Positions 1-64,000 of a DNA stretch of 64,000 nt are shown piece after piece. Each line of letters begins with the position of its first letter. The stretch's first letter is position 1. The notes under the pieces are model-generated. The model made no database searches. It saw only the letters and a program-made list of their open reading frames with translations, and was not told the DNA's origin. The stretch is taken from NCBI RefSeq assembly GCF_011761985.1, contig NZ_JAASQT010000002.1:434001-498000 (forward strand), read 5' to 3'. The position numbers and the translations under genes were made by a program. The stretch is from Brevundimonas terrae (GTDB lineage Bacteria > Pseudomonadota > Alphaproteobacteria > Caulobacterales > Caulobacteraceae).

Positions 1-160
1 AGTGGCCATGGGGGAACTCTCGTATGGATATTTAGCGCCCCCCATACATGGAACTGGCCAAGGATTACACCTTTGAGGCGCGAGGCTTTGGTCGGTCGAA
101 ACACGACGACAAGCTTCGTGAGAAGCCAAACGCATTTACCTATGGCATGGCCAGATCACT

Positions 161-1048
161 ATGTTGGATCAAAAGCTCACACCGCTGGAAATCGGGGCCA
201 TTGTAGCCATCGTCATCATTTGGGGCGTCAATAATGCTGCCGCCAAACTGGCGACGGAATACATGCCGCCCATGATGGTCGCCGCGCTGCGGTTCGGTTT
301 GGCTGCCTTGTGTCTGGCACCGTTTGTGCGCCCGCCGTTTCCGAACTGGAAGGCCATGCTTTTGATCGCGGTGCTGGGCGGGCCGGTTCACTATGGTCTG
401 ATCTATTACGCGTTCTCTCTGGCGCATGATGTCAGTCCGGTATCGGTCGCAACCCAGATGTGGATTCCCTTCACGACACTGTTTGCCTTCCTTCTGCTGG
501 GCGAGCGGGTGAAGTGGCCGGGGATTGTGGGTCTGCTGATCGCCTTTGTCGGTGTGGCGTGGATGACGGCGGACCCCCATGCCCTTCGGGACTGGGAAGC
601 GATTGTATTTGGTACGCTGGGGGCGGCTGTCTGGGCCTTGGTGACGGTGATTGCCCGCCGCACGGCTGCGGTGCCGCCTTTGAAGATGCAGGGCATTCTG
701 GCCCTGACCGCATTTCCGACGATGGCCTTTGGCTCGTTCATGTTCGAGAAAGGCCAGTTAGAGGGAGCCATGGCGGCACCTCCGCTGGTCTGGGCGTCGG
801 TTGTCTGGGCGGGCCTGCTGTCTTCGGTTCTGGCCACCAGCATGCTGTTCTGGCTGGTCCAGCGGCGCGAGGCAGGGCGGGTGACGCCGTATCTTCTCGG
901 CTCGACCGTGGTGTCGGTGCTGATGGGCTGGCTGTTTATGAATGACATGCTGACCCCGCAAATCATCACGGGGGCGGTGCTGACCTTGACCGGCGTGGTG
1001 GTGGTGTCTCTGGCCGAGCGCGGACTGAGATACGGCGCAGCGCGTTAA
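161..1048 (+). CDS. EamA/DMT-family inner-membrane transporter
   Basis: A 295-residue protein made almost wholly of hydrophobic helices, about ten by eye, in two homologous halves, as expected for the drug/metabolite transporter (EamA) family. The second half begins near residue 145. Family members usually export metabolites or amino acids by proton exchange; nothing here fixes the substrate. The N terminus is short and the first membrane helix begins about residue 12, which supports this ATG. It is a single-gene unit: a strong hairpin terminator follows at once, and the next gene converges on it. Family assignment is firm, substrate unknown. Confidence 0.88.
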   Translation: MLDQKLTPLEIGAIVAIVIIWGVNNAAAKLATEYMPPMMVAALRFGLAALCLAPFVRPPFPNWKAMLLIAVLGGPVHYGLIYYAFSLAHDVSPVSVATQMWIPFTTLFAFLLLGERVKWPGIVGLLIAFVGVAWMTADPHALRDWEAIVFGTLGAAVWALVTVIARRTAAVPPLKMQGILALTAFPTMAFGSFMFEKGQLEGAMAAPPLVWASVVWAGLLSSVLATSMLFWLVQRREAGRVTPYLLGSTVVSVLMGWLFMNDMLTPQIITGAVLTLTGVVVVSLAERGLRYGAAR

Positions 1049-1070
1049 AGGTCCGCACAGGGCATAAAAA

Positions 1071-1106
1071 GGGGCGCAGTGGCTATGGCCGCTGCGCCCC
1101 TTTTTT
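1071..1106. terminator. Bidirectional intrinsic terminator between the DMT gene and sodC
   Basis: A perfect 9-bp GC-rich stem (1071-1079 with 1092-1100, arm GGGGCGCAG) has a 12-nt loop and is followed by six T. It lies between two convergent stop codons, and the A run before the left arm lets it serve both strands. Confidence 0.9.
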
Positions 1107-1119
1107 CGTCTGTTATGTC

Positions 1120-1716
1120 CTAGTGCAGCAGTTGGATCGCGCCACAGGCGACGCGTGCACCGGCACCGCCGATGGGCTGGCTGGAATGATCATCGGCACT
1201 GGCGTGGATGATGATGGCCGAGCCGTCATTGTCCAGCAGGTCCTGTGCCTGACCATCACCCGAAAGACGGGCGCGGGTGGTGAAAATCTCGGCCTTGGCC
1301 GTACCGTCAGCATGGGCAAAAATATTGGGCAGGTCGCCGTCATCGGGACCGTCGGCATTCATCAGACCGTGCGGAACCTTGGCTTCGGGGTGATTGATAT
1401 GGGCCCCTGCCGAGGTGAAGGCCGCTTCGCACTGGCCGGTTTCATGCAGGTGGATACCGTGCCAGCCCGGCGTCAGGCCGGTGGCCTCGACGATCATCAG
1501 CAGACCGTTCGGGCCTTGCTTCAGGGTGACGGTACCGGCGGCGGCACCCTCGTTGTTGAATAGGTGGACATTATAGCCCGATGCGGCGGGCGCAGGCGCG
1601 GTTGCGGACGGGCTTTGTTGGGCCGCGTGCGAAGCCTGATCGGCGGCGACAGCGGTACAGCCAACGGCCAGAGCCGCTGCGCTACCGGCCAGAAGGGCTG
1701 TGGTTGTTTTACGCAT
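1120..1716 (-). CDS. sodC: Cu/Zn superoxide dismutase, exported
   Basis: A 198-residue SodC that dismutates superoxide in the periplasm. The Cu/Zn ligand block HGIHLHETG (His89, His91) is present, followed by further histidines at 106, 109 and 116, the GDLPN turn, and the C-terminal GGAGARVACG element. The N terminus is a signal peptide with a lipobox-like AVG-C at Cys20, so it may be a lipoprotein; cleavage after AVA a few residues on is the alternative. A longer open frame exists upstream, but GGAGG 8 nt before this ATG and the signal peptide fix the start here. About 25 disordered Ala/Pro-rich residues link the signal to the barrel. Confidence 0.93.
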   Translation of the reverse strand: MRKTTTALLAGSAAALAVGCTAVAADQASHAAQQSPSATAPAPAASGYNVHLFNNEGAAAGTVTLKQGPNGLLMIVEATGLTPGWHGIHLHETGQCEAAFTSAGAHINHPEAKVPHGLMNADGPDDGDLPNIFAHADGTAKAEIFTTRARLSGDGQAQDLLDNDGSAIIIHASADDHSSQPIGGAGARVACGAIQLLH

Positions 1717-1838
1717 GGCATTGCCTCCAGAAAGTACAGGTTTGGCGCGGCTTGTTGTTTTGCCACGACGTCCCCCGAGTGCTAGAACCGACCTTAGCGG
1801 ATCACGTTCCGATTCCGGCCATTTAAAGCCTGATTTCC

Positions 1839-4637
1839 TTGACCGACGATAGTTACCAAAACGCCGCCCCTTCGACGTCCGGCGATATTGCAACGATCAC
1901 CATCGAAAACGAGCTGAAACGCTCGTACCTTGACTACGCCATGAGCGTGATCGTCAGCCGCGCTCTGCCTGATGCGCGCGATGGTCTGAAGCCTGTTCAC
2001 CGCCGCATCCTGTATTCGATGCATGACCTGAACATGACACCCGAGCGTTCGTACTCCAAGTGCGCGCGTGTCGTGGGTGACGTGCTGGGTCGCTTCCACC
2101 CGCACGGTGACAGCTCGGTTTACATGGCGCTGGTCCGTATGGCCCAGGACTTCTCCATGGGTCTGACGCTGGTAGACGGTCAGGGCAATTTCGGTTCGGT
2201 CGATGGCGATATGCCGGCATCGATGCGTTATACCGAAGCCAAGATGACGCATGCCGCCGTGGCGATGCTGGCCGATATCGACAAGGACACTGTCGATTTT
2301 CAGCCGAACTACGACGAAAAAGAACTTGAGCCGGTCGTTCTGCCGAGCCGGATTCCGAACCTGTTGGTCAATGGTGCCGGTGGTATCGCCGTGGGTATGG
2401 CGACCAATATTCCGCCGCACAACCTTGGCGAAGTCATTGATGCCGCCGTTGTCCTGCTGGACGAACCCGACGTTTCGGACGAGGCGCTGCTGGATATTGT
2501 TCCGGGCCCCGACTTCCCGACCGGCGGCGAGATCATGGGCCGCACCGCGCCGCGCAATGCCCTGCGCGACGGTCGTGGCTCGGTTATCGTGCGCGGCAAG
2601 GCGTCGATCGAGGAAATCCGCAAGGACCGCGATGCCATCGTCATCACCGAGCTGCCTTATCAGGTCAACAAACAGACCCTGATCGAGCGCATTGCCGAGA
2701 TGGTGCGCGAAAAGCGCCTCGAAGGTATTTCTGACGTTCGCGATGAATCTGATCGTCTGGGTATGCGGATTGTTATCGAACTGAAGCGCGACGCTTCGGG
2801 CGATGTGATCCTGAACCAGCTTTACCGCTATACGGCGCTGCAATCGTCGTTCGGCGTCAATATGCTGGCGCTGAACCATGGCCGTCCTGAACAGATGGGC
2901 CTGCGCAAGCTGCTGGAACTGTTCCTCGAATTCCGCGAAGAAGTGATCGTCCGCCGCGTGAAGTTCGAGCTGAACAAGGCGCGTGACCGTGGTCACGTCT
3001 TGGTCGGTCTGGCGGTTGCGGTCGCCAATATCGACGAGGTGATCCACATCATCCGTTCGTCGGCCGATCCGTCCGAAGCCCGCGAGCGCTTGCAGTCCAA
3101 GGCTTGGCCGGTTGGCGACATGATGGCTCTGGTCGAGCTGATTGCCGACCCGCGCACGGTTCTGGTTGACGGTGGTCTGATCCGCCTGACCGACGAACAG
3201 GCCAAGGCCATTCTGGCGCTGACCCTGTCGCGTCTGACGGGTCTGGGCCGTGACGACATCTTTGGTGAGGCCAATACGCTGGCCGGTACGATTTCGGGCC
3301 ACCTCGAAATCCTGTCGGACCGCAAGAATGTTCTGGCCATCATCCGCGAAGACCTGCTGACCGTTAAGGAGCAGTTTGCTGTGCCGCGCCGCACCCTTAT
3401 CGGTGAGGGCGATCACGAGATGGAAGACGAAGACCTGATCCCGCGTGAGGACATGGTCGTAACCGTCACCCATACCGGTTACGTCAAGCGCGTGGCTCTG
3501 AACGCCTATCGCACCCAGCATCGCGGCGGTAAGGGCCGTTCGGCCATGTCCATGAAGGACGAAGATGCCATCACCGGCGTCTTCTCGGCCTCGACCCACA
3601 CGCCGGTTCTGTTCTTTGCCACCAACGGCAAGGCCTATAAGCTCAAGACGTGGCGCTTGCCGCTGGGCACGCCGCAGTCCAAGGGCAAGGCCTTTGTGAA
3701 CCTGCTGCCGATCGAGCCGGGCGACAGCATCATGAACGTGCTGCCGCTGCCGGAAGACGAGGCAACCTGGGGCGATTACGACATCATGTTCGCCACCAAG
3801 TCGGGCGATGTGCGCCGTAACAAGCTCAGCGATTTCGCCACGGTGAACCGCGCGGGCAAGATCGCCATGAAGCTGGAAGACGGTGACCACATGGTCGGCG
3901 TCGCCATCTGTAATGCCGAAGACGACATTCTGCTGACCACGGCACTGGGCCGCGCTATCCGCTTCAAGGCGGACGATGTGCGCGTGTTCAAGGGCCGTGA
4001 CTCGACCGGTGTTCGCGGTATCCGTCTGCAAGACGGCGACGAAGTGATCTCCATGGCCGTACTGGGCCGTGTGGATGCGACGCCGGAAGAACGCGCCGCC
4101 TATGTCAAACACGCCAATGCGGCCCGCCGCGCGGCGGCTGGCGAAGGCGACGAAGAGGTTGTTGCGACCGAGGCCGAGGATGAAGGCGGCGATGATGCTG
4201 TCCTGACGCCGGAGCGTATCGAGCAACTGGCCGCTGCCGAGCAGTTCATCCTGACCGTCTCTGAAAACGGTCTGGGCAAGCGCTCCAGCGCCTACGAATA
4301 CCGTCGCACCGGTCGCGGTGGTCAGGGTCTGACCGCACACGGCCTTGGCGGTCGTGCGGGCAAGCGTCTGGCCGCAGCCTTCCCGGTTCTGGACAGCGAT
4401 GACCTGTTGCTGGTCACCGATGCGGGCCAGATGATCCGCACCCCTGTCGATCAGGTCCGTATTGTGGGCCGTTCGTCGCAGGGCGTGATGATCTTCCGCA
4501 CCAGCAAGGACGAGACCGTGGTTTCGGTCGAGCGCCTGCCGGGTTCGGACGAGGACGATACCGAGGTTGAAGGCGAGGGCGTGATCGAAGGTGAAGCCAC
4601 CGAGATCGCCGAAGCCCCGACCGCCTCGGAAGACTAA
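1839..4637 (+). CDS. gyrA: DNA gyrase subunit A
   Basis: A 932-residue gyrase A subunit: DNA cleavage/religation and supercoiling with GyrB. The catalytic Tyr131 sits in RYTE. The quinolone-determining stretch [10 protein letters not shown] keeps Ser92 (E. coli Ser83), but the residue matching E. coli Asp87 is Met96. The GyrA box is QHRGGKG from Gln560, with His in place of the usual Arg. The C-terminal beta-pinwheel carries an acidic Ala/Glu-rich insertion near residues 760-785, and the protein ends in a highly acidic tail. The start is a TTG; no ATG lies near the conserved N terminus. The aminotransferase gene follows 7 nt after the stop and is probably co-transcribed. Confidence 0.97.
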
Positions 4638-4644
4638 GACACAG

Positions 4645-5448
4645 ATGGCCGTCGAACCGCAGTTGTGGATCGACGGCCATGCTGCATCTGCGGCGGATCT
4701 ACGCCGTATGGCCATGATCAACTATGGTGCCCTGACCTCGTTTTCCTATCAGGCGGGCGGGGTGCGCGGACTGGATCTGCATCTGGAGCGCTTGATCGCA
4801 TCGGGGCAGGAATTGTTTGGCCAACAACTCGATAAATCAAACATTCTGAAGGCCTTGCGCGCTGCTCTTGCGGCAGTGGACGAGGCGTGGGTGCGTGTCA
4901 CCCTGACGGCACCGGACCTGTCGATCCGCACGCCTGAACAGGCTGGCGATGTGGTGATCGGTGTGTGGGTATCGGCTCCGGCACAGGCTCTGGCCGATGG
5001 TCAACGCCTCAGCGCCATCCCGCACCAGCGCGAACTGGCGCACCTCAAACATCTGGGCACGACCGGTATCATCCATGCCCGTCGCAGAGCCCGCATGGAC
5101 GGGTTTGACGATGCCCTGCTGGTTTCAGCCACTGGCCAGATACTGGAAGGCACAGTCTGGAATATAGGCCTGATTTGCGATGACACCGTGGTCTGGCCCA
5201 AGGGCGACATTCTGGATGGGGTAACGCGCCGTCTGATTGAAAACGGCCTGTCGGAAATGGGTATCTCCCAAGCCTATGAAACGGAGTCCTTGCGCGATAT
5301 CAGCCGCTTCGAGGCGGCGTTTTTGTGCAATGCGGCAACACCTGCGGCCTGTATTTCAGCCATCGACGGCTATGGCTTTGATGCCGAGCATCCGATGCTG
5401 GCGATCATCCGCGACGCATGGACGCGACAGGCTTTGCAACCGCTCTAG
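4645..5448 (+). CDS. Class IV PLP-dependent aminotransferase
   Basis: A 267-residue protein of the branched-chain aminotransferase / aminodeoxychorismate lyase fold. The LKHLG block near the middle carries the likely PLP lysine, and ILEGTVWNIG matches the family's EGxxxN phosphate-binding motif. Members act on branched-chain amino acids, D-alanine or aminodeoxychorismate; the exact substrate cannot be told here. ATG 4645 lies 7 nt after the gyrA stop; an in-frame start at 4591 inside gyrA would add an unconserved Pro/Lys-rich leader and was rejected. No strong ribosome site is visible, which suggests coupling to gyrA translation. Confidence 0.85.
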   Translation: MAVEPQLWIDGHAASAADLRRMAMINYGALTSFSYQAGGVRGLDLHLERLIASGQELFGQQLDKSNILKALRAALAAVDEAWVRVTLTAPDLSIRTPEQAGDVVIGVWVSAPAQALADGQRLSAIPHQRELAHLKHLGTTGIIHARRRARMDGFDDALLVSATGQILEGTVWNIGLICDDTVVWPKGDILDGVTRRLIENGLSEMGISQAYETESLRDISRFEAAFLCNAATPAACISAIDGYGFDAEHPMLAIIRDAWTRQALQPL

Positions 5449-5560
5449 CGCGGTAGGGGATGTCATTTTCGGCTGCGGAATGAAGGCATTTGCGCTGTTC
5501 GCCTCTTTTTGCACCTGCTAAGCAGTACGAACTTAGAGTTGGGGAGGCTTGAGGCAGCCT

Positions 5561-6046
5561 ATGCGTATCGGACTTTATCCAGGTACTTTCGATCCGGTCA
5601 CGAATGGCCACCTCGACATCATCGGACGTGCGGTCAAACTGGTCGATAAGCTGGTGATTGGCGTGGCCCAGAACGATGCCAAGGGTCCGTTGTTCACGAC
5701 GGCCGAGCGCGTCGAGATGCTGCGCTACGAGGTCGCCCGATTCGGTGATGCCATCGAGGTACGCCCGTTCTCTAGCCTGCTGATGCACTTTGCCGAAGAG
5801 GTCGAGGCGACCTGTATCGTGCGCGGTCTGCGGGCTGTGGCCGACTTTGAATACGAGTTCCAGATGACGGCGATGAACCAGCGCCTGAACAGCGAAATCG
5901 AAACGGTCTTCCTGATGGCCGATCCGCGCCATCAGGCCATTGCCTCGCGTCTGGTCAAGGAAATCGCCAAGCTGGGCGGTAACATCGAAAGCTTTGTCAG
6001 TCCGTCGATTGCCGCTGCGGTACTCGACAAGGTCGCCAAGCGCTGA
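5561..6046 (+). CDS. coaD: Phosphopantetheine adenylyltransferase
   Basis: A 161-residue CoaD that adenylates 4'-phosphopantetheine in coenzyme A synthesis. The nucleotidyltransferase signature GTFDPVTNGH stands at the N terminus, and the mid-protein RGLRAVADFEYE block is typical. ATG 5561 is preceded by GAGG at 6 nt; a TTG 12 nt upstream in frame is less likely. The length matches the family. An intergenic space of about 110 nt separates it from the aminotransferase and may hold a promoter. The cyclophilin genes follow closely. Confidence 0.96.
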   Translation: MRIGLYPGTFDPVTNGHLDIIGRAVKLVDKLVIGVAQNDAKGPLFTTAERVEMLRYEVARFGDAIEVRPFSSLLMHFAEEVEATCIVRGLRAVADFEYEFQMTAMNQRLNSEIETVFLMADPRHQAIASRLVKEIAKLGGNIESFVSPSIAAAVLDKVAKR

Positions 6047-6058
6047 AACATTGAGTCT

Positions 6059-6910
6059 ATGAAAAACCTGCTGATTTGCATGAGCGCAGCCACCGTCCTT
6101 CTGGCCGGTGCTGCACAGGCCCAATCCACATCGTCGGCGGATTGGCGCACGGTGGCCCCCGAGAATCTGTGGGTGATTGATACGTCCAAGGGGCGGGTTC
6201 TGGTCGAGCTGGAACCGCGCGTTGCGCCGAACCATATCGAGCGTATCCGTACCCTGACGAACCAGAACTTCTATGACGGGCTGAAATTCCACCGCGTCAT
6301 TCCCGATTTCATGGCGCAAACGGGTGATCCCAAGGGGACGGGCGAGGGGGGCAGTGAGCTGCCCGATATCGCCGCCGAGTTCAGCTTCCGCCGTGGCCGC
6401 GATGCGGGCTATGTGCCGGTTGCCAATGGTGGCCCCGGCTACATCGGCACTGTGGGCTCGGTCGTGGTTGCGACCCAGCCCGACGCCCAGATGATGATCA
6501 ATGCCGATATGAAGGTGTCGGCCACGCCGCTGTTCTGCGCGGGCACGGCCGGTATGGCGCGTGCAGGCCAACCTGACAGCGCCAACAGCCAGTTCTATCT
6601 GACGACGGGCCATGCCGACACGCTGAACGGCAACTATACGGTGTTTGGTCGCGTACTGTCGGGTCTGGACGTTGTGAAGTCGCTGAAAGCCGGCTCTGAA
6701 GCGGCGGACGGTGCCGTGGGCGAGGGGGCCGATGTGATGACGCGCGTGCGTCTGGCCTCGCAACTGCCGCCAGCGGAACGCCCGCAGGTGCGCGTGGCTG
6801 TGGCCGGTGGTGCGCCGTTCAATGCGGCAGTCGAGACGGCGCGTACGGCCAAGGGCAACGGCTTTACAGCATGCGATATCCAGATACCGGTTCAGATCGA
6901 TAACGGCTGA
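6059..6910 (+). CDS. Periplasmic cyclophilin-type peptidyl-prolyl isomerase (1)
   Basis: A 283-residue protein with a signal peptide (cleavage after AQA, about residue 21) and a cyclophilin domain. The active-site stretch FHRVIPDFMAQTGD keeps Arg, Phe and Gln of the family, and NSQFYLTTG provides the second half. A long loop precedes the LFCAG segment. About 70 residues follow the domain, ending in ACDIQIPVQI. Cys residues in LFCAG and in the terminal motif are the only ones in the mature chain and could pair. The gene follows coaD by 12 nt and precedes a paralog, so the two probably share a transcript. Role: proline isomerisation in exported-protein folding. Confidence 0.92.
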   Translation: MKNLLICMSAATVLLAGAAQAQSTSSADWRTVAPENLWVIDTSKGRVLVELEPRVAPNHIERIRTLTNQNFYDGLKFHRVIPDFMAQTGDPKGTGEGGSELPDIAAEFSFRRGRDAGYVPVANGGPGYIGTVGSVVVATQPDAQMMINADMKVSATPLFCAGTAGMARAGQPDSANSQFYLTTGHADTLNGNYTVFGRVLSGLDVVKSLKAGSEAADGAVGEGADVMTRVRLASQLPPAERPQVRVAVAGGAPFNAAVETARTAKGNGFTACDIQIPVQIDNG

Positions 6911-6944
6911 ATACGTCGGTACTGAAAACAATAACAAAGGCGGG

Positions 6945-7796
6945 ATGATGAAACCGGTAAACCTTGTAGCCGCAGCCCTTGTGGCCAGTTTCGGTTTCTC
7001 TCCCGCCCTTGCGGACCCTGTGGGCCCCGATAGCGATTACGAGGCCATCGCCCCCGAGAACCTGCTGGTTATCGACACGACCAAAGGGCGTATCTGGGTC
7101 GAGATGACGCCCGATATTGCCCCCTTGCATGTCGAGCGTATCCGCTTGCTGGCGGGTGAGGGCTTTTATGACAACGTTAAATGGCACCGCGTCATTGACG
7201 GCTTTATGGCCCAGACAGGTGACCCGACGGGCACCGGCGAGGGTGGCAGCACCCATGGCACTGTAAAGGCCGAGCTGACCTTCCGTCGCGGGCCGGAAAC
7301 GCCGTTCGAGCCTGTGGCCCATCCTGCGGGCTATCCCGAGGGTTTTCACCACAGTGTACCCGTCTATAGCCAGCCAGACCGTTTCTATGGCCGGTTCGAG
7401 GATGGCAAGGTGACGGCATGGGGCATGTACTGCCCCGGTGTTGCGGGCATGGCCCGCGATACGGATGAAAACAGCGCCGACAGCCAGTTCTTCTTTATGC
7501 GCGACGTCTATCCGTCGCTGGATCGCCGCTACAGCATCTGGGGCCGCGTTGTGGCCGGTCAGGATGTCGTCAATGCGTTGAAGGCGGGCGATCTGCCCAG
7601 CGGTATGGTGACCGACCCCGATATCATGACCAAGGTGCAGGTGGCCTCGGCCATCCCGGAAGGCGAGCGCCCTAGCGTCTATCGTCTGCGTCCAGATAGC
7701 CGCACCTTCAGGGGCATGGTGGCGACTGTACGTCAGGCGCGAGGTGCAGATTTCTCGCCGTGCGACATCCAGATTCCGGTGCGGATCGAACCTTAA
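6945..7796 (+). CDS. Periplasmic cyclophilin-type peptidyl-prolyl isomerase (2)
   Basis: A 283-residue paralog of the preceding gene. It has a signal peptide (cleavage after ALA, about residue 22), the active-site block WHRVIDGFMAQTGD, then DSQFFFMRD, and the same tail motif PCDIQIPVRI. It also keeps a Cys in the MYCPG loop, matching the first copy. Its substrate loop differs strongly (EGFHHSVPVYSQPDRF), so the two may serve different clients. Two Met codons stand in a row: AAAGG is better spaced to the second (6948), so the true start could be one codon later. The stop lies 3 nt from the convergent Ppx/GppA stop. Confidence 0.9.
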   Translation: MMKPVNLVAAALVASFGFSPALADPVGPDSDYEAIAPENLLVIDTTKGRIWVEMTPDIAPLHVERIRLLAGEGFYDNVKWHRVIDGFMAQTGDPTGTGEGGSTHGTVKAELTFRRGPETPFEPVAHPAGYPEGFHHSVPVYSQPDRFYGRFEDGKVTAWGMYCPGVAGMARDTDENSADSQFFFMRDVYPSLDRRYSIWGRVVAGQDVVNALKAGDLPSGMVTDPDIMTKVQVASAIPEGERPSVYRLRPDSRTFRGMVATVRQARGADFSPCDIQIPVRIEP

Positions 7797-7799
7797 GCC

Positions 7800-8924
7800 C
7801 TAGGTTGCCGAAGCGGGTGCGGCATTGGTTGCACCCCGCGAACGTCTGCGACGACGACGGCGCTTGCGCGTTGCACGGTTCGGCTCGCTCATCATGGTCA
7901 GCAGCAAGCCTTCGCGCAGGCCACGGTCGGCCACGCGCACGCGCTCGCACGGCCATGCCCGCTGCACGGCCTCCAGTATTGCAGCACCTGCCAGAACCAG
8001 ATCGGCCCGATCCGGCCCGATGCAGTTTTCTGCGGCACGTCCATCGGGACCGAGGCTGATGAGGCGGTTGGCGGCGGCTTCGCAATCGCTCCGCGTCATC
8101 CATAGGCCGTCAACCAGATCGCGTTGATAGCGACGCAGACCCAGATGTATGCCGGCCAGACTGGTGATTGCACCCGATGTGCCGACCATGTGGGCGCGGC
8201 CCTGTTTATACAGGCTGTGATAGGCGGGGTCGTCGGGGGCGCCCTTTGCGATGGCCTCTCCAACATCGGCGACCATGGCTTCGTACCAGTTTCGCGGCGA
8301 TCCTTGCGGTTCGGGATGGCGCTCGGCCAGTGTCACAACACCCAGAGGCACAGACATCCATGCCAGTGTGTCGTGGCCCTGTTCGGTGCGGCGCATCCAC
8401 GACAGTTCGGTCGATCCACCGCCCACATCGATAACCAGAACGGCCTCGGACGCCGGATCGATCAGGTTAAGGCAACCGGCGACCGAAAGGCGCGCTTCCT
8501 CGATCGGGTCGATAATCCGCAGGTTCAGGCCCGTGCCCTTGCGGACGCGCTCGATGAACGCGACACCATTGGATGCCCCGCGACAGGCCTGGGTGGCGAC
8601 AGCAGACAGGTTTTCAGCTTTCAGGCCACGTCTGGCTATGCGTTCCGCGCACAGGCTGAGGGCCTCATAGGCCCGCTCCATGGCGTTATCATCCAGAAGG
8701 CCTGTGCGCGAAAGGCCTTCGCCAAGGCGCACAATCCGGCTGAAGGAATCAACCACACGGAAGCCCTCACGCGTCGGACGCGCGATCAGCAGGCGGCAAT
8801 TATTGGTCCCTAAATCGAGGGCACCATACAGAGGCGCTTCCCGATTTGAATCGCCAGACCGACGTGATCTGGCGGGCTGGGACCGTGAGTCGCGCTTCGA
8901 TGGCGCGCCTTTGGTCTCCGGCAT
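7800..8924 (-). CDS. Ppx/GppA-family exopolyphosphatase / pppGpp phosphatase
   Basis: A 374-residue member of the sugar-kinase/actin-fold phosphatases that hydrolyse polyphosphate or pppGpp. The first phosphate motif is ALDLGTNNCRLL near residue 35; the second, VIDVGGGSTEL, is in the middle; VGTSGAITSLAG follows. It lacks the long C-terminal extension of E. coli Ppx. The N terminus has about 30 disordered residues. The C terminus ends in a strongly basic tail with Arg-Lys followed by seven consecutive Arg, possibly for nucleic acid or polyphosphate contact. The choice between Ppx and GppA activity cannot be made from sequence. Confidence 0.9.
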   Translation of the reverse strand: MPETKGAPSKRDSRSQPARSRRSGDSNREAPLYGALDLGTNNCRLLIARPTREGFRVVDSFSRIVRLGEGLSRTGLLDDNAMERAYEALSLCAERIARRGLKAENLSAVATQACRGASNGVAFIERVRKGTGLNLRIIDPIEEARLSVAGCLNLIDPASEAVLVIDVGGGSTELSWMRRTEQGHDTLAWMSVPLGVVTLAERHPEPQGSPRNWYEAMVADVGEAIAKGAPDDPAYHSLYKQGRAHMVGTSGAITSLAGIHLGLRRYQRDLVDGLWMTRSDCEAAANRLISLGPDGRAAENCIGPDRADLVLAGAAILEAVQRAWPCERVRVADRGLREGLLLTMMSEPNRATRKRRRRRRRSRGATNAAPASAT

Positions 8925-9107
8925 GGGCCGACAAGGGTATGTGGGCGGTCCAAAGCGGCGCCCGTCACACTTAACCTAGCCCGCATCCTGTCATCAGGCC
9001 AAGCCCTTAAGCTGTGGAATCGTGATTACTGGATCGGAGGTTACAAATGGTCACAGTGAATGACTATTTTTAAAGCAACCTTCATGTGCGCCAAACGTAT
9101 CAGGCTT

Positions 9108-9422
9108 ATGACCCAAGCTCGCACAGCACGTTTTGGACTAGGTCAGAAGGTCCGCCATATTCACCACGTCTTCTATGGCTTGGTGCTGGATGTGGACGCT
9201 CGCTATCAGGGACCAATCGAGGATATTGGCTCCATCAATCCCGAACAGCCTTTTTACTCGGTCATGGTTGAAACCGATGACGGCGTGGCGATTGCCTATG
9301 CTGCCGAAGAGGCCTTGGCGGTGACAGAGGGCGTGGAGCCGATTTCCGAACAGGAACAATGCCGGCTGTTCACCGTCGGCAGTAATGGCCGCCACGCCCC
9401 CAGAGTTCACGCCCTGCAATAG
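9108..9422 (+). CDS. hspQ: Heat shock protein HspQ
   Basis: A 104-residue HspQ/YccV-type hemimethylated-DNA-binding-fold protein. The family pattern is clear: FGLGQKVRHIHHVFYGLVLDVD, then PFYSVMVE and IAYAAEEAL. In E. coli HspQ modulates Lon proteolysis and DnaA; in Caulobacter it enhances Lon degradation of selected substrates. ATG 9108 is chosen because similarity begins there; in-frame starts at 9060 and 9084 would add an unconserved leader. The upstream 180 nt, shared with the divergent phosphatase gene, should hold both promoters. Confidence 0.9.
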   Translation: MTQARTARFGLGQKVRHIHHVFYGLVLDVDARYQGPIEDIGSINPEQPFYSVMVETDDGVAIAYAAEEALAVTEGVEPISEQEQCRLFTVGSNGRHAPRVHALQ

Positions 9423-9425
9423 GGA

Positions 9426-10847
9426 TCAGGCGCGGAACATCTCCCACGGGCCGGTGATGGCCAGTGTCACACCCGGCGAATAGATGTTCACAAACAGTGT
9501 CTTGCCGTCAGGTGCGAAACAGACACCGGCCAGTTCGCTATTGGTTTCGTCGGCATCATGGGACTCGGCATTACGGGCAATCGTATAGATACGGCCATCG
9601 GGCGTGACGCCCTTGATGTGGTTGGTGCCGATCTTGCGGTCCTCGCAGCCGATGACGTGGCCGTTCGGGGCGATGGTGATGTTGTCGACATAGTCCAGCA
9701 CTGCACGGTCGCTGGCTTCAACAAACAGTTCCAACTGGCCCGGTTGCAGGGCTTCGTCATGGGCACCTTCGCGGGGCGAGGGGACATAGCGCATGATCTG
9801 GCCATGACGGCCCACACCGCCAGAGGTGCAGGTGAAATACAGGTGGTCCTCGGCCCAGTGGATGCCTTCGCCGCGCGCGAACAGGGCGGCACCCGAGGCG
9901 TGGCCGCGCAGGTTCAGATCGCCTTCGGGGCTTTCGACATCCGACAGGTCGATCCAGCGCGTGGCCAGTTTATGGCCTTGTGACCACAGCACGCCGTTCC
10001 AGTTGCGGGTATCGGCCGACGGTTGATCGATAATGGCGAGGGCTTGCAGCTTGCCGCCCCTGTCCAGATGACGCGGATCGACCGGCAGATAGCGATAGAA
10101 GAGCGAGTTCTCGACGTCTTCGGTCAGATAGACCACGCCGGTACGCGGATCGATACAGGCGGCTTCGTGCTTGAAGCGGCCCATGGCCTTGATCGGCTTG
10201 GGCTCGACCAGACCGGTGGCATTGGCGGGAACCTCGAACACCCAGCCATGGTCTTGGGGCAGGCCGTCTTTGATGCCTGCGAGGCTTTCCTCGCACGACA
10301 GCCACGACCCCCAAGGCGTCTTGCCGCCTGCACAATTGGTAGCGGTGCCCGCCAGTGACAGGTGGCTGCGTTCCAGCTTGCCGGACTTGAGGTTGTAAAC
10401 CAGCGTGGTCGTGCCACCACCCAGCGGATAGATGCCGCCATCGGGGTCGGGATAGACGCCGTAAACCTTGCTGCGGTCGATATCGTCGGCCAGACGGTGC
10501 GCCGTCCCCCACGCACTGAGGTTGAACTCGTCGGCATCGACCTCGTGGTTACGTACCAGAATGACGCGGTCATCATCCAGCGGGAAACAGCCCATGCCGT
10601 CGAACTTGTCCGGCGTCATCAGGCCGTCATTCATGGTCTCGCCAGCCTGCGATACCACGCGGTACGAAAACCCTTCCGGCAGGTCCAGAACGCCATAGGG
10701 ATCTTTGACCATCGGGCCATAGCCGAACACTTCGTTGCGGGCTGGGCCGTCAATGAAACCATTGGTGGCGGCCTGTGCGCGAAGAGCATAGCCGGACAGG
10801 GCAAGGGCGGTGGCGGAGGCCATAAAGGCGCGACGTGAAGGGTTCAT
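9426..10847 (-). CDS. PhoX-family (DUF839) phosphatase, Tat-exported
   Basis: A 473-residue protein with a twin-arginine signal (SRRAFMAS at residues 4-11, then a hydrophobic stretch ending in AQA). The mature part matches PhoX-like phosphatases: FSYRVVSQAGETM, LVRNHE, GGTTTLVYN, TNCAGGKTPWGSWLSCEE, GRFKHEAACIDP and YLTEDVE. PhoX proteins are Ca/Fe-dependent phosphomonoesterases folded in the cytoplasm and exported by Tat. Some DUF839 proteins have other or unknown roles, so phosphatase activity is probable rather than proven. The stop is 3 nt from that of hspQ. No pho-box was recognised upstream. Confidence 0.87.
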   Translation of the reverse strand: MNPSRRAFMASATALALSGYALRAQAATNGFIDGPARNEVFGYGPMVKDPYGVLDLPEGFSYRVVSQAGETMNDGLMTPDKFDGMGCFPLDDDRVILVRNHEVDADEFNLSAWGTAHRLADDIDRSKVYGVYPDPDGGIYPLGGGTTTLVYNLKSGKLERSHLSLAGTATNCAGGKTPWGSWLSCEESLAGIKDGLPQDHGWVFEVPANATGLVEPKPIKAMGRFKHEAACIDPRTGVVYLTEDVENSLFYRYLPVDPRHLDRGGKLQALAIIDQPSADTRNWNGVLWSQGHKLATRWIDLSDVESPEGDLNLRGHASGAALFARGEGIHWAEDHLYFTCTSGGVGRHGQIMRYVPSPREGAHDEALQPGQLELFVEASDRAVLDYVDNITIAPNGHVIGCEDRKIGTNHIKGVTPDGRIYTIARNAESHDADETNSELAGVCFAPDGKTLFVNIYSPGVTLAITGPWEMFRA

Positions 10848-10914
10848 AGGGCGCTCCGTAGGCTGATTGGATAACGTGTGAATGACGCGAGTTTAACGGC
10901 CGTGTGACAGGTCA

Positions 10915-12132
10915 TCATGCCGCAGTTTTCTTAGCGACAGCGACGCCCATCAGTATGCCAAGCACACCGGCCCGTCTGGCGATTTCATAGGCCACAGCAC
11001 AGCCGGTCAGGGTGAGTGACAGCACCAGACCCATTTCGACAAACAGCGGCAGGTTCAGTTTTTCGAGATGGAAGGCCAGCACTACAATCAGGGTCTGGTG
11101 GACGATATAAAAGGTAAAGACACCGCCACCGAGCCAGCGCATCAGCGGCGAGGTCTGGCGGATATGCTGCGCGCCATAACCTAAAATAGCGCAGATAAAG
11201 GCCCACTGGTCGATGGCATAAACCACGCGCATGGCCTGTTTCAGAGCCTCTGGTGGCGCGGTGTCTTTGAAGCCGGTCATATAGCCGACCCAGACCCCGT
11301 ACGAGACCAGTGCCAGCGCCAGAAACACATGGCGATAGCGCTTCAACGCCTGGGTTACACGCGGCGCATCGGCCATCAGGAAACCGAACCCGAAGGCGGC
11401 AAGACTGAGGGCATGGTTATACAGATCGCCGAACAGATCGTGCGTGATCGGGAACTGGGGAAACAGCCACAAACGGATCAAAGCCAGATAGGCCATCGGC
11501 CAGATAAACAGGCCGATACCGCTGAACAGACGTTCGAAAACCTGTGTGGCCCTGGCAAGACGCGGGCCTGCCCAACCGGCCACCAGCGCAGCGATCAGGC
11601 TGTAGATCATGGCATAGGCGACGAACCACAGGTGGTTCCATGTCGGGGTGATGATACAGCCGTCGGCATCACACCAATTCCCCTTGGATGAGACATAGCG
11701 CACCCAGAAATCGGCGGTCATGGCGTTGTGATAGATATCGGTCGCAAGGCCGTTATCACGCACATGCTGGACCACCTGATAATAGGTCTGCGGCGGCACG
11801 ATCACCAACATGCCGAACAGCAGGGGTAAAAACAGTCGCAACAGACGCGACCCGCCCAGCCGTTCGGCGGCCCCCGGTCCTTCGGCGCGGTACTTCTCAA
11901 GCAATAGCCGTGTAGCCGCGCCCGAAACGAGGAATAGCAAGGTCAGCCTCCACGGATTGGTGAACCACATGACGGGTTGCAGCCATTCCTGCGGGCGGGC
12001 GCTGTTCACATGAAAGTCCCACGGCACATAGAACATGCCGATGTGGTAGAGGATCAGCAGCATGAAGGCCCCTATGCGGATGGCATCCAGATCATGTCTG
12101 CGCGAAAAGCGGTGTGTAGTGGTTTGGGTCAT
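10915..12132 (-). CDS. Acyltransferase-3 family integral membrane protein
   Basis: A 405-residue protein with about ten membrane helices. The family signature appears at the N terminus as RRHDLDAIRIGAFMLLILYH, with the catalytic-type His at the end of the first helix. Such enzymes (OafB, OpgC, NodX relatives) transfer acyl groups to surface polysaccharides, glucans or antibiotics. The large periplasmic loop with paired Cys (NWCDADGC near residues 150-157) may be disulfide-bonded. The gene is divergent from a LytTR regulator 83 nt away, which suggests local control. GAGGG just before the ATG supports the start. Substrate unknown. Confidence 0.87.
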   Translation of the reverse strand: MTQTTTHRFSRRHDLDAIRIGAFMLLILYHIGMFYVPWDFHVNSARPQEWLQPVMWFTNPWRLTLLFLVSGAATRLLLEKYRAEGPGAAERLGGSRLLRLFLPLLFGMLVIVPPQTYYQVVQHVRDNGLATDIYHNAMTADFWVRYVSSKGNWCDADGCIITPTWNHLWFVAYAMIYSLIAALVAGWAGPRLARATQVFERLFSGIGLFIWPMAYLALIRLWLFPQFPITHDLFGDLYNHALSLAAFGFGFLMADAPRVTQALKRYRHVFLALALVSYGVWVGYMTGFKDTAPPEALKQAMRVVYAIDQWAFICAILGYGAQHIRQTSPLMRWLGGGVFTFYIVHQTLIVVLAFHLEKLNLPLFVEMGLVLSLTLTGCAVAYEIARRAGVLGILMGVAVAKKTAA

Positions 12133-12215
12133 GCCCTCTAGACAGCGGCTGGCGGCACGGCGCTCAATGTGCGCGGGCGAATAGGCCCGATAAAGGGGCC
12201 AGACGGGGAGCGGCT

Positions 12216-13037
12216 GTGACGAGTGGCGTGAACAGTGTGACGAGCGGTGCGGACAGGTCGGATCTGTTTCGCGGGGGGCTTTTGTTGCTGGCCTGTGCCA
12301 GTGTGGTCACCACCATCAATATCGTGACCACATGGGTGGATACGGCGGACGCCCATCGCTGGGAGCCGGTGGTGTGGGAGCTTAGCAGCCTGATCGGGCT
12401 TGTCTGTGCGATCTGGATTCCATGGCTGGCTGCCGCGCGTGCGCCTGCGGACCAGTTATTGTCGGCCGGATGGAAAACGCGCCTGCATTTTGTGGCCGTG
12501 CATGGTGCCGCGGTGGTGGCCTATTCGGTGCTGCATGTGGCGGTGTTTATTGTGCTGCGAAAACTGGCCTATGTCGTGATGGAGCATGGCCCGTACACGT
12601 TCGGCGACCATTTCCTGTACGAGTTCCGCAAGGACATTCTGGTCTATCTACTGTTCATCACCGTGTTCTGGGGCGTGGCCGAGGTGCGCCGCAACCGCAA
12701 GGACGAGGTGCGCCCTGTCAGTTTCGATATCCGCGACGGGGCACGGATTATACGGGTGCCGCTGAACGATATTCTGGCCGTGGCCTCGGCAGGAAACTAT
12801 GTCGAGTTCCATCTGGCCGACGGACGAAAACCTCTGATGCGAGCGACGCTGGCGGCAGTCGAGGCGCGTCTGGAACCAGTCGGGTTTGTGCGTAGCCACC
12901 GGTCATGGCTGGTCAATCCGACGCGAATGACAGGGCTGGTGCCGGTCGGTTCCGGTGACTGGACGGTCGGTCTAGGGCCGCTGGAAGCGCCGCTGTCACG
13001 GCGCTATCCGCATGCACTGGAGCGGCTCAAGGCTTAG
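12216..13037 (+). CDS. Membrane-anchored LytTR-domain transcription regulator
   Basis: A 273-residue protein. Residues about 15-160 form four hydrophobic helices, and residues about 175-270 form a LytTR DNA-binding domain (ILAVASAGNYVEFHLADGR, then VGFVRSHRSWLVNP). LytTR domains bind direct repeats near promoters; membrane-linked forms without a receiver domain are common in Caulobacterales. The GTG start has GGGGAG at 5 nt. It probably controls the divergent acyltransferase, which is an inference from position. Its stop overlaps the stop of convergent astB by 3 bases (shared TTAG). Confidence 0.88.
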   Translation: MTSGVNSVTSGADRSDLFRGGLLLLACASVVTTINIVTTWVDTADAHRWEPVVWELSSLIGLVCAIWIPWLAAARAPADQLLSAGWKTRLHFVAVHGAAVVAYSVLHVAVFIVLRKLAYVVMEHGPYTFGDHFLYEFRKDILVYLLFITVFWGVAEVRRNRKDEVRPVSFDIRDGARIIRVPLNDILAVASAGNYVEFHLADGRKPLMRATLAAVEARLEPVGFVRSHRSWLVNPTRMTGLVPVGSGDWTVGLGPLEAPLSRRYPHALERLKA

Positions 13038-14371
13038 AGCCGCTGGAACGGATAGAAGTCGCGGCCCAGGTTTAGGATGGCGCTGAGTTCATCCAGAGCG
13101 CCACGGCTTTCGATCAGCAATGCCGGATCGGCAAGATCGGCAGGACGTAGCTCGTCACGATACCAGCGCAGGGCCCAGACGGTCAGACGGGCATAAAGCT
13201 CGTCGGTCATGCGCATGGCGGGGTTGGTGGCGGCCAGTTCTTCGTCGGTCAGCACGACCCGCAGGCGCAGACAGGCAGGGCCACCGCCATTGGCCATGGA
13301 CTGGCGCACATCGACATATTCCACACGGCCAATGGGGCCGTTAGAGGCGGCGATCTGTTCGGCAACGGCGTGGCTGCGCGGGTTATCGCGGGTTTCGGTG
13401 GGACAGATCAGGGTCAGCCGGTCATCGCCGGGCAGTCGCACCAACATGGAGTTGAACAGATAGGAACTGATGGCATCGCCCAGCGGCAGGTCGGCGGCGG
13501 ACACCTCGACGAATTTCGGCTCGAAACCCTTGGCGGCGGCGCGTATGGCGGCCTTGGTGGCGTTGGTGTCTTCAAACGCCAGTTCGTGGAAGAACAGCGT
13601 GTCCAGCGCGCCCACACAGACCACATCATTGTGGAATGTACCGCCCGCAATGGCGGCGCGGGATTGCTGGGCCAGCACCGCGCCCGATGCACCGTGACGG
13701 CGCATGATGGCCTCGCATGCCTCATAGGTTTGGCGGGCAGGGTAGGGACCGTCCCAGTTCTCGAACGCATTGCGGCCCCAGACCATCAGATTGACACCTG
13801 TCTCGCCGTGATCGGCACACAGGCGCACATGGTTGGCCGCGCCTTCGTCGGCCAGATGGGCGACGGGCGACAGGGCGTCGTGAACGGCGAACTTGCGGCT
13901 GTCGGGGAACAGGACGTTCAGCGCCCGCTGGGTCTGCTGATGCTCCAGTGAGCGGTGCAGATTGGTGACGAGGTTTGCGGGGGTGAAATGCACACGCCCG
14001 TCTGCGCTGTCGGCGCTGGGGGTGACGGTGGCCGCATTGGCCGCCCACATGGGGGATGCCGAACAGGCGGCAGCGGCAAAGGAAGGTGCCTCTTTCCATG
14101 CGCGTTCCAGCACCTGTGCGTCGGTGCCGTTAAATCCCAGCGAGCGCAGGAAGGGAATGTTCGGGCGCTCGTGCGGGGGCAGGACGAATTGCGGAAGGCC
14201 CAGGTCGGCCAGACGCTTCATTTTCTCCAGCCCCTGCAACACAGCCGCGCGCGGATTGGACGCCACGCCCTTGTTCAGGCTGGACGCCAGATTGCCCGGC
14301 GACAGCCCTGCATAGGAGTGGGTTGGCCCGATCAGGCCATCGGCATTGGTTTCGATGGCCTGTGCAGACAT
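13034..14371 (-). CDS. astB: N-succinylarginine dihydrolase
   Basis: A 445-residue AstB, second step of the AST pathway: N2-succinylarginine to N2-succinylornithine plus two ammonia and CO2. The N-terminal GLIGPTHSYAGLSPGNLAS and the C-terminal NGGGPACLRLRV with catalytic Cys367 are diagnostic, and the GTFHNDVVCVG segment is also typical. The ATG overlaps the astD stop as TAATG, so translation is coupled. It is the last gene of the operon M20 hydrolase - astA - astD - astB. Confidence 0.97.
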   Translation of the reverse strand: MSAQAIETNADGLIGPTHSYAGLSPGNLASSLNKGVASNPRAAVLQGLEKMKRLADLGLPQFVLPPHERPNIPFLRSLGFNGTDAQVLERAWKEAPSFAAAACSASPMWAANAATVTPSADSADGRVHFTPANLVTNLHRSLEHQQTQRALNVLFPDSRKFAVHDALSPVAHLADEGAANHVRLCADHGETGVNLMVWGRNAFENWDGPYPARQTYEACEAIMRRHGASGAVLAQQSRAAIAGGTFHNDVVCVGALDTLFFHELAFEDTNATKAAIRAAAKGFEPKFVEVSAADLPLGDAISSYLFNSMLVRLPGDDRLTLICPTETRDNPRSHAVAEQIAASNGPIGRVEYVDVRQSMANGGGPACLRLRVVLTDEELAATNPAMRMTDELYARLTVWALRWYRDELRPADLADPALLIESRGALDELSAILNLGRDFYPFQRL

Positions 14372-15786
14372 TATTTCAGGCCTTTGATTTCGTTCGTGAT
14401 GTTAGCCACGCTTTGGGCCTCGAAACTGGCGACCGGATAGGCGCAGTAGTCGGCGGCGTAATAGGCGCTGGGGCGGTGGTTACCGCTGGCACCAAGGCCA
14501 CCAAATGGCATGTCACCCGCCGCGCCGGTGGTCGGGCGGTTAAAGTTCACAACACCCGCACGGATGGTGGTGATGAAGCGATCCCATAGCGAGACGTCGT
14601 CGCTGATCAGGCCCGCCGACAGGCCGTAACGGGTGTCGTTGGCAGCTTTCAGCGCGTCTTCAAAGCTGTCCACGCGGATCACGGACAGGAAGGGCGCAAA
14701 GATTTCCTCGTCCGGAACGTCCACGCCGGTCACGTCGATGATGGCCGGTTTGACGAAGGCGTCGGACAGGCCGTCGATATTGCCCGAGGCGCGGATGACC
14801 TTGGCACCCATGTCGATGCGGGCTTGCAGATCGGACAGAGCCTTTTGGGCGGCGCGGGCCGAAATCAGCGGGCCGCCATAGACCTCGGCATTGCCGTTCC
14901 ACGGACCAAAGCTCAGACGGTCGGACAGTTTGGCGACGGCCTCGACCACGGCATCGCCTTGCGGACCGTTCGGCACGATCAGACGACGTGCGCAGGAACA
15001 ACGCTGGCCCGAGGTGATGAAGGCCGATTGCACCACATGGGTAGCCGCAGCCTCGGCATCGGCCACATCCCACACCACCAGCGGGTTATTGCCACCCAGT
15101 TCCAGCGCGAGGATCACATGGGGATCATCGGCAAACTTCTTGCGGAAATGGGCACCGGCGGCACCCGATCCGGTGAACATCAGGGCGTCGATCTTCTGGT
15201 CCAGCAGAGCCGCGCCGACATCCTTGCCGCCTTGCACCAGATTGATCACGCCATCCGGTACGCCCGCTTCCAGCAGGCATTCGACCATGATCTGGCCGGT
15301 CAGCGGCGCTTCTTCGGAAGGTTTGAACACGACCGTATCGCCCGCCAACAGGGCCGGAACGATGTGGCCATTGGGCAGGTGGCCGGGGAAGTTGAACGGG
15401 CCAAGCACAGCTGCCACACCGTGCGGACGGTGGCGCAGCACAGCGCGGCCAAAGGCCATGTCATTGCTGCGCTCGCCGGTACGCTCGTTATAGGCACGTA
15501 TCGAGATATCCACCTTGCCCTGCATAATGGTGGCTTCGGCCTGTGTTTCCCACATGGCCTTGCCGGTTTCGCGGCTGATGGCCTCGGCGATCTCGGGGCT
15601 ACGCTCCTTCAGGCGGCCCTGATAGGCCTTCATGACGGCAATGCGTTCTTCGCGCGGGCGCAGCGCCCAGTCGGACAGGGCGGTGCGGGCCTTGGTGACA
15701 GCATCGGTGACCTGTGCGGTGGTGGCTTCTGGGCCTTCCCAGACGACTTCGCCGGTGGTGGGATCGATGGACTGGAACTGGGTCAT
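14371..15786 (-). CDS. astD: N-succinylglutamate 5-semialdehyde dehydrogenase
   Basis: A 471-residue aldehyde dehydrogenase, fourth AST step: succinylglutamate semialdehyde plus NAD to succinylglutamate. Catalytic Cys263 lies in SGQRCSC and the general base Glu229 in LELGGNN; GPFNFPGHLPNGH is the AstD form of the substrate channel. The start at MTQFQSID is chosen because the family begins there; an upstream in-frame extension overlapping astA is not conserved. astC (the transaminase for step 3) is absent from this cluster, and an ArgD-type enzyme elsewhere may serve. Confidence 0.96.
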   Translation of the reverse strand: MTQFQSIDPTTGEVVWEGPEATTAQVTDAVTKARTALSDWALRPREERIAVMKAYQGRLKERSPEIAEAISRETGKAMWETQAEATIMQGKVDISIRAYNERTGERSNDMAFGRAVLRHRPHGVAAVLGPFNFPGHLPNGHIVPALLAGDTVVFKPSEEAPLTGQIMVECLLEAGVPDGVINLVQGGKDVGAALLDQKIDALMFTGSGAAGAHFRKKFADDPHVILALELGGNNPLVVWDVADAEAAATHVVQSAFITSGQRCSCARRLIVPNGPQGDAVVEAVAKLSDRLSFGPWNGNAEVYGGPLISARAAQKALSDLQARIDMGAKVIRASGNIDGLSDAFVKPAIIDVTGVDVPDEEIFAPFLSVIRVDSFEDALKAANDTRYGLSAGLISDDVSLWDRFITTIRAGVVNFNRPTTGAAGDMPFGGLGASGNHRPSAYYAADYCAYPVASFEAQSVANITNEIKGLK

Positions 15787-15805
15787 GGAACGGCTCGGTT
15801 GGGGG

Positions 15806-16813
15806 TCAGACTTTGACGCGGACGATATCGCCCGCCTTGACGCGCAGGGCGTTGGCAGCCTCGGAGGGGATGGTGACACTATCACCGTGGATATCCACCT
15901 TGGCGCGTACAGCACGGAAATTGGCGATGCTATCGGTTGAAACCAGTGCCGGAAGCTCGGCCTGAATATCCTCGCCCAGTTCGACCTTCAGGGCGCGGGC
16001 ATCACGCACGGTACGGATATTGTCGCGGCCACACGAAACCGTGGGACCGGCATCGAAAATATCGACCAGACCATTGATGCGGAAGCCCTCGGATTCCAGT
16101 AGCGCCATAGCCGGAATGCCCTGCGGGTGGACCTTGCCGATCACGGCGCGGGCCGGTTCGGGCAGAAGCTCGACATAGATGGGGTGACGCGGGGCCAGAT
16201 CGAGGATGAACTGTTTGTCGGTCGATCCGGTCATGCGGTCGGCGTCGTCAAAGTCCATCGGGAAGAATTTGTGCGCCACATGATCCCAGAACGGACAGGC
16301 ACCATCCGGCGTGAACACACCGCGCAATTCGGCCAGAACATTGTCGGCGAACATTTCCGGCTGCGCACCGATCAGCATATAGCGCGACTGGGCCAACAGG
16401 CGACCTGCGCCACCGCGACGACGATCGGCCTTGAGGAACAGCGAGCCGACTTCGGACCAGCCCGCGCATTCATTCACCAGCACCAGTGTCTGGTGGTTCA
16501 GCTTTACGCCCAGAGACGGTGACTGGACGATGTTGTTGACCAGACGGAACGAGAAGAAGGGGCGTTTCAGACCCACGGTCGCCTTGACCGAACCGATACC
16601 GTCAATGTCGCCGGTATCGCTGTCTTCCAGCATCAGGGTGTACCATGCTTCTTCCCACGGGACTTGGCCGAGGAAGCTTTTCTGGCTCAGTTCCAGACGC
16701 TCGGTCAGGACATCGGCATCTTCGGGCAGGCTGGTAAAACCGGGACCGGACAGGATGGCCAGTTCCAGCAAATGAGCCAGATCGGCAGGGCCGGCAGGAC
16801 GTACAATAAGCAT
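15806..16813 (-). CDS. astA: Arginine N-succinyltransferase
   Basis: A 335-residue AstA with a GNAT-like fold that transfers succinate from succinyl-CoA to arginine, the committed AST step. Recognisable segments are the N-terminal VRPAGPADL, GFTSLPED, the NECAGWSEVGSLFL block, and the CPFWDHVAHKFFPMDF motif with FADNVLAELRG before it. The length is close to the usual. It begins 3 nt after the M20 hydrolase stop, and 19 nt separate its stop from the astD start, so the four genes form one unit. Confidence 0.96.
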   Translation of the reverse strand: MLIVRPAGPADLAHLLELAILSGPGFTSLPEDADVLTERLELSQKSFLGQVPWEEAWYTLMLEDSDTGDIDGIGSVKATVGLKRPFFSFRLVNNIVQSPSLGVKLNHQTLVLVNECAGWSEVGSLFLKADRRRGGAGRLLAQSRYMLIGAQPEMFADNVLAELRGVFTPDGACPFWDHVAHKFFPMDFDDADRMTGSTDKQFILDLAPRHPIYVELLPEPARAVIGKVHPQGIPAMALLESEGFRINGLVDIFDAGPTVSCGRDNIRTVRDARALKVELGEDIQAELPALVSTDSIANFRAVRAKVDIHGDSVTIPSEAANALRVKAGDIVRVKV

Positions 16814-16816
16814 GGA

Positions 16817-18067
16817 CTACAGGGTCTCCAGTCGGAGCTGTTTCAGCTTGTGGGCGTCAATCTCGCCCGAAGCGATCTTGCACAAAATAAGGGCCGACAG
16901 GCGGGCGCGGTCACCGAAACTGTCGGGCCACGCATATTCCTGATCGGAATGGATATCGCCGCCAATGACGCCCAGCGTATCGACATTGGGCAGACCGGCG
17001 GCATGAAGATTATTGCCCTCGCAGACACCGCCCGAAGACTGCCAGCGGATAGCTTGCCCCAACAGGTCGCCGACGTTTTTCACCGCGCCGAACAGGGCGG
17101 TCTGGCTGGCATCCATAGGCTTGGGCGCACGCGTCATGCCGCCATGAAGATGCAGGTGCAGGCCATCAAGTGGCGGCGACTTGCAGATGTCGTCGATAGC
17201 ATCCACCACCCATGAAGCGCTTTGGGCATCGGGTACGCGTACATTGAAGCGCACCACGGCATTATCGGCGACGACGTTCAGCGGGCCACCACCGTCGATC
17301 TTGGCGACATTGACCGTCACACCCGCGCGCTGGCCATTCAGGCCGTGCAGCTTGGCGGCGATCATGGCGGCCCCTGCAATGGCATTGGCACCTTCGTGGA
17401 AGGCACGGCCCGCATGGGCGGCCTTGCCATGGACGATCAGGTGGTAGTTGCCGCTGCCTTTTCGCTCGCCCGCCAGAGTGCCGTCGGCCATGGCCGGTTC
17501 ATAGGTCAGGCCGATATGGCCACGGGCACCCAGTTCGGCCAGTAGGGGCGCAGAGCCCGGTGAGCCGATTTCCTCGTCGGGGCTGAGGAGCGCCGTCCAG
17601 CCGACGCGATCTTTGAGCGGATGTGCCTCGAAGGCTTCGAGGGCCCCCAGCATGACGCTGATCCCGCCCTTCATATCGGCAATGCCGGGGCCGTTCAGCG
17701 CACCGTCGTCGCGCGTGACGACACGCTGGAACGGGCTGTTCTCGGCAAAGACGGTATCATAGTGGCCGGTCAGAACGACTTGAAGCACTGCGTCGGGGCG
17801 ACAGGTGATTTTGAGAGCAGGGGCATAGGTGTCAACGCTGACCGAACCATCTGCGGCGACACTAGTGGAAGTACCGGTCTGCACGCGTTCTATTGTGGCG
17901 GGCAGTACGGAGAAGGCGTTTTCGAGTGCCGCAAGCACAGCCAGAAGGCCCGCCGTATTGCGGCTGCCCGAGTTGATATTGGCCCAGTCAACGGCTCGCC
18001 CGATAAGGACGTCGCCGTGCAAGGCCGGACTGCCGAGGACGGTGTGATCGTGCGGGTCCAGTTTCAT
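16817..18067 (-). CDS. M20-family metallohydrolase, probable succinylglutamate desuccinylase substitute
   Basis: A 416-residue M20 amidohydrolase (ArgE / DapE / CPG2 superfamily). The metal ligands are visible: His102 and Asp104 in GHYDTV, Asp131 in GPGIADMKGG, Glu165-Glu166 in SPDEEIG, Glu190 in TYEP, and a C-terminal His in GGDIHSDQE. The dimerisation lid lies between. It is the first gene of the AST operon, where the last enzyme (AstE, a different zinc-hydrolase family) is missing. Desuccinylation is known chemistry for M20 enzymes, so removal of succinate from succinylglutamate is the natural guess. ATG 18067 is preceded by AGGG at 7 nt; a GTG two codons earlier is possible. Confidence 0.8.
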   Translation of the reverse strand: MKLDPHDHTVLGSPALHGDVLIGRAVDWANINSGSRNTAGLLAVLAALENAFSVLPATIERVQTGTSTSVAADGSVSVDTYAPALKITCRPDAVLQVVLTGHYDTVFAENSPFQRVVTRDDGALNGPGIADMKGGISVMLGALEAFEAHPLKDRVGWTALLSPDEEIGSPGSAPLLAELGARGHIGLTYEPAMADGTLAGERKGSGNYHLIVHGKAAHAGRAFHEGANAIAGAAMIAAKLHGLNGQRAGVTVNVAKIDGGGPLNVVADNAVVRFNVRVPDAQSASWVVDAIDDICKSPPLDGLHLHLHGGMTRAPKPMDASQTALFGAVKNVGDLLGQAIRWQSSGGVCEGNNLHAAGLPNVDTLGVIGGDIHSDQEYAWPDSFGDRARLSALILCKIASGEIDAHKLKQLRLETL

Positions 18068-18183
18068 CTTCACACCCTAATCCGGCAAAGAACAAAGGTG
18101 AAGGAGCGGTGTTTTCTATCGGCGCTTATGGGAATCGCGGGCGCTAGCCGGTAGGATTTTACCCTTCAGGGCCGGAGTTACGC

Positions 18184-18621
18184 ATGAACCGTCGATTTTC
18201 TTCACCGTTTGCCAATATCGAATCGCGTGAACAGGCCATGTCGATGGCGCGCTACAGCGTCGCGGGATTCGGTCTGTGGGTTCTGGTGGTTCTGGTGCAG
18301 GCGGGACTGGTCTGGTGGACGCCGGATCGGGCGGACAGTGCGGGCTCGACCCTGGGCTTTCTGGTGTTCCAGGCCATCATTGCGGGCATGGCGGCCCTGT
18401 TCCAATGGCGCAAACCTAACCGCATCCTTCCGGTCTTTGGCGTGGCGTGGAACCTGTTCGAGGTGTCATCTCTGATGGTGGGTTTGATGGTTGGCATGCC
18501 GATGGCGGTCAGCGGGCTTCCGGCATGGGCGGCGGCCCTGACGACAGGTGTGATGATGGTGTGCGTGATTTTGCACATAGGCGGACTGCGCGGGACAGTG
18601 GCCCTGTCGCGATTTTCCTGA
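18184..18621 (+). CDS. Small integral membrane protein, unknown function
   Basis: A 145-residue protein with four hydrophobic helices (about residues 27-47, 58-77, 83-107 and 112-136) and short loops, likely in the inner membrane. No motif was recognised. It is divergent from the AST operon across about 115 nt and lies upstream of another small membrane protein, with which it may share a transcript. Codon use resembles its neighbours. Hypothetical but very likely real. Confidence 0.7.
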   Translation: MNRRFSSPFANIESREQAMSMARYSVAGFGLWVLVVLVQAGLVWWTPDRADSAGSTLGFLVFQAIIAGMAALFQWRKPNRILPVFGVAWNLFEVSSLMVGLMVGMPMAVSGLPAWAAALTTGVMMVCVILHIGGLRGTVALSRFS

Positions 18622-18719
18622 GCGAACCTGCGAATTATAAGGTCCATATAAGATTTCGTGCGCCAGATGGGATGCGTGCGATGGTATGGGCATAGAGGCG
18701 GGGCTTTGGAGCGGGGGCT

Positions 18720-19256
18720 TTGAAAATAATGACCGGTTTCGGGTCTATCAAAAGCATTTGGCGAGCGCCGGAAACCCCCGAGCAGGCCAGGTTGCATGCG
18801 CGTTTGGCGTCGGGCGTACTGGCTGTTTCGGCAATGGCCAGTGCCATCCGTTACTTGCTGACCATTCCGACCAAAACAGAGATGATGGAGCGCATGCGCG
18901 ATGTGCGCGGGCCGGTAACTCTCGAAGAGGCCGGTGTCGATCTGGTGCTGTTCGAGAAACTGGCCGAACTGATGCGCTGGGTCGGGGCCGGTATCACAGG
19001 CTTTACGGTGGTGGTTATGATCGGCCTTGCCGTGTGGCAGTGGAGACGGCCCGGCTGGATTGTTCCGATGATTTTTCTGGTGCTGACACTGGCGGGTATT
19101 GCGCTGGTGCTGTCCGCAATAATGCAGCCCTCCTATCGATCGGCCTTGCTGGATCCGGTTAATCTCTTCAGCTGGGGGCTGAACCTGATACTTGCTCTTG
19201 TCATGATCGCCGCCTATCGCGGGGGTCGGATCTATCACAAGCTCAGGGACGTATAG
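18720..19256 (+). CDS. Membrane protein, unknown function
   Basis: A 178-residue protein with an N-terminal amphipathic segment, a hydrophobic helix near residues 30-48, and three more at about 90-110, 115-135 and 147-165. No known domain was recognised. The TTG at 18720 has GGAG at 8 nt; ATG 18729 is an alternative three codons on. It is followed at 2 nt by the ArsC-like gene, suggesting a shared transcript and coupled translation. Distinct in sequence from the preceding membrane protein. Confidence 0.7.
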   Translation: MKIMTGFGSIKSIWRAPETPEQARLHARLASGVLAVSAMASAIRYLLTIPTKTEMMERMRDVRGPVTLEEAGVDLVLFEKLAELMRWVGAGITGFTVVVMIGLAVWQWRRPGWIVPMIFLVLTLAGIALVLSAIMQPSYRSALLDPVNLFSWGLNLILALVMIAAYRGGRIYHKLRDV

Positions 19257-19258
19257 CC

Positions 19259-19600
19259 GTGACCGTGACCCTCTATCACAATCCCAAATGCTCGACCTCG
19301 CGCAAGGCGCTGGAGCTGTTGCAGGAAAAAGGCATTCAGACCAACGTGGTCGAGTACCTGAAAACCGGATGGACCACAGACGTGCTGGACCGTCTGGCCC
19401 AATCGACAGGTAAGGGCCTTGGCGGCCTTTTGCGGATGCGTGAGGACGAGGCCAAGGCTCTGGTGGCCGATGGTGCGTCCGACGATGCCATCCGTGCGGC
19501 CATGATTGCCAATCCGGTTCTGGTGCAGCGCCCCATTATCGAAACCCCCAAGGGCGCGCGTGTCGGCCGTCCCCTGGAAGACATTCTGGACGTTCTCTGA
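19259..19600 (+). CDS. ArsC-family (glutaredoxin-type arsenate reductase-like) protein
   Basis: A 113-residue ArsC-fold protein. The redox site NPKCSTSR has its Cys at residue 11, and the conserved arm PVLVQRPI carries the family's RP pair. True arsenate reductases of this type use glutathione and glutaredoxin. Many ArsC-like homologs are not in ars operons and have unknown substrates, and no ars genes are nearby. The GTG start lies 2 nt after the upstream stop. A strong terminator follows. Confidence 0.88.
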   Translation: MTVTLYHNPKCSTSRKALELLQEKGIQTNVVEYLKTGWTTDVLDRLAQSTGKGLGGLLRMREDEAKALVADGASDDAIRAAMIANPVLVQRPIIETPKGARVGRPLEDILDVL

Positions 19601-19622
19601 AGAACGGACCGATATCCAAATG

Positions 19623-19652
19623 AAAAGGCCGGACGCGATGTCCGGCCTTTTT
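19623..19652. terminator. Bidirectional intrinsic terminator after the ArsC-like gene
   Basis: A perfect 12-bp stem (19623-19634 with 19640-19651, core AAGGCCGGAC) has a 5-nt loop and a T run. It sits between convergent stops of the ArsC-like gene and tamB and can act on both strands. Confidence 0.9.
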
Positions 19653-19661
19653 GTTTGCGCC

Positions 19662-22600
19662 CTAGTTGCTGGGCTTGCGCCATCTGACCGAGATGATGGC
19701 ATTGCCATCCCCCGCCATGGTCGATGTCACGGCGACATTGTTGCGGACCTGCCATTCCACATTGATGGCCGGACCATCGCGGCCACCGCTCTGGACTTCG
19801 AGGAACAGGTTTTTGCCGATCCGGCGACCGCCCGAGATCATCAGGTCGGTGCCGTCACCGCTGAAGGACAGGCTGTCCAGTTGTGCCAGTTGGCGCAAGC
19901 CCCCCAGCACATCCAGACCGCCACCACCCGCCAGCGACGCGACGCTGGATGCCAGTTGCGCGGCCTCGATGGCCGACAACTGTGTGACCGAACGGCCGAA
20001 CAGCACGCGGGCGAGGATTTCGTCCTGCGGCAGTTCCGGCTCGGACGTCAGCTCGATACGCGGCAGGGCGGCAGTGCCCGTCACATTGATAACGGCGGTG
20101 ATGTCGGCATCCTCGCGGCGGGCCGACAGGTTCAGGCGGATGCGCTCGGGCGAGGTATCCAGTGTGGCATAGCCTGACGGGTCAAAGCTGAAACGCTTGC
20201 CGCCAAACTCGTAGGTACCACGCACCACCTCGGCACGACCGTTCAGGCGCGGCGAAGTCAGCGAGCCTTGAATGGTGGCGTTGGAGCTGAGCATCAGGTC
20301 CAGCCCGCGACCGCGCACCATGATGCTGTCGGCATTCAGGGTCACGTTCACACGCACAGGTGTGCGTCCCAGTTGCGAGAAGGTCGAACCGGGGGCAGGG
20401 GCCGCCGTCGTATTGGTGGCCGGTCGTGCCGCCGCCTGATGGCGTGGGCCAAGATGGGCCGGACGATTATACTCGATCACGTCCATCCGCGTGATGCCTG
20501 TGCTGGGCGGGAAGGTCGGGCTGATCTCGGCGCTGTTCACGTCCAGACGGCCGGTCAGGTTGATGACCGAGCCATTATGCAGGGCATTGATCTTGCCCGA
20601 TGCGACAATGGTTGCGGTTTCCGAACGGACGATACGGAAATTGTTCAGGTCCAGCGTCAGGCCGCCGCTGCTGATGCGGGCATCACGGGCATTGGGGGCC
20701 TGCCAGCCTTCGCAGGGCGGCAGTTCGGATTCGACGCGGGTCTGGCGGTATCCGGTACGCAGGGCGACATAGCCGTATCCGCACAGTGTGCCGTCGTTGA
20801 AGTCGTTGCCGCTCAGATGCTGGACTGTGATGCCGTTATTGGAGGCATGGGCATCCAGATTAAGCTTACGGATCAGGGCACCGGTGGCCACATCCTCGAA
20901 TGTGCCGTCACGCAGATGGATGGCACCGTCAATGGACGGGGTCTGGGGCGTGCCGCCGATGGTCAGGGCGGTGGTAAGGCGTCCCGACATCTTGCGGTCC
21001 AGACCGTCAAACAGGTTCCACAGCGGGCCGATCTGTCCATTGGTCTGGACGGTGCCGGACAGCGGGCCGGCCATATTGACGCCCAGACCGAACAGCGAAC
21101 CCGTATTGGTGACGGGCACATTCACATCGACATTGCTGGCATTCGGGGTCGAACTCGCATTGTTCAGCAGCGGGCTGTTGACCTGAAGCTTCAGCGTGTT
21201 GGCATCCAGCGTGGCCTGTACATTCAGGTCAACACTGGGGGCATTGCTGCCTTCGGCGTCACTGGTCGCAAGGTTGTCGAGTTTCAGGTTGCGCGTCGTG
21301 CCGCTCAGATATTGACCGGCATCGCCAACCAGCACCTCGCCACTGATATTGCCGCGCATATCCGGCACCAGCAGCGATATCGGCAAGCCGTCCAGATCGG
21401 CATGCAGGTGCCAGCTATGGTTGTCATGACCGAGGCCCGAACGCGCGCCATCCTTGGCCGTCACATGCACGACACGCGCACCCGCCGCATTGGTCAGCGG
21501 CAGGTCGGCATAGACACGGTCCTTGTTGATACGGACATAGGCCGGGGTGGCGGCGCGCAGGGTCTGGCCGCGCAGGGTCACGGCACCGACAGGATAGAAG
21601 CTGTGCTGCTCGCCCGCATTTTCGTAGATCAGGCTGCCATTATATTGCACCGGCAAGGCACCGCCGATGGCGATATTGAGGGTCGTCAACTCAAGGCGTT
21701 CCAGCGAGCCGGTACCCGCCACATCCACAGTATTGATCGGGATGTTGACGCCCGCGATACGCAGGTTGCGTCCACGGATATTGATGGCGCTAGGCTCGTT
21801 TTCGACCATTTTAACGGTGCCATCCAGCCAGCCGGACTGAACCAGTGCCCCCGGACGGGCCGAGACACGCAGATCGGCTCTGGACGGGGTGGAACCTGTC
21901 AGGGTGACGGAACCGGCGGCACGGACACCGCCCGCATTCACGTTCAGATCACTGAGGCGGATACCGTCGGGAATGAAGCTGTAGAAGCTGCGGGCATAGG
22001 CGGCATGGCCACCCATGGTGCCGCGCAGATCGACAAAGCCGTTGGTGTTGTTGGGGTGGGGGCGCTTGCTGTAATTGACCGCCAGCATGGCGTTATCCAG
22101 CGACACATTGTCGGCCAGACGGATCTGCTGGAAGTCCGAGCGCAGGTTGACGACCGGATAGTTCAAGCTGCCGGTCAGGGCCCCAGAACCACGGATGGCT
22201 TCAGGAATGGAGATCGGGCCGATCAGGAACTCGCCCGCTGCATTCCAGTTGAGTTTCAGCGCCAGATTGCCGTTGTTGAACTGGCCCATAGCGTTGACGA
22301 AGGTGTTCTTGTCGCCATCCAGACGGCCCTGCGTCACGGACACGACGCCTTGATTCAGGCTACCCGCCAGTTTGAGTTTGGGACGTTCACCCAGCAGGCG
22401 GTCCGCCTCGGCAAAGCCGGTTTTGACGCGGTTGCCGGTACCGTCCAGTGACAGGCTCCAAGGCGCACGGGCGCGCGGGGAATTGGCCGAGATACGGGCA
22501 TTAAACGCGCCCTTGGCCTCGGGCGACAGGCGCGACAGGTCTTTGAGGACAATATCGCCGTCGAACTTCAGGCCACCGGCCAGATTGCGTCCGCCCGATC

Positions 22601-24071
22601 CGGTCAGGCTGGCGGCCTGACCTTGCAGGTCGACCTTACGCAGCAGGATCGCGCCATCTTTGAGCATGGAGACAGACAGGTCGAGCGCCGGAGCCGATCC
22701 CATCAGGCCACCGATCATGCCGTCAGTCGAAGCGCCCGCCGCACGAAGCTGGCCTTGCAGGTTGTACTCGCCGCGCGCCGCGGACAGCTCCACCGGACCC
22801 GACAGTCGGGCCATGCGGTATTCGGCGGCTTCGGCATTCTCTGCGGCCAGATTGCCCTTTAGGGTGAAGTCCTTGGCGTCGCCACTGAAAACACCCTCGA
22901 AACGGGTTGCATCAGCCAGCTTGATGCCCGCCAGGCGCGACAATGAAGGCGTCTCGACTTTCAGGGCGATATTCTCGGCCTTCATCCCGCCCTTGGTCAG
23001 GATCGTACCCGAGGCCGAAGAGTTGATATTGTCGGCAATCAGTTGCCAGCCAATATTTTGCGCGCCTTCGCGATTTTTCACGGGGAAGGCAGCAAAGCCG
23101 ATACGCGCCGTGCGCCCGATGCGGTCGATGAACGGAGCCAGCAGGTCCGAACCCGAGAAATCCATATAGCCGGACAGGCGCGAGCCTTCCTCGGCAAAGC
23201 GTCCCTTGACGCTGAGCGGGGTAAAGGCACCGGTCTTCATGACGATATCGGCGCGGTTGCCATCCACCACGGCGACCGCCGAGAAGGGCACATCCGGCGA
23301 ATAGCCCATTGCACCGGCCAGAGGACCGCCCATGGCTTCCTGTGCCTGAAGGTTCAGGCGCAGTTCTTCGGGCTTGTCGCTAAAGGTTGCGGCCAGTTTC
23401 AGGAAATCGCCCGGACGGCTGAGGCTCAGCGCATCGACATTGGCCGTCTTGGCCCCGTTGCGCGGAATATTGGCATCACCCGCAAGACGCCAGTGACCAT
23501 ATTCCTTGGAGAAGTCCTCCATCAGGTGAATGTCGGTGGCGAACTTGTCGATATCCACGCTGATAGGCATGGGGCCGCCGGGCTCGGTCGGCGGCTCCAG
23601 CACAGGACGGCGCAGCACATTGATGCTCTTGGCGGTGATTTCGTCGGCGTGGAAACGGCGCATGACCAGTGGCCAGAACGACCAGTCCACGCGCACGTCT
23701 TCGGCGGTCAGCCACGCCCCGTTGATGTCGGTGACGGTGATCTTGGCGATGGTGAAATCGTCAAACAGGTCGCCTTTGACGCCCTCGACATTGATGGCCC
23801 CGTAACGACCGATCTTTTTGCCTGCAATAAAGCTGGTGACCAGTTCGCGACCGGCATCGGACAACAGGTAATAGCGCCCGCCAATGAGGGCGACCACGCC
23901 CACACCCACCAGCGCCCCGATACCGATCCCCGAAAAGACGGCGACAGTACGCAAAAGCGAGCGTTTGCGGCGACGCTTTTTCGCGCGCTCGGCAGGAGCC
24001 TGTTCTTCGGAAGTCGCGGCTTCGTGTTCAGGTAGGTTTTCAGGTTCGGGCGAAGAGGGCGTTTCGGTCAA
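19662..24071 (-). CDS. tamB: Translocation and assembly module protein TamB
   Basis: A 1469-residue TamB/AsmA-like protein. There is a short acidic cytoplasmic N terminus, a basic stretch (KKRRRKRS), one membrane helix near residues 45-68, then a very long beta-rich periplasmic body that forms a lipid-conducting groove in the family. It ends in the DUF490 domain (FGRSVTQLSAIEAAQLASS, then VQWEVRNNVAV-type strands). With TamA it bridges the envelope for outer-membrane protein or phospholipid transport. The TTG start overlaps the tamA stop as TTGA, so translation is coupled. Length is close to the usual for alphaproteobacteria. Confidence 0.95.
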   Translation of the reverse strand: MTETPSSPEPENLPEHEAATSEEQAPAERAKKRRRKRSLLRTVAVFSGIGIGALVGVGVVALIGGRYYLLSDAGRELVTSFIAGKKIGRYGAINVEGVKGDLFDDFTIAKITVTDINGAWLTAEDVRVDWSFWPLVMRRFHADEITAKSINVLRRPVLEPPTEPGGPMPISVDIDKFATDIHLMEDFSKEYGHWRLAGDANIPRNGAKTANVDALSLSRPGDFLKLAATFSDKPEELRLNLQAQEAMGGPLAGAMGYSPDVPFSAVAVVDGNRADIVMKTGAFTPLSVKGRFAEEGSRLSGYMDFSGSDLLAPFIDRIGRTARIGFAAFPVKNREGAQNIGWQLIADNINSSASGTILTKGGMKAENIALKVETPSLSRLAGIKLADATRFEGVFSGDAKDFTLKGNLAAENAEAAEYRMARLSGPVELSAARGEYNLQGQLRAAGASTDGMIGGLMGSAPALDLSVSMLKDGAILLRKVDLQGQAASLTGSGGRNLAGGLKFDGDIVLKDLSRLSPEAKGAFNARISANSPRARAPWSLSLDGTGNRVKTGFAEADRLLGERPKLKLAGSLNQGVVSVTQGRLDGDKNTFVNAMGQFNNGNLALKLNWNAAGEFLIGPISIPEAIRGSGALTGSLNYPVVNLRSDFQQIRLADNVSLDNAMLAVNYSKRPHPNNTNGFVDLRGTMGGHAAYARSFYSFIPDGIRLSDLNVNAGGVRAAGSVTLTGSTPSRADLRVSARPGALVQSGWLDGTVKMVENEPSAINIRGRNLRIAGVNIPINTVDVAGTGSLERLELTTLNIAIGGALPVQYNGSLIYENAGEQHSFYPVGAVTLRGQTLRAATPAYVRINKDRVYADLPLTNAAGARVVHVTAKDGARSGLGHDNHSWHLHADLDGLPISLLVPDMRGNISGEVLVGDAGQYLSGTTRNLKLDNLATSDAEGSNAPSVDLNVQATLDANTLKLQVNSPLLNNASSTPNASNVDVNVPVTNTGSLFGLGVNMAGPLSGTVQTNGQIGPLWNLFDGLDRKMSGRLTTALTIGGTPQTPSIDGAIHLRDGTFEDVATGALIRKLNLDAHASNNGITVQHLSGNDFNDGTLCGYGYVALRTGYRQTRVESELPPCEGWQAPNARDARISSGGLTLDLNNFRIVRSETATIVASGKINALHNGSVINLTGRLDVNSAEISPTFPPSTGITRMDVIEYNRPAHLGPRHQAAARPATNTTAAPAPGSTFSQLGRTPVRVNVTLNADSIMVRGRGLDLMLSSNATIQGSLTSPRLNGRAEVVRGTYEFGGKRFSFDPSGYATLDTSPERIRLNLSARREDADITAVINVTGTAALPRIELTSEPELPQDEILARVLFGRSVTQLSAIEAAQLASSVASLAGGGGLDVLGGLRQLAQLDSLSFSGDGTDLMISGGRRIGKNLFLEVQSGGRDGPAINVEWQVRNNVAVTSTMAGDGNAIISVRWRKPSN

Positions 24072-26509
24072 AACGACTGGCCGATGCTGATATAGAGTTG
24101 GAAGTCGGAGTCACCTTCACGCTTGTTCAGCGGGAAGGCAACATCGGCGCGGATCGGGCCGAACGGCAATTTATAACGAACACCCACACCGGCACCGTAT
24201 CGCATATTGCTCAGGTTGGGGGTGGCCTCGAAGCCGACAGCACCGGCATCGATAAAGGCCACGGCCTGCCAGTTGTCACGGACGTCGCGGCGCACCTCGA
24301 ACGAGGCTTCAAACAGGCCAAGGCCACCGCGCGGTGTATTGTCGGGCAGGCGCGGGTTGATGCTCTGATAGGAGTAACCGCGCACCGATCCGCCGCCACC
24401 GGAATACATCAGGCGGGACGACGGGATAATCAGTTCGTCGCCCCCGACGATAGAGCCGACTTTGACGCGACCGGCCAGAACCGTGGCATCATTCTCGCCC
24501 AGTCCGTAATAGGCACTGGCATCGCCCACAGTCCGCAGGAAGAAGACGGTGTCTTCACCCGTCACGGCGGTAGGTTGCACCGACAGGCTGGCTTTCCAGC
24601 CCTGGGTCGGGTCCAGCGGATCATTGGACTGGTCGGTACGCATGGCGCCGCGCAGGGTCACAATGGCCAGATCGCGATCCAGATTGAGCGCCTGCTGGGT
24701 GATCGGATCATAGCGCACCTCGGCATAGCGGCCGGTATCCAGACCCAGCCCGACCGAGGCCCACCATTTTTCACCACGACGTTCGGAAACATCGGCGTCG
24801 AATGTCAGGGCCTGACGTTCATAGGCATCGGTGATTTCGTTGACGACAAAGGCGCTGGCCGAAATCGTGCGTCCGCGCTTGCGGAAGTGGGGGCGCGTCC
24901 AGTCCAGACCGATCCGGCTGTCGATATCGGCCACACGCAGGATATAGCGCAGGGTATCGGCGCGTCCGAAGCGGTTGAACTGGCTCTGCATCAGATCAAT
25001 ACCGACGCCGTCCAGCGTGGCATAGGAAAGACCCGCTTCAAGCAGCTTCTTGTCACGATCGACAAGCTGGACCTGAACCTCGCGCAGTGCGCCCTCATCG
25101 GGGGTGTTGTTGCGGACCGGACCGGCGACGCCGTTCTCGATGGTCTGGATACGCATGGGCTGGCGTTCCAGATTGACCGAAACAGAGTTGTAGACACCCG
25201 TATCCGACAGGTCTTTTTCCAGACGGTTCAGCAGCTCTGGCGAATAGATGTCACCCTCTTTCCACGTCACCAGCGACTGCACGAACTGCGGACGTGTGCG
25301 TGTCTTGGGTGGTTCGTCGGCATCGGGAGCGGTACGAGCCGTGGACTGGTCCTCTTGTGTCTCGCCGGTGGATTCTTCGCGCGGCGCAGAGGCATTTCGT
25401 GCGGAAGGGGTGCTTTCCGTACCCAGCAGCAAAACGTCTTCTTTCAGGCGAACCAGTTGGCCCGCCTGAATGACAAAGTGAGGAATGGCGACATTGCCCG
25501 CATGGCCGGCATAGCGCTGACTTTCCGGCACCAGAATGGGGGTCAGGGGCACAGTGGCCTCAGGATCAGTACCGGTTGGCTGTTCGCCGTTCGAAGCTTC
25601 AGAGCCGTCGCTGGCGGACTGCGGGGGCGGTGTGGAACCGATCAGTTCCTCGTGCAGGCGGTCAGCCAGAGTGGCGATGGTTTCATTGCCGGGTGTGGTG
25701 GCCTCGGCATCTGCTGACGGGACGTCCAGAACCTCGCCGGTTTCGGGGTCGATCCGCGAAGCTGGCGAATCCGGGCGAAGATCGGGGTGGATGACATGGA
25801 CTTGGCGAGGGTGGGCGCGGGCATCGGCAAAGCCGTCTTCGCGCAGGGCACGCAGGATACGGGATTCTGCGCTGATAATGTCCTCGGCACGGGCCGGTTT
25901 GCCTTCCAGCTGGATGGCCTTACGGGCATCTGCCACCACATCGCGGGCCTCGTTGCGGCCTTCAGCCAGCCGCACGGGCGGCGCGGCATCGAAGACGCGC
26001 GTGTCATAGGTCACGGTGCGGTTGCTGTCGGGATCGTTTGGCGGCGCGATATCGCTGGCCGTTGACGGCGGGGCGTTGGCTTCGTCAGCGAGACTGGCAG
26101 GACGGTTGGTGATGTTCACCAGCAAGAGGCTGTCCGACCATTCGATCGTCGGATCAGACACCGTAAAGCGCGTACCGGGATTGATGCAGAGCCGAGGCGG
26201 CGCATTGGTATTGCTGGCATCGTTCAGGCTGACATAGCCGCCATAATAGCCTTCCGAGCGCAGAAGCTCGGTGGCCAGTTCGATGGCGCGTTCGGCAGAG
26301 GCACGTCTGCGCGATGCCGTTGCCAGTTCGTTGCCGCCGGCTTCGCCAATGGCTTGACGCAGGCGGTCGTCCAGATCGCCATAATTGGTTTTGTCCGGCG
26401 TACAGAATTCGAAAGTGGCCCGCGCCTGTTCGGCAAACGACGGCGTTGCGGATGCGATCAGGGCGCAGGCTGCGACGCTGGAAAATAGAAAGCCGTGGCG
26501 AGCGGTCAA
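24068..26509 (-). CDS. tamA: TamA, BamA-family outer-membrane assembly protein
   Basis: An 813-residue Omp85 protein with a signal peptide (cleavage after SFA, about residue 26), POTRA-like segments, and a C-terminal 16-strand barrel domain from about residue 485. The barrel shows SGGGGSVRGYSYQ, the family loop-6 VRGY motif, and closes with QLYISIGQSF. The N-terminal half is unusually long: Ser/Thr/Pro/Glu-rich stretches at about 138-176, 245-330 and 364-405 interrupt the POTRA region. The TTG start has GAAGG upstream at a good distance. Partner of TamB encoded directly downstream. Confidence 0.94.
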   Translation of the reverse strand: MTARHGFLFSSVAACALIASATPSFAEQARATFEFCTPDKTNYGDLDDRLRQAIGEAGGNELATASRRRASAERAIELATELLRSEGYYGGYVSLNDASNTNAPPRLCINPGTRFTVSDPTIEWSDSLLLVNITNRPASLADEANAPPSTASDIAPPNDPDSNRTVTYDTRVFDAAPPVRLAEGRNEARDVVADARKAIQLEGKPARAEDIISAESRILRALREDGFADARAHPRQVHVIHPDLRPDSPASRIDPETGEVLDVPSADAEATTPGNETIATLADRLHEELIGSTPPPQSASDGSEASNGEQPTGTDPEATVPLTPILVPESQRYAGHAGNVAIPHFVIQAGQLVRLKEDVLLLGTESTPSARNASAPREESTGETQEDQSTARTAPDADEPPKTRTRPQFVQSLVTWKEGDIYSPELLNRLEKDLSDTGVYNSVSVNLERQPMRIQTIENGVAGPVRNNTPDEGALREVQVQLVDRDKKLLEAGLSYATLDGVGIDLMQSQFNRFGRADTLRYILRVADIDSRIGLDWTRPHFRKRGRTISASAFVVNEITDAYERQALTFDADVSERRGEKWWASVGLGLDTGRYAEVRYDPITQQALNLDRDLAIVTLRGAMRTDQSNDPLDPTQGWKASLSVQPTAVTGEDTVFFLRTVGDASAYYGLGENDATVLAGRVKVGSIVGGDELIIPSSRLMYSGGGGSVRGYSYQSINPRLPDNTPRGGLGLFEASFEVRRDVRDNWQAVAFIDAGAVGFEATPNLSNMRYGAGVGVRYKLPFGPIRADVAFPLNKREGDSDFQLYISIGQSF

Positions 26510-26624
26510 AATAAGTCCTTCCCAAGGGGAGCCCGATGAGAAGTGACGTCGGTGACTTTCTCGGGCAGCGGGAACAAGTGCAGGCGAAGGAGGCTAGCTT
26601 GAAAAGCAGCCTCCGGTCCCGAGA

Positions 26625-26906
26625 TTAATAGAAGAGGGTTTCGCTTTCAGGCTGCACCGACTCTTCGGAGCTTTGAACCGCTGGCGGCAGGGTTTCGGTC
26701 GGTGCCGTATCCGCTGTCTCGGCAGGGGCTTCGGCAACAACCGGTGCTGCTTCTTCCTCGGCGGCGGGCGCGGCGTCTTCGACCTGTTCGACTTCCATGA
26801 CGGCCGAGTCAGACGAGTCATAGGAGTTGTCGCAACCTGAAAGGATCAGGCCGCCAGCGAGGGCCAGGGCGATGGAGGCGGTGGTGTAGGACTTGCGAAT
26901 GGTCAT
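26625..26906 (-). CDS. Small acidic lipoprotein, unknown function
   Basis: A 93-residue protein with a lipoprotein signal peptide: basic start, hydrophobic core, lipobox LSGC with Cys25. The mature part is low-complexity and very acidic (runs of Ala, Glu, Pro, Val), with no fold recognised. Start ATG 26906 is chosen because the signal begins there; a longer frame to 26954 is unsupported. It lies upstream of tamA in the same direction, but about 115 nt separate them. It may be an outer-membrane-anchored disordered spacer protein. Confidence 0.7.
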   Translation of the reverse strand: MTIRKSYTTASIALALAGGLILSGCDNSYDSSDSAVMEVEQVEDAAPAAEEEAAPVVAEAPAETADTAPTETLPPAVQSSEESVQPESETLFY

Positions 26907-27357
26907 GGTGTTCTCGAAGATTTCCAGCGCCGGTGAAGTCAGGGCTCCCAGCATATTGATACGCTACATAAACCGTTGCCGATGAACCGCCTGTGAATCA
27001 CAGACTTGCTAGCGCAATGCGAGATGCATGGGGCATGGTTTCTCGTAACCTTTTGTATCGTTGAAACCCCGAAGGGAATCTTAAGTCGGGTTGAAACACG
27101 AATCGATCCGTAGAGATTTCAACGTCTTATGAAAGGCAAAAAGGGCGTTCTGGTTCCATTGGCGGTGTTTCAAATGGCAAAAACAGACGGAATTCATGTC
27201 TGAAGTCGACAAAATACGATTTATTTCATGAAAACAGCACTTCCGCACAAACTGGCCCTTGACCTTCGGGGCGGAATACAACAAAAACCGCCCTCACACG
27301 GAGCGGTCGCCCACGGGGCTTCCCCAAGCGGCAGCTAAGTGTTTGATTTCGCAGTGT
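26907..27357. other. Intergenic stretch with no gene recognised
   Basis: About 450 bases between the acidic lipoprotein and tRNA-Lys. No open frame with convincing composition, no repeat family and no hairpin strong enough to call a terminator was seen. The sequence is less GC-rich than its neighbours and should contain the lipoprotein promoter (minus strand) and the tRNA promoter (plus strand). A small RNA cannot be excluded. Confidence 0.5.
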
Positions 27358-27434
27358 GCGCCCCTAGCTCAGTTGGTTAGAGCATCTGACTTTTAATCAG
27401 AGGGTCCCCGGTTCGAGCCCGGGGGGGCGTACCA
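27358..27434 (+). tRNA. tRNA-Lys (anticodon UUU)
   Basis: A complete 77-nt cloverleaf. The acceptor is GCGCCCC with GGGGCGT (a G-U at the first pair), the D arm GCTC/GAGC, the anticodon arm TCTGA-CTTTTAA-TCAGA with anticodon TTT, and the T arm CCCGG-TTCGAGC-CCGGG, then discriminator A and an encoded CCA. The T-loop TTCGAGC and D-loop AGTTGGTTA are standard. UUU reads both AAA and AAG. The matching class I synthetase lies 6 kb downstream. Confidence 0.97.
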
Positions 27435-27557
27435 CTGCGAAAATCACTTTCCCCGACATTTGAATAAGCTATGCCTCACATTGTTGCGTGCGCGACGGTG
27501 TGATTGTTTGCGTCTACAAAGATGGAACATCCTTCGCGGGGAGCGGTTAGCTTGACT

Positions 27558-28127
27558 ATGAAAACAACATCCATCGCCACACTGGCTCTGGCGGGTATTG
27601 CGCTTGCGGGCTGCAGCACCCTGTCAGAGACGTCTTCGTCTGCGACCTCGTCGGCCTCCAGAGGGGTCGAACAGGTCAATTCGGGCCTCGGCAGTGCCTT
27701 GCAGGCCCCGCTGGAAGACCTGAACCTCGTGCGTCAGGAAATACCGGCTGTTCTGAACGAGGCTGCGACTTCGCCCTACAGCGTTCAGGGCATGGGGACT
27801 TGTTCTGCCATTGCCACCGAGATCGGGCGTCTGGACGAGGCTTTGGGCCCTGATCTGGATGCCCCTGCCACGACCGAAGAAACAGACGTCGGTGACAAGG
27901 CCGCCGATGCCGCAGCCGATGCGACACTGGATGCGGTTCGTAGCACCGTGACGGACTTTATTCCGGCCCGCTCGTGGGTGCGCCGCCTGACGGGTGCGCA
28001 TCGCCATAGTCAGGAAGTTCAGGCCGCTGTTCGCGCGGGCTTGCAACGCCGCGCGTTCCTGAAGGGGGTGGGGCAGCAAAAGAACTGCGCCCCGCCAGCG
28101 GCCCCTACGGGCTATCGGAAGCACTAA
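27558..28127 (+). CDS. Putative lipoprotein, unknown function
   Basis: A 189-residue protein with a lipoprotein signal (lipobox LAGC, Cys19), a Ser/Thr-rich linker, then a mostly helical Ala-rich body. The segment RSTVTDFIPARSWVRRLTGAHRHSQE resembles a conserved block of small proteobacterial envelope proteins, but I cannot name the family. Cys residues in GTCSAIA and NCAPP could pair. ATG 27558 is preferred; a TTG two codons earlier is an alternative. A terminator follows directly. Confidence 0.75.
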   Translation: MKTTSIATLALAGIALAGCSTLSETSSSATSSASRGVEQVNSGLGSALQAPLEDLNLVRQEIPAVLNEAATSPYSVQGMGTCSAIATEIGRLDEALGPDLDAPATTEETDVGDKAADAAADATLDAVRSTVTDFIPARSWVRRLTGAHRHSQEVQAAVRAGLQRRAFLKGVGQQKNCAPPAAPTGYRKH

Positions 28128-28130
28128 TGC

Positions 28131-28161
28131 AAAACGGGGAGCCGATGGCTCCCCGTTTTTT
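28131..28161. terminator. Bidirectional intrinsic terminator between the lipoprotein gene and tgt
   Basis: A perfect 13-bp stem (28131-28143 with 28147-28159) has the 3-nt loop GAT, A run on one side and T run on the other. It separates convergent stops. Confidence 0.92.
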
Positions 28162-28163
28162 AT

Positions 28164-29276
28164 TCAGGTCTTGATGTGGCGGGCGCGGAAGTCCTTGCGG
28201 AACTGCTCGAACTCGCCCTTTTCAATCGCATCGCGCATGGCGGCGGTCAGGGCCTGGAAGAAGGCGATGTTGTGCCAGCTCAACAGGATCTTGCCGAGGA
28301 TTTCGTCGGCACGGATCAGGTGGTGCAGATAGGCACGGCTATAGTCCTGTGACGCAGGGCAGGGGACCATCGGGTCCAGTGCGCTCTCGTCTTCGGCAAA
28401 GCGGGCATTCTTGATGTTGACGGGACCATCCCATGTCCATGCCTGACCATGACGACCGGCGCGGGTCGGAAGCACGCAGTCGAACATATCGACGCCGCGA
28501 TAGACGGCCTCGACCAGATCAATCGGCTTGCCGACGCCCATCAGATAGCGCGGGCGATCCTTGGGCAGGAACTCCGGTGCGAAGTCTAGAACCTCGCACA
28601 TGGCCTCGTGGCCTTCGCCGACGGCCAGACCGCCAAGCGCATAGCCGTCAAAGCCGATTTCCTGCAGGCGCTCGGAGCTTTCCTTGCGCAGGTTCTCATA
28701 GGTCGAACCCTGCTGGATGCCGAACAGGGCCTGCGTGTCGCGGGTGCCAAAGGCGTTCTTGGAGCGCACTGCCCAGCGGGCTGACAGCTCCATACCCTGA
28801 CGGGCGCGCTTTTCCTCGGCAGGCCATGCGACGCATTCATCCAACTGCATGACGATGTCCGAACCCAGACGGTCGGCCTGAATCTGGATCGAGCGTTCCG
28901 GTGTCAGAACATGCTTGGAGCCGTCGATGTGGCTGGAGAAGGTCACAGCCTCTTCGGTCAGCTTGGAGATGCCCGACAGGGACATGACTTGGAAGCCGCC
29001 ACTGTCCGTCAGGATCGGCTTATCCCAGTGCATGAACTTATGCAGACCACCCAGACGCTCCATGCGTTCCGGTCCCGGACGCAGCATCAGGTGGTAGGTA
29101 TTGCCCAGAAGGATGTCGGCACCGGTCTGTTTGACCTGATCGACCGTCATGGCCTTGACCGTGGCAGCGGTGCCAACCGGCATGAAGGCAGGCGTGCGGA
29201 TATCGCCGCGTGCGGTTTTCAGGACGCCGGTACGGGCGCGGCCATCGGTGGCCTTGATATCAAACGGAAAAGGCAA
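28164..29276 (-). CDS. tgt: tRNA-guanine(34) transglycosylase
   Basis: A 370-residue bacterial Tgt that exchanges guanine for preQ1 at the wobble position of GUN-anticodon tRNAs in queuosine synthesis. The N-terminal [16 protein letters not shown] and [15 protein letters not shown], the active-site [12 protein letters not shown], and GGLAVGEG are diagnostic. The Zn-binding end shows [15 protein letters not shown] and [14 protein letters not shown]. The start is a TTG, since no ATG lies near the conserved N terminus. It follows a nucleotidyltransferase-like gene by 15 nt. queA is 1 kb upstream on the same strand, and queC-queE are 9 kb further on. Confidence 0.97.
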
Positions 29277-29291
29277 AGTGTTCTTACGCGG

Positions 29292-29768
29292 TTAGAGCAG
29301 GCGCTGAAGTTGTTCGGCGCGTTGCAGGTCCTTGGGGCGGCCAAACAGTTTGCAGGTCTCAATCTGCTCGGCGACGGAGGGGATATAGAGGCGTCCGCCG
29401 TCAACCGCCACAGGGATACGGCTTTCAAAGGTCACCAATTGCCAGTCACCGCCGTTTCGCACTTCCATTTCGGCCATGACCTCGACCGGAACGGGGGTGG
29501 TCAGGATCTGGCCATAGACACGCGAGCGGAACAGGCCTTCGCCGGGGTCGGGGGTCACTTCGCCGTATAGGGCGTCGATCAGGGCCTTGGCGTCACGGGG
29601 GCTGCACAGGACATCCACATCCGGCACCCGCCAGTCGGTCAGGCCTGCTAGCACCATGGCCGCCCCGCCAAACACCCACCACGGGTCCTGCATGACACCG
29701 GACGCCGAGGCGAGGATGTCGAGGGCGGCGGAAAGGTCTTCGGGCAGATCATCGTAGTACGTAACCAT
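29292..29768 (-). CDS. Nucleotidyltransferase-like protein
   Basis: A 158-residue protein with a polymerase-beta-type nucleotidyltransferase core: VFGGAAMVLAGL followed by VDVLCS, matching the G-G...D-x-D arrangement (here DVDV), and PVPVEVMAEMEV for the third acidic position. Related small proteins include aminoglycoside nucleotidyltransferase-like and antitoxin-like families; the substrate is unknown. It sits 15 nt upstream of tgt and may be co-transcribed with it. No toxin partner is adjacent. Confidence 0.65.
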   Translation of the reverse strand: MVTYYDDLPEDLSAALDILASASGVMQDPWWVFGGAAMVLAGLTDWRVPDVDVLCSPRDAKALIDALYGEVTPDPGEGLFRSRVYGQILTTPVPVEVMAEMEVRNGGDWQLVTFESRIPVAVDGGRLYIPSVAEQIETCKLFGRPKDLQRAEQLQRLL

Positions 29769-29923
29769 GACCGTTCTATAGTCCGGTATGACGCAGGAAT
29801 AAAACGCTGTGATGATTTAATCTTGGCAATGCAGAACCGGCAGCGAAGGTGCGCGTTGCAAATTCAAGGACGACATCTGCGTCCAGACCCTGTTCGCCGC
29901 GTCTTTTGGAAAGACCACACATC

Positions 29924-30217
29924 ATGGTTGCCCACACCCGCCCGATGTCACCCATGGCCCGCTATCGCCGCCCGCTCATGTGGGGCGCGATTGCCGTCAT
30001 TCTGGCCATTCCGGCCATCGCCATGCAGTTCACCCGCGAAGTCGCATGGGGGGCGGAGGACTTTGCCTTTGCGGCCCTGCTGTTGGTTGCAGCGGGACTT
30101 TTGTACGAGTTGGCGGCGTGGAAACTGCTGACCGCCCGCGCTCGATGGATTGCGGGGGCGGTCATTGTGCTGGCGGTTCTGGTGATCTGGGCCGACGCGG
30201 CGGTCGGCCTGTTCTAG
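29924..30217 (+). CDS. Small membrane protein, unknown function
   Basis: A 97-residue protein with three hydrophobic helices (about 18-36, 45-64 and 70-90) and a basic N terminus. Nothing in it identifies a family. ATG 29924 is preceded by GGAAAG at 10 nt; a start seven codons on is possible, and the open frame continues upstream in unconserved-looking sequence. It is divergent from the nucleotidyltransferase gene and ends 3 nt from the convergent queA stop. Confidence 0.62.
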   Translation: MVAHTRPMSPMARYRRPLMWGAIAVILAIPAIAMQFTREVAWGAEDFAFAALLLVAAGLLYELAAWKLLTARARWIAGAVIVLAVLVIWADAAVGLF

Positions 30218-30220
30218 GCT

Positions 30221-31309
30221 CTAGGCCTTGCGGAACAACAGGCTGCCGTCACCATAGGAATAGAAGCGGTATTTGTTATCGACCGCGTGCTTATAGGCCG
30301 CCTGCATGGTGTCATAGCCGGCAAAGGCGCTGACCAGCATGAACAGGGTCGATTTGGGCAGGTGGAAGTTCGTCATCAGAATGTCCACGGCCTTGAAGCG
30401 ATAGCCGGGGGTGATGAAGATGGCTGTGTCGTCGTGGAACGGACGGATGACGCCATCCTCGCCGGTCGCACTTTCCAGCAGACGCAAGGACGTGGTGCCA
30501 ACGCAGACAATGCGTCCGCCCTTGGCGTGCACGGCGTTCAGGGCGTCGGCAGTTTCCTGCGAAACCGTGCCCCATTCGGAATGCATCTTGTGGTCTTTGG
30601 TGTCGTCGGCCTTGACCGGCAGGAAGGTCCCGGCGCCCACATGCAGGGTTACGGCATGGGTCGAGACGCCGCGCGCCTTCAGGGCTTCCAGCAGTTCCGG
30701 CGTGAAATGCAGGCCCGCCGTCGGAGCCGCGACCGAGCCGTCATGTTCGGCAAAGACGGTCTGGTAGTCTTTCTGGTCCTGATCGTCTTCGGGGCGCTTG
30801 GCCGCGATATAGGGCGGCAGGGGCATGACGCCGACATTACGGATGGCATCATCCAGCACCGGACCGGCCAGATCGAATTTCAGCGTGACCAAACCGTCAT
30901 CGCCCTTGGCCTCGATCACGGCATCAAGCGCACCCATTTCACAGGCACGGTCGGTATCGGTGCCAAAACGTACGCGGTCGCCGACCTTAAGCCGCTTGCC
31001 CGGCTTCATAAAAGCCGACCAGACATCGGGGGCGTCGCGGTGGTGAAGCGTCGCCTCGACCTCGACGGTCAGGGTTTCGCCCTCTGGCCCGATACGCTCG
31101 CGAATGCCGCTCATGCGGGCAGGGATGACGCGGGTGTCGTTGAACACCAGCGCATCGCCCGCCTGCAGAAAGTCGGGCAGTTCATGCACGATCCGGTCTT
31201 GCAGCGTCCCGTCCTTGACGATCAGGAAACGGGCGCTGTCACGCGGAGATACAGGCCGCAGGGCTATGCGGTCTTCGGGCAGGTCGAAATCGAAGTCTGA
31301 AGTTTTCAC
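30221..31309 (-). CDS. queA: S-adenosylmethionine:tRNA ribosyltransferase-isomerase
   Basis: A 362-residue QueA that turns preQ1-tRNA into epoxyqueuosine-tRNA using the ribosyl group of SAM. Typical blocks are the N-terminal [27 protein letters not shown], the [13 protein letters not shown] substrate motif, [11 protein letters not shown] and [17 protein letters not shown] place the start at GTG 31309 because family proteins begin at this point; an in-frame GTG at 31324 would add five residues. Same pathway as tgt, queC and queE in this window. Confidence 0.95.
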
Positions 31310-31353
31310 AGGCGGGGTGAACACCTGACCGCGCGGGCGGTCAAGTGCTGCGT

Positions 31354-32610
31354 TTAGCCGTTATAGCGCGAAAGGTTCAGATCGTCGGTCTTGATGGCGG
31401 GTGCCTTGCCGGAAATCATGTCCGAAATCACCGCCGCAGAACCGCACGACATGGTCCAGCCCAGCGTGCCATGGCCGGTATTCAGCCACAGGTTCGTATA
31501 CTTGCTGGCCCCGACAATCGGGGTGCCATCGGGCGTGTTCGGGCGCAGGCCGCACCAGAATTCGGCATCCTTCAGATTGCCTGCACCGGGGAACAGGCTG
31601 TCCACCGAATAGTTCAGCGTGTCGCGGCGACGGGCGACCAGATCACGGTTGAAGCCGTTCAGCTCGGCCATGCCACCAGCGCGGATGCGGGTGCCCAGAC
31701 GGGTAATGGCGATCTTGTAGCTCTCGTCCATCACGGTCGAGACGGGGGCCTTGGCATCGTCGAGGATGTCGGCGGTGATGGAATAGCCCTTCACCGGATA
31801 GATCGGCAGCTTCAGATCAAGGTTGCGGATCATTTGCGGCGACCATGAACCCAGCGCCATGACATAGGCATCTGCCGTCAGGGTGTCCTTGTCGGTCAGC
31901 ACGCCGTCGATCTTGTCGCCATCGCGCGAAATGGCCGAGATGGTTTCGTTCCAGCGGAATTTGACACCGGCAGCCTCGGCCATCTGGGCAAGGGTTTCGG
32001 TGAAGATGCGGCAGTCGCCGGTTTCGTCACCCGGCAGACGCAGGGCACCGACATACGGAACCTCCGAATGGGCCAGACCCGGTTCGGCACGACGGCAACC
32101 GTCGGCATCCAGCAGTTCGTAGGCCACGCCTTCGGATTGCAGGACCGCCACATCCTTGTGGGCGTCCTTCAGTTGTTTCTCGGTGCGGAACAGTTGCAGC
32201 GTGCCTTGCTGGCGGCCGTCATACTGGATGCCGGTTTTCTGGCGCAGGAGGTCCAGTTCGTCGCGGGCATATTCGGCCAGACGCACCATGCGACCCTTGT
32301 TCACCGCATAACGGGCAGGGGTGCAGTTACGCAGCATCTGCAAGGTCCAGCGGATCATCGCCATGTCGGCGCGGGTGTGCAGGATCAGCGGCGCGTGGCG
32401 CATCATCAGCCACTTGATCGCCTTGGCCGGAACGCTGGGCGCGGCCCACGGTGCGGAATAGCCGGGCGAGACCTGACCGGCATTGGCATAGCTGGTTTCA
32501 AGGCCGGGACCGGACAGGCGGTCGACCACAGTCACGTCGTGACCGGCTTGATTGAGATACCAGGCTGTGGTGACGCCGATCACGCCTGCGCCAAGAACCA
32601 GTACACGCAT
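31354..32610 (-). CDS. dadA: D-amino acid dehydrogenase, small subunit
   Basis: A 418-residue FAD-dependent D-amino acid dehydrogenase (DadA), converting D-alanine and other D-amino acids to keto acids with electrons passed to the respiratory chain. The dinucleotide-binding motif GAGVIG is at residues 7-12; [21 protein letters not shown] and [14 protein letters not shown] are hallmark segments. In many bacteria it is paired with the racemase dadX, not seen here. The divergent neighbour is an Lrp-type regulator, the usual arrangement for alanine- or leucine-responsive control. Confidence 0.95.
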
Positions 32611-32719
32611 TTTATACGCTCGCGTTTATAGTGGCCCGACGCGGGCCTCCCGTTGGCGGGAAGCTACGCGCAACAATCAGAGTTTTCCTGTCTTATTGCG
32701 ACGATATGTGCGGCGGTGG

Positions 32720-32735
32720 TATTGCTGCTGCAATA
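32720..32735. promoter_or_regulatory. Candidate Lrp operator in the dadA / lrp intergenic region
   Basis: A perfect inverted repeat TATTGC-TGCT-GCAATA lies 30 bases before the regulator start and 110 bases before dadA. A further TATTGC half-site occurs at 32694-32699. The size and symmetry fit an Lrp/AsnC site, and autoregulation plus control of the divergent gene is usual for this family. Assignment is by position only. Confidence 0.5.
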
Positions 32736-32764
32736 TTATACGAGTCAAACCGCAGAAAGTTGCA

Positions 32765-33208
32765 ATGTTACTGGATGAAGTCGATCGCAAGATCGTCCAA
32801 AAGTTGCGGGCCGATGGCCGTATCAGCAATGCCGATCTGGCCGATCAGGTCGGGCTGTCTGCCTCGGCCTGCCTGCGACGTGTGCGCCAGTTGGAAACGC
32901 GCGGTGTCATTCGCGGCTATACGGCCATTCTGGGTGTCGAGGAGGAAGAGGGCATTGTTGCCTTCGTCCAGATCACGCTTGAAAAACAAACAGATGAGCA
33001 GATGCGCCGGTTCGAGGACGCCGTGCGCCACTATCCCGAAATCCGCGACTGTTATCTGATGGCGGGCATGGCCGATTATGTGGTCCGCGCGGTGGCACCG
33101 ACCATGGCGGCCTATGAGGTGCTGCATAAGGATGTGCTGTCGCGACTGCCCGGTGTGTCGCGTATCCAGTCCAGTCTGGCGATCCGTAATGTGCTGAAAG
33201 CGCGATAG
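32765..33208 (+). CDS. Lrp/AsnC-family transcription regulator
   Basis: A 147-residue regulator with an N-terminal winged helix (DRKIVQKLRADGRISNADLADQ, recognition helix SASACLRRVRQLE) and a C-terminal RAM ligand-binding domain (AFVQITLEK through DYVVRAVAP). It is divergent from dadA with a palindrome between them, so it probably responds to alanine or a related amino acid and activates dadA. ATG 32765 begins the conserved domain; open sequence upstream overlaps the promoter and dadA and is not coding. lysK follows by 71 nt. Confidence 0.93.
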   Translation: MLLDEVDRKIVQKLRADGRISNADLADQVGLSASACLRRVRQLETRGVIRGYTAILGVEEEEGIVAFVQITLEKQTDEQMRRFEDAVRHYPEIRDCYLMAGMADYVVRAVAPTMAAYEVLHKDVLSRLPGVSRIQSSLAIRNVLKAR

Positions 33209-33279
33209 ATCGGGGAAATCTGTCGCTTCATCCTCAAGTCGCCGTTGACCCCGCGCGCCTGAGGCGGCAAACCCCGCCT

Positions 33280-34950
33280 ATGCTACAGAACCTTGAAACC
33301 CTGTCCCGTGAGGCCCGTTCGTGGCCGTTTGAGCAAGCCCGTAATCTGTTGGCGCATGTGCTCAAAAAACGGTTGTCGGACGCCGACCGCGCTGTGGCGC
33401 AGTCCCTGATCGATGCTGGCAAGGCGGACGAGGCTCTCAAACAGTTCGAAGGCCTTGGCCGTCCGGTCATTCTGGAAACCGGTTACGGCCCGTCTGGCCT
33501 GCCGCACATGGGCACGTTTGGCGAAGTGGCCCGCACCACCATGGTCCGCAATGCGTTCCGTGCGCTGACGGGCGACCACTGGGAAACCAAGCTGATCGCC
33601 TTCTCGGACGATATGGACGGTTTCCGCAAGGTGCCGGAAGGCATCCCGAACCCCGAGATGCTGCGCGAAGACCTGCATCTGCCGCTGACCAAGGTGCGCG
33701 ATCCGTTTGGCACGCATGAAAGCTTTGGTGCCCACAACAACGCCCGCCTGCGCGCCTTCCTCGACAGCTTCGGCTTCGACTATGAATTCATGTCTTCGAC
33801 CGAGACCTATAAGTCCGGCCGTTTTGACGAGACGCTGCTGCTGATGCTGGCGCGTTATGACAGCATCATGGGCATCATGCTGCCGACGCTGGGTGAAGAA
33901 CGCCGCGCGACCTATTCGCCGTTCCTGCCGGTCAGCCCCTTTACCGGCCATGTGCTGCAAGTCCCGACCCTCGAGCGCAATCTCGAAAAGGGCACCATCG
34001 TATTTGACGATCCGGTTGGTGGCCGCACCGAGGTTCCGGTGACGGGTGGTCACGTCAAGCTGCAATGGAAGCCGGACTGGGCCATGCGCTGGACCGCGCT
34101 GGACGTCGATTACGAAATGTCGGGCAAGGACCTGATCGAGTCGGTGCGCGAAAGCGGCAAGATTTGTCGTGCGCTGGATGGCGCGCCGCCGGTCGGCTTC
34201 AACTACGAACTGTTCCTCGACATCGAGGGCAAGAAGATTTCCAAGTCGAAGGGCAATGGCCTGACGATGGAAGAATGGCTGCGTTACGGCCCGCCGGAAT
34301 CGCTGAGCTGGTACATGTTCCAGTCGCCCAAGTCGGCCAAGAGCCTGCACTTCGGCGTCATTCCGCGCGCGACCGACGACTGGATGTCGTTTGTGGAGCA
34401 GTACAAGACCCAAGAGCCGAACAAGCAGATCGATAATGCGGTCTGGTCGATCCACGGCGGTAACCCGCCCGAAACGACCTCGCCGGTCAGCTTCTCGTTG
34501 ATGATGAATCTGGTGGGCGTGGCCAATGCTTCGAGCAAGGAACAGCTCTGGGCCTATTTCGCCAAGTATCTGCCGGATGCAACGCCGGAAAACGAGCCGC
34601 TGCTGGATCGTTTGATGGACTATGCGCTGAACTATTACGAGGACTTCGTGAAGCCCACGAAGGTGTATCGCGCACCGACCGAAATGGAAAAGGCGGCTCT
34701 GCTGGACCTCGCCGGTCGTCTGAAGGCACTGCCGCAGGACACTACGGATGGCGAGATCATCCAGAATGAAGTCTATGCCGTAGGCAAGGAACACGGCTTT
34801 GAGCCGCTGCGGGCATGGTTCGGAGCGCTTTACGAAGTGCTGCTGGGCGCATCGCAAGGCCCGCGCTTTGGCTCGTTCGCAGCCATCTATGGCTTGCCGC
34901 AATCGATCGAACTGATCGAAAAAGGTGCCAATGGCGAACTGGTCGGCTGA
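33280..34950 (+). CDS. lysK: Lysyl-tRNA synthetase, class I
   Basis: A 556-residue class I LysRS, the archaeal-type enzyme that replaces the class II form in many alphaproteobacteria. The HIGH-type motif is PHMG with His76, the KMSKS-type loop is KKISKSKG from Lys318, and EVARTTMVRNAF and the C-terminal helix-bundle region are as expected. It charges the tRNA-Lys encoded 6 kb upstream. The gene is followed by a strong terminator. No class II lysS is in the window. Confidence 0.96.
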   Translation: MLQNLETLSREARSWPFEQARNLLAHVLKKRLSDADRAVAQSLIDAGKADEALKQFEGLGRPVILETGYGPSGLPHMGTFGEVARTTMVRNAFRALTGDHWETKLIAFSDDMDGFRKVPEGIPNPEMLREDLHLPLTKVRDPFGTHESFGAHNNARLRAFLDSFGFDYEFMSSTETYKSGRFDETLLLMLARYDSIMGIMLPTLGEERRATYSPFLPVSPFTGHVLQVPTLERNLEKGTIVFDDPVGGRTEVPVTGGHVKLQWKPDWAMRWTALDVDYEMSGKDLIESVRESGKICRALDGAPPVGFNYELFLDIEGKKISKSKGNGLTMEEWLRYGPPESLSWYMFQSPKSAKSLHFGVIPRATDDWMSFVEQYKTQEPNKQIDNAVWSIHGGNPPETTSPVSFSLMMNLVGVANASSKEQLWAYFAKYLPDATPENEPLLDRLMDYALNYYEDFVKPTKVYRAPTEMEKAALLDLAGRLKALPQDTTDGEIIQNEVYAVGKEHGFEPLRAWFGALYEVLLGASQGPRFGSFAAIYGLPQSIELIEKGANGELVG

Positions 34951-34971
34951 TCAGCTAGCGCTTTGAAGATT

Positions 34972-35003
34972 AAAGGGCCGTCTCGATGAGGCGGCCCTTT
35001 TTT
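34972..35003 (+). terminator. Intrinsic terminator of lysK
   Basis: The arms AAAGGGCCG (34972-34980) and CGGCCCTTT extend inward through one mismatch/wobble to CTC-GAT-GAG, followed by a T run, 22 nt after the lysK stop. Confidence 0.9.
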
Positions 35004-35110
35004 GTAGGTATTTTGCGGGATGAACGAAACCTGACAGTCATTGTCGGGGAGCCTTCAGGCAGTGGGGCGCATTGTTCTTGTCACGACCAACTCGATGACA
35101 GGAGAGAGCC

Positions 35111-35584
35111 ATGTCGAAGATGTTCAAGGCCGGTTTGGCCACCGTTTCGATGATTGCTGCCATGGGAGCCGCTATGGTTCCAATGACGGCCAATGCCCAG
35201 GCCAATGGCATCACCAACTGTGACGCGCCCGGTGGTCGCCAGCAGGCCGGTGCTGCGATCGGTGCGCTGATCGGCGGTCTGGCGGGTAGTCAGGTTTCAC
35301 GCAACGAGCGCGCCCTTGGTGCCGTCGTCGGTGCCGGTGCCGGTGCTGCGGCGGGTTCCTATATCGGCTGTAACCAGCAACGTGCCCGCGCCAATCAGCA
35401 GGGCAGCGAGAACATGTATCGCGCAACCTCGAACCTGCGTATCCGCTCGGGTCCGGGCACCAACTATGGCGTTAGCGGTAACCTTTCGGCAGGACAGCCC
35501 TTTACGGCTATCGGTTCGCAAGGCGAGTGGGTTCAGATCGCCGGTGGTGGCTGGGTGAATGCCCGCTATGTCGGAAACTACTGA
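35111..35584 (+). CDS. Exported glycine-zipper and SH3b-domain protein
   Basis: A 157-residue envelope protein. It has a signal peptide (cleavage after ANA, about residue 29), a glycine-zipper segment (AGAAIGALIGGLAGSQVSR and GAVVGAGAGAAAGSYIG) like Rickettsia 17-kDa surface antigens, and a C-terminal bacterial SH3 domain (NLRIRSGPGTNYGVSGNLSAG ... WVNARYV). SH3b domains commonly bind peptidoglycan, so it may link membrane and wall. GGAGAG precedes the ATG. A terminator follows. Confidence 0.87.
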   Translation: MSKMFKAGLATVSMIAAMGAAMVPMTANAQANGITNCDAPGGRQQAGAAIGALIGGLAGSQVSRNERALGAVVGAGAGAAAGSYIGCNQQRARANQQGSENMYRATSNLRIRSGPGTNYGVSGNLSAGQPFTAIGSQGEWVQIAGGGWVNARYVGNY

Positions 35585-35605
35585 TTGCGACTGACCAGTA
35601 TTTCA

Positions 35606-35636
35606 AAAAGGCCGTCTGCGGTGCAGGCGGCCTTTT
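35606..35636. terminator. Bidirectional intrinsic terminator between the SH3b gene and the S24 regulator
   Basis: A 14-bp stem (35606-35619 with 35623-35636, one T/G wobble), loop GGT, with an A run before and T run after. It separates two convergent genes. Confidence 0.9.
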
Positions 35637-36266
35637 CTATTGGCTGACCCAGACGATGCGCGCCATCCACTGGATGTCCTTGCGATCCAGTGTACGGGGT
35701 GGATAGTCGGGATTGACCGACAGCAGTTCGATCTGGCTGTGGGACACGAACCCCAGTTCCTTGGCCAGTGTCTCGCCCGCCAATGTCCGCAAGGCGACAC
35801 GGTCCCCCTTGCGGATGCGGGTGTCTTCCAGATCGACAATCACCTTGTCGCCGGGGCGATACAGCGGAAGCATGGAATCGCCATCAATCTCCAGACTGAT
35901 CAGTCCTTCGCGCAGGGCGGGCAGGGGGGTACGGTCCCAGCCTTCGGCCAGCGGCAAGCCTTCATCGGAGAAGAAGCCGTCCTCGCCCGCCTTGGCCAGG
36001 CCCAGCACCGGCAATGTCTGAGGCGCGGTGTCGTTGGCCAGAGACGCAAACTCGCCAAGTGATAATTGCGAGGTTTCCAGTACCCGCATCAGGCTCTCGG
36101 TCGAGGGCCAGCGCGGGCGGGGCGGGTCACCGGCCCCAAAGCGTTTGGATGGATTGAAGCTGGTCGGATCCAGCCCTGCACGCCGCGCCAACCCTGATGG
36201 GGACGTGCCTGCCCGCTTGGCGAGTGTGTCCAAGCTTTTCCAGATACCGGCGTGCGTAAGTGTCAT
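35637..36266 (-). CDS. LexA-like S24-family regulator (HTH plus autopeptidase)
   Basis: A 209-residue protein. An N-terminal helix-turn-helix (about residues 10-70, GLARRAGLDPTSFNPSKR) is joined to an S24 peptidase domain. The nucleophile Ser131 is in IDGDSMLP and the Lys169 base in GETLAKEL; the Ala93-Gly94 pair is placed like the LexA self-cleavage site. It resembles chromosomal cI/HdiR-like regulators common in alphaproteobacteria, with no phage genes nearby. The target and inducing signal are unknown, but RecA-stimulated cleavage is possible. Confidence 0.87.
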   Translation of the reverse strand: MTLTHAGIWKSLDTLAKRAGTSPSGLARRAGLDPTSFNPSKRFGAGDPPRPRWPSTESLMRVLETSQLSLGEFASLANDTAPQTLPVLGLAKAGEDGFFSDEGLPLAEGWDRTPLPALREGLISLEIDGDSMLPLYRPGDKVIVDLEDTRIRKGDRVALRTLAGETLAKELGFVSHSQIELLSVNPDYPPRTLDRKDIQWMARIVWVSQ

Positions 36267-36304
36267 GGGGTCGTCCTAGGGGACACCCAAAATAGGCCAA
36301 TGGT

Positions 36305-36772
36305 TTAGGAATATCTACCTATATCATCACGACTGGAACCAATCACGGCACGTTCTTGCCACGCGATGAAGGTTCCGACGATCAAGGAGATGATGATGCC
36401 TACGGATGCAACGTTCAAAACGGTGAAGTAAGCTGAAATCGTTGGCTTGAAGTCTATTGTGTATAAAAATTGAAGTGTAGCGACTAGTAATTGAAGTGCT
36501 GTTGCCCAAACAGGCCAGTTTGATGATGATTTCCAAACTAATGAAGCAAATATAATTAGTAGTGTAATATCAAGCAACATGACGGCAATACCTGAGTATT
36601 GCTTTTCTAATATGCCTGCGCGAGCTAGGGTGCTGAATAGCCAGCACAATAGATAGGCTGTGGCCCCTATTCTTTCGTTTTTCCCGCCAAGTGTCAGGGC
36701 AAAAGTGCATCCTGCCAGCATAAGGAATGCGCCAGACCAACCGATAATGGTTGTAAACAAAATAACCCCCAT
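36305..36772 (-). CDS. AT-rich membrane protein, unknown function
   Basis: A 155-residue protein with five likely membrane helices and polar loops; no family was recognised. The gene is clearly richer in A and T than its neighbours, which suggests acquisition by transfer. Its annotated ATG lies inside a perfect 16-bp inverted repeat with no ribosome site before it. A TTG four codons on (36760) has GGGGG at about 6 nt and may be the real start. The hairpin would then overlap the ribosome site. Confidence 0.65.
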   Translation of the reverse strand: MGVILFTTIIGWSGAFLMLAGCTFALTLGGKNERIGATAYLLCWLFSTLARAGILEKQYSGIAVMLLDITLLIIFASLVWKSSSNWPVWATALQLLVATLQFLYTIDFKPTISAYFTVLNVASVGIIISLIVGTFIAWQERAVIGSSRDDIGRYS

Positions 36773-36796
36773 CGAGATAGTCGATGGGGGTTATTT
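36760..36796 (-). terminator. Perfect hairpin: terminator of the upstream gene, overlapping the next start
   Basis: The arms 36760-36775 and 36781-36796 are exact 16-bp inverted repeats around the loop GATAG. On the minus strand the hairpin is followed by TTTTG and lies 40 nt after the stop of the 116-residue gene. It also covers the start region of the AT-rich membrane gene. Confidence 0.75.
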
Positions 36797-36835
36797 GTGA
36801 GGGTAATCCCTAACAAATCGTGCGTTACAAATTTG

Positions 36836-37186
36836 TTAGACGGCGCGAAGGTGAGCCGACTTTTTCGGGCTCATCGGCGTGTCATCCCACTCCAGCGGCT
36901 TGTCAGCCGGACCGGCGGCATAGACGCCCCAGCCCATACGGCGGTGGTCTTTTTGCATTTCGGCGTGGCACTCGACGATGGCTTCGCGAGCGGTCGAGAG
37001 GGCAGCCAGCGTGGCCAGTGCCTTGGTTTGCGAAGCCGAGGCCGCAACCGGGGAAACCGACAGGGCGGCGCGACCCGAGATCATGGCCTGAACCATGGCT
37101 GCGGCGTGGGCGATAGCGGCATCAACCGACTGTTCCGTAGCATACAGTTCAGTCGAGATGCTGGTGACGACTTGGGTGCGGTCCAT
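36836..37186 (-). CDS. Conserved-looking helical protein, unknown function
   Basis: A 116-residue, cytoplasmic, mostly helical protein: about 75 residues of Ala-rich helix, then GWGVYAAGPADKPLEWDDTP and a basic end. The pattern recalls small Caulobacterales proteins with a helical body and a short conserved GP-x-DKP tail, but I cannot name the family. It has its own promoter region on the minus strand, AT-rich and containing two TTAA half-sites. A hairpin terminator follows. Confidence 0.68.
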   Translation of the reverse strand: MDRTQVVTSISTELYATEQSVDAAIAHAAAMVQAMISGRAALSVSPVAASASQTKALATLAALSTAREAIVECHAEMQKDHRRMGWGVYAAGPADKPLEWDDTPMSPKKSAHLRAV

Positions 37187-37291
37187 GTGTGTTCCCCATA
37201 AAACGCCGATATGGCGCGTTATGTTTAACAGCGGTTAAGGTTATTCGTAAAGAGTTTGTTAACCTAAAATTTACTTATTTTTTACGCTTTT

Positions 37292-37696
37292 CTAATCTCC
37301 GGTAGTATCGTCTAGCTGGAAATGTGCAGTCAGGGTTGCAATCGGCTTGTCCTGACTTTCCTGCCATGCCGATGCGGTCACATAGGCCACCTTTTTACCG
37401 GCCTTGCTGATGTGTGCGCGGGCAAAGACATCGCTGGCCTTGCCGACTCGCAGATAGGCAATCGACACATTGATCGGGCGAGGAAGGCGCAGGCGCGGAT
37501 AGTCATGCGAAACCTTGGCCATGGCGGCCAGTTCCAGCAGCGCGGCAGTCGATCCGCCATGCAGGGCCGGAATCATCGGATTGCCGATCAGGTGTTCCGA
37601 AAACGGCATGACGACAGTGACCTCGTCACCATAGACGTCGGTTTTGAGCTTCAGGAAACGGGCATAGGGCAGGTGGTCCAGCAGGGGCTTGGTCAT
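37292..37696 (-). CDS. PaaI-type hotdog thioesterase (1)
   Basis: A 134-residue single-hotdog protein with the PaaI-like signature: IPALHGGSTAALLELAAM, where the central helix follows the HGG turn, then INVSIAYLRVGKASDVFARA. These enzymes hydrolyse acyl-CoA thioesters, often aromatic or short-chain. The start overlaps the stop of the upstream hotdog gene (TAATG), so the two are coupled and may form a heteromer or act on related substrates. Confidence 0.85.
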   Translation of the reverse strand: MTKPLLDHLPYARFLKLKTDVYGDEVTVVMPFSEHLIGNPMIPALHGGSTAALLELAAMAKVSHDYPRLRLPRPINVSIAYLRVGKASDVFARAHISKAGKKVAYVTASAWQESQDKPIATLTAHFQLDDTTGD

Positions 37697-38175
37697 TATG
37701 CGTTTGCCTGATTCTGGATCTGGGCCTGATCGCTTCCGCCATCACGCAGCGCCGGTTTGTGGATGATATAGGCGGCCTGCGAGGCGGCGACCGGATTGTC
37801 GGGACTGTCCTCGAACGCCCATGCGCGCACAAAGGCCATGGTTCGGTTCAACTGATAGCATTCGGCCTCGGCCAGCAGGTCACGCCCCGGTGAAGCAGCC
37901 CGCATATAGTCCACGCGCATATCCAGCGTCGCAATAGACTGGAACTGGTCCATAGCCAGCCACACCGACATGCCACCGACATGGTCCAGAAGCGTGCTGA
38001 CCAATCCGCCGGACAGAACGCCCGAGGCCGGATCGCCGACCAGTTCGGGCCGATAGGGCACGCGCATACGCACGCGCTGGCCCTCGATACTTTCTAGACG
38101 AAAACCCAGAGCATGGGTGTGGGCCGAGCCGGAGGCCAGTTGGGGCAGAATGGCTAATAATTCGGGGTTTGGCAT
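37696..38175 (-). CDS. PaaI-type hotdog thioesterase (2)
   Basis: A 159-residue hotdog protein. ASGVLSGGLVSTLLDHVGGM matches the PaaI active-site helix (the Asp at LLDHVGG is the usual acid), followed by TLDMRVDYMRAASPGRDL. Diverged paralog of the following gene. Substrate unknown, probably an acyl-CoA. Translation of the downstream hotdog gene restarts at its stop codon. Confidence 0.86.
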   Translation of the reverse strand: MPNPELLAILPQLASGSAHTHALGFRLESIEGQRVRMRVPYRPELVGDPASGVLSGGLVSTLLDHVGGMSVWLAMDQFQSIATLDMRVDYMRAASPGRDLLAEAECYQLNRTMAFVRAWAFEDSPDNPVAASQAAYIIHKPALRDGGSDQAQIQNQANA

Positions 38176-38235
38176 CTGGTCTCCTTGGAAGACCGAAACA
38201 CTGGCCCTGCCTGCAAGGACTGTCCAGCACGCCCG

Positions 38236-39846
38236 TCAGTTTTGGGCGCTCAACCGTGCGGTTGTGTCGGGGGAAGGCAGGGTCTGGCGTTCTTCGAGCG
38301 CGCGGATCATCGCCATGCGCAAGCGTTCCGGCTTGATCGGTTTTTCGACCACGCAGACCATACCGGCAGCGATATAGCCGACGACATCATCGGGGTCGGC
38401 ATTGGCCGTCAGGGCGATGATCGGCGTATGGGCACGATCATCGGCAAAGCCGCGAATGGCGTGTGTCGCCTGAATACCGTCCATGCGCGGCATTTTGATA
38501 TCCATGAGGATCAGATCGAAATGACCCGTTCGTGCGGCCTCTACGGCTTCGTATCCGTCTTCTGCGGCTTCGGAGGTGCAGCCGAACATTTCGCACAGGG
38601 CGCGGGCCACGACGCGGTTGGTGGCATTGTCGTCGGCGATCAGCACATGCGGCCGTGATGACAGTTCCAGACTTTCGATCTGGGTGACATTGGCCTCTTC
38701 GATAGTGTCGGCACGGGCGCGCTGGACTGTCACGTCCAAGCCGTAAGTCGTGCCGCGCCCCTGATTGTTACGGGCGAATAAATCCCCGTTCATGTATTTG
38801 AGCAGGTACCATGCCATGGCGCAGGAGAGGTCGCCCGTGGTGGCCAGATCGCCAAAGCAACTCGCCAGCTGATCCGGCTCCAGACCGGGGCCGTCATCAC
38901 GAACGCGGGCTTGCAGATCAACGAGGTCATCGCGGACCACAGCCTTAAGCCCGACCTCGACCATGCCGTTACGCGCCCATTTCAAGGCGCATTGGATCAG
39001 GGTGTCATAGGTCGCGCGAAAACGGGTTTCATCGACCATCAGGCTGAGGTCCGGATCGCCTTCGTAACTGACGATCAGGGTCACACCGGCTTCGTTGGCG
39101 CGCTGGGTCCAGTCAGCGTTTATCTGGTCCATGACAAGGCGCGGGCTTGTCGGAGACAAATCCAGATGAAAATTGCCCGCCTCGGCGCGTGCCAGATCAC
39201 GGGCCTTTTGCAGCATGTCCAGACTTTCGGTCGAGGCTTGCAAAATGGCGTCCAGATGGTCTCTGGTTTCTACGGGCAGGGGCTGACGGCTGACGATTTT
39301 GGAAAAGGCATCGACCGTGGAAAGCGGTGCCGACAGGGCCTGGGTCAGGGTGTCTACAAAGCGGCTGTTCGCACTGGAAACGGCAGTCTGGTCGATCTGC
39401 TGCGCCTGTAGGGCGGCAATATGGTTTTCCTGTTCCTTGAGACGGGCAGCCTGGATCAGATTGACGTGGTGGAACAGTTTGATGGCCGTGCCGGTGCCAA
39501 GATACTGGCCGTCACGGGTCACAATGAAACCGCGCATCAGCGTCGAGGCACTGGATTTCAGGATGATTTCGGAAAAGGCGGAAATGCGGGTGTCCGCCTC
39601 GATGACCGACGGATCGGAATCCATAATCCACGAAACGGGACGCGAGGCATAACGGCTGCGACCCAGGGGCGAGGCCAGTTTGAGCAGGAATTCCTGACGG
39701 TCGATCAAGCCCACAGGACGCCCGTTTTCAACCACGGGCAGGGCCATGGCATCGGGGTGTAACCGGAACCAATCCAACACCTCGGGGACAGATGCCTCGG
39801 GGCTTATTGGCGGCACACATTCTGTGAGCAACTCAACCGTCGGCAT
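38236..39846 (-). CDS. CBS-pair, degenerate histidine-kinase and receiver-domain protein
   Basis: A 536-residue signalling protein. Residues about 10-130 form a CBS-type pair, 135-160 a coiled coil, 160-225 a HisKA-like dimerisation region, 235-375 an HATPase_c-like domain, and 398-515 a receiver. In the H-box the phospho-accepting His is replaced by Gln169 and the next Glu by Ala170; the N-box Asn is Cys286, though the G1 motif DDGPG remains. The receiver looks active (Asp405, Asp406, Asp449, Thr480, Lys502). It is therefore probably not an autokinase and may take phosphate from another kinase. No partner gene is adjacent. Confidence 0.85.
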   Translation of the reverse strand: MPTVELLTECVPPISPEASVPEVLDWFRLHPDAMALPVVENGRPVGLIDRQEFLLKLASPLGRSRYASRPVSWIMDSDPSVIEADTRISAFSEIILKSSASTLMRGFIVTRDGQYLGTGTAIKLFHHVNLIQAARLKEQENHIAALQAQQIDQTAVSSANSRFVDTLTQALSAPLSTVDAFSKIVSRQPLPVETRDHLDAILQASTESLDMLQKARDLARAEAGNFHLDLSPTSPRLVMDQINADWTQRANEAGVTLIVSYEGDPDLSLMVDETRFRATYDTLIQCALKWARNGMVEVGLKAVVRDDLVDLQARVRDDGPGLEPDQLASCFGDLATTGDLSCAMAWYLLKYMNGDLFARNNQGRGTTYGLDVTVQRARADTIEEANVTQIESLELSSRPHVLIADDNATNRVVARALCEMFGCTSEAAEDGYEAVEAARTGHFDLILMDIKMPRMDGIQATHAIRGFADDRAHTPIIALTANADPDDVVGYIAAGMVCVVEKPIKPERLRMAMIRALEERQTLPSPDTTARLSAQN

Positions 39847-39879
39847 TGCCGCACTCCACTAATGGGAATGTAACATCGC

Positions 39880-39896
39880 TCGGAAACCTTTTCCGA
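39880..39896. promoter_or_regulatory. Inverted repeat upstream of the CBS-receiver gene
   Basis: The 7-bp arms TCGGAAA and TTTCCGA with a 3-nt spacer lie 34 bases before the ATG of the minus-strand gene. It could be an operator or a leader hairpin; no regulator is implied by the sequence. Confidence 0.4.
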
Positions 39897-40056
39897 ACGG
39901 TTAAGCCGCTGGCAAGGTGGTGTTTCACGAAGTGACCGACCATGAAAATGCTGCTTTTTTGCAGCAGTGACGGTTCGTCGCTATAAGCAGCGACAACTCT
40001 ACCTTTTATCAGTTTTGTCCGGATGCGCGCGGCTGTTGGCCGACCGCAGGTTTGCT

Positions 40057-40773
40057 ATGAACGCTTTCACGCCCACATCGTCCCATTCTGCGCTCGTTTT
40101 GTTTTCCGGCGGGCAGGACAGCGCCACCTGTCTGGCGTGGGCGTTGCAAAAGTTCGAGCGTGTCGAAACCATCGGCTTTGATTATGGCCAGCGCCATGTT
40201 GTCGAGATGCAGGCCCGTCTGTCGGTGCGTGAAGAGACAAAACGTGTCCTGCCGCAATATGCCGAACGTCTGGGACCGGATCACGTTGTGGACCTGACCG
40301 GCTATGGCAAAATTGCCGAAAGTACCCTGACCAGCGAAGTCGCCATTGAAATGGATGAACGCGGTCTGCCGCCGACATTCGTTCCGGGGCGCAACCTGAT
40401 CTTCCTGACGGCGGCCGCTGCTCTGTCGGATCGTCGCGGTCTGAAGGTATTGGTGACGGGTGTGTGCGAGACCGACTATTCGGGCTATCCCGATTGTCGC
40501 CAGAACACGATTGATGCCATGTCGCAGGCTCTGTCGCTGGGGCTGGATCGCCCGGTGCCGATTGAAACGCCGCTGATGCATCTGACCAAGGCCGAGACGT
40601 GGGAACTGGCGCTTGAAATCGGTGGCCAGCCTTTGGTCGATGCCATTATTGAAACCTCGCACACCTGCTATGAAGGCGACCGCCAGCATCGCCATGCGTG
40701 GGGCTATGGCTGTGGCACCTGTGCGGCGTGCGAACTGCGTGAAGCCGGTTACAAGAAGTGGATCGAGGGCTGA
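40057..40773 (+). CDS. queC: 7-cyano-7-deazaguanine synthase
   Basis: A 238-residue QueC that makes preQ0 from 7-carboxy-7-deazaguanine, ATP and ammonia. The PP-loop SGGQDS is at residues 17-22, the FDYGQRH block follows, and a C-terminal zinc knuckle CYEGD...CGTCAAC has four Cys. ATG 40057 is taken because the family begins there and CAGG precedes it at 7 nt; an in-frame start at 39967 would lie in leader sequence. Its stop overlaps the queE start (TGATG). Confidence 0.96.
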
Positions 40774-41408
40774 TGACCTATTCCGTCAAAGAGGCCTTCC
40801 TCACCATTCAGGGCGAGGCAGGGCAGGCAGGACGTCCGGCTGTCTTTCTGCGTTTTGCAGGCTGCAACCTGTGGAGCGGTCTGGAGCGTGACCGCGCCAC
40901 GGCAGTCTGCACCTTCTGCGATACCGATTTTGTCGGTGTAAACGGCGATGGTGGCGGCAAGTTCAAAACGCCTGACCTGATGGCCGACCACGTCAACAGT
41001 TTCTGGATCGGCCGTGAAGGCGATCCGAAACTTGTGGTCTGCACGGGTGGTGAACCTCTGATGCAACTGGATGGGCCACTTATCGACGCCCTGCATGCAC
41101 GCGGTTTCGAGATCGCCATCGAGAGCAATGGCACGATCAAGGCCCCCGAAGGTATCGACTGGATCTGCATCAGCCCCAAGGCCGACGCAGAGGTTGTGCA
41201 GACCTCGGGGCAGGAACTGAAACTGGTCTATCCGCAAGAAAAAGCCATGCCCGAGCGATTCGAGCACATGGATTTCGAGCGTTTTTGGCTGCAACCCATG
41301 GACGGCCCCGACGCAGTCGAAAATACCGCTGCAGCCATGGATTACTGCCTGAAACACCCCAAATGGCGGCTCAGCATCCAGACCCACAAATATATCGGGG
41401 TCCGCTAA
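40773..41408 (+). CDS. queE: 7-carboxy-7-deazaguanine synthase
   Basis: A 211-residue radical-SAM enzyme that contracts 6-carboxytetrahydropterin to 7-carboxy-7-deazaguanine, the step before QueC. The [4Fe-4S] ligands are Cys31, Cys46 and Cys49, giving the CX14CX2C spacing known for the Burkholderia multivorans type of QueE rather than the standard CX3CX2C. CTGGEPLMQL is the SAM-binding GGE motif. It is translationally coupled to queC. queD, which supplies the substrate, is not in the window. Confidence 0.95.
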   Translation: MTYSVKEAFLTIQGEAGQAGRPAVFLRFAGCNLWSGLERDRATAVCTFCDTDFVGVNGDGGGKFKTPDLMADHVNSFWIGREGDPKLVVCTGGEPLMQLDGPLIDALHARGFEIAIESNGTIKAPEGIDWICISPKADAEVVQTSGQELKLVYPQEKAMPERFEHMDFERFWLQPMDGPDAVENTAAAMDYCLKHPKWRLSIQTHKYIGVR

Positions 41409-41414
41409 CGGGCC

Positions 41415-42401
41415 TTATTGAGCCTTGCGAATGATCAAGCCGATGGATGTGCATTTGTAACCCAGTATCGCCGAGCTCAGATGAGGTTCGCTGCGATAGG
41501 GGGGCAGATCGACATATTGATCCAGGGATCCGGTTCCCTCGGTCCAGTCAATTTTTGTGACCTCGTGACCGCGTTCTTGCAGACGGACGACCAAGTCTTC
41601 GATATCGCGACGCCGGAATAAGACGGTCATTTCGTTATCGATTGTGTCGCTGTTCGAGGAAATATTGTATTCGGTCGTGTGGATGGCATAGCCACCTGGG
41701 GCCAGACATTCCAAAGAGCGCTCGATAAAGGCCAGCCCCTTTTCGATAGAGCCAAGGTGTTCAAGAGCGCACGCCGACCAGCATAGATTATAGCCGGTCA
41801 AGTCATCCGGCACATTGTTCATGTCGCAGGTACGGAACTCTACGTTTTGTTCGAAGATGTCTTCGGAGCAGATGCCACGACGTCTTAGAGCGGCTTTTCC
41901 CGAAGCGTGCTGGTCGGTGGATTGCCAACCTGCGGCTTCAATATCGCTGGAAGCCATATCGGTTGCTGTGACCGTCATGCCGTGGGCGGCGAAAACAGCA
42001 CTTAGCGGTTCGGTGCCGACACCAAATCCAAGAGCGCGATGGCCGGATTCCAGCAAGCCGCGTTCCCATGCCGCTTGGAGAATAAATACGAATTCCCATT
42101 GCTTGCGGTGGTAACGCACGGGCTCGCGGATACGGCTGCACCAATAATGGAAATAGGGTTGCTGGAACATATCCTCACGGCACAGTGCGCCGCCGGGGAA
42201 GATGTTGTGGCCGGGCGCTCCGGCGATAGGCGCAGGATTACGCCAGAGTGATGCGTCCGGTAAGGTGAGATAGCTCAGAATCAGTTGGGTTTCGCGCTGA
42301 TGCGTTTGAACCAGCTCGCGGGTTCTAATGATTTCTCGTTCTATGTTTTTAAGACGTCGGGGCGCCGAGCGTAAATTTTTCCAAATTTGTTTAATCGACA
42401 A
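41415..42401 (-). CDS. Class I SAM-dependent methyltransferase
   Basis: A 328-residue protein with a coiled N-terminal region (residues 1-45) and a Rossmann methyltransferase core. The SAM motif I is ALGFGVGTEPLSAVFA; motif II acid is in VTATDMA, and the central motif is YNLCWSACALEHLGSIEKG. The coiled N terminus and the lack of RNA-binding parts suggest a sugar or small-molecule methyltransferase, as in surface-polysaccharide clusters, but no such genes are nearby. The start is a TTG with GGGG upstream. The gene is less GC-rich than its neighbours and may have been acquired. Confidence 0.78.
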   Translation of the reverse strand: MSIKQIWKNLRSAPRRLKNIEREIIRTRELVQTHQRETQLILSYLTLPDASLWRNPAPIAGAPGHNIFPGGALCREDMFQQPYFHYWCSRIREPVRYHRKQWEFVFILQAAWERGLLESGHRALGFGVGTEPLSAVFAAHGMTVTATDMASSDIEAAGWQSTDQHASGKAALRRRGICSEDIFEQNVEFRTCDMNNVPDDLTGYNLCWSACALEHLGSIEKGLAFIERSLECLAPGGYAIHTTEYNISSNSDTIDNEMTVLFRRRDIEDLVVRLQERGHEVTKIDWTEGTGSLDQYVDLPPYRSEPHLSSAILGYKCTSIGLIIRKAQ

Positions 42402-42666
42402 AACTGTGACCCCAAAATTCTCATTGAAAATGAAAAATTGCAGAAAGATGGCATATGGTGGCCAGCCTAGAGAGAGCCACGACCGAATCTACGCTTCGAA
42501 TATTTAAGAAGTCCCGGATAACATCAAGGGGCTTGAAAGACGCAATGGCGCATGTGTGCCTGATTATCTAGGCGGAAATTTAAGCGCCGACCCTGCATCC
42601 AAATATCCTTGCAGCGACGACTAACTGACGAAACAAGGTTTTCGACGGTTTGGAAAGGGTACGGCT

Positions 42667-43089
42667 ATGGGTATGATTTTCTGGATTCTGGTGTTTTCGG
42701 TGCCACTGTTCGGCATTGTCTATGCGGGGTTCACCTCGTTCCTGAAGTATCGTCAGCACCGCGCCATGCTGGATGTGCTCAAGGTCTATGCCGAGCGGGG
42801 CGAGGCTCCGCCGCAAGACGTCCTGACGGCATTGACCAACGGGTTTTCGCTGGCCGAAGAGGGCGTGAATGCGCCGAACCGTATGCCGACGGGTTCGTAT
42901 AAAGCACAGGGACCGATGCATTACTGGTCGCTGGTCGGGCTGTTTTCAGTGTTTACGGCGGGGTTTGCCTATGCCTCGTGGAGCAGTGGCCCGGCAGGTT
43001 ATCCCTTTACCATTGTGGCCTTCACCATGGGGGCGGTCGCCGTCTGGGCTATGGTCATGGCCATCGGGTTGAGCGTGAGGAAGAAATAG
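42667..43089 (+). CDS. DUF6249-like membrane protein next to an ECF sigma factor
   Basis: A 140-residue protein: an N-terminal membrane helix, a cytoplasmic segment (RQHRAMLDVLKVYAERGEAPPQDVL) resembling DUF6249 proteins, and two C-terminal membrane helices. Such proteins often sit beside ECF sigma genes and may help sense envelope state. AAAGGG precedes the ATG. The sigma gene follows at 28 nt, so all three genes to 43928 are likely one operon. Confidence 0.7.
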   Translation: MGMIFWILVFSVPLFGIVYAGFTSFLKYRQHRAMLDVLKVYAERGEAPPQDVLTALTNGFSLAEEGVNAPNRMPTGSYKAQGPMHYWSLVGLFSVFTAGFAYASWSSGPAGYPFTIVAFTMGAVAVWAMVMAIGLSVRKK

Positions 43090-43116
43090 ACGGTGTGCTG
43101 ACGGAGCGCTGAACCA

Positions 43117-43644
43117 ATGACACCGCAGGAAATCCGCTGGCTGGCCGAGGCACAGGCCGGATCGGACATGGCCTATGGGCGGCTTGTGGCGGCGCATCAG
43201 TCTGTGGTGCGCGGCTTCCTGCGCCGGATACTGGGCAACGGCTGGGCCGATGCCGACGATGTTGCTCAGGATGTGTTCGTCCATGCGTGGCAGGGGCTGC
43301 ATACGGTGCGCCAGCCCGAACGGTTTCGTTCATGGCTGATCGGCATCGCGTGGCGCAGGGCGCAAGATTATATCCGTAGTAACCAGCGCCGCGCCCGCCG
43401 CGATCAGGACTGGTTGCAATCCTTGTCCACGCCCGAAGGTGTCAGTGCCGAGGAACGGTTATCGATGGAAAAGGCGATGGCCGATTTGCCCGCAGATGTA
43501 CGGGCCTGTTTGACGCTGTCCTTGTCCGAAGGCTGGAGCCATGCCGAGATTTGCGCCTCTTTGGGTATTCCGCTGGGGACGGTAAAATCCCATCTATCCA
43601 GAGGACGCGAGCGTTTGTTGAAGGCGTTGGGAGAACCATCATGA
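43117..43644 (+). CDS. ECF-family RNA polymerase sigma factor
   Basis: A 175-residue extracytoplasmic-function sigma factor. Region 2 includes AYGRLVAAHQSVVRGFLRRIL and DADDVAQDVFVHAW, and region 4 is LPADVRACLTLSLSEGWSHAEICASLGIPLGTVKSHLSRGRERL. Its stop overlaps the start of a small membrane protein (ATGA), the usual arrangement for a sigma factor and its anti-sigma factor. Regulon unknown. Confidence 0.92.
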   Translation: MTPQEIRWLAEAQAGSDMAYGRLVAAHQSVVRGFLRRILGNGWADADDVAQDVFVHAWQGLHTVRQPERFRSWLIGIAWRRAQDYIRSNQRRARRDQDWLQSLSTPEGVSAEERLSMEKAMADLPADVRACLTLSLSEGWSHAEICASLGIPLGTVKSHLSRGRERLLKALGEPS

Positions 43645-43928
43645 CCCCCGAGCAAAAGCTGCAAGCCCTGTTTGCGGCATCTAAACCGCCCGCGCAGGAT
43701 TACGGGTTCGAGATCGCGGTTCTGGAACGCATCGCCAAACACCGTGCGATTGACCGCTTTACCTATCTGGCCATGTGGGTTGTGGTTATGGGCGGCGTGA
43801 TGGCAGCGGTGTTCTGGGCGATCGAGGCCGGGCGTATGGCGTCGCTGGTACCAATCATGTCCGCCATTGCTGCGTGTGGCGTGTCTGCACTGGTGGTGTG
43901 GACGATGGGGCGGGCGAGGGCGCTCTAA
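43641..43928 (+). CDS. Putative anti-sigma / membrane partner of the ECF sigma factor
   Basis: A 95-residue protein with a cytoplasmic N-terminal part (about 40 residues, PPAQDYGFEIAVLERIAKHR) and two membrane helices. Size, topology and 4-base overlap with the sigma gene suggest it holds the sigma factor at the membrane. It lacks the zinc motif of ZAS-type anti-sigma factors, so the mechanism is inferred. A longer in-frame start inside the sigma gene was rejected. Confidence 0.72.
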   Translation: MTPEQKLQALFAASKPPAQDYGFEIAVLERIAKHRAIDRFTYLAMWVVVMGGVMAAVFWAIEAGRMASLVPIMSAIAACGVSALVVWTMGRARAL

Positions 43929-43932
43929 AGCC

Positions 43933-44196
43933 CTAGCAGGCCTTGCCCTGTTGCTGACGACGTTCACAGCGGCGGGCTTCGCGTTCGGCCTCGCGCTGCT
44001 CGCGTTCACGTTTCTCGCGTAGCTCTTCGTCAGAGGTATGCGCCGCATCAATGCCTGCGCCGACTACCGCGCCGGTTACTTTTGCGGCTCCACCTACAAC
44101 TGCAGCACCTGCGCCGACAACAGCACCGGCGACGCATCCTTGTAGGAACAGGGCGGCCATGATGACGCACGAACAGCGTATGATTGCGGTTGTCAT
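43933..44196 (-). CDS. Small lipoprotein with a charged C-terminal helix
   Basis: An 87-residue protein: lipoprotein signal with lipobox LQGC (Cys21), a glycine-zipper segment (AGAVVGAGAAVVGGAAKVTGAVVGAGID), then a long Glu/Arg-rich helix and a C-terminal Cys. The zipper suggests membrane insertion or oligomerisation. Convergent with the anti-sigma-like gene (4 nt apart) and divergent from the nitronate monooxygenase gene. Function unknown. Confidence 0.72.
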   Translation of the reverse strand: MTTAIIRCSCVIMAALFLQGCVAGAVVGAGAAVVGGAAKVTGAVVGAGIDAAHTSDEELREKREREQREAEREARRCERRQQQGKAC

Positions 44197-44256
44197 GGAG
44201 TAGGCCTTTAAAGTTACAGGTCTGGAAGGTCAGTTGACTGAATAGAGGTAGCGGGA

Positions 44257-45303
44257 ATGAGTTGGGCTGCAAACCTCGGCCTTGAAGTGCCGATCATTCA
44301 GGCCCCGATGGCGGGTGTATCAACGCCTGGTATGGCGGCTGCGGTCTGCGAGGCGGGTGGTCTGGGTTCGCTGGGGCTGGGTGCGGCGGATACTGCAAGT
44401 GCAGCCTCTATGATGCAAGCGGTGCGGGATCGGACGGCGCGCCCCTATCACGTCAACCTGTTCGTGCATGCCCAGCCTAAGCTGCAACCGCATATCGAGG
44501 CGGCTTGGGTGGATTATCTGGCCCCGTATTTTCAGCGCTTTGGTGCAGAGCCACTACAGACGCTACAAACCATCTATGACAGTTTTCTTGGTAACGGGGC
44601 GATGCTGGAGGTTGTTCTGGAGGCGGCCCCTGCGGTGGTTAGTTTTCATTTTGGCTTGCCCGATGCCGCGCAGGTTGCGGCCCTCAAGGCCAAGGGGTGC
44701 CTGTTGATGGCCAGCGCCACCTGTCTGGACGAGGCCATGGCTGCAAGGAATGCGGGAATGGATGCCGTTGTGGCCCAAGGCTATGAAGCGGGCGGGCACC
44801 GTGGAATGTTCGATCCCGATATGCCCGACAGTCGTCTGTCCATGGCGGATCTTACGCGATTGCTGGTGAAAGAAGCCGGTCTGCCGGTCATAGCCGCAGG
44901 CGGTATTATGGATGGCCGTGATGTACAGGCCGCGCTGGATATGGGGGCGGTGGCGGCCCAGATGGGTACGGCCTTTGTCGGCTGTGTTGAGAGTGCCGCT
45001 GATGATGCCTATCGCGCGGCTCTGTTCAGTGATGCGGCCCGCCATACCGTGATGACGCGGGTGATTTCGGGGCGTCCGGCGCGTTGTCTGTCCAATGGAT
45101 TTACAGCTCTGGATCAGGGGCAAGATGCCTTGGTGCCAGACTATCCACGTGCCTATGATGCGGGCAAGGCGCTCAATCAGGCGGCGAAATCGGCGGGCGA
45201 CGGCAGGTTTGGCGCGCAATGGGCGGGGCAGGGCGCACCAAGGGTGCGGGCTATGTCCGCAGCGCAGTTGATGGCGCAACTTAAAACCGAATTGACCTTA
45301 TGA
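44257..45303 (+). CDS. Nitronate monooxygenase (2-nitropropane dioxygenase family)
   Basis: A 348-residue FMN TIM-barrel enzyme that oxidises alkyl nitronates. The class I signatures are the N-terminal PIIQAPMAGVSTP, VSFHFGLP, AQGYEAGGHRG with the catalytic-type His, PVIAAGGIMDGRDV and AAQMGTAFVGC. The family also contains enoyl-reductase-like members, so the substrate is not certain. GCGGGA precedes the ATG. Confidence 0.9.
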   Translation: MSWAANLGLEVPIIQAPMAGVSTPGMAAAVCEAGGLGSLGLGAADTASAASMMQAVRDRTARPYHVNLFVHAQPKLQPHIEAAWVDYLAPYFQRFGAEPLQTLQTIYDSFLGNGAMLEVVLEAAPAVVSFHFGLPDAAQVAALKAKGCLLMASATCLDEAMAARNAGMDAVVAQGYEAGGHRGMFDPDMPDSRLSMADLTRLLVKEAGLPVIAAGGIMDGRDVQAALDMGAVAAQMGTAFVGCVESAADDAYRAALFSDAARHTVMTRVISGRPARCLSNGFTALDQGQDALVPDYPRAYDAGKALNQAAKSAGDGRFGAQWAGQGAPRVRAMSAAQLMAQLKTELTL

Positions 45304-45384
45304 AGTTGGTGCCGCTAGTTTGGCGCAAACTAAGACGGAGATTTATGCGCAGAGAAATAATTTGAGCCACCCGAAAGGGTTTGC

Positions 45385-45413
45385 CAGCGCTCCGCATGGA
45401 GGCGCTGATTTTC
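45385..45413 (+). terminator. Probable terminator after nitronate monooxygenase
   Basis: A hairpin CAGCGC-TCC / GGA-GGCGCTG with a single bulged base and GCAT loop is followed by ATTTTCT. It lies 80 nt after the stop and 25 nt before the next gene. The T run is weak, so a leader structure for the next gene is an alternative. Confidence 0.45.
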
Positions 45414-45437
45414 TGCGTTTAATTTTTGGAATTTCTC

Positions 45438-45890
45438 ATGATCGAGAACTTGTCGATCCGCCCGTTCGTCGCGGGTACGGATACATCACACCTGTCTGAC
45501 ATCTGGTTCAGGGCATCAATGATCGCCCACGACTTTATCGGCGAACATACCCTGCGCGAGCAGAAGTCGCTGATGAAGGCGGTCTATCTGCCTATGGCCA
45601 ACACCACGGTGGCCTGTCTGGACGACCGGCCTGTCGGTTTTGCCAGTTTGATGGACGATCACATCGCGGCCCTGTTTGTTGACCCTGACTGTCAGGGGCA
45701 GGGCATAGGCAAGGCCTTGCTGCGCCATGTCGAAAACGGCCGAAATAAGCTGTCGCTAGAGGTTTATACCGACAATGACAGCGCGGTCGGCTTTTATCGG
45801 GCCATGGGTTTTGCGGTGGTCAGCACCCGTGAAACCGATGATCAGGGTCTGCCGCACCCGAATGCGAAAATGCTCTGGAACAGAGCCTAA
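45438..45890 (+). CDS. GNAT-family N-acetyltransferase
   Basis: A 150-residue GNAT protein, close in pattern to E. coli YjaB. The acetyl-CoA motif is VDPDCQGQGIGKALLRHVE, and LEVYTDNDSAVGFYRAMGF forms the C-terminal part of the fold. Acceptor substrate unknown. ATG 45438 is preferred over an in-frame TTG four codons earlier. A bidirectional terminator follows. Confidence 0.87.
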   Translation: MIENLSIRPFVAGTDTSHLSDIWFRASMIAHDFIGEHTLREQKSLMKAVYLPMANTTVACLDDRPVGFASLMDDHIAALFVDPDCQGQGIGKALLRHVENGRNKLSLEVYTDNDSAVGFYRAMGFAVVSTRETDDQGLPHPNAKMLWNRA

Positions 45891-45897
45891 ACAGAAA

Positions 45898-45927
45898 GGG
45901 GGACACCGATGGTGTCCCCCTGACTTT
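45898..45927. terminator. Intrinsic terminator between the GNAT gene and the pirin gene
   Basis: A perfect 10-bp stem GGGGGACACC / GGTGTCCCCC with loop GAT is followed by TGACTTTT. It lies between convergent stops. Confidence 0.85.
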
Positions 45928-45944
45928 TGCTGTTTGTACGCCGG

Positions 45945-46640
45945 TTACAGGCTGTCGACCATGACCAGTTCGGCGTCTTCGCTGGCCGTGATGGTGATGG
46001 TGGCTTCATCGACGATGCCTGCGCCATCACGAGCGTTCAGCGTGGTGCCGTTCACATCCACCTTGCCGACTGCCGGAACCAGATAGGCGCGGCGACCGGC
46101 GGCCAGATCATAGGACAGGCTTTCACCGGCTTTGAGGGTCGCAGCCAGAACGCGGGCGTCGGCATTGATCATCAGGGCTTCGTCGGCAGAGTTGCCCGAG
46201 GCGACGATGGTGAACTGGCCAGAGCGGTCGGCCTTTGGAAACTCGCGCTGACCCCATGAAGGCTGTGCACCCGGACGGTCCGTCTCGATCCAGATCTGGA
46301 ACAGGGTCGTGAGCTCGTTCTCCATATTGTACTCGGCATGGCGCACACCGGTACCGGCGCTCATGACCTGAACATCGCCAGCGCCCGTACGGCCCGTATT
46401 GCCCATGGAGTCCTGGTGGGTGATGGCCCCCGTGCGGACATAGGTGATGATTTCCATGTCGGCGTGCGGGTGGGGCGGGAAGCCCGACTTCGGACCGATC
46501 TCGTCATCATTCCAGACGCGCAGACGGCCCCAGCCCATACGATTGGGATCGTAATAGTTGGCGAACGAGAAGTGGTGCTTGGCATCCAACCAGCCGTGGT
46601 TGGCACCACCGAGGGTATTGAAAGGACGGACATCGATCAT
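45945..46640 (-). CDS. Pirin-family protein
   Basis: A 231-residue bicupin. The metal site is visible in FPPHPHADMEIITYV and GTGVRHAEYN. The closest pattern is the YhhW/YhaK type, some of which show quercetinase activity; others act as redox or transcription cofactors. ATG 46640 has GGGAG at about 6 nt; a long frame continuing upstream is not conserved. Stands alone, with a repeat-bearing intergenic region behind it. Confidence 0.9.
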   Translation of the reverse strand: MIDVRPFNTLGGANHGWLDAKHHFSFANYYDPNRMGWGRLRVWNDDEIGPKSGFPPHPHADMEIITYVRTGAITHQDSMGNTGRTGAGDVQVMSAGTGVRHAEYNMENELTTLFQIWIETDRPGAQPSWGQREFPKADRSGQFTIVASGNSADEALMINADARVLAATLKAGESLSYDLAAGRRAYLVPAVGKVDVNGTTLNARDGAGIVDEATITITASEDAELVMVDSL

Positions 46641-47242
46641 GGTGATCTCCCTAACGCTTAGAGTGTGCAGCGCGTTGCTGCTTCGTTGAGAGCTATATAC
46701 GCAACTGCTACTGTTACGAATAGGGGTGTGATGATCACGGATTGTTACACGTAACTCCTCCCTTGCGTAGCGGGGGAGGTGGCGCGGCGCACGCGCTGTG
46801 ACGGAGGGGGCGTAGTTGCTTTGCGGCTCTAATCCCCACCACATGCTGCGCATGGTCCCCCTCCCCCGCGAGCAGGGGAGGATGTTAATTATGGGCCGGT
46901 GTTATGTGAGGTCTAACTTATGGTGTAACTTGGCTGGATGATTTTCGGTCTGAGCCCCGCGCGGCTATATCATCGGTGCGGCCAAGCCTGACGCGGCCTT
47001 GTGGCGATCACATCCAGATGTCGTTTCTGTAGGCGTCGGCGCTGGAGACTGGATGGAACTCTCGGTTCGGCGTTTACCCTTGCTGACGCGGAAAAAATGT
47101 AATGCTGAGAGGGAGCTCTATTGAAGACGTGAGAGCCAAGTCCGAACACGTGTTCTGGGCGAGGGGAAGTGCCCACTTTATTTGTTTGAACGTTTGCCTT
47201 CGGCAGTTCGTGTCAGGGTGTGAAGGTAAAGAAGTGTCTTCG
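46641..47242. other. Intergenic region with a palindromic repeat and no confident gene
   Basis: About 600 bases. The first 110 should hold the pirin promoter, then the GC-rich repeat at 46755-46886. The remainder to 47242 has short open frames on both strands but none with a recognisable protein or a good ribosome site. Confidence 0.5.
46755..46886. repeat. Intergenic palindromic GC-rich repeat element
   Basis: Two hairpin-forming blocks, CTCCTCCC...GGGGGAGG at 46755-46779 and CTCCCC...GGGGAG at 46861-46880, flank a core with GCGCGGCGCACGCGC and CATGCTGCGCATG. The outer blocks are roughly inverted copies of one another. This is the look of the short intergenic repeats scattered through Caulobacterales genomes. 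Only one copy is in the window. Confidence 0.6.
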
Positions 47243-47434
47243 ATGAGACAATCTATGGAGCGTTACCAAAGAATATTTTTGAAAGTTTGGGCCACTTTAT
47301 GGGTTGGATGTTGGTTGCTAGCCTTTTTAGTCTTTCTTGCTCAAAAGCAATACTGGCATGCTATCATACCTGTTTTGGCTATTTTGCCAGTTGTATTGGT
47401 AATTTGGCTCTTCCGATTTATTAGCAAAGTTTGA
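47243..47434 (+). CDS. Small AT-rich membrane protein, unknown function
   Basis: A 63-residue protein with two hydrophobic helices (about 12-32 and 38-58) and basic ends, likely in the inner membrane. The sequence is AT-rich like the small gene at 47669 and unlike aroC. The open frame continues upstream without a clear start, so ATG 47243 is a guess; GTG 47234 is possible. Existence moderately likely. Confidence 0.5.
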   Translation: MRQSMERYQRIFLKVWATLWVGCWLLAFLVFLAQKQYWHAIIPVLAILPVVLVIWLFRFISKV

Positions 47435-47490
47435 TCGGCACTTAGTGGAATACCGTGGTGCAGACACACTTCGTTTGACCGCAGGTGGTG

Positions 47491-47611
47491 TTACCCCACC
47501 TGCGCTCTATGCCTTAGCTTCGCATCCGCCATCACAATCGCCGCTATCGCTTCCACGATCGGAACGCCGCGCAGGGCGACGCAGTGGTCGTGGCGGCTTT
47601 TGGTGCGCAGG
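47491..47611 (-). pseudogene. aroC: Remnant of a second aroC 3' end
   Basis: On the minus strand this encodes the last 39 residues of a chorismate synthase plus its stop codon, matching the end of the intact aroC at 47952. By hand alignment 95 of 112 bases agree without gaps (47500-47611 against 47961-48072). Six of 39 residues differ, mostly conservatively, and most base changes are silent. Similarity fades upstream of 47611. The rest of the gene is absent. Confidence 0.85.
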
Positions 47612-47668
47612 CTCTTATTCGCTGTCGTGATTGCGTGGACGTTTCGAGACGCAAACGGCTTCTAGCGG

Positions 47669-47920
47669 TCAGAACCTTGTCTTGCAGTGGGGGCAGGTGT
47701 CCTTCGCGATTTCAGGTTTTTTGAAGAAATCGGTTTGGGTCGGATTGATGCGCTCACCGCATGATTTGCAATCCGCGAACATGATGTAGAGCACAGCAAT
47801 GGAGAAAGGGATGGGGAGCAGAAAAACCCAAAAAACATCCAAGTTTCTGTTGAATATGAAGAAACCGATGATGAGGAATGGCGCTATAATCGAAAATCGG
47901 TAAGCCAGTTTGTAGAGCAT
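47669..47920 (-). CDS. Small zinc-ribbon membrane protein, unknown function
   Basis: An 83-residue protein: two hydrophobic helices (about 8-26 and 31-50) followed by a zinc-ribbon-like tail with CKSCGE and CPHCKTRF. The family is not recognised. GAGG lies 5 nt before ATG 47920; a GTG two codons earlier is an alternative. The gene is AT-rich and lies exactly between the intact aroC and the duplicated aroC 3' end, so it probably arrived with that rearrangement. Confidence 0.68.
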   Translation of the reverse strand: MLYKLAYRFSIIAPFLIIGFFIFNRNLDVFWVFLLPIPFSIAVLYIMFADCKSCGERINPTQTDFFKKPEIAKDTCPHCKTRF

Positions 47921-47951
47921 GCGCACCTCGAAATTTGGTATCTTTTAGGGC

Positions 47952-49037
47952 TTAACCCAACTGCGCCCGATGCCTTAGCTTCGCATCTGCCAGCACAATG
48001 GCTGCCATCGCTTCCACGACCGGAACGCCACGTAGCGCCACGCAAGGGTCGTGGCGGCCCTTGGTGCGTAGGTCTACTTCGGCACCGTCGCGGTTGATGG
48101 TCTGGCGGTGGGTAAGGATGGAGGAGGTGGGCTTGAAGGCCACGCGGGCGGTGACGGGCTGGCCCGTCGAGATGCCGCCGAGGATGCCGCCTGCCTTGTT
48201 CGACAGGAAGACCGGCTCGCCATCGGGGCCAATGCGCATTTCGTCGGCGTTTTCCTCGCCTGACAGCATGGCGGCCTCGAAGCCTGCTCCGATTTCCACG
48301 CCTTTGACGGCGTTGATGGTCATCAGGCCCGCGGCCAGTTCGCTATCCAGTTTGGCATAGAGCGGTGCGCCCCATCCGGCAGGCACTCCGATGACTTCCA
48401 GAGCCACAATCGCGCCGATGCTGGAACCGGCTTTACGAACGGTATCCAGATAGGCTTCCCATTGCGGCACCACTTCGTTGGAAGCGGCGAACAGGGCGTT
48501 GTCATAGACGGCGCTGAAGTCGATCTGGTCGTCAGGTATGCGGTGCGGGCCAAGCTGAACCACGCCAGCGCGGATCTGGATGCTGTCGCCCAGAACCTTG
48601 CGGGCCACGGCACCGGCCGCCACGCGGCTGGCCGTTTCGCGGGCGGATGAGCGTCCGCCGCCGCGATAGTCGCGCACGCCGTATTTGGCCTGATAGGTGA
48701 AGTCGGCATGACCGGGGCGGAAGGCATGGGCGATCTCGCCATAGTCCTTGGAGCGCTGGTCGGTGTTCTCGATCATCAGGCTGATCGGTGTGCCGGTGGT
48801 GACCGGGCCATTACCGTCGTCGAACACGCCGGACAGGATTTTCACCGCGTCGGCCTCTTGGCGCTGGGTGACAAAGCGGCTGCCGCCCGGTTTACGCTGG
48901 TCGAGGAAGGGCTGGATGTCCGCTTCGGTCAGCGGGATCAGGGGAGGGCAGCCGTCAACGACGACGCCAATGGCCGGCCCGTGGCTTTCGCCCCAGGTGG
49001 TGATGCGGAACAGGTGACCGAAGCTGTTATGTGACAT
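47952..49037 (-). CDS. aroC: Chorismate synthase
   Basis: A 361-residue AroC, final step of the shikimate pathway (EPSP to chorismate, reduced FMN as cofactor). The family signatures [17 protein letters not shown] at the N terminus, [30 protein letters not shown], and the C-terminal [19 protein letters not shown] are present. It is intact and normal in length. A J-domain gene precedes it by 11 nt, and a diverged copy of its 3' end lies 340 nt downstream. Confidence 0.97.
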
Positions 49038-49048
49038 GAGGCTAGGGC

Positions 49049-49762
49049 TTAAGCCGCTGCGGCCTGTGTCGTCCAGAGCTGAGTGAAGCGATGGTGACGA
49101 TCTTGTGTCTCTGTGAGGCTTTCAGGCTTGGCTTCCAGCGAGACAAACAGGTCACCGACAGGGCGCGAACCGCGTGCAGGAAGGCCCAAACCTTCGAAGC
49201 GCAACCTGACCGGCGAGGTCATATCGGGCACCAGCCATGCGGATTGTGGCCCGACGGGGGTGTCAAACTCGACCCGACCGCCATCGCGCACCAGATGGGC
49301 CTCGATGCGGGTCTGGAAGAACAGGTCCGAGCCGAAAACCGACAGCCCATCGCGGGGTCTGATCTTTACCGGCACAGTCATCAGGTCTTTGAGGCGCAGT
49401 TGGTCGCCATGACGCAGACCCGGTGCAAGGCGCACACGGTACAGGCGGTCATCGACATAAAGGCTGGTAATGCCGCCCTTTAGAGCCTGCATCGGCGATA
49501 TGACGATCTCGGGATCAGGGCGAACAACCCGCAGGCCGGTTGTCTGCGGCCCCTCCAGCAGCAGGCGCTGGCCGGACTGGTTTTGCAGCAGGTGGTAGGC
49601 ATCAACCACATAGCGGAACAGCACCACATCGCCGTTTGGCTGGTCGGGGTGGACCGCCTTGGCGACGCGGCGGAACGCAGCCGACAGCTCGGCCGGACTG
49701 ACCGGACCTGTCAGGTCCAGTATCCGGTAGGCGTCCAGAACTGTGAGTGGCCTTGCGCTCAT
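49049..49762 (-). CDS. J-domain (DnaJ-like) co-chaperone
   Basis: A 237-residue protein with a J domain at residues 8-60 (HPD at 38-40) and a C-terminal substrate-binding part like DnaJ domain III ([32 protein letters not shown]), without the zinc-finger region. It stimulates DnaK-type ATPase in family terms. It is co-oriented with aroC and divergent from pdxH, an arrangement known in Caulobacterales. Confidence 0.85.
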
Positions 49763-49880
49763 GGGCCCTACACTGACCCCATATAGTCAAGAGGGTGTTA
49801 ACCGTAATCGCCTTCCGTCATGCGAATGAACGGTGTTCAATATTTGGGCAAATCACGTCGGGCGGGCTATAAGCAGAGCT

Positions 49881-50543
49881 ATGAGTCATTTCGCCATCCC
49901 GCCCAGCCCTTCGCGCGACGAGTATGAGAACCAGCTGGTTCGCAATTCGGACGACAGCATCTTTGAAGGTGCCGATCCGTTTGCCATTTTTGCTGACTGG
50001 CTGAAGGAGGCGGGCGCGACCGAGCCGAACGATCCCAATGCCATGACGCTGGCCACGGTGGACGCCCAAGGTGTGCCGGATGCGCGGATCGTGCTGTTGA
50101 AAGACATGGACGCTCGCGGCTTTACGTTCTTCTCCAACCTTGAAAGCGCCAAGGGTCAGGAACTGGCGGCCAATCCGGTGGCCGCGCTGGTGTTCCACTG
50201 GAAGTCACTGCGACGTCAGGTGCGGGTGCGCGGTGTGATCGAGCCTGTGACAGCCGCCGAAGCCGATAACTATTTTGCCAGTCGCGCGCGCGAAAGCCGT
50301 ATCGGCGCATGGGCATCATCCCAGTCGCACTTGCTTGAAAGCCGCGAGGCGCTGGAGCAGCGAGTGGTCGAAGAAACGGAACGCTTTGAAGGCAAAGACG
50401 TATCGCGTCCACCGCATTGGGCGGGATGGCGTCTGGTTCCAGTCTCGATCGAGTTCTGGCGCGACCGCAAATTCCGTCTGCACGACCGTATGCGGTTTGT
50501 GAAACAGGGTGACGGCTGGAGTATCGAGCGCCTGTATCCGTAA
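49881..50543 (+). CDS. pdxH: Pyridoxine/pyridoxamine 5'-phosphate oxidase
   Basis: A 220-residue FMN-dependent PdxH, which oxidises PNP or PMP to pyridoxal phosphate. Typical blocks are NAMTLATVDAQGVPDARIVLLKD, FFSNLESAKGQEL, ESRIGAWASSQS and RPPHWAGWRLVP. ATG 49881 begins where the family does; an in-frame leader to 49833 is not conserved. Convergent with a TetR gene, 3 nt between stops. Confidence 0.96.
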   Translation: MSHFAIPPSPSRDEYENQLVRNSDDSIFEGADPFAIFADWLKEAGATEPNDPNAMTLATVDAQGVPDARIVLLKDMDARGFTFFSNLESAKGQELAANPVAALVFHWKSLRRQVRVRGVIEPVTAAEADNYFASRARESRIGAWASSQSHLLESREALEQRVVEETERFEGKDVSRPPHWAGWRLVPVSIEFWRDRKFRLHDRMRFVKQGDGWSIERLYP

Positions 50544-50546
50544 GGC

Positions 50547-51149
50547 TTAAGCGCCGTAGCGGGCCCAGAAGGTCTCTACGGCGTCCTCGGCAATGGCTCT
50601 GGCACTGCGGGCCTGTATCGGGTCCTTGCCCGAGGCCAGCGGAAGCAGAAGCACCGGATGCTCGATCATGCCCAGTAGCTGGCTCACGGCCCAACTGGGT
50701 TTTTCGGTTTTGATGAGGCCATTGGCGCTCATGGTTTCGAACATGGCGATCAGGGTGTGGGCGATATCGCCGCGCCCCCTGTCGAAAAAGTCTACGGCCT
50801 GAGTATTGAAACGCGGGCGTTCGGCCACAATCAGGCGAAACATTTTGCGCACAAAGCTATCGGAGAGGAACTCTGTATAGCGGATCAGATAATCCGTGAG
50901 GATACTTCTGTCTGGCGCTTCTGTGTTGAGTAGCGGGCCAACGCGGTCGTAAAAATCCTTAGCAGCCGTCTCTATGACCGCCTCGAACAGTGCTACCTTG
51001 CTTGGGAAGAAGGTATAGAGCGTCGCCGTGGACACACCGGCAGAGCGGGCAATCGGTTCTATACGTGCAGCAGCATATCCGTCCGACACGAAGCGCAATC
51101 TGGCTTCGTGGATAATCGTATGAACACGGGGATCCTGTGGGACAGGCAT
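50547..51149 (-). CDS. TetR-family transcription regulator
   Basis: A 200-residue repressor-type protein. The N-terminal DNA-binding domain is RFVSDGYAAARIEPIARSAGVSTATLYTFFPSKVALFEAVI, and the C-terminal ligand domain resembles the TetR_C_7-like (AefR) group. Its likely target is its own promoter or the uridine kinase region upstream; the ligand is unknown. Confidence 0.88.
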   Translation of the reverse strand: MPVPQDPRVHTIIHEARLRFVSDGYAAARIEPIARSAGVSTATLYTFFPSKVALFEAVIETAAKDFYDRVGPLLNTEAPDRSILTDYLIRYTEFLSDSFVRKMFRLIVAERPRFNTQAVDFFDRGRGDIAHTLIAMFETMSANGLIKTEKPSWAVSQLLGMIEHPVLLLPLASGKDPIQARSARAIAEDAVETFWARYGA

Positions 51150-51297
51150 TTGCGGTTCGCCGGATTGTTGCTCTTGCGTAACAGTGATCCAGCTTTACCG
51201 TAAGCGCAAGTGTACCGGTGTTATTTAATCAAGTGCAATAATATAACAAAACCGCATTCAGGAAATCCTTTGCGGAATGCAACTATTGGTCACGTGA

Positions 51298-51939
51298 CTA
51301 TTTGAACTCTGCAAGCAAGGGGTGTGCGAGTACGGGGGCAACCAGTCGCATAACCGCATTGTGGTCGACCAGACGGACGGCAGCGGTCGTATCGGCGACG
51401 ATAAAGTCGGCATGAATACGCGAGGGCTGGGTAAAGGCCTCATGGCCCGGACGAACGGTCAGCAGGTATTGGTTGACCACAGAATCCGCTGTGCGGCCGC
51501 GCTCGATCTGGTCACGCAGCAGGCGGCGGATAAAGCGGATATCGGCAGGCGTATCGACAAACACCTTGATGTCGAACAGGGCCGTCAGTTCAGGGTTGCA
51601 CAACAGGTGCGTGCCTTCGATCACCACCACATCTGCAGACTTGACCGGCTCGCCGCCTTCTTCACGACCATGCGTAATGAAGGAATAGAGCGGGGCGACA
51701 ATGTCCTGCCCAGCCTTCAGCGCCTTCAGATCATGGATCAGCAGTTCGTGATCGCGGGAATCCACATGGTCGAAATCATGCGTTGCCGGATCAAAGCCCG
51801 CCACCGAGGCCGCATCCCGATAATAGGAATCTTCGCGCAGCAAGGTGGCCGTGCCTTCGGGAAGGCAGGAAATCAGGGCTTCGGCGAGGGTGGACTTGCC
51901 CGAACCCGAGCCGCCGGTGATGGCAATCAGAATGGTCAT
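51298..51939 (-). CDS. udk: Uridine kinase-family P-loop protein
   Basis: A 213-residue kinase of the uridine kinase / phosphoribulokinase group. Walker A GGSGSGKST is at residues 9-17, REDSYYRD follows, then VVVIEGTHLL and a lid-like RRLLRDQIERGRTADSVV. It likely phosphorylates uridine or cytidine in salvage. ATG 51939 starts the conserved domain; a frame to 52029 upstream is not supported. Confidence 0.87.
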   Translation of the reverse strand: MTILIAITGGSGSGKSTLAEALISCLPEGTATLLREDSYYRDAASVAGFDPATHDFDHVDSRDHELLIHDLKALKAGQDIVAPLYSFITHGREEGGEPVKSADVVVIEGTHLLCNPELTALFDIKVFVDTPADIRFIRRLLRDQIERGRTADSVVNQYLLTVRPGHEAFTQPSRIHADFIVADTTAAVRLVDHNAVMRLVAPVLAHPLLAEFK

Positions 51940-52127
51940 GGCGACCTCATCCACTGTCGCAAGGCAGGGCGCAAGACAGCCAAAAGACGAAAAATACATT
52001 TTGTCGCGGCAAACCTGACCTAAGGTCACGTTGCCAGCCCCGCCCTTAATGGCTTAGCGTCCGGTAAAGCGCGGGTCTGTGAACCAAAACAAGCGCAAAC
52101 GGGACTTTGATTTATAGAGGGACGCCA

Positions 52128-53756
52128 ATGCTCGGACTGATGCAGGACTGGCCGCTGACGGTTGATCGTATTCTGGACCATGCCAAGGCATGGCATCCGA
52201 ACCGCGAAGTGGTGACGCGCTCTGTCGAAGGGCCGATTGTGCGGGTGACCTATGCCGAACTGCACGAGCGTGCACGCAAGGTTTCCAACGTCCTTCAGGC
52301 ATGGGGCATCCAGCAGGGCGACCGTGTCGCGACTTTGGCATGGAACACCGGCAACCATATGGAAGCCTGGTACGGCATTATGGGTATAGGTGCGGTGTGC
52401 CACACGCTGAACCCGCGTCTGTTCCCCGAGCAACTAGTCTATATTATCAACCACGCCGAAGATCGCGTGATCTTCACGGACCTGACCTTTGTGCCGCTGC
52501 TGGAAGCGATCCTGCCGCATATTCCCAAGGTCGAGCGCTTCGTTATCATGACCGATGCGGCCCATATGCCGCAGACCAAGCTGCCCAATGCCGAGGCCTA
52601 TGAAAGCCTGATCGACCAAGCGTCTGCGGATGTGAAATGGGGCGACTTTGACGAGCAAACGGCCTGCGGTCTTTGCTACACGTCCGGTACGACGGGCAAC
52701 CCGAAGGGGGTACTGTATTCGCACCGTTCCAACTTCCTGCACACCCTGATGGGCCTACAGGCGACCGTGCTGGGTGCGACACCGGGAGATGTGATCCTGC
52801 CGGTGGTGCCGATGTTCCATGCCAATGCGTGGGGGATTGCCTTTGCCGGTCCTGCGGCGGGCACCAAGCTGGTCATGCCGGGGGCCAAGATGGACGGGGC
52901 GTCCATCTATGAGTTGCTGGAAACCGAAGGCGTGACCTTCTCGGCGGCGGTGCCGACCGTCTGGCAGGGACTGTTGCAGCATATGCGCGAGAACAATCTG
53001 AAGCTCTCGACGGTGAAACGCGTCATGATCGGCGGGGCGGCGACGCCCGAAAGCCTGATCCGCATCTTTAATGACGAGTTCAATGTCGAGGTCGTGCAGG
53101 GCTGGGGCATGACCGAAACCTCGCCCATCGGCACGGTTTCCAACATCCTGCCTGAAATGAAGAGCTGGTCCTTCGATGATCAGGTCAAACAGCGGATCAA
53201 ACAGGGCATGCCGCCGCTGGGGGTCGAGCTGAAACTTGTCGATGAAGCGGGGGCCGATCTTCCGCATGACGGGGCCACCTTTGGCCGTCTGATGATCAAA
53301 GGACCAACCATCTCGCGTGCCTATTTCAAGGGCGATGGCTCGGTGCTGGACGAAGACGGTTATTTCGATACGGGCGATGTGGCCACCATTGATGACTATG
53401 GCTTTATGCACATCACCGACCGTGCCAAGGACGTCATCAAATCGGGCGGCGAGTGGATCAGCTCGATCGAGATCGAGAATATTGCCGTGGGTCACGACAA
53501 GGTCGAACTGGCCGCTGTGATCGGTGCCGCGCACCCGAAATGGGACGAGCGCCCGTTGTTGATCGTCAAGCTCAAGGAAGGCGAAGTCCTCGACAAGCAG
53601 GAGCATCTGGACTTCCTCGTTGGCAAGATCGCCAAGTGGTGGATGCCCGATGATGTTGTTGCGGTTGATGAAATTCCGCTTGGCGCCACAGGCAAGATAG
53701 ACAAGAAGCTACTTCGTGAACGGATGAAGGACTATCGTTTGCCTTCAGCCGGCTAG
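52128..53756 (+). CDS. Fatty acyl-CoA synthetase (AMP-forming)
   Basis: A 542-residue adenylate-forming ligase of the medium/long-chain fatty acyl-CoA type. The ATP motif [12 protein letters not shown], the [13 protein letters not shown] block, [13 protein letters not shown], the hinge [14 protein letters not shown] and the catalytic Lys in ATGKIDKK are all present. It activates a fatty acid to acyl-AMP and then acyl-CoA. AGAGGG precedes ATG 52128; a start seven codons upstream is less likely. The DUF1499-type gene follows by 21 nt. Confidence 0.93.
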
Positions 53757-53777
53757 GCATCTCGGGAAGGTGACAAA

Positions 53778-54461
53778 ATGCAACCGGACAAGAAGCTGAC
53801 GGGTTGGGCGCGATTGGCAGTGCTGATCGCCTGTATCACGCCGGTCATGGTGCTGGTGGCGGTTTTGGCGACCCGTCTGGGATGGATCAGTCTGGAAACC
53901 GGTCTGGGCGTAATGGCCCTTAAACTGGGTTCGATATTGGCATGGGCGGGGCTGGCTGCGGCCCTGCTCTCGGTGCTGCTGATGCTGAAGGACCGTGGCC
54001 TGTGGCTCTATGCACTGACGGCTATGCTGGTCGCGGGCGGTACGTTCGGGGTTTATAAGTATCAATTGTCGCGCATCGGGCCTGATCCGCGCGATGTCAC
54101 GACCAATGCCGATGATGCTCCGGGTTTTGGCCGCACCATGCTGTCGGATCGTCGTGCTGCGCGTGTTCTGCCGAGCAGCGCTGTGGCTTGCGAAGGCTTG
54201 CAAGCTATCGACAGCCAGCTTTCACCCGATGTGGCCGCGTGGGCACTGAAACAGTCGGGTGTGACGGTGATGGGCTCTTCGCCCTTCCGCGTCGATGGCT
54301 GGCAGCAGGGGATGTGGTTCGGCATCCAGCATGACGTGACGGTGCGTATCCGTCCGGGGCGTACGGATGTGCGCGTGGCGGCGCGTGACAATATGCCGAT
54401 CGGGCCACGCGCCTGTGATCTGGCCAAGCGCGTCGTCGCCGAGATGAACGCGCTACGCTAG
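53778..54461 (+). CDS. DUF1499-type membrane protein
   Basis: A 227-residue protein with three membrane helices in the first 100 residues and a C-terminal soluble domain (about 110-227) matching DUF1499: SDRRAARVLPSSAV, VMGSSPFRVDGWQQGMWFGIQHDVTVRIRP and the end RACDLAKRVVAEM. Function unknown in the family. GGGAAGG lies 8 nt before the ATG. Likely co-transcribed with the acyl-CoA synthetase gene. Confidence 0.82.
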   Translation: MQPDKKLTGWARLAVLIACITPVMVLVAVLATRLGWISLETGLGVMALKLGSILAWAGLAAALLSVLLMLKDRGLWLYALTAMLVAGGTFGVYKYQLSRIGPDPRDVTTNADDAPGFGRTMLSDRRAARVLPSSAVACEGLQAIDSQLSPDVAAWALKQSGVTVMGSSPFRVDGWQQGMWFGIQHDVTVRIRPGRTDVRVAARDNMPIGPRACDLAKRVVAEMNALR

Positions 54462-54465
54462 ACGG

Positions 54466-55377
54466 CTAGGAAATGTGATCGACCAGATGCCAATGGCCTT
54501 GCAGGCTGTTGGCATCATTCGTTTCTACACGCCCGTCACGCACCAGTTTTTGCAGATGCGACAGTACCGACAGGCTGGCGGCGGGCCACAGGCTCTGGCT
54601 GACGGCGGCATAAAGAACCGGCACCATCTGGGCCACGGTGGTGTCACCTGCGGCCAGACGTTCCAGAACCTGCGCCTCGCGCTGCATCCGGTGGGCATGA
54701 TAGCCCTTCAGGAAAGGTTCGACATCGACAATGGGCGCACCGTGGGTGGGCCATATCGTGTCGAACCCACGGACCATGATGGCCTCGAGACTGGCCATAT
54801 AGTCGCTCATATCGCCATCGGGCGGTGCCACAATGGTGGTGGACCAGCCCATGATGTGATCGCCGCTGAACAGGCCGTTTTCTTCACGCAGGGCAAAGCA
54901 GATATGGTTCGACGCATGGCCAGGGGTGGCCATGACATCGACCGTCCAGCCATCACCCTCGATGACTTCTCCGCCATTCAGGATGATATCCGGCGCAAAG
55001 CCTTCGTCATGGCCCTCGTCCAGACGAAGGCCGTGATTATCCCCGTGTGGCGGCCGTGCGGCATAGATAGGCGCGCTGCCAACGGCCTTGGCGAGGTCGT
55101 GCGAAAGAGGCGAGTGGTCCGCATGGGTATGCGTCACCAGAATGTGGCTGACTGTGCGTGGCCCAATGGCGCGGAGCAGGGCGGCCAGATGATCCTGATC
55201 CGGCGGACCGGGGTCGATCACGGCGACCTGCGACCCCGCATCGGCCCTGCCCACAATATAAGTACCCGTGCCCGTAAACGTGAACGGGCCCGGATTATTG
55301 GCAATCACCCGCTCAACCCGCTCCGACAAACGGTCGCAACGCCCATAGGCAAAATCAAACTCTCTGGTGAACTGCAT
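54466..55377 (-). CDS. Metallo-beta-lactamase-fold hydrolase (LACTB2/GloB-like)
   Basis: A 303-residue MBL-fold protein. The zinc motif THTHADHSPL and later Asp/His ligands (TPGHASNHICF, FSGDHIMGW, IWPTHGAP) are in order, and a C-terminal winged-helix-like tail follows as in LACTB2-type enzymes. Substrates in the family range from thioesters to RNA; LACTB2 relatives are endoribonucleases. ATG 55377 is chosen at the start of similarity. Confidence 0.87.
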   Translation of the reverse strand: MQFTREFDFAYGRCDRLSERVERVIANNPGPFTFTGTGTYIVGRADAGSQVAVIDPGPPDQDHLAALLRAIGPRTVSHILVTHTHADHSPLSHDLAKAVGSAPIYAARPPHGDNHGLRLDEGHDEGFAPDIILNGGEVIEGDGWTVDVMATPGHASNHICFALREENGLFSGDHIMGWSTTIVAPPDGDMSDYMASLEAIMVRGFDTIWPTHGAPIVDVEPFLKGYHAHRMQREAQVLERLAAGDTTVAQMVPVLYAAVSQSLWPAASLSVLSHLQKLVRDGRVETNDANSLQGHWHLVDHIS

Positions 55378-56188
55378 AAGGCACTCCCGACGCAAGGATC
55401 AGCGACGTCTGGATACCCTGATAGCAGAGGTGCGTACTGATGTTGGCCTAATACCGATCCGGAGCAGAATTCAGACCAGAGTTCGCTGCCTGGGTTATGG
55501 AGAGATTTCGAGGGATATTAATCTCCAGGTTGTGACTAGGTTGGCGGAATTAATAACCAAATTATGGAATGAGATTCAAATTTGGACACAAAATGTGTCG
55601 TTAATTTCGGTGATATATTAATTGTAATTGGCGATATGGTGCCGCGATTTGCTGATAGAATTAGGCAAGTGAACTAAAGTTAATCTTGGATAATTATTGC
55701 TATCCGGTGATCGCTCAGAGCGAGAAAAATAGTCGATTCATGTGGCTGGGTGATTCTAGAACGTGCTTAAAAGCTGCCATTTTGTGGGATTTATCTAGAA
55801 TCTTGACTAACCATCTTGCAGCGTAGGTGTAGCTTATGGCTAGGTGTTGCTTAAATGCTGATTTTGATAACTTTTCTCCCATAATGATATTTTTGTAATT
55901 ATTTTTGCTTTTTTGGCTTCATTACGGAAAATGTCATTTTAGAAATTTGAAGTTTTTTGAATTTCAAACCTTTGCTATTTGTAGGGTTGTGATTGTGCCA
56001 TCGTTGCCAAATTACGACATTATTCGGTCGTTTTTATCGCAAGCGCTAATTGTCGTGTCTCCAGCGATAATCTGGGCCTAGTGAGAGAGGTCGGTCATCA
56101 AGCACTGGTTGCATGATGACGGGGAACATAGAAGGCGCGTGCCTAGAGGGGAAACTCGGGCGGCCCTTCGCTTTGGAGGTAGAACAGA
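55378..56188. other. Long AT-rich upstream region of the TonB-dependent receptor
   Basis: About 810 bases without a convincing gene; the middle 500 are strikingly AT-rich compared with everything around. A LacI-like half-palindrome GCAAGCGCTAATT occurs near 56039, and a leader hairpin GTCATCA / TGATGAC at 56094-56100 with 56114-56120 precedes the gene by about 70 nt. One 84-residue frame (55367-55621) has no recognisable content. Confidence 0.55.
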
Positions 56189-59149
56189 ATGAAATCGCTG
56201 TCGAAACGCGAGCAACTGCTTGCAACCTCGATGATCGCGGGCTTCACCATGCTGACCAGCGCGGGCATTGCCCAAGCTCAGGAGCAGACGGAAGAAACCA
56301 CAGAAGTTTCGCAGATCGTCGTGACTGGCTCGCGTATCGCGCGTCAGGACTACAAGTCGTCGAGCCCGATTGTTACGGTCGATGCACAGGACATTCAGGC
56401 CACCGGTTCGGTTACGATCGACAGCCTGATGAACGACCTGCCGCAGTTCACGCCGTCGATCTCCTCGACCTCGAACAACCCGTCGAACGGCGGTCAGGCC
56501 AACCTTGACCTACGCAGCCTGACGCCAAAGCGTACGCTGGTGCTGGTAAACGGTCGCCGTCTCGTTCCGTCGAACAGCGATGGTTCTGCTGACGTCAACC
56601 TGATCCCTGCAGCCTTGATCCGCAACGTTGAAACTATTTCGGGCGGTGCTTCGGCGGCCTATGGTTCGGACGCTATTGCTGGTGTGGCCAACTTCATCCT
56701 GAACGATCAGTTCGAAGGTGCCCAGATCGATGCCCAGTACGGTGTAACTGACCGCAGCGACGGCACGACCCAGAGCTATACCATGACTGTTGGCGGTAAC
56801 TTCGCTGACGATCGCGGTAATGCTGTGATCTCGATCAACCGTTCGACCCGTGACCTGATCTTTAACTCGGCACGTGAATTCTCGGCTATCTCGGGTGCAT
56901 CGGGCACGACCCCGATGGGCTCGGTTGTCTTTGACAGCACCAACCTGCCGGATGCCGATGTTGTCCGTGGTTATTTCGGTGATAGCGACCTGTCTCTGAC
57001 TGGTGCATTTGGCTTCAATAACGACGGCTCGATTTTCAGCCACGCCAAGGCACTGAATTTTAAACCTTCGGATGGCATCCAGTACACCGGTTTCTACACA
57101 CCGGGTTCGACCTATGCCTTCAACACCGGGGCGCTGAACTATCTGTCGCTGCCGATGGAGCGCTGGAACGTTTATTCGAGCGCTAAATATACCCTGAATG
57201 AGAACGTCGAATTCTATGGCGATGCCCTGTTCAACCAGTACACTGCATCGCAAGAACTGGCCGCTACTCCGGCAGCCTCGACGACCGGTTTCCGCGCTCC
57301 GTCTACAAACCCGTTCATTCCGGCCGATCTGAAGGCCTTCCTAGATAGCCGCGCAAACCCGAACTCTTCGTTCCAACTCAACAAGCGTTTTACCGACCTC
57401 GGTGGACGTCATGCTGAATATGATTACAGCGTTTACCAACTGACCGGCGGTGTTCGTGGTCAGGTTCCGCACAGCTCGTGGACCTATGACCTGTATGCCC
57501 AGTATGGCCGCGTCAGCAACATTGAGACCCAAACCGGTAACGTATCGCGTTCGGCTGTTCAGACGCTGCTGGACGCTGCTGACGGTGGCGCGAGCATCTG
57601 TGAAGGTGGTTTCAACCCGTTTGGTGAGAATGCTGTTTCTGCTGAATGCTTGAACTACATCGGCCGCACCTCGCGTACGGTAACCACCGTCGAGCAAAGC
57701 GTCATTGAAGGTACCCTGCAAGGTAAGGCCTTCGACCTGCCGGCAGGTGAAGTTCTGGTTGCTATTGGTGCCCAGTACCGTGAAAATGGCTATGAATATG
57801 CTTCGGACCCGTCGCTGGCCCGTATCAATCCTAAAACGCCGCACCTTGGTGCAGATGGCCTGCCGGATGGCGGTACCATCGGTGGCGTAGAAATTGCTGG
57901 CTTTAACGCCGCAGATTCGGTCAACGGTAGCGTCAACAGCATTGACCTGTTCGGTGAAGCTCTGATTCCGGTCCTTGCAAACCTGCCATTTATTCAATCG
58001 CTGGATCTGACCCTGGGCTATCGCTACTCCGATTATAGCTCGATTGGTGGCACCCAAGCTTATCGCGCCGATATCGATTGGGAAATCGTCAACGGCGTAC
58101 GTGTTCGCGGTGGTTTCAACCGCGCTGTGCGTGCACCTTCGATCGGTGAACTGTACTCGCCTGCAGGTGTGAACTTCCCGGCTATCGGTAATGCCAGCCT
58201 GACCTCGGGCGGTGGTGATCCGTGCGACGTAACGGGCATGTACCGTAACGGTGCGGACAAGGACAAAGTCCGTTCGCTCTGCTTGGCACAAGGCATTTCG
58301 AGCGCAGTTATTGACACCTACACCTTCGAGAATGATCAAACCAACGGCTGGTCCGGCGGTAACATCGATCTGGAAGAAGAAACCGCAGACACCTGGTCGC
58401 TGGGTCTGGTTTACCAGTCGCAGTTCCAGTCGCCCTGGTTCTCACGTCTGTCGGCTTCGCTGGATTATTACAGCATTGAGATCGAAAACGTGATTTCCAG
58501 CATCTCGATCTCGGATGCTCTGAGCGGCTGCTTCAACGGTACGGGTGAGAACCCGAACTATGATGCCAGCAACTCGTATTGCCAGCAGTTCAGCCGTGAC
58601 CCGAACAACGGCAACATCATCGATGCGATCGAAAACCTGGACAACCTGGGTGTTCTGAAAACCTCGGGTGTTGACCTGCAAGTCGACTGGGGCATTGACC
58701 TGATCGACGTCGGTGGTCCGGATTGGGGCACCATTGGTGTTAATGCTGTGGTTGGCTGGCTTGGTTCGCGCGAAGACAGCGTCGTGGCCGGTGGTGCTAT
58801 GATCGACCGTATGGGTACGATCGCGGACGACTTCGGCAACACCTTCCCTGAGTGGAAGTCGCTGGTTTCGGTCAGCTGGGCTCATGGTCCGTTCACGGCA
58901 ACGACCCGCTGGCGTCGTGTGGGTGAAATGACCATCTACGGTTCGGAAGACACCTTGGATGCAACCAACTACTTCGATCTGAGCGGTAGCTGGAACATCA
59001 ACGACGTCGTCTCGGTTCGTGGTGGTGTGAACAACCTCCTGGATCAAGAGCCGCGCACCTGGAACCCGGGTGTTCAGGCCAACACGGATCCGTCGACCTA
59101 TGACATCTTGGGGCGTCGTTACTTCGTGGGTCTGACCGCTAAGTTCTAA
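56189..59149 (+). CDS. TonB-dependent outer-membrane receptor
   Basis: A 986-residue receptor: signal peptide (cleavage after AQA, about residue 30), TonB-box-like VSQIVVTGSRI, plug domain (TLVLVNGRRLVPSNSDGSADVNLIPAALIRNVETISGGASAAYGSDAIAG), and a large beta-barrel ending in YFVGLTAKF with a C-terminal Phe. The plug wording and long loops fit the oligosaccharide/peptide-type receptors abundant in Caulobacterales. The ligand is unknown, and no transport or enzyme genes sit beside it. GGAGG lies just upstream of the start, and codon choice looks like that of a highly expressed gene. Confidence 0.95.
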   Translation: MKSLSKREQLLATSMIAGFTMLTSAGIAQAQEQTEETTEVSQIVVTGSRIARQDYKSSSPIVTVDAQDIQATGSVTIDSLMNDLPQFTPSISSTSNNPSNGGQANLDLRSLTPKRTLVLVNGRRLVPSNSDGSADVNLIPAALIRNVETISGGASAAYGSDAIAGVANFILNDQFEGAQIDAQYGVTDRSDGTTQSYTMTVGGNFADDRGNAVISINRSTRDLIFNSAREFSAISGASGTTPMGSVVFDSTNLPDADVVRGYFGDSDLSLTGAFGFNNDGSIFSHAKALNFKPSDGIQYTGFYTPGSTYAFNTGALNYLSLPMERWNVYSSAKYTLNENVEFYGDALFNQYTASQELAATPAASTTGFRAPSTNPFIPADLKAFLDSRANPNSSFQLNKRFTDLGGRHAEYDYSVYQLTGGVRGQVPHSSWTYDLYAQYGRVSNIETQTGNVSRSAVQTLLDAADGGASICEGGFNPFGENAVSAECLNYIGRTSRTVTTVEQSVIEGTLQGKAFDLPAGEVLVAIGAQYRENGYEYASDPSLARINPKTPHLGADGLPDGGTIGGVEIAGFNAADSVNGSVNSIDLFGEALIPVLANLPFIQSLDLTLGYRYSDYSSIGGTQAYRADIDWEIVNGVRVRGGFNRAVRAPSIGELYSPAGVNFPAIGNASLTSGGGDPCDVTGMYRNGADKDKVRSLCLAQGISSAVIDTYTFENDQTNGWSGGNIDLEEETADTWSLGLVYQSQFQSPWFSRLSASLDYYSIEIENVISSISISDALSGCFNGTGENPNYDASNSYCQQFSRDPNNGNIIDAIENLDNLGVLKTSGVDLQVDWGIDLIDVGGPDWGTIGVNAVVGWLGSREDSVVAGGAMIDRMGTIADDFGNTFPEWKSLVSVSWAHGPFTATTRWRRVGEMTIYGSEDTLDATNYFDLSGSWNINDVVSVRGGVNNLLDQEPRTWNPGVQANTDPSTYDILGRRYFVGLTAKF

Positions 59150-59169
59150 AAGCGATTAAGCTTAGGCAG

Positions 59170-59200
59170 AGAGGCGGTGGAGGAAACCACCGCCTCTTTT
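59170..59200 (+). terminator. Intrinsic terminator of the TonB-dependent receptor gene
   Basis: A perfect 11-bp stem AGAGGCGGTGG / CCACCGCCTCT with a 6-nt loop and T run, 20 nt after the stop. Confidence 0.92.
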
Positions 59201-59230
59201 GTTTCCAGAACTGAGTTAGGCAAGTCTCAA

Positions 59231-59267
59231 GAAAAACCCCGATGGCTATATAAGCCATCGGGGTTTT
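59231..59267 (-). terminator. Intrinsic terminator of the methionine operon
   Basis: A perfect 15-bp stem (59233-59247 with 59253-59267, core CCCCGATGGCT), loop ATATA, with A/T runs on both sides; it lies 23 nt past the metH stop. Confidence 0.9.
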
Positions 59268-59289
59268 CTTTGAGGGAAGATGAGGCCCC

Positions 59290-61949
<2,660 letters not shown>

Positions 61950-61950
<1 letters not shown>

Positions 61951-62324
61951 CAGGCGTTATCCAGTTGTGCGAGGCGGCGGACGATAGCGGCGAGGTAGCC
62001 CTTGCGGTGGCATGAGGCGATGTGGCCTTCGCTGAAGCGTTCCGATCTCACAATATAGGTGGCGTAGCCGAGCAGGGTGGCCTGATCGGCGGTAGCGATG
62101 GTTTCAAGCGAAGGGTTCGGCACAGGTTCGCCCTTCAGCATCCGGTCATAAACATCCGACGGCCCGCCAAGGCCGATGGCCCCCAGCGCTCGCTCCCACG
62201 CATGGAAGACGGGCGCGTATTTGGCGTATGTGAAGCCGGTGCCGGTCTTGTCCCAAACCACAAACTGGTCGTCAGGAATGACATCCAGCTCGTTGGCCAG
62301 TTGTTCGAGGTCGGCAGACATCAT
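61950..62324 (-). CDS. DUF6508-like protein between the metH halves
   Basis: A 124-residue soluble protein. [17 protein letters not shown] central text and the end [31 protein letters not shown] match the pattern of DUF6508 proteins, whose function is unknown. It overlaps both neighbours: its ATG with the stop of the metH N-terminal gene (ATGA) and its stop with the start of the C-terminal gene (TGATG). Such strict coupling suggests co-production with the enzyme. Two Met codons stand at the start; the first gives the overlap. Confidence 0.78.
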
Positions 62325-63391
62325 GCGACCAGTTCGAACGGTTCCAGACCCGACAGACGCAAGGCCTTGGGGCGTTCGGGGATGGCGCGCGGTGTAACGC
62401 CTGCGACTTCATCGGCGATGTGCTTGATGTGGTCCGGTGTGGTGCCACAGCAGCCGCCGACGATGTTAACGAGGCCCGACTTGGCCCATTCTTCGATGAA
62501 GTGGCCCGTTTCGTGGGGCTGTTCGTCGTACTGGCCCATGGCATTGGGCAGGCCGGCATTGGGATAGGCCGAAACGAGTGTGTCGGCCACGCGGCTAAGC
62601 TCGGCAATGTGCGGACGCATCAGCTCTGCACCCAAGGCACAGTTGAAACCGACAGCGAACGGCTTGGCGTGACGGATAGAATTCCAGAACGCCTCGGCCG
62701 TTTGGCCGCTGAGGGTGCGGCCCGAACGGTCGGTAATGGTGCCGGAAATCCAGATGGGCAGGGGCTCGTAGCCCTCGTCCTCGAGGTCTTTTACAGCCTT
62801 GATGGCCGCCTTGCAGTTCAGGGTGTCGAAGACGGTTTCGATCAGGAACAGGTCCACGCCGCCATCATGCAGGGCCTTGGCTTGCTGCTTATAGGCTTCG
62901 TAAACCTCGTCGTATGAAACGGCGCGGAAACCGGGGTCGTTGACGTCGGGGCTGAGCGACAAGGTGCGGTTGGTCGGGCCGATGGCACCGGCGACAAAGC
63001 GCGGCTTGTGCGGTTCTTTTTCGGTCCAACGGTCGGCAACCTCGCGACCGATGCGGGCACCCTCAAAGTTGAGGTCATAGACCGCATCTTCCAGACCGTA
63101 ATCGCCCTGGGCGATGGTGGTGGCCGAGAAGGTGTTGGTTTCCGAGATGTCCGCGCCGACCGAATAATAGGCATCGTGCAGACTAGCCACGATGTCGGGG
63201 CGGGTCAGGATCAGAAGGTCGTTATTACCCTTTTGCGGGTGGTTGTGATTGGCAAAGCGTTCACCACGGAAGTCCTCTTCCGTCAGGTTCTCGCGCTGGA
63301 TCATCACGCCCCAGCTACCATCCAGAACCAGAATGCGTTCCTTGGCGGCCTTGTGCAGGGCCGCGATACGCTCCGAGCGGGTGAGGGCCAT
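62321..63391 (-). CDS. metH: Methionine synthase, homocysteine-binding part
   Basis: A 356-residue homocysteine S-methyltransferase domain. [10 protein letters not shown] at the N terminus, [13 protein letters not shown], and the zinc ligands in GFNCALG and VGGCCGTTP are typical. With the separate C-terminal gene it makes a complete two-polypeptide MetH, an arrangement known in Caulobacter and relatives. It begins 1 nt after the metF stop. Confidence 0.95.
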
Positions 63392-63392
63392 A

Positions 63393-64000
63393 TTACGCTA
63401 CCTTATGTTCGCGAACGCCCAGAACGCGGCAGATGGCATAGACCAGATCGGCGCGGTTCAGGGTGTAGAAGTGGAAGTCTTCAAAGCCTTCTTCCTGAAG
63501 GCGGGCGCAGGTTTCCGCTGCCACCGAGGCGGCCAGAAGCTTGCGCGTTTCGTGGTCATCATCCAGCCCGTCGAAATGCGCGGCGAGCCAGTCGGGCAGG
63601 GCTGTGCCACAAGCCGAGGTCATGCGTTGCAGACCGGCAAAGTTCGACACGGGCATGATGCCGGGGATCAATTTCAGGGTGATGCTAGCGGCGCGAACCT
63701 GATCGCGGAACCGCAGGAAGGCATCCATATCGAAGAAGAACTGGGTCACGGCGCGGGTGGCACCGGCATCCTGCTTGGCCTTTAGAACATCCAGATCGTG
63801 CTGGATGGACGGGCTTTCGGGGTGTTTTTCAGGATAGGCACCGACCGTGATGTCAAACCCACCGGCGCTCTGGATGGCGCGGGCCAGTTCCGTGGCATTG
63901 GCATAGCCATCGGTACGGGGCGTGTAGGCACCGCCGATGCCCGAGGTGCCTGGCGGATCACCGCGCAGGGCGACGATGTGATCAACGCCGATGGACTTAT
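63393..64000 (-). CDS. metF: 5,10-methylenetetrahydrofolate reductase (5' end outside the window)
   Basis: The C-terminal 202 residues of MetF, open to the window edge. Visible motifs are [26 protein letters not shown] (FAD/folate site) and [13 protein letters not shown]. The enzyme makes the methyl-tetrahydrofolate used by MetH. First visible gene of the operon metF - metH(N) - DUF6508-like - metH(C). Confidence 0.95.

Follow-up and report, generated by a model that had tools for sequence, protein, structure and literature searches.

The 3' end of aroC, the gene for chorismate synthase, is present twice in this stretch of the Brevundimonas terrae genome, once in the intact gene and once as a remnant behind a small gene that separates the two. 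We believe, with confidence that stands about even, that the remnant is the displaced old end of aroC, left by a fragment from a related Brevundimonas that was anchored in aroC by homology and joined illegitimately at its other side, and that probably brought the zinc-ribbon gene along with a replacement end for aroC. The scar of recombination is real and well preserved. It belongs to a known kind, here at an anchor that is unusual, and the mechanism that produced it is one that we infer. In what follows, the window is the whole stretch of DNA that was analysed, 64,000 nucleotides long. The features that matter are these:

45945 to 46640, minus strand: pirin-family gene (PF02678/PF17954), start placed by homology, which follows aroC in much of the genus.
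46756 to 46888, no strand assigned: palindromic REP-like repeat between the cargo and pirin, which folds better than 200 of 200 shuffles (z = -3.64).
47243 to 47434, plus strand: small gene convergent with aroC, 63 aa long and with two hydrophobic stretches, lying inside the open reading frame (ORF) 47102-47434; 37.5% GC.
47491 to 47611, minus strand: second aroC 3' end, 39 codons and stop, judged displaced and decaying from the repeat alignment and codon counts.
47669 to 47920, minus strand: small membrane zinc-ribbon gene of 83 aa, an ORF with two hydrophobic stretches and a CxxC...CxxC arrangement; 45.6% GC.
47952 to 48072, minus strand: last 121 nt of intact aroC, probably the end that arrived (relative to the majority of its three nearest kin, 14 codons differ silently and 1 by replacement; 9 of 32 private sites).
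47952 to 49037, minus strand: aroC, intact chorismate synthase of 361 aa (PF01264, 423.8 bits).

Alignment within the window places the second aroC end at 47491-47611, where it copies the last 39 codons and the stop of aroC (47952-48072) as a direct repeat, with 340 bp between the two ends. They differ at 19 of 121 nt (84.3% identity), in agreement with the initial annotation, which had recognized the same 39 codons and stop and had counted 95 of 112 matching bases by hand (84.8%). Self-BLAST aligns 131 nt at 83.2% (E = 1e-31), and the remnant translates in frame through all 39 codons to the stop. Homology ends sharply at 47611. A longer remnant interrupted by small gaps, hinted at by MAFFT, was rejected because the 60 flanking bases score at the level of shuffles against four aroC sequences (p = 0.28-0.63). 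When the 64-kb window was compared with itself for direct repeats 50 bases or longer and no more than 15 kb apart, one further pair appeared, an unrelated one. It lies at 6155-6354 and 7050-7249, spans about 200 bases at 70% identity and is perhaps paralogous coding sequence.

The differences between the two ends bear on which of them is the newcomer. The initial annotation had described the differences as mainly silent, and had taken this as a sign that the remnant diverged under selection in another aroC before arriving. In number the description is right, with 11 codons differing silently and 6 by replacement, but the two classes are unevenly placed: five of the six replacements sit on the remnant's side and nine of the 11 silent changes on the side of the intact gene. 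Measured against the majority of the three nearest relatives by aroC end (G140, G024 and G005), the remnant carries five replacement and six silent codons, four of the latter common to the intact end, and the intact end itself carries 14 silent codons and one replacement. Private codons, counted alike for all five sequences, number five replacement to two silent in the remnant and two to 16 in the four functional ends (p = 0.007 by Fisher's test); set beside only the intact end (one to seven), the remnant still stands apart (p = 0.04), as it does when all of its changes are used (5:6 vs 2:27, p = 0.011). The like-for-like test on private codons replaced an initial Fisher test (p = 0.001) that had set the private codons of the remnant against all codon changes in the functional ends. 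Four of the remnant's replacements, G>S, P>H, V>I and M>I, alter bases (14, 27, 53 and 67) that are invariant in 83 of 83 genus loci, these being the loci among 95 that passed a similarity filter. Because the private codons of the remnant lie near the neutral expectation for the replacement share (0.69), unlike those of the functional ends, and because four of them fall at invariant bases, the remnant, judged by its sequence, has changed as non-coding DNA does and is decaying. Its divergence is hence no record of life in another aroC; the silent, selection-filtered divergence is carried by the end inside the intact gene.

The distribution of private sites points the same way. Among the four genomes compared, intact aroC has 32 private sites, of which the last 121 nt hold nine, where 2.9 are expected from the rest of the gene (p = 0.007), so that the intact end has about three times as many private changes per base as the remainder. 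The excess persists when the site shared with the remnant is removed (8 of 31, p = 0.018) and at third positions (p = 0.02), and it is seen in the corresponding 121 nt of none of the other three genomes (1/17, 0/31 and 6/36). A cluster scan in which the segment was not fixed gave p = 0.006, 0.017, 0.12, 0.026 and 0.048 for widths of 16, 20, 48, 90 and 121. The excess is thus modest, a point that weighs against our reading; it favours the intact end as the arrival and is no proof of it. Taken together, these comparisons suggest that the polarity is better reversed, the intact end having arrived and the remnant being the old resident end, which is simpler than the direction first proposed. That earlier direction, a remnant arriving from another strain to lie beside a native intact end, is permitted by the tree described below, and the best match to the remnant in the genus is indeed the aroC of another species (G140, 92%). 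With the remnant's private changes looking neutral and the private excess sitting in the intact end, we consider it quite improbable.

Over the last 121 nt, the remnant differs from G140 at 10 positions and from its own aroC at 19, own aroC differs from G140 at 13, and G024 differs from G140 at 7. Of the sequences compared, G140 comes closest to the intact end, at 89%, and no donor end was found. In a tree of the 121-nt ends both window copies fall with G140, G024 and G005 in a clade of five rows (support 100/88), in which the intact end, the remnant and G140 are not separated; the grouping of remnant with G140 has support of only 67/5. Forcing the two copies to be sisters costs 3.1 log units and is not rejected (AU p = 0.447), and the tree settles neither the donor nor the sisterhood of the copies. 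Both the absence of a donor and the tolerance of sister copies count against arrival from outside. They leave room for a local event, in which part of the aroC end was duplicated in place and the zinc-ribbon gene inserted later, or in which end and gene were duplicated in tandem and the second gene copy was lost. Such an origin would place the copies in one clade, as found, and would account for base 1063 of aroC, which is common to both copies and absent in G140, G024 and G005. This base is a weak link, however, being A in 44 of 83 genus loci, and we rejected it as proof that the copies are sisters. A local origin requires two events, and no second copy of the zinc-ribbon gene occurs among the repeats of 46600-49100; nor would it lead one to expect a remnant that resembles G140 more than its own aroC, or a threefold rate of private change in the intact end. 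We regard local duplication as unlikely, if worth keeping in mind. That a strain resembling G024 had donated the whole of aroC was also considered (aroC 93% identical, dnaJ 67%) and rejected, because G140, in a comparison for which the contig of G005 lacked dnaJ, has the same gene-to-gene profile; aroC is simply slow.

We examined the region downstream of aroC across the genus, using 95 aroC loci from the 130 other Brevundimonas genomes searched; the remaining genomes gave no match at the DNA level, broke off at the edge of a contig or were not retrieved. Pirin was present downstream of aroC within the stretch examined in 56 loci, at a distance of 55-90 bp in 20 of them and of 187-2,496 bp in the other 36, and was not found within the 1.4-12 kb examined in 39. 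A protein search of the downstream DNA examined found a second aroC end at none of the 95 loci. A DNA self-search up to 4 kb gave six weak matches of 21-69 nt in five loci, five of them inverted and the sole direct one, in G098, of 43 nt at 77%; in another set of 80 loci (77 with enough downstream DNA), the only match was that same 43-nt one, here in L032, which is evidently G098 under another label. When 131 genus genomes were searched with DNA (115 with a match, at most four candidates scored per genome), a second aroC-end match was seen in this genome alone, the one exception being a stretch of 31 nt in G073 that is unlinked, and a search of 61 genomes with AroC protein (57 with a match) gave two matches in this genome only.

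The content of the gap between aroC and pirin varies even among the nearest relatives. G005 has no cargo gene there, its sole ORF of at least 50 codons running through a REP-like repeat at 68% GC; the gap of G140 holds an ORF of 237 codons (46% GC), and that of G024 four other ORFs within 2.5 kb. Because close relatives thus have no cargo or different cargo, we conclude from their sequences that the gap is a hotspot for the insertion of small genes. Many genomes have one ORF of roughly 85-140 codons in the gap, and G018 and G014 have there a BrnT-like toxin gene and a BrnA-like antitoxin gene, respectively, both over the Pfam cut-off. A BrnT-like toxin gene and a BrnA-like antitoxin gene occupy the aroC-pirin gap at L030:1219-1470 and L165:5201-5527, respectively, each in a Brevundimonas genome other than this one. 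The initial annotation had suggested integration at the aroC 3' end with an incoming segment that supplied a replacement end. Its first element, insertion with a replacement end, fits the retention of an uninterrupted site in relatives, with the 55-90 bp gaps in 20 of 56 pirin-linked loci and the lack of cargo in G005; for site-specific integration we found no positive evidence.

Some integrases, such as those of e14 and phage 21 at icd, use the 3' end of a gene and restore the gene. The topology here matches theirs, with a replacement 3' end and the original end displaced, and it could be the relic of a tyrosine-integrase element that had its att site at the aroC 3' end, gave a replacement end and then lost all but one cargo gene. 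Unlike the icd case, the site has no integrase nearby and shows no sign of repeated use. The genome has six matches to the tyrosine integrase domain PF00589, each either at least about 128 kb distant or on a different contig, so that the initial remark that no integrase is present holds for tyrosine integrases, the class searched for, over about 128 kb of the contig; nor did any of 10 cargo proteins from seven other loci match PF00589. The absence of a second aroC end at 95 of 95 loci also argues against such a relic, since a used att site would leave one. No phage record matches the remnant, and viral contigs lack the exact degenerate aroC-end pattern, a weak test since a single replaced residue escapes the pattern. 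The longest identical run between the two ends, looked at as an att core, is 18 nt within a repeat of 84%. On this evidence we hold an integrase relic to be improbable. Plasmid records gave 29 matches to the intact aroC end, 60-90% alike, of which the best 15 of the 29 cover 78-86% of the query; these are presumably ordinary aroC genes of large replicons. Among the matches listed, G031, G073, G079 and G084 have a strong tyrosine recombinase match some 11-12 kb beyond aroC, perhaps XerC/D to judge by its score.

The cargo itself is small and AT-rich. As had been annotated, the 340 bases between the aroC ends, at 47.4% GC against 59.8% for the window, hold only one membrane/zinc-ribbon gene (47669-47920), and another small AT-rich membrane gene (47243-47434) lies just beyond the remnant. 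The bounds given for the zinc-ribbon gene assume the ATG start; an alternative GTG lies at 47926. This ATG comes 31 nt after the stop of aroC, both genes being on one strand, and a pattern scan of these 31 nt revealed no terminator-like or promoter-like site, which is consistent with a shared transcript; the zinc-ribbon gene would therefore be read with aroC. The 83-aa protein has no Pfam match above the cut-off, every match being below it. It was found in no other of the 131 genus genomes and has no plasmid match and no relative on viral contigs; against phage, one stretch of 38 residues was found (E = 0.1). In the order, 36 of 398 genomes, this one included, have matches at E <= 0.1, and below 0.001 there is, besides this genome, only G218, of another genus (38% over 66 aa, E = 4e-5). 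Since the G218 relative retains both CxxC pairs, it supports the zinc-ribbon gene as a real gene. Among 5.8 billion proteins there is one cluster, of five member sequences, that differs by one residue over the 83 aa. The gene is likely to share the transcript of aroC and to encode an orphan membrane protein that binds metal. A search for the block behind other aroC genes, which the initial annotation had proposed, found it at no other aroC, and this weighs against our reading.

Beyond the remnant lies the 63-aa gene, which we take to be older cargo. It has no match in the 130 other genus genomes at E 0.001, and stretches at E 0.005-0.01 occur in 5 of 397 other genomes of the order. Neither small gene matched in padloc, nor did either have anything over the Pfam cut-off. 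The REP-like repeat is on the pirin side, the 63-aa gene standing between this repeat and the remnant; elsewhere in the genome it recurs as three partial copies of 30-55 nt, and an alignable copy of the repeat lies behind aroC in G005. By eye, REP-like pieces flank the cargo in G140 and G024. About 350 bases (46885-47242) separate the REP-like element from the 63-aa gene, and matches to the block 46885-47490 within the genus do not exceed 43 nt.

The arrangement could have arisen as follows. DNA from a related Brevundimonas would have recombined into aroC by homology at one side of the fragment, and the other side would have been joined non-homologously, probably at about 47611/47612. The fragment would thereby have supplied, probably, the new aroC end and brought in the zinc-ribbon gene, and the resident end would have been left behind the new cargo, to decay there. 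An anchor in aroC and a non-homologous join would together give the order gene, new DNA, old gene end. Homology is present on one side of the insert, in the two aroC ends (121 nt, 84%), one of which we infer to have arrived. The carrier may have been taken-up or transduced DNA, linear or recircularised. In linear homology-facilitated illegitimate recombination (HFIR), the crossover would lie upstream of aroC base 965 and the whole intact end would be donor; in a single crossover by a recircularised fragment, it would lie inside the 121 nt. Both positions fit, because aroC is free of private changes over bases 736-923 and they set in at base 924-993.

There are experimental and natural parallels. 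In the E. coli experiment described in PMC3240628, fragments carrying a lacZ end left a partial duplication of that end, which PCR showed in 56 of 60 clones and which measured 109-950 bp in the 14 that were sequenced; this was explained by a single crossover of a recircularised molecule. The product, a gene followed by foreign DNA and a partial second gene end, resembles the one described here, where the second end is 121 nt; a laboratory plasmid and a selected marker were used there, whereas here the sequence is natural and diverged and no selection is known. The same source portrays HFIR as one homologous anchor and one non-homologous join, with 3-10 bp of microhomology in most cases, and found it in only 4 of the 60 clones (PMC3240628). 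That rarity, a feature on which both PMC3240628 and PMC5361080 agree, counts against our reading. HFIR shares with our case an anchor in a conserved gene, one apparently non-homologous join and a small insert, but it usually deletes about as much as it inserts (PMC3240628), and here little loss of resident DNA is needed. In the T6SS arrays of V. cholerae, for which PMC5361080 proposes an HFIR-like event, a new end and a small gene displace older ends and genes downstream. The window likewise has a new end and a small downstream gene, with an older end and a small gene behind, in the order remnant, then 63-aa gene, the latter presumably the older. Unlike those orphan immunity arrays, the anchor here is a housekeeping enzyme (PF01264), not a toxin, there is no known toxin-immunity pair, and no variable toxin end of T6SS/Rhs type with its immunity gene is seen, both small genes being without a padloc match and without a Pfam match over the cut-off. 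A limited search of the literature found no similar report, and we make no claim that none is in print.

A broader and rather unlikely possibility is that the aroC 3' end serves as an integrase-free dock for accretion, at which successive fragments, each with an aroC end and a small AT-rich gene, push the previous end and its cargo outward. New cargo would then come to lie directly behind aroC in its transcript, and the zinc-ribbon gene, the old end and the older membrane gene would be layers of this process, stacked at a housekeeping gene in the manner of the T6SS immunity arrays.

Small variable segments make up a large part of bacterial diversity, according to PMC2884548. On our reading, the aroC region of B. 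terrae would be a natural example of a core gene acting as a homology anchor for small orphan genes, with no enzyme of a mobile element. It also shows how an arrived copy can be told from a resident one, by asking which decays and which carries selected divergence. If layered accretion at the ends of core genes proves general, searching for duplicate 3' ends in decay would show where many orphan genes entered.
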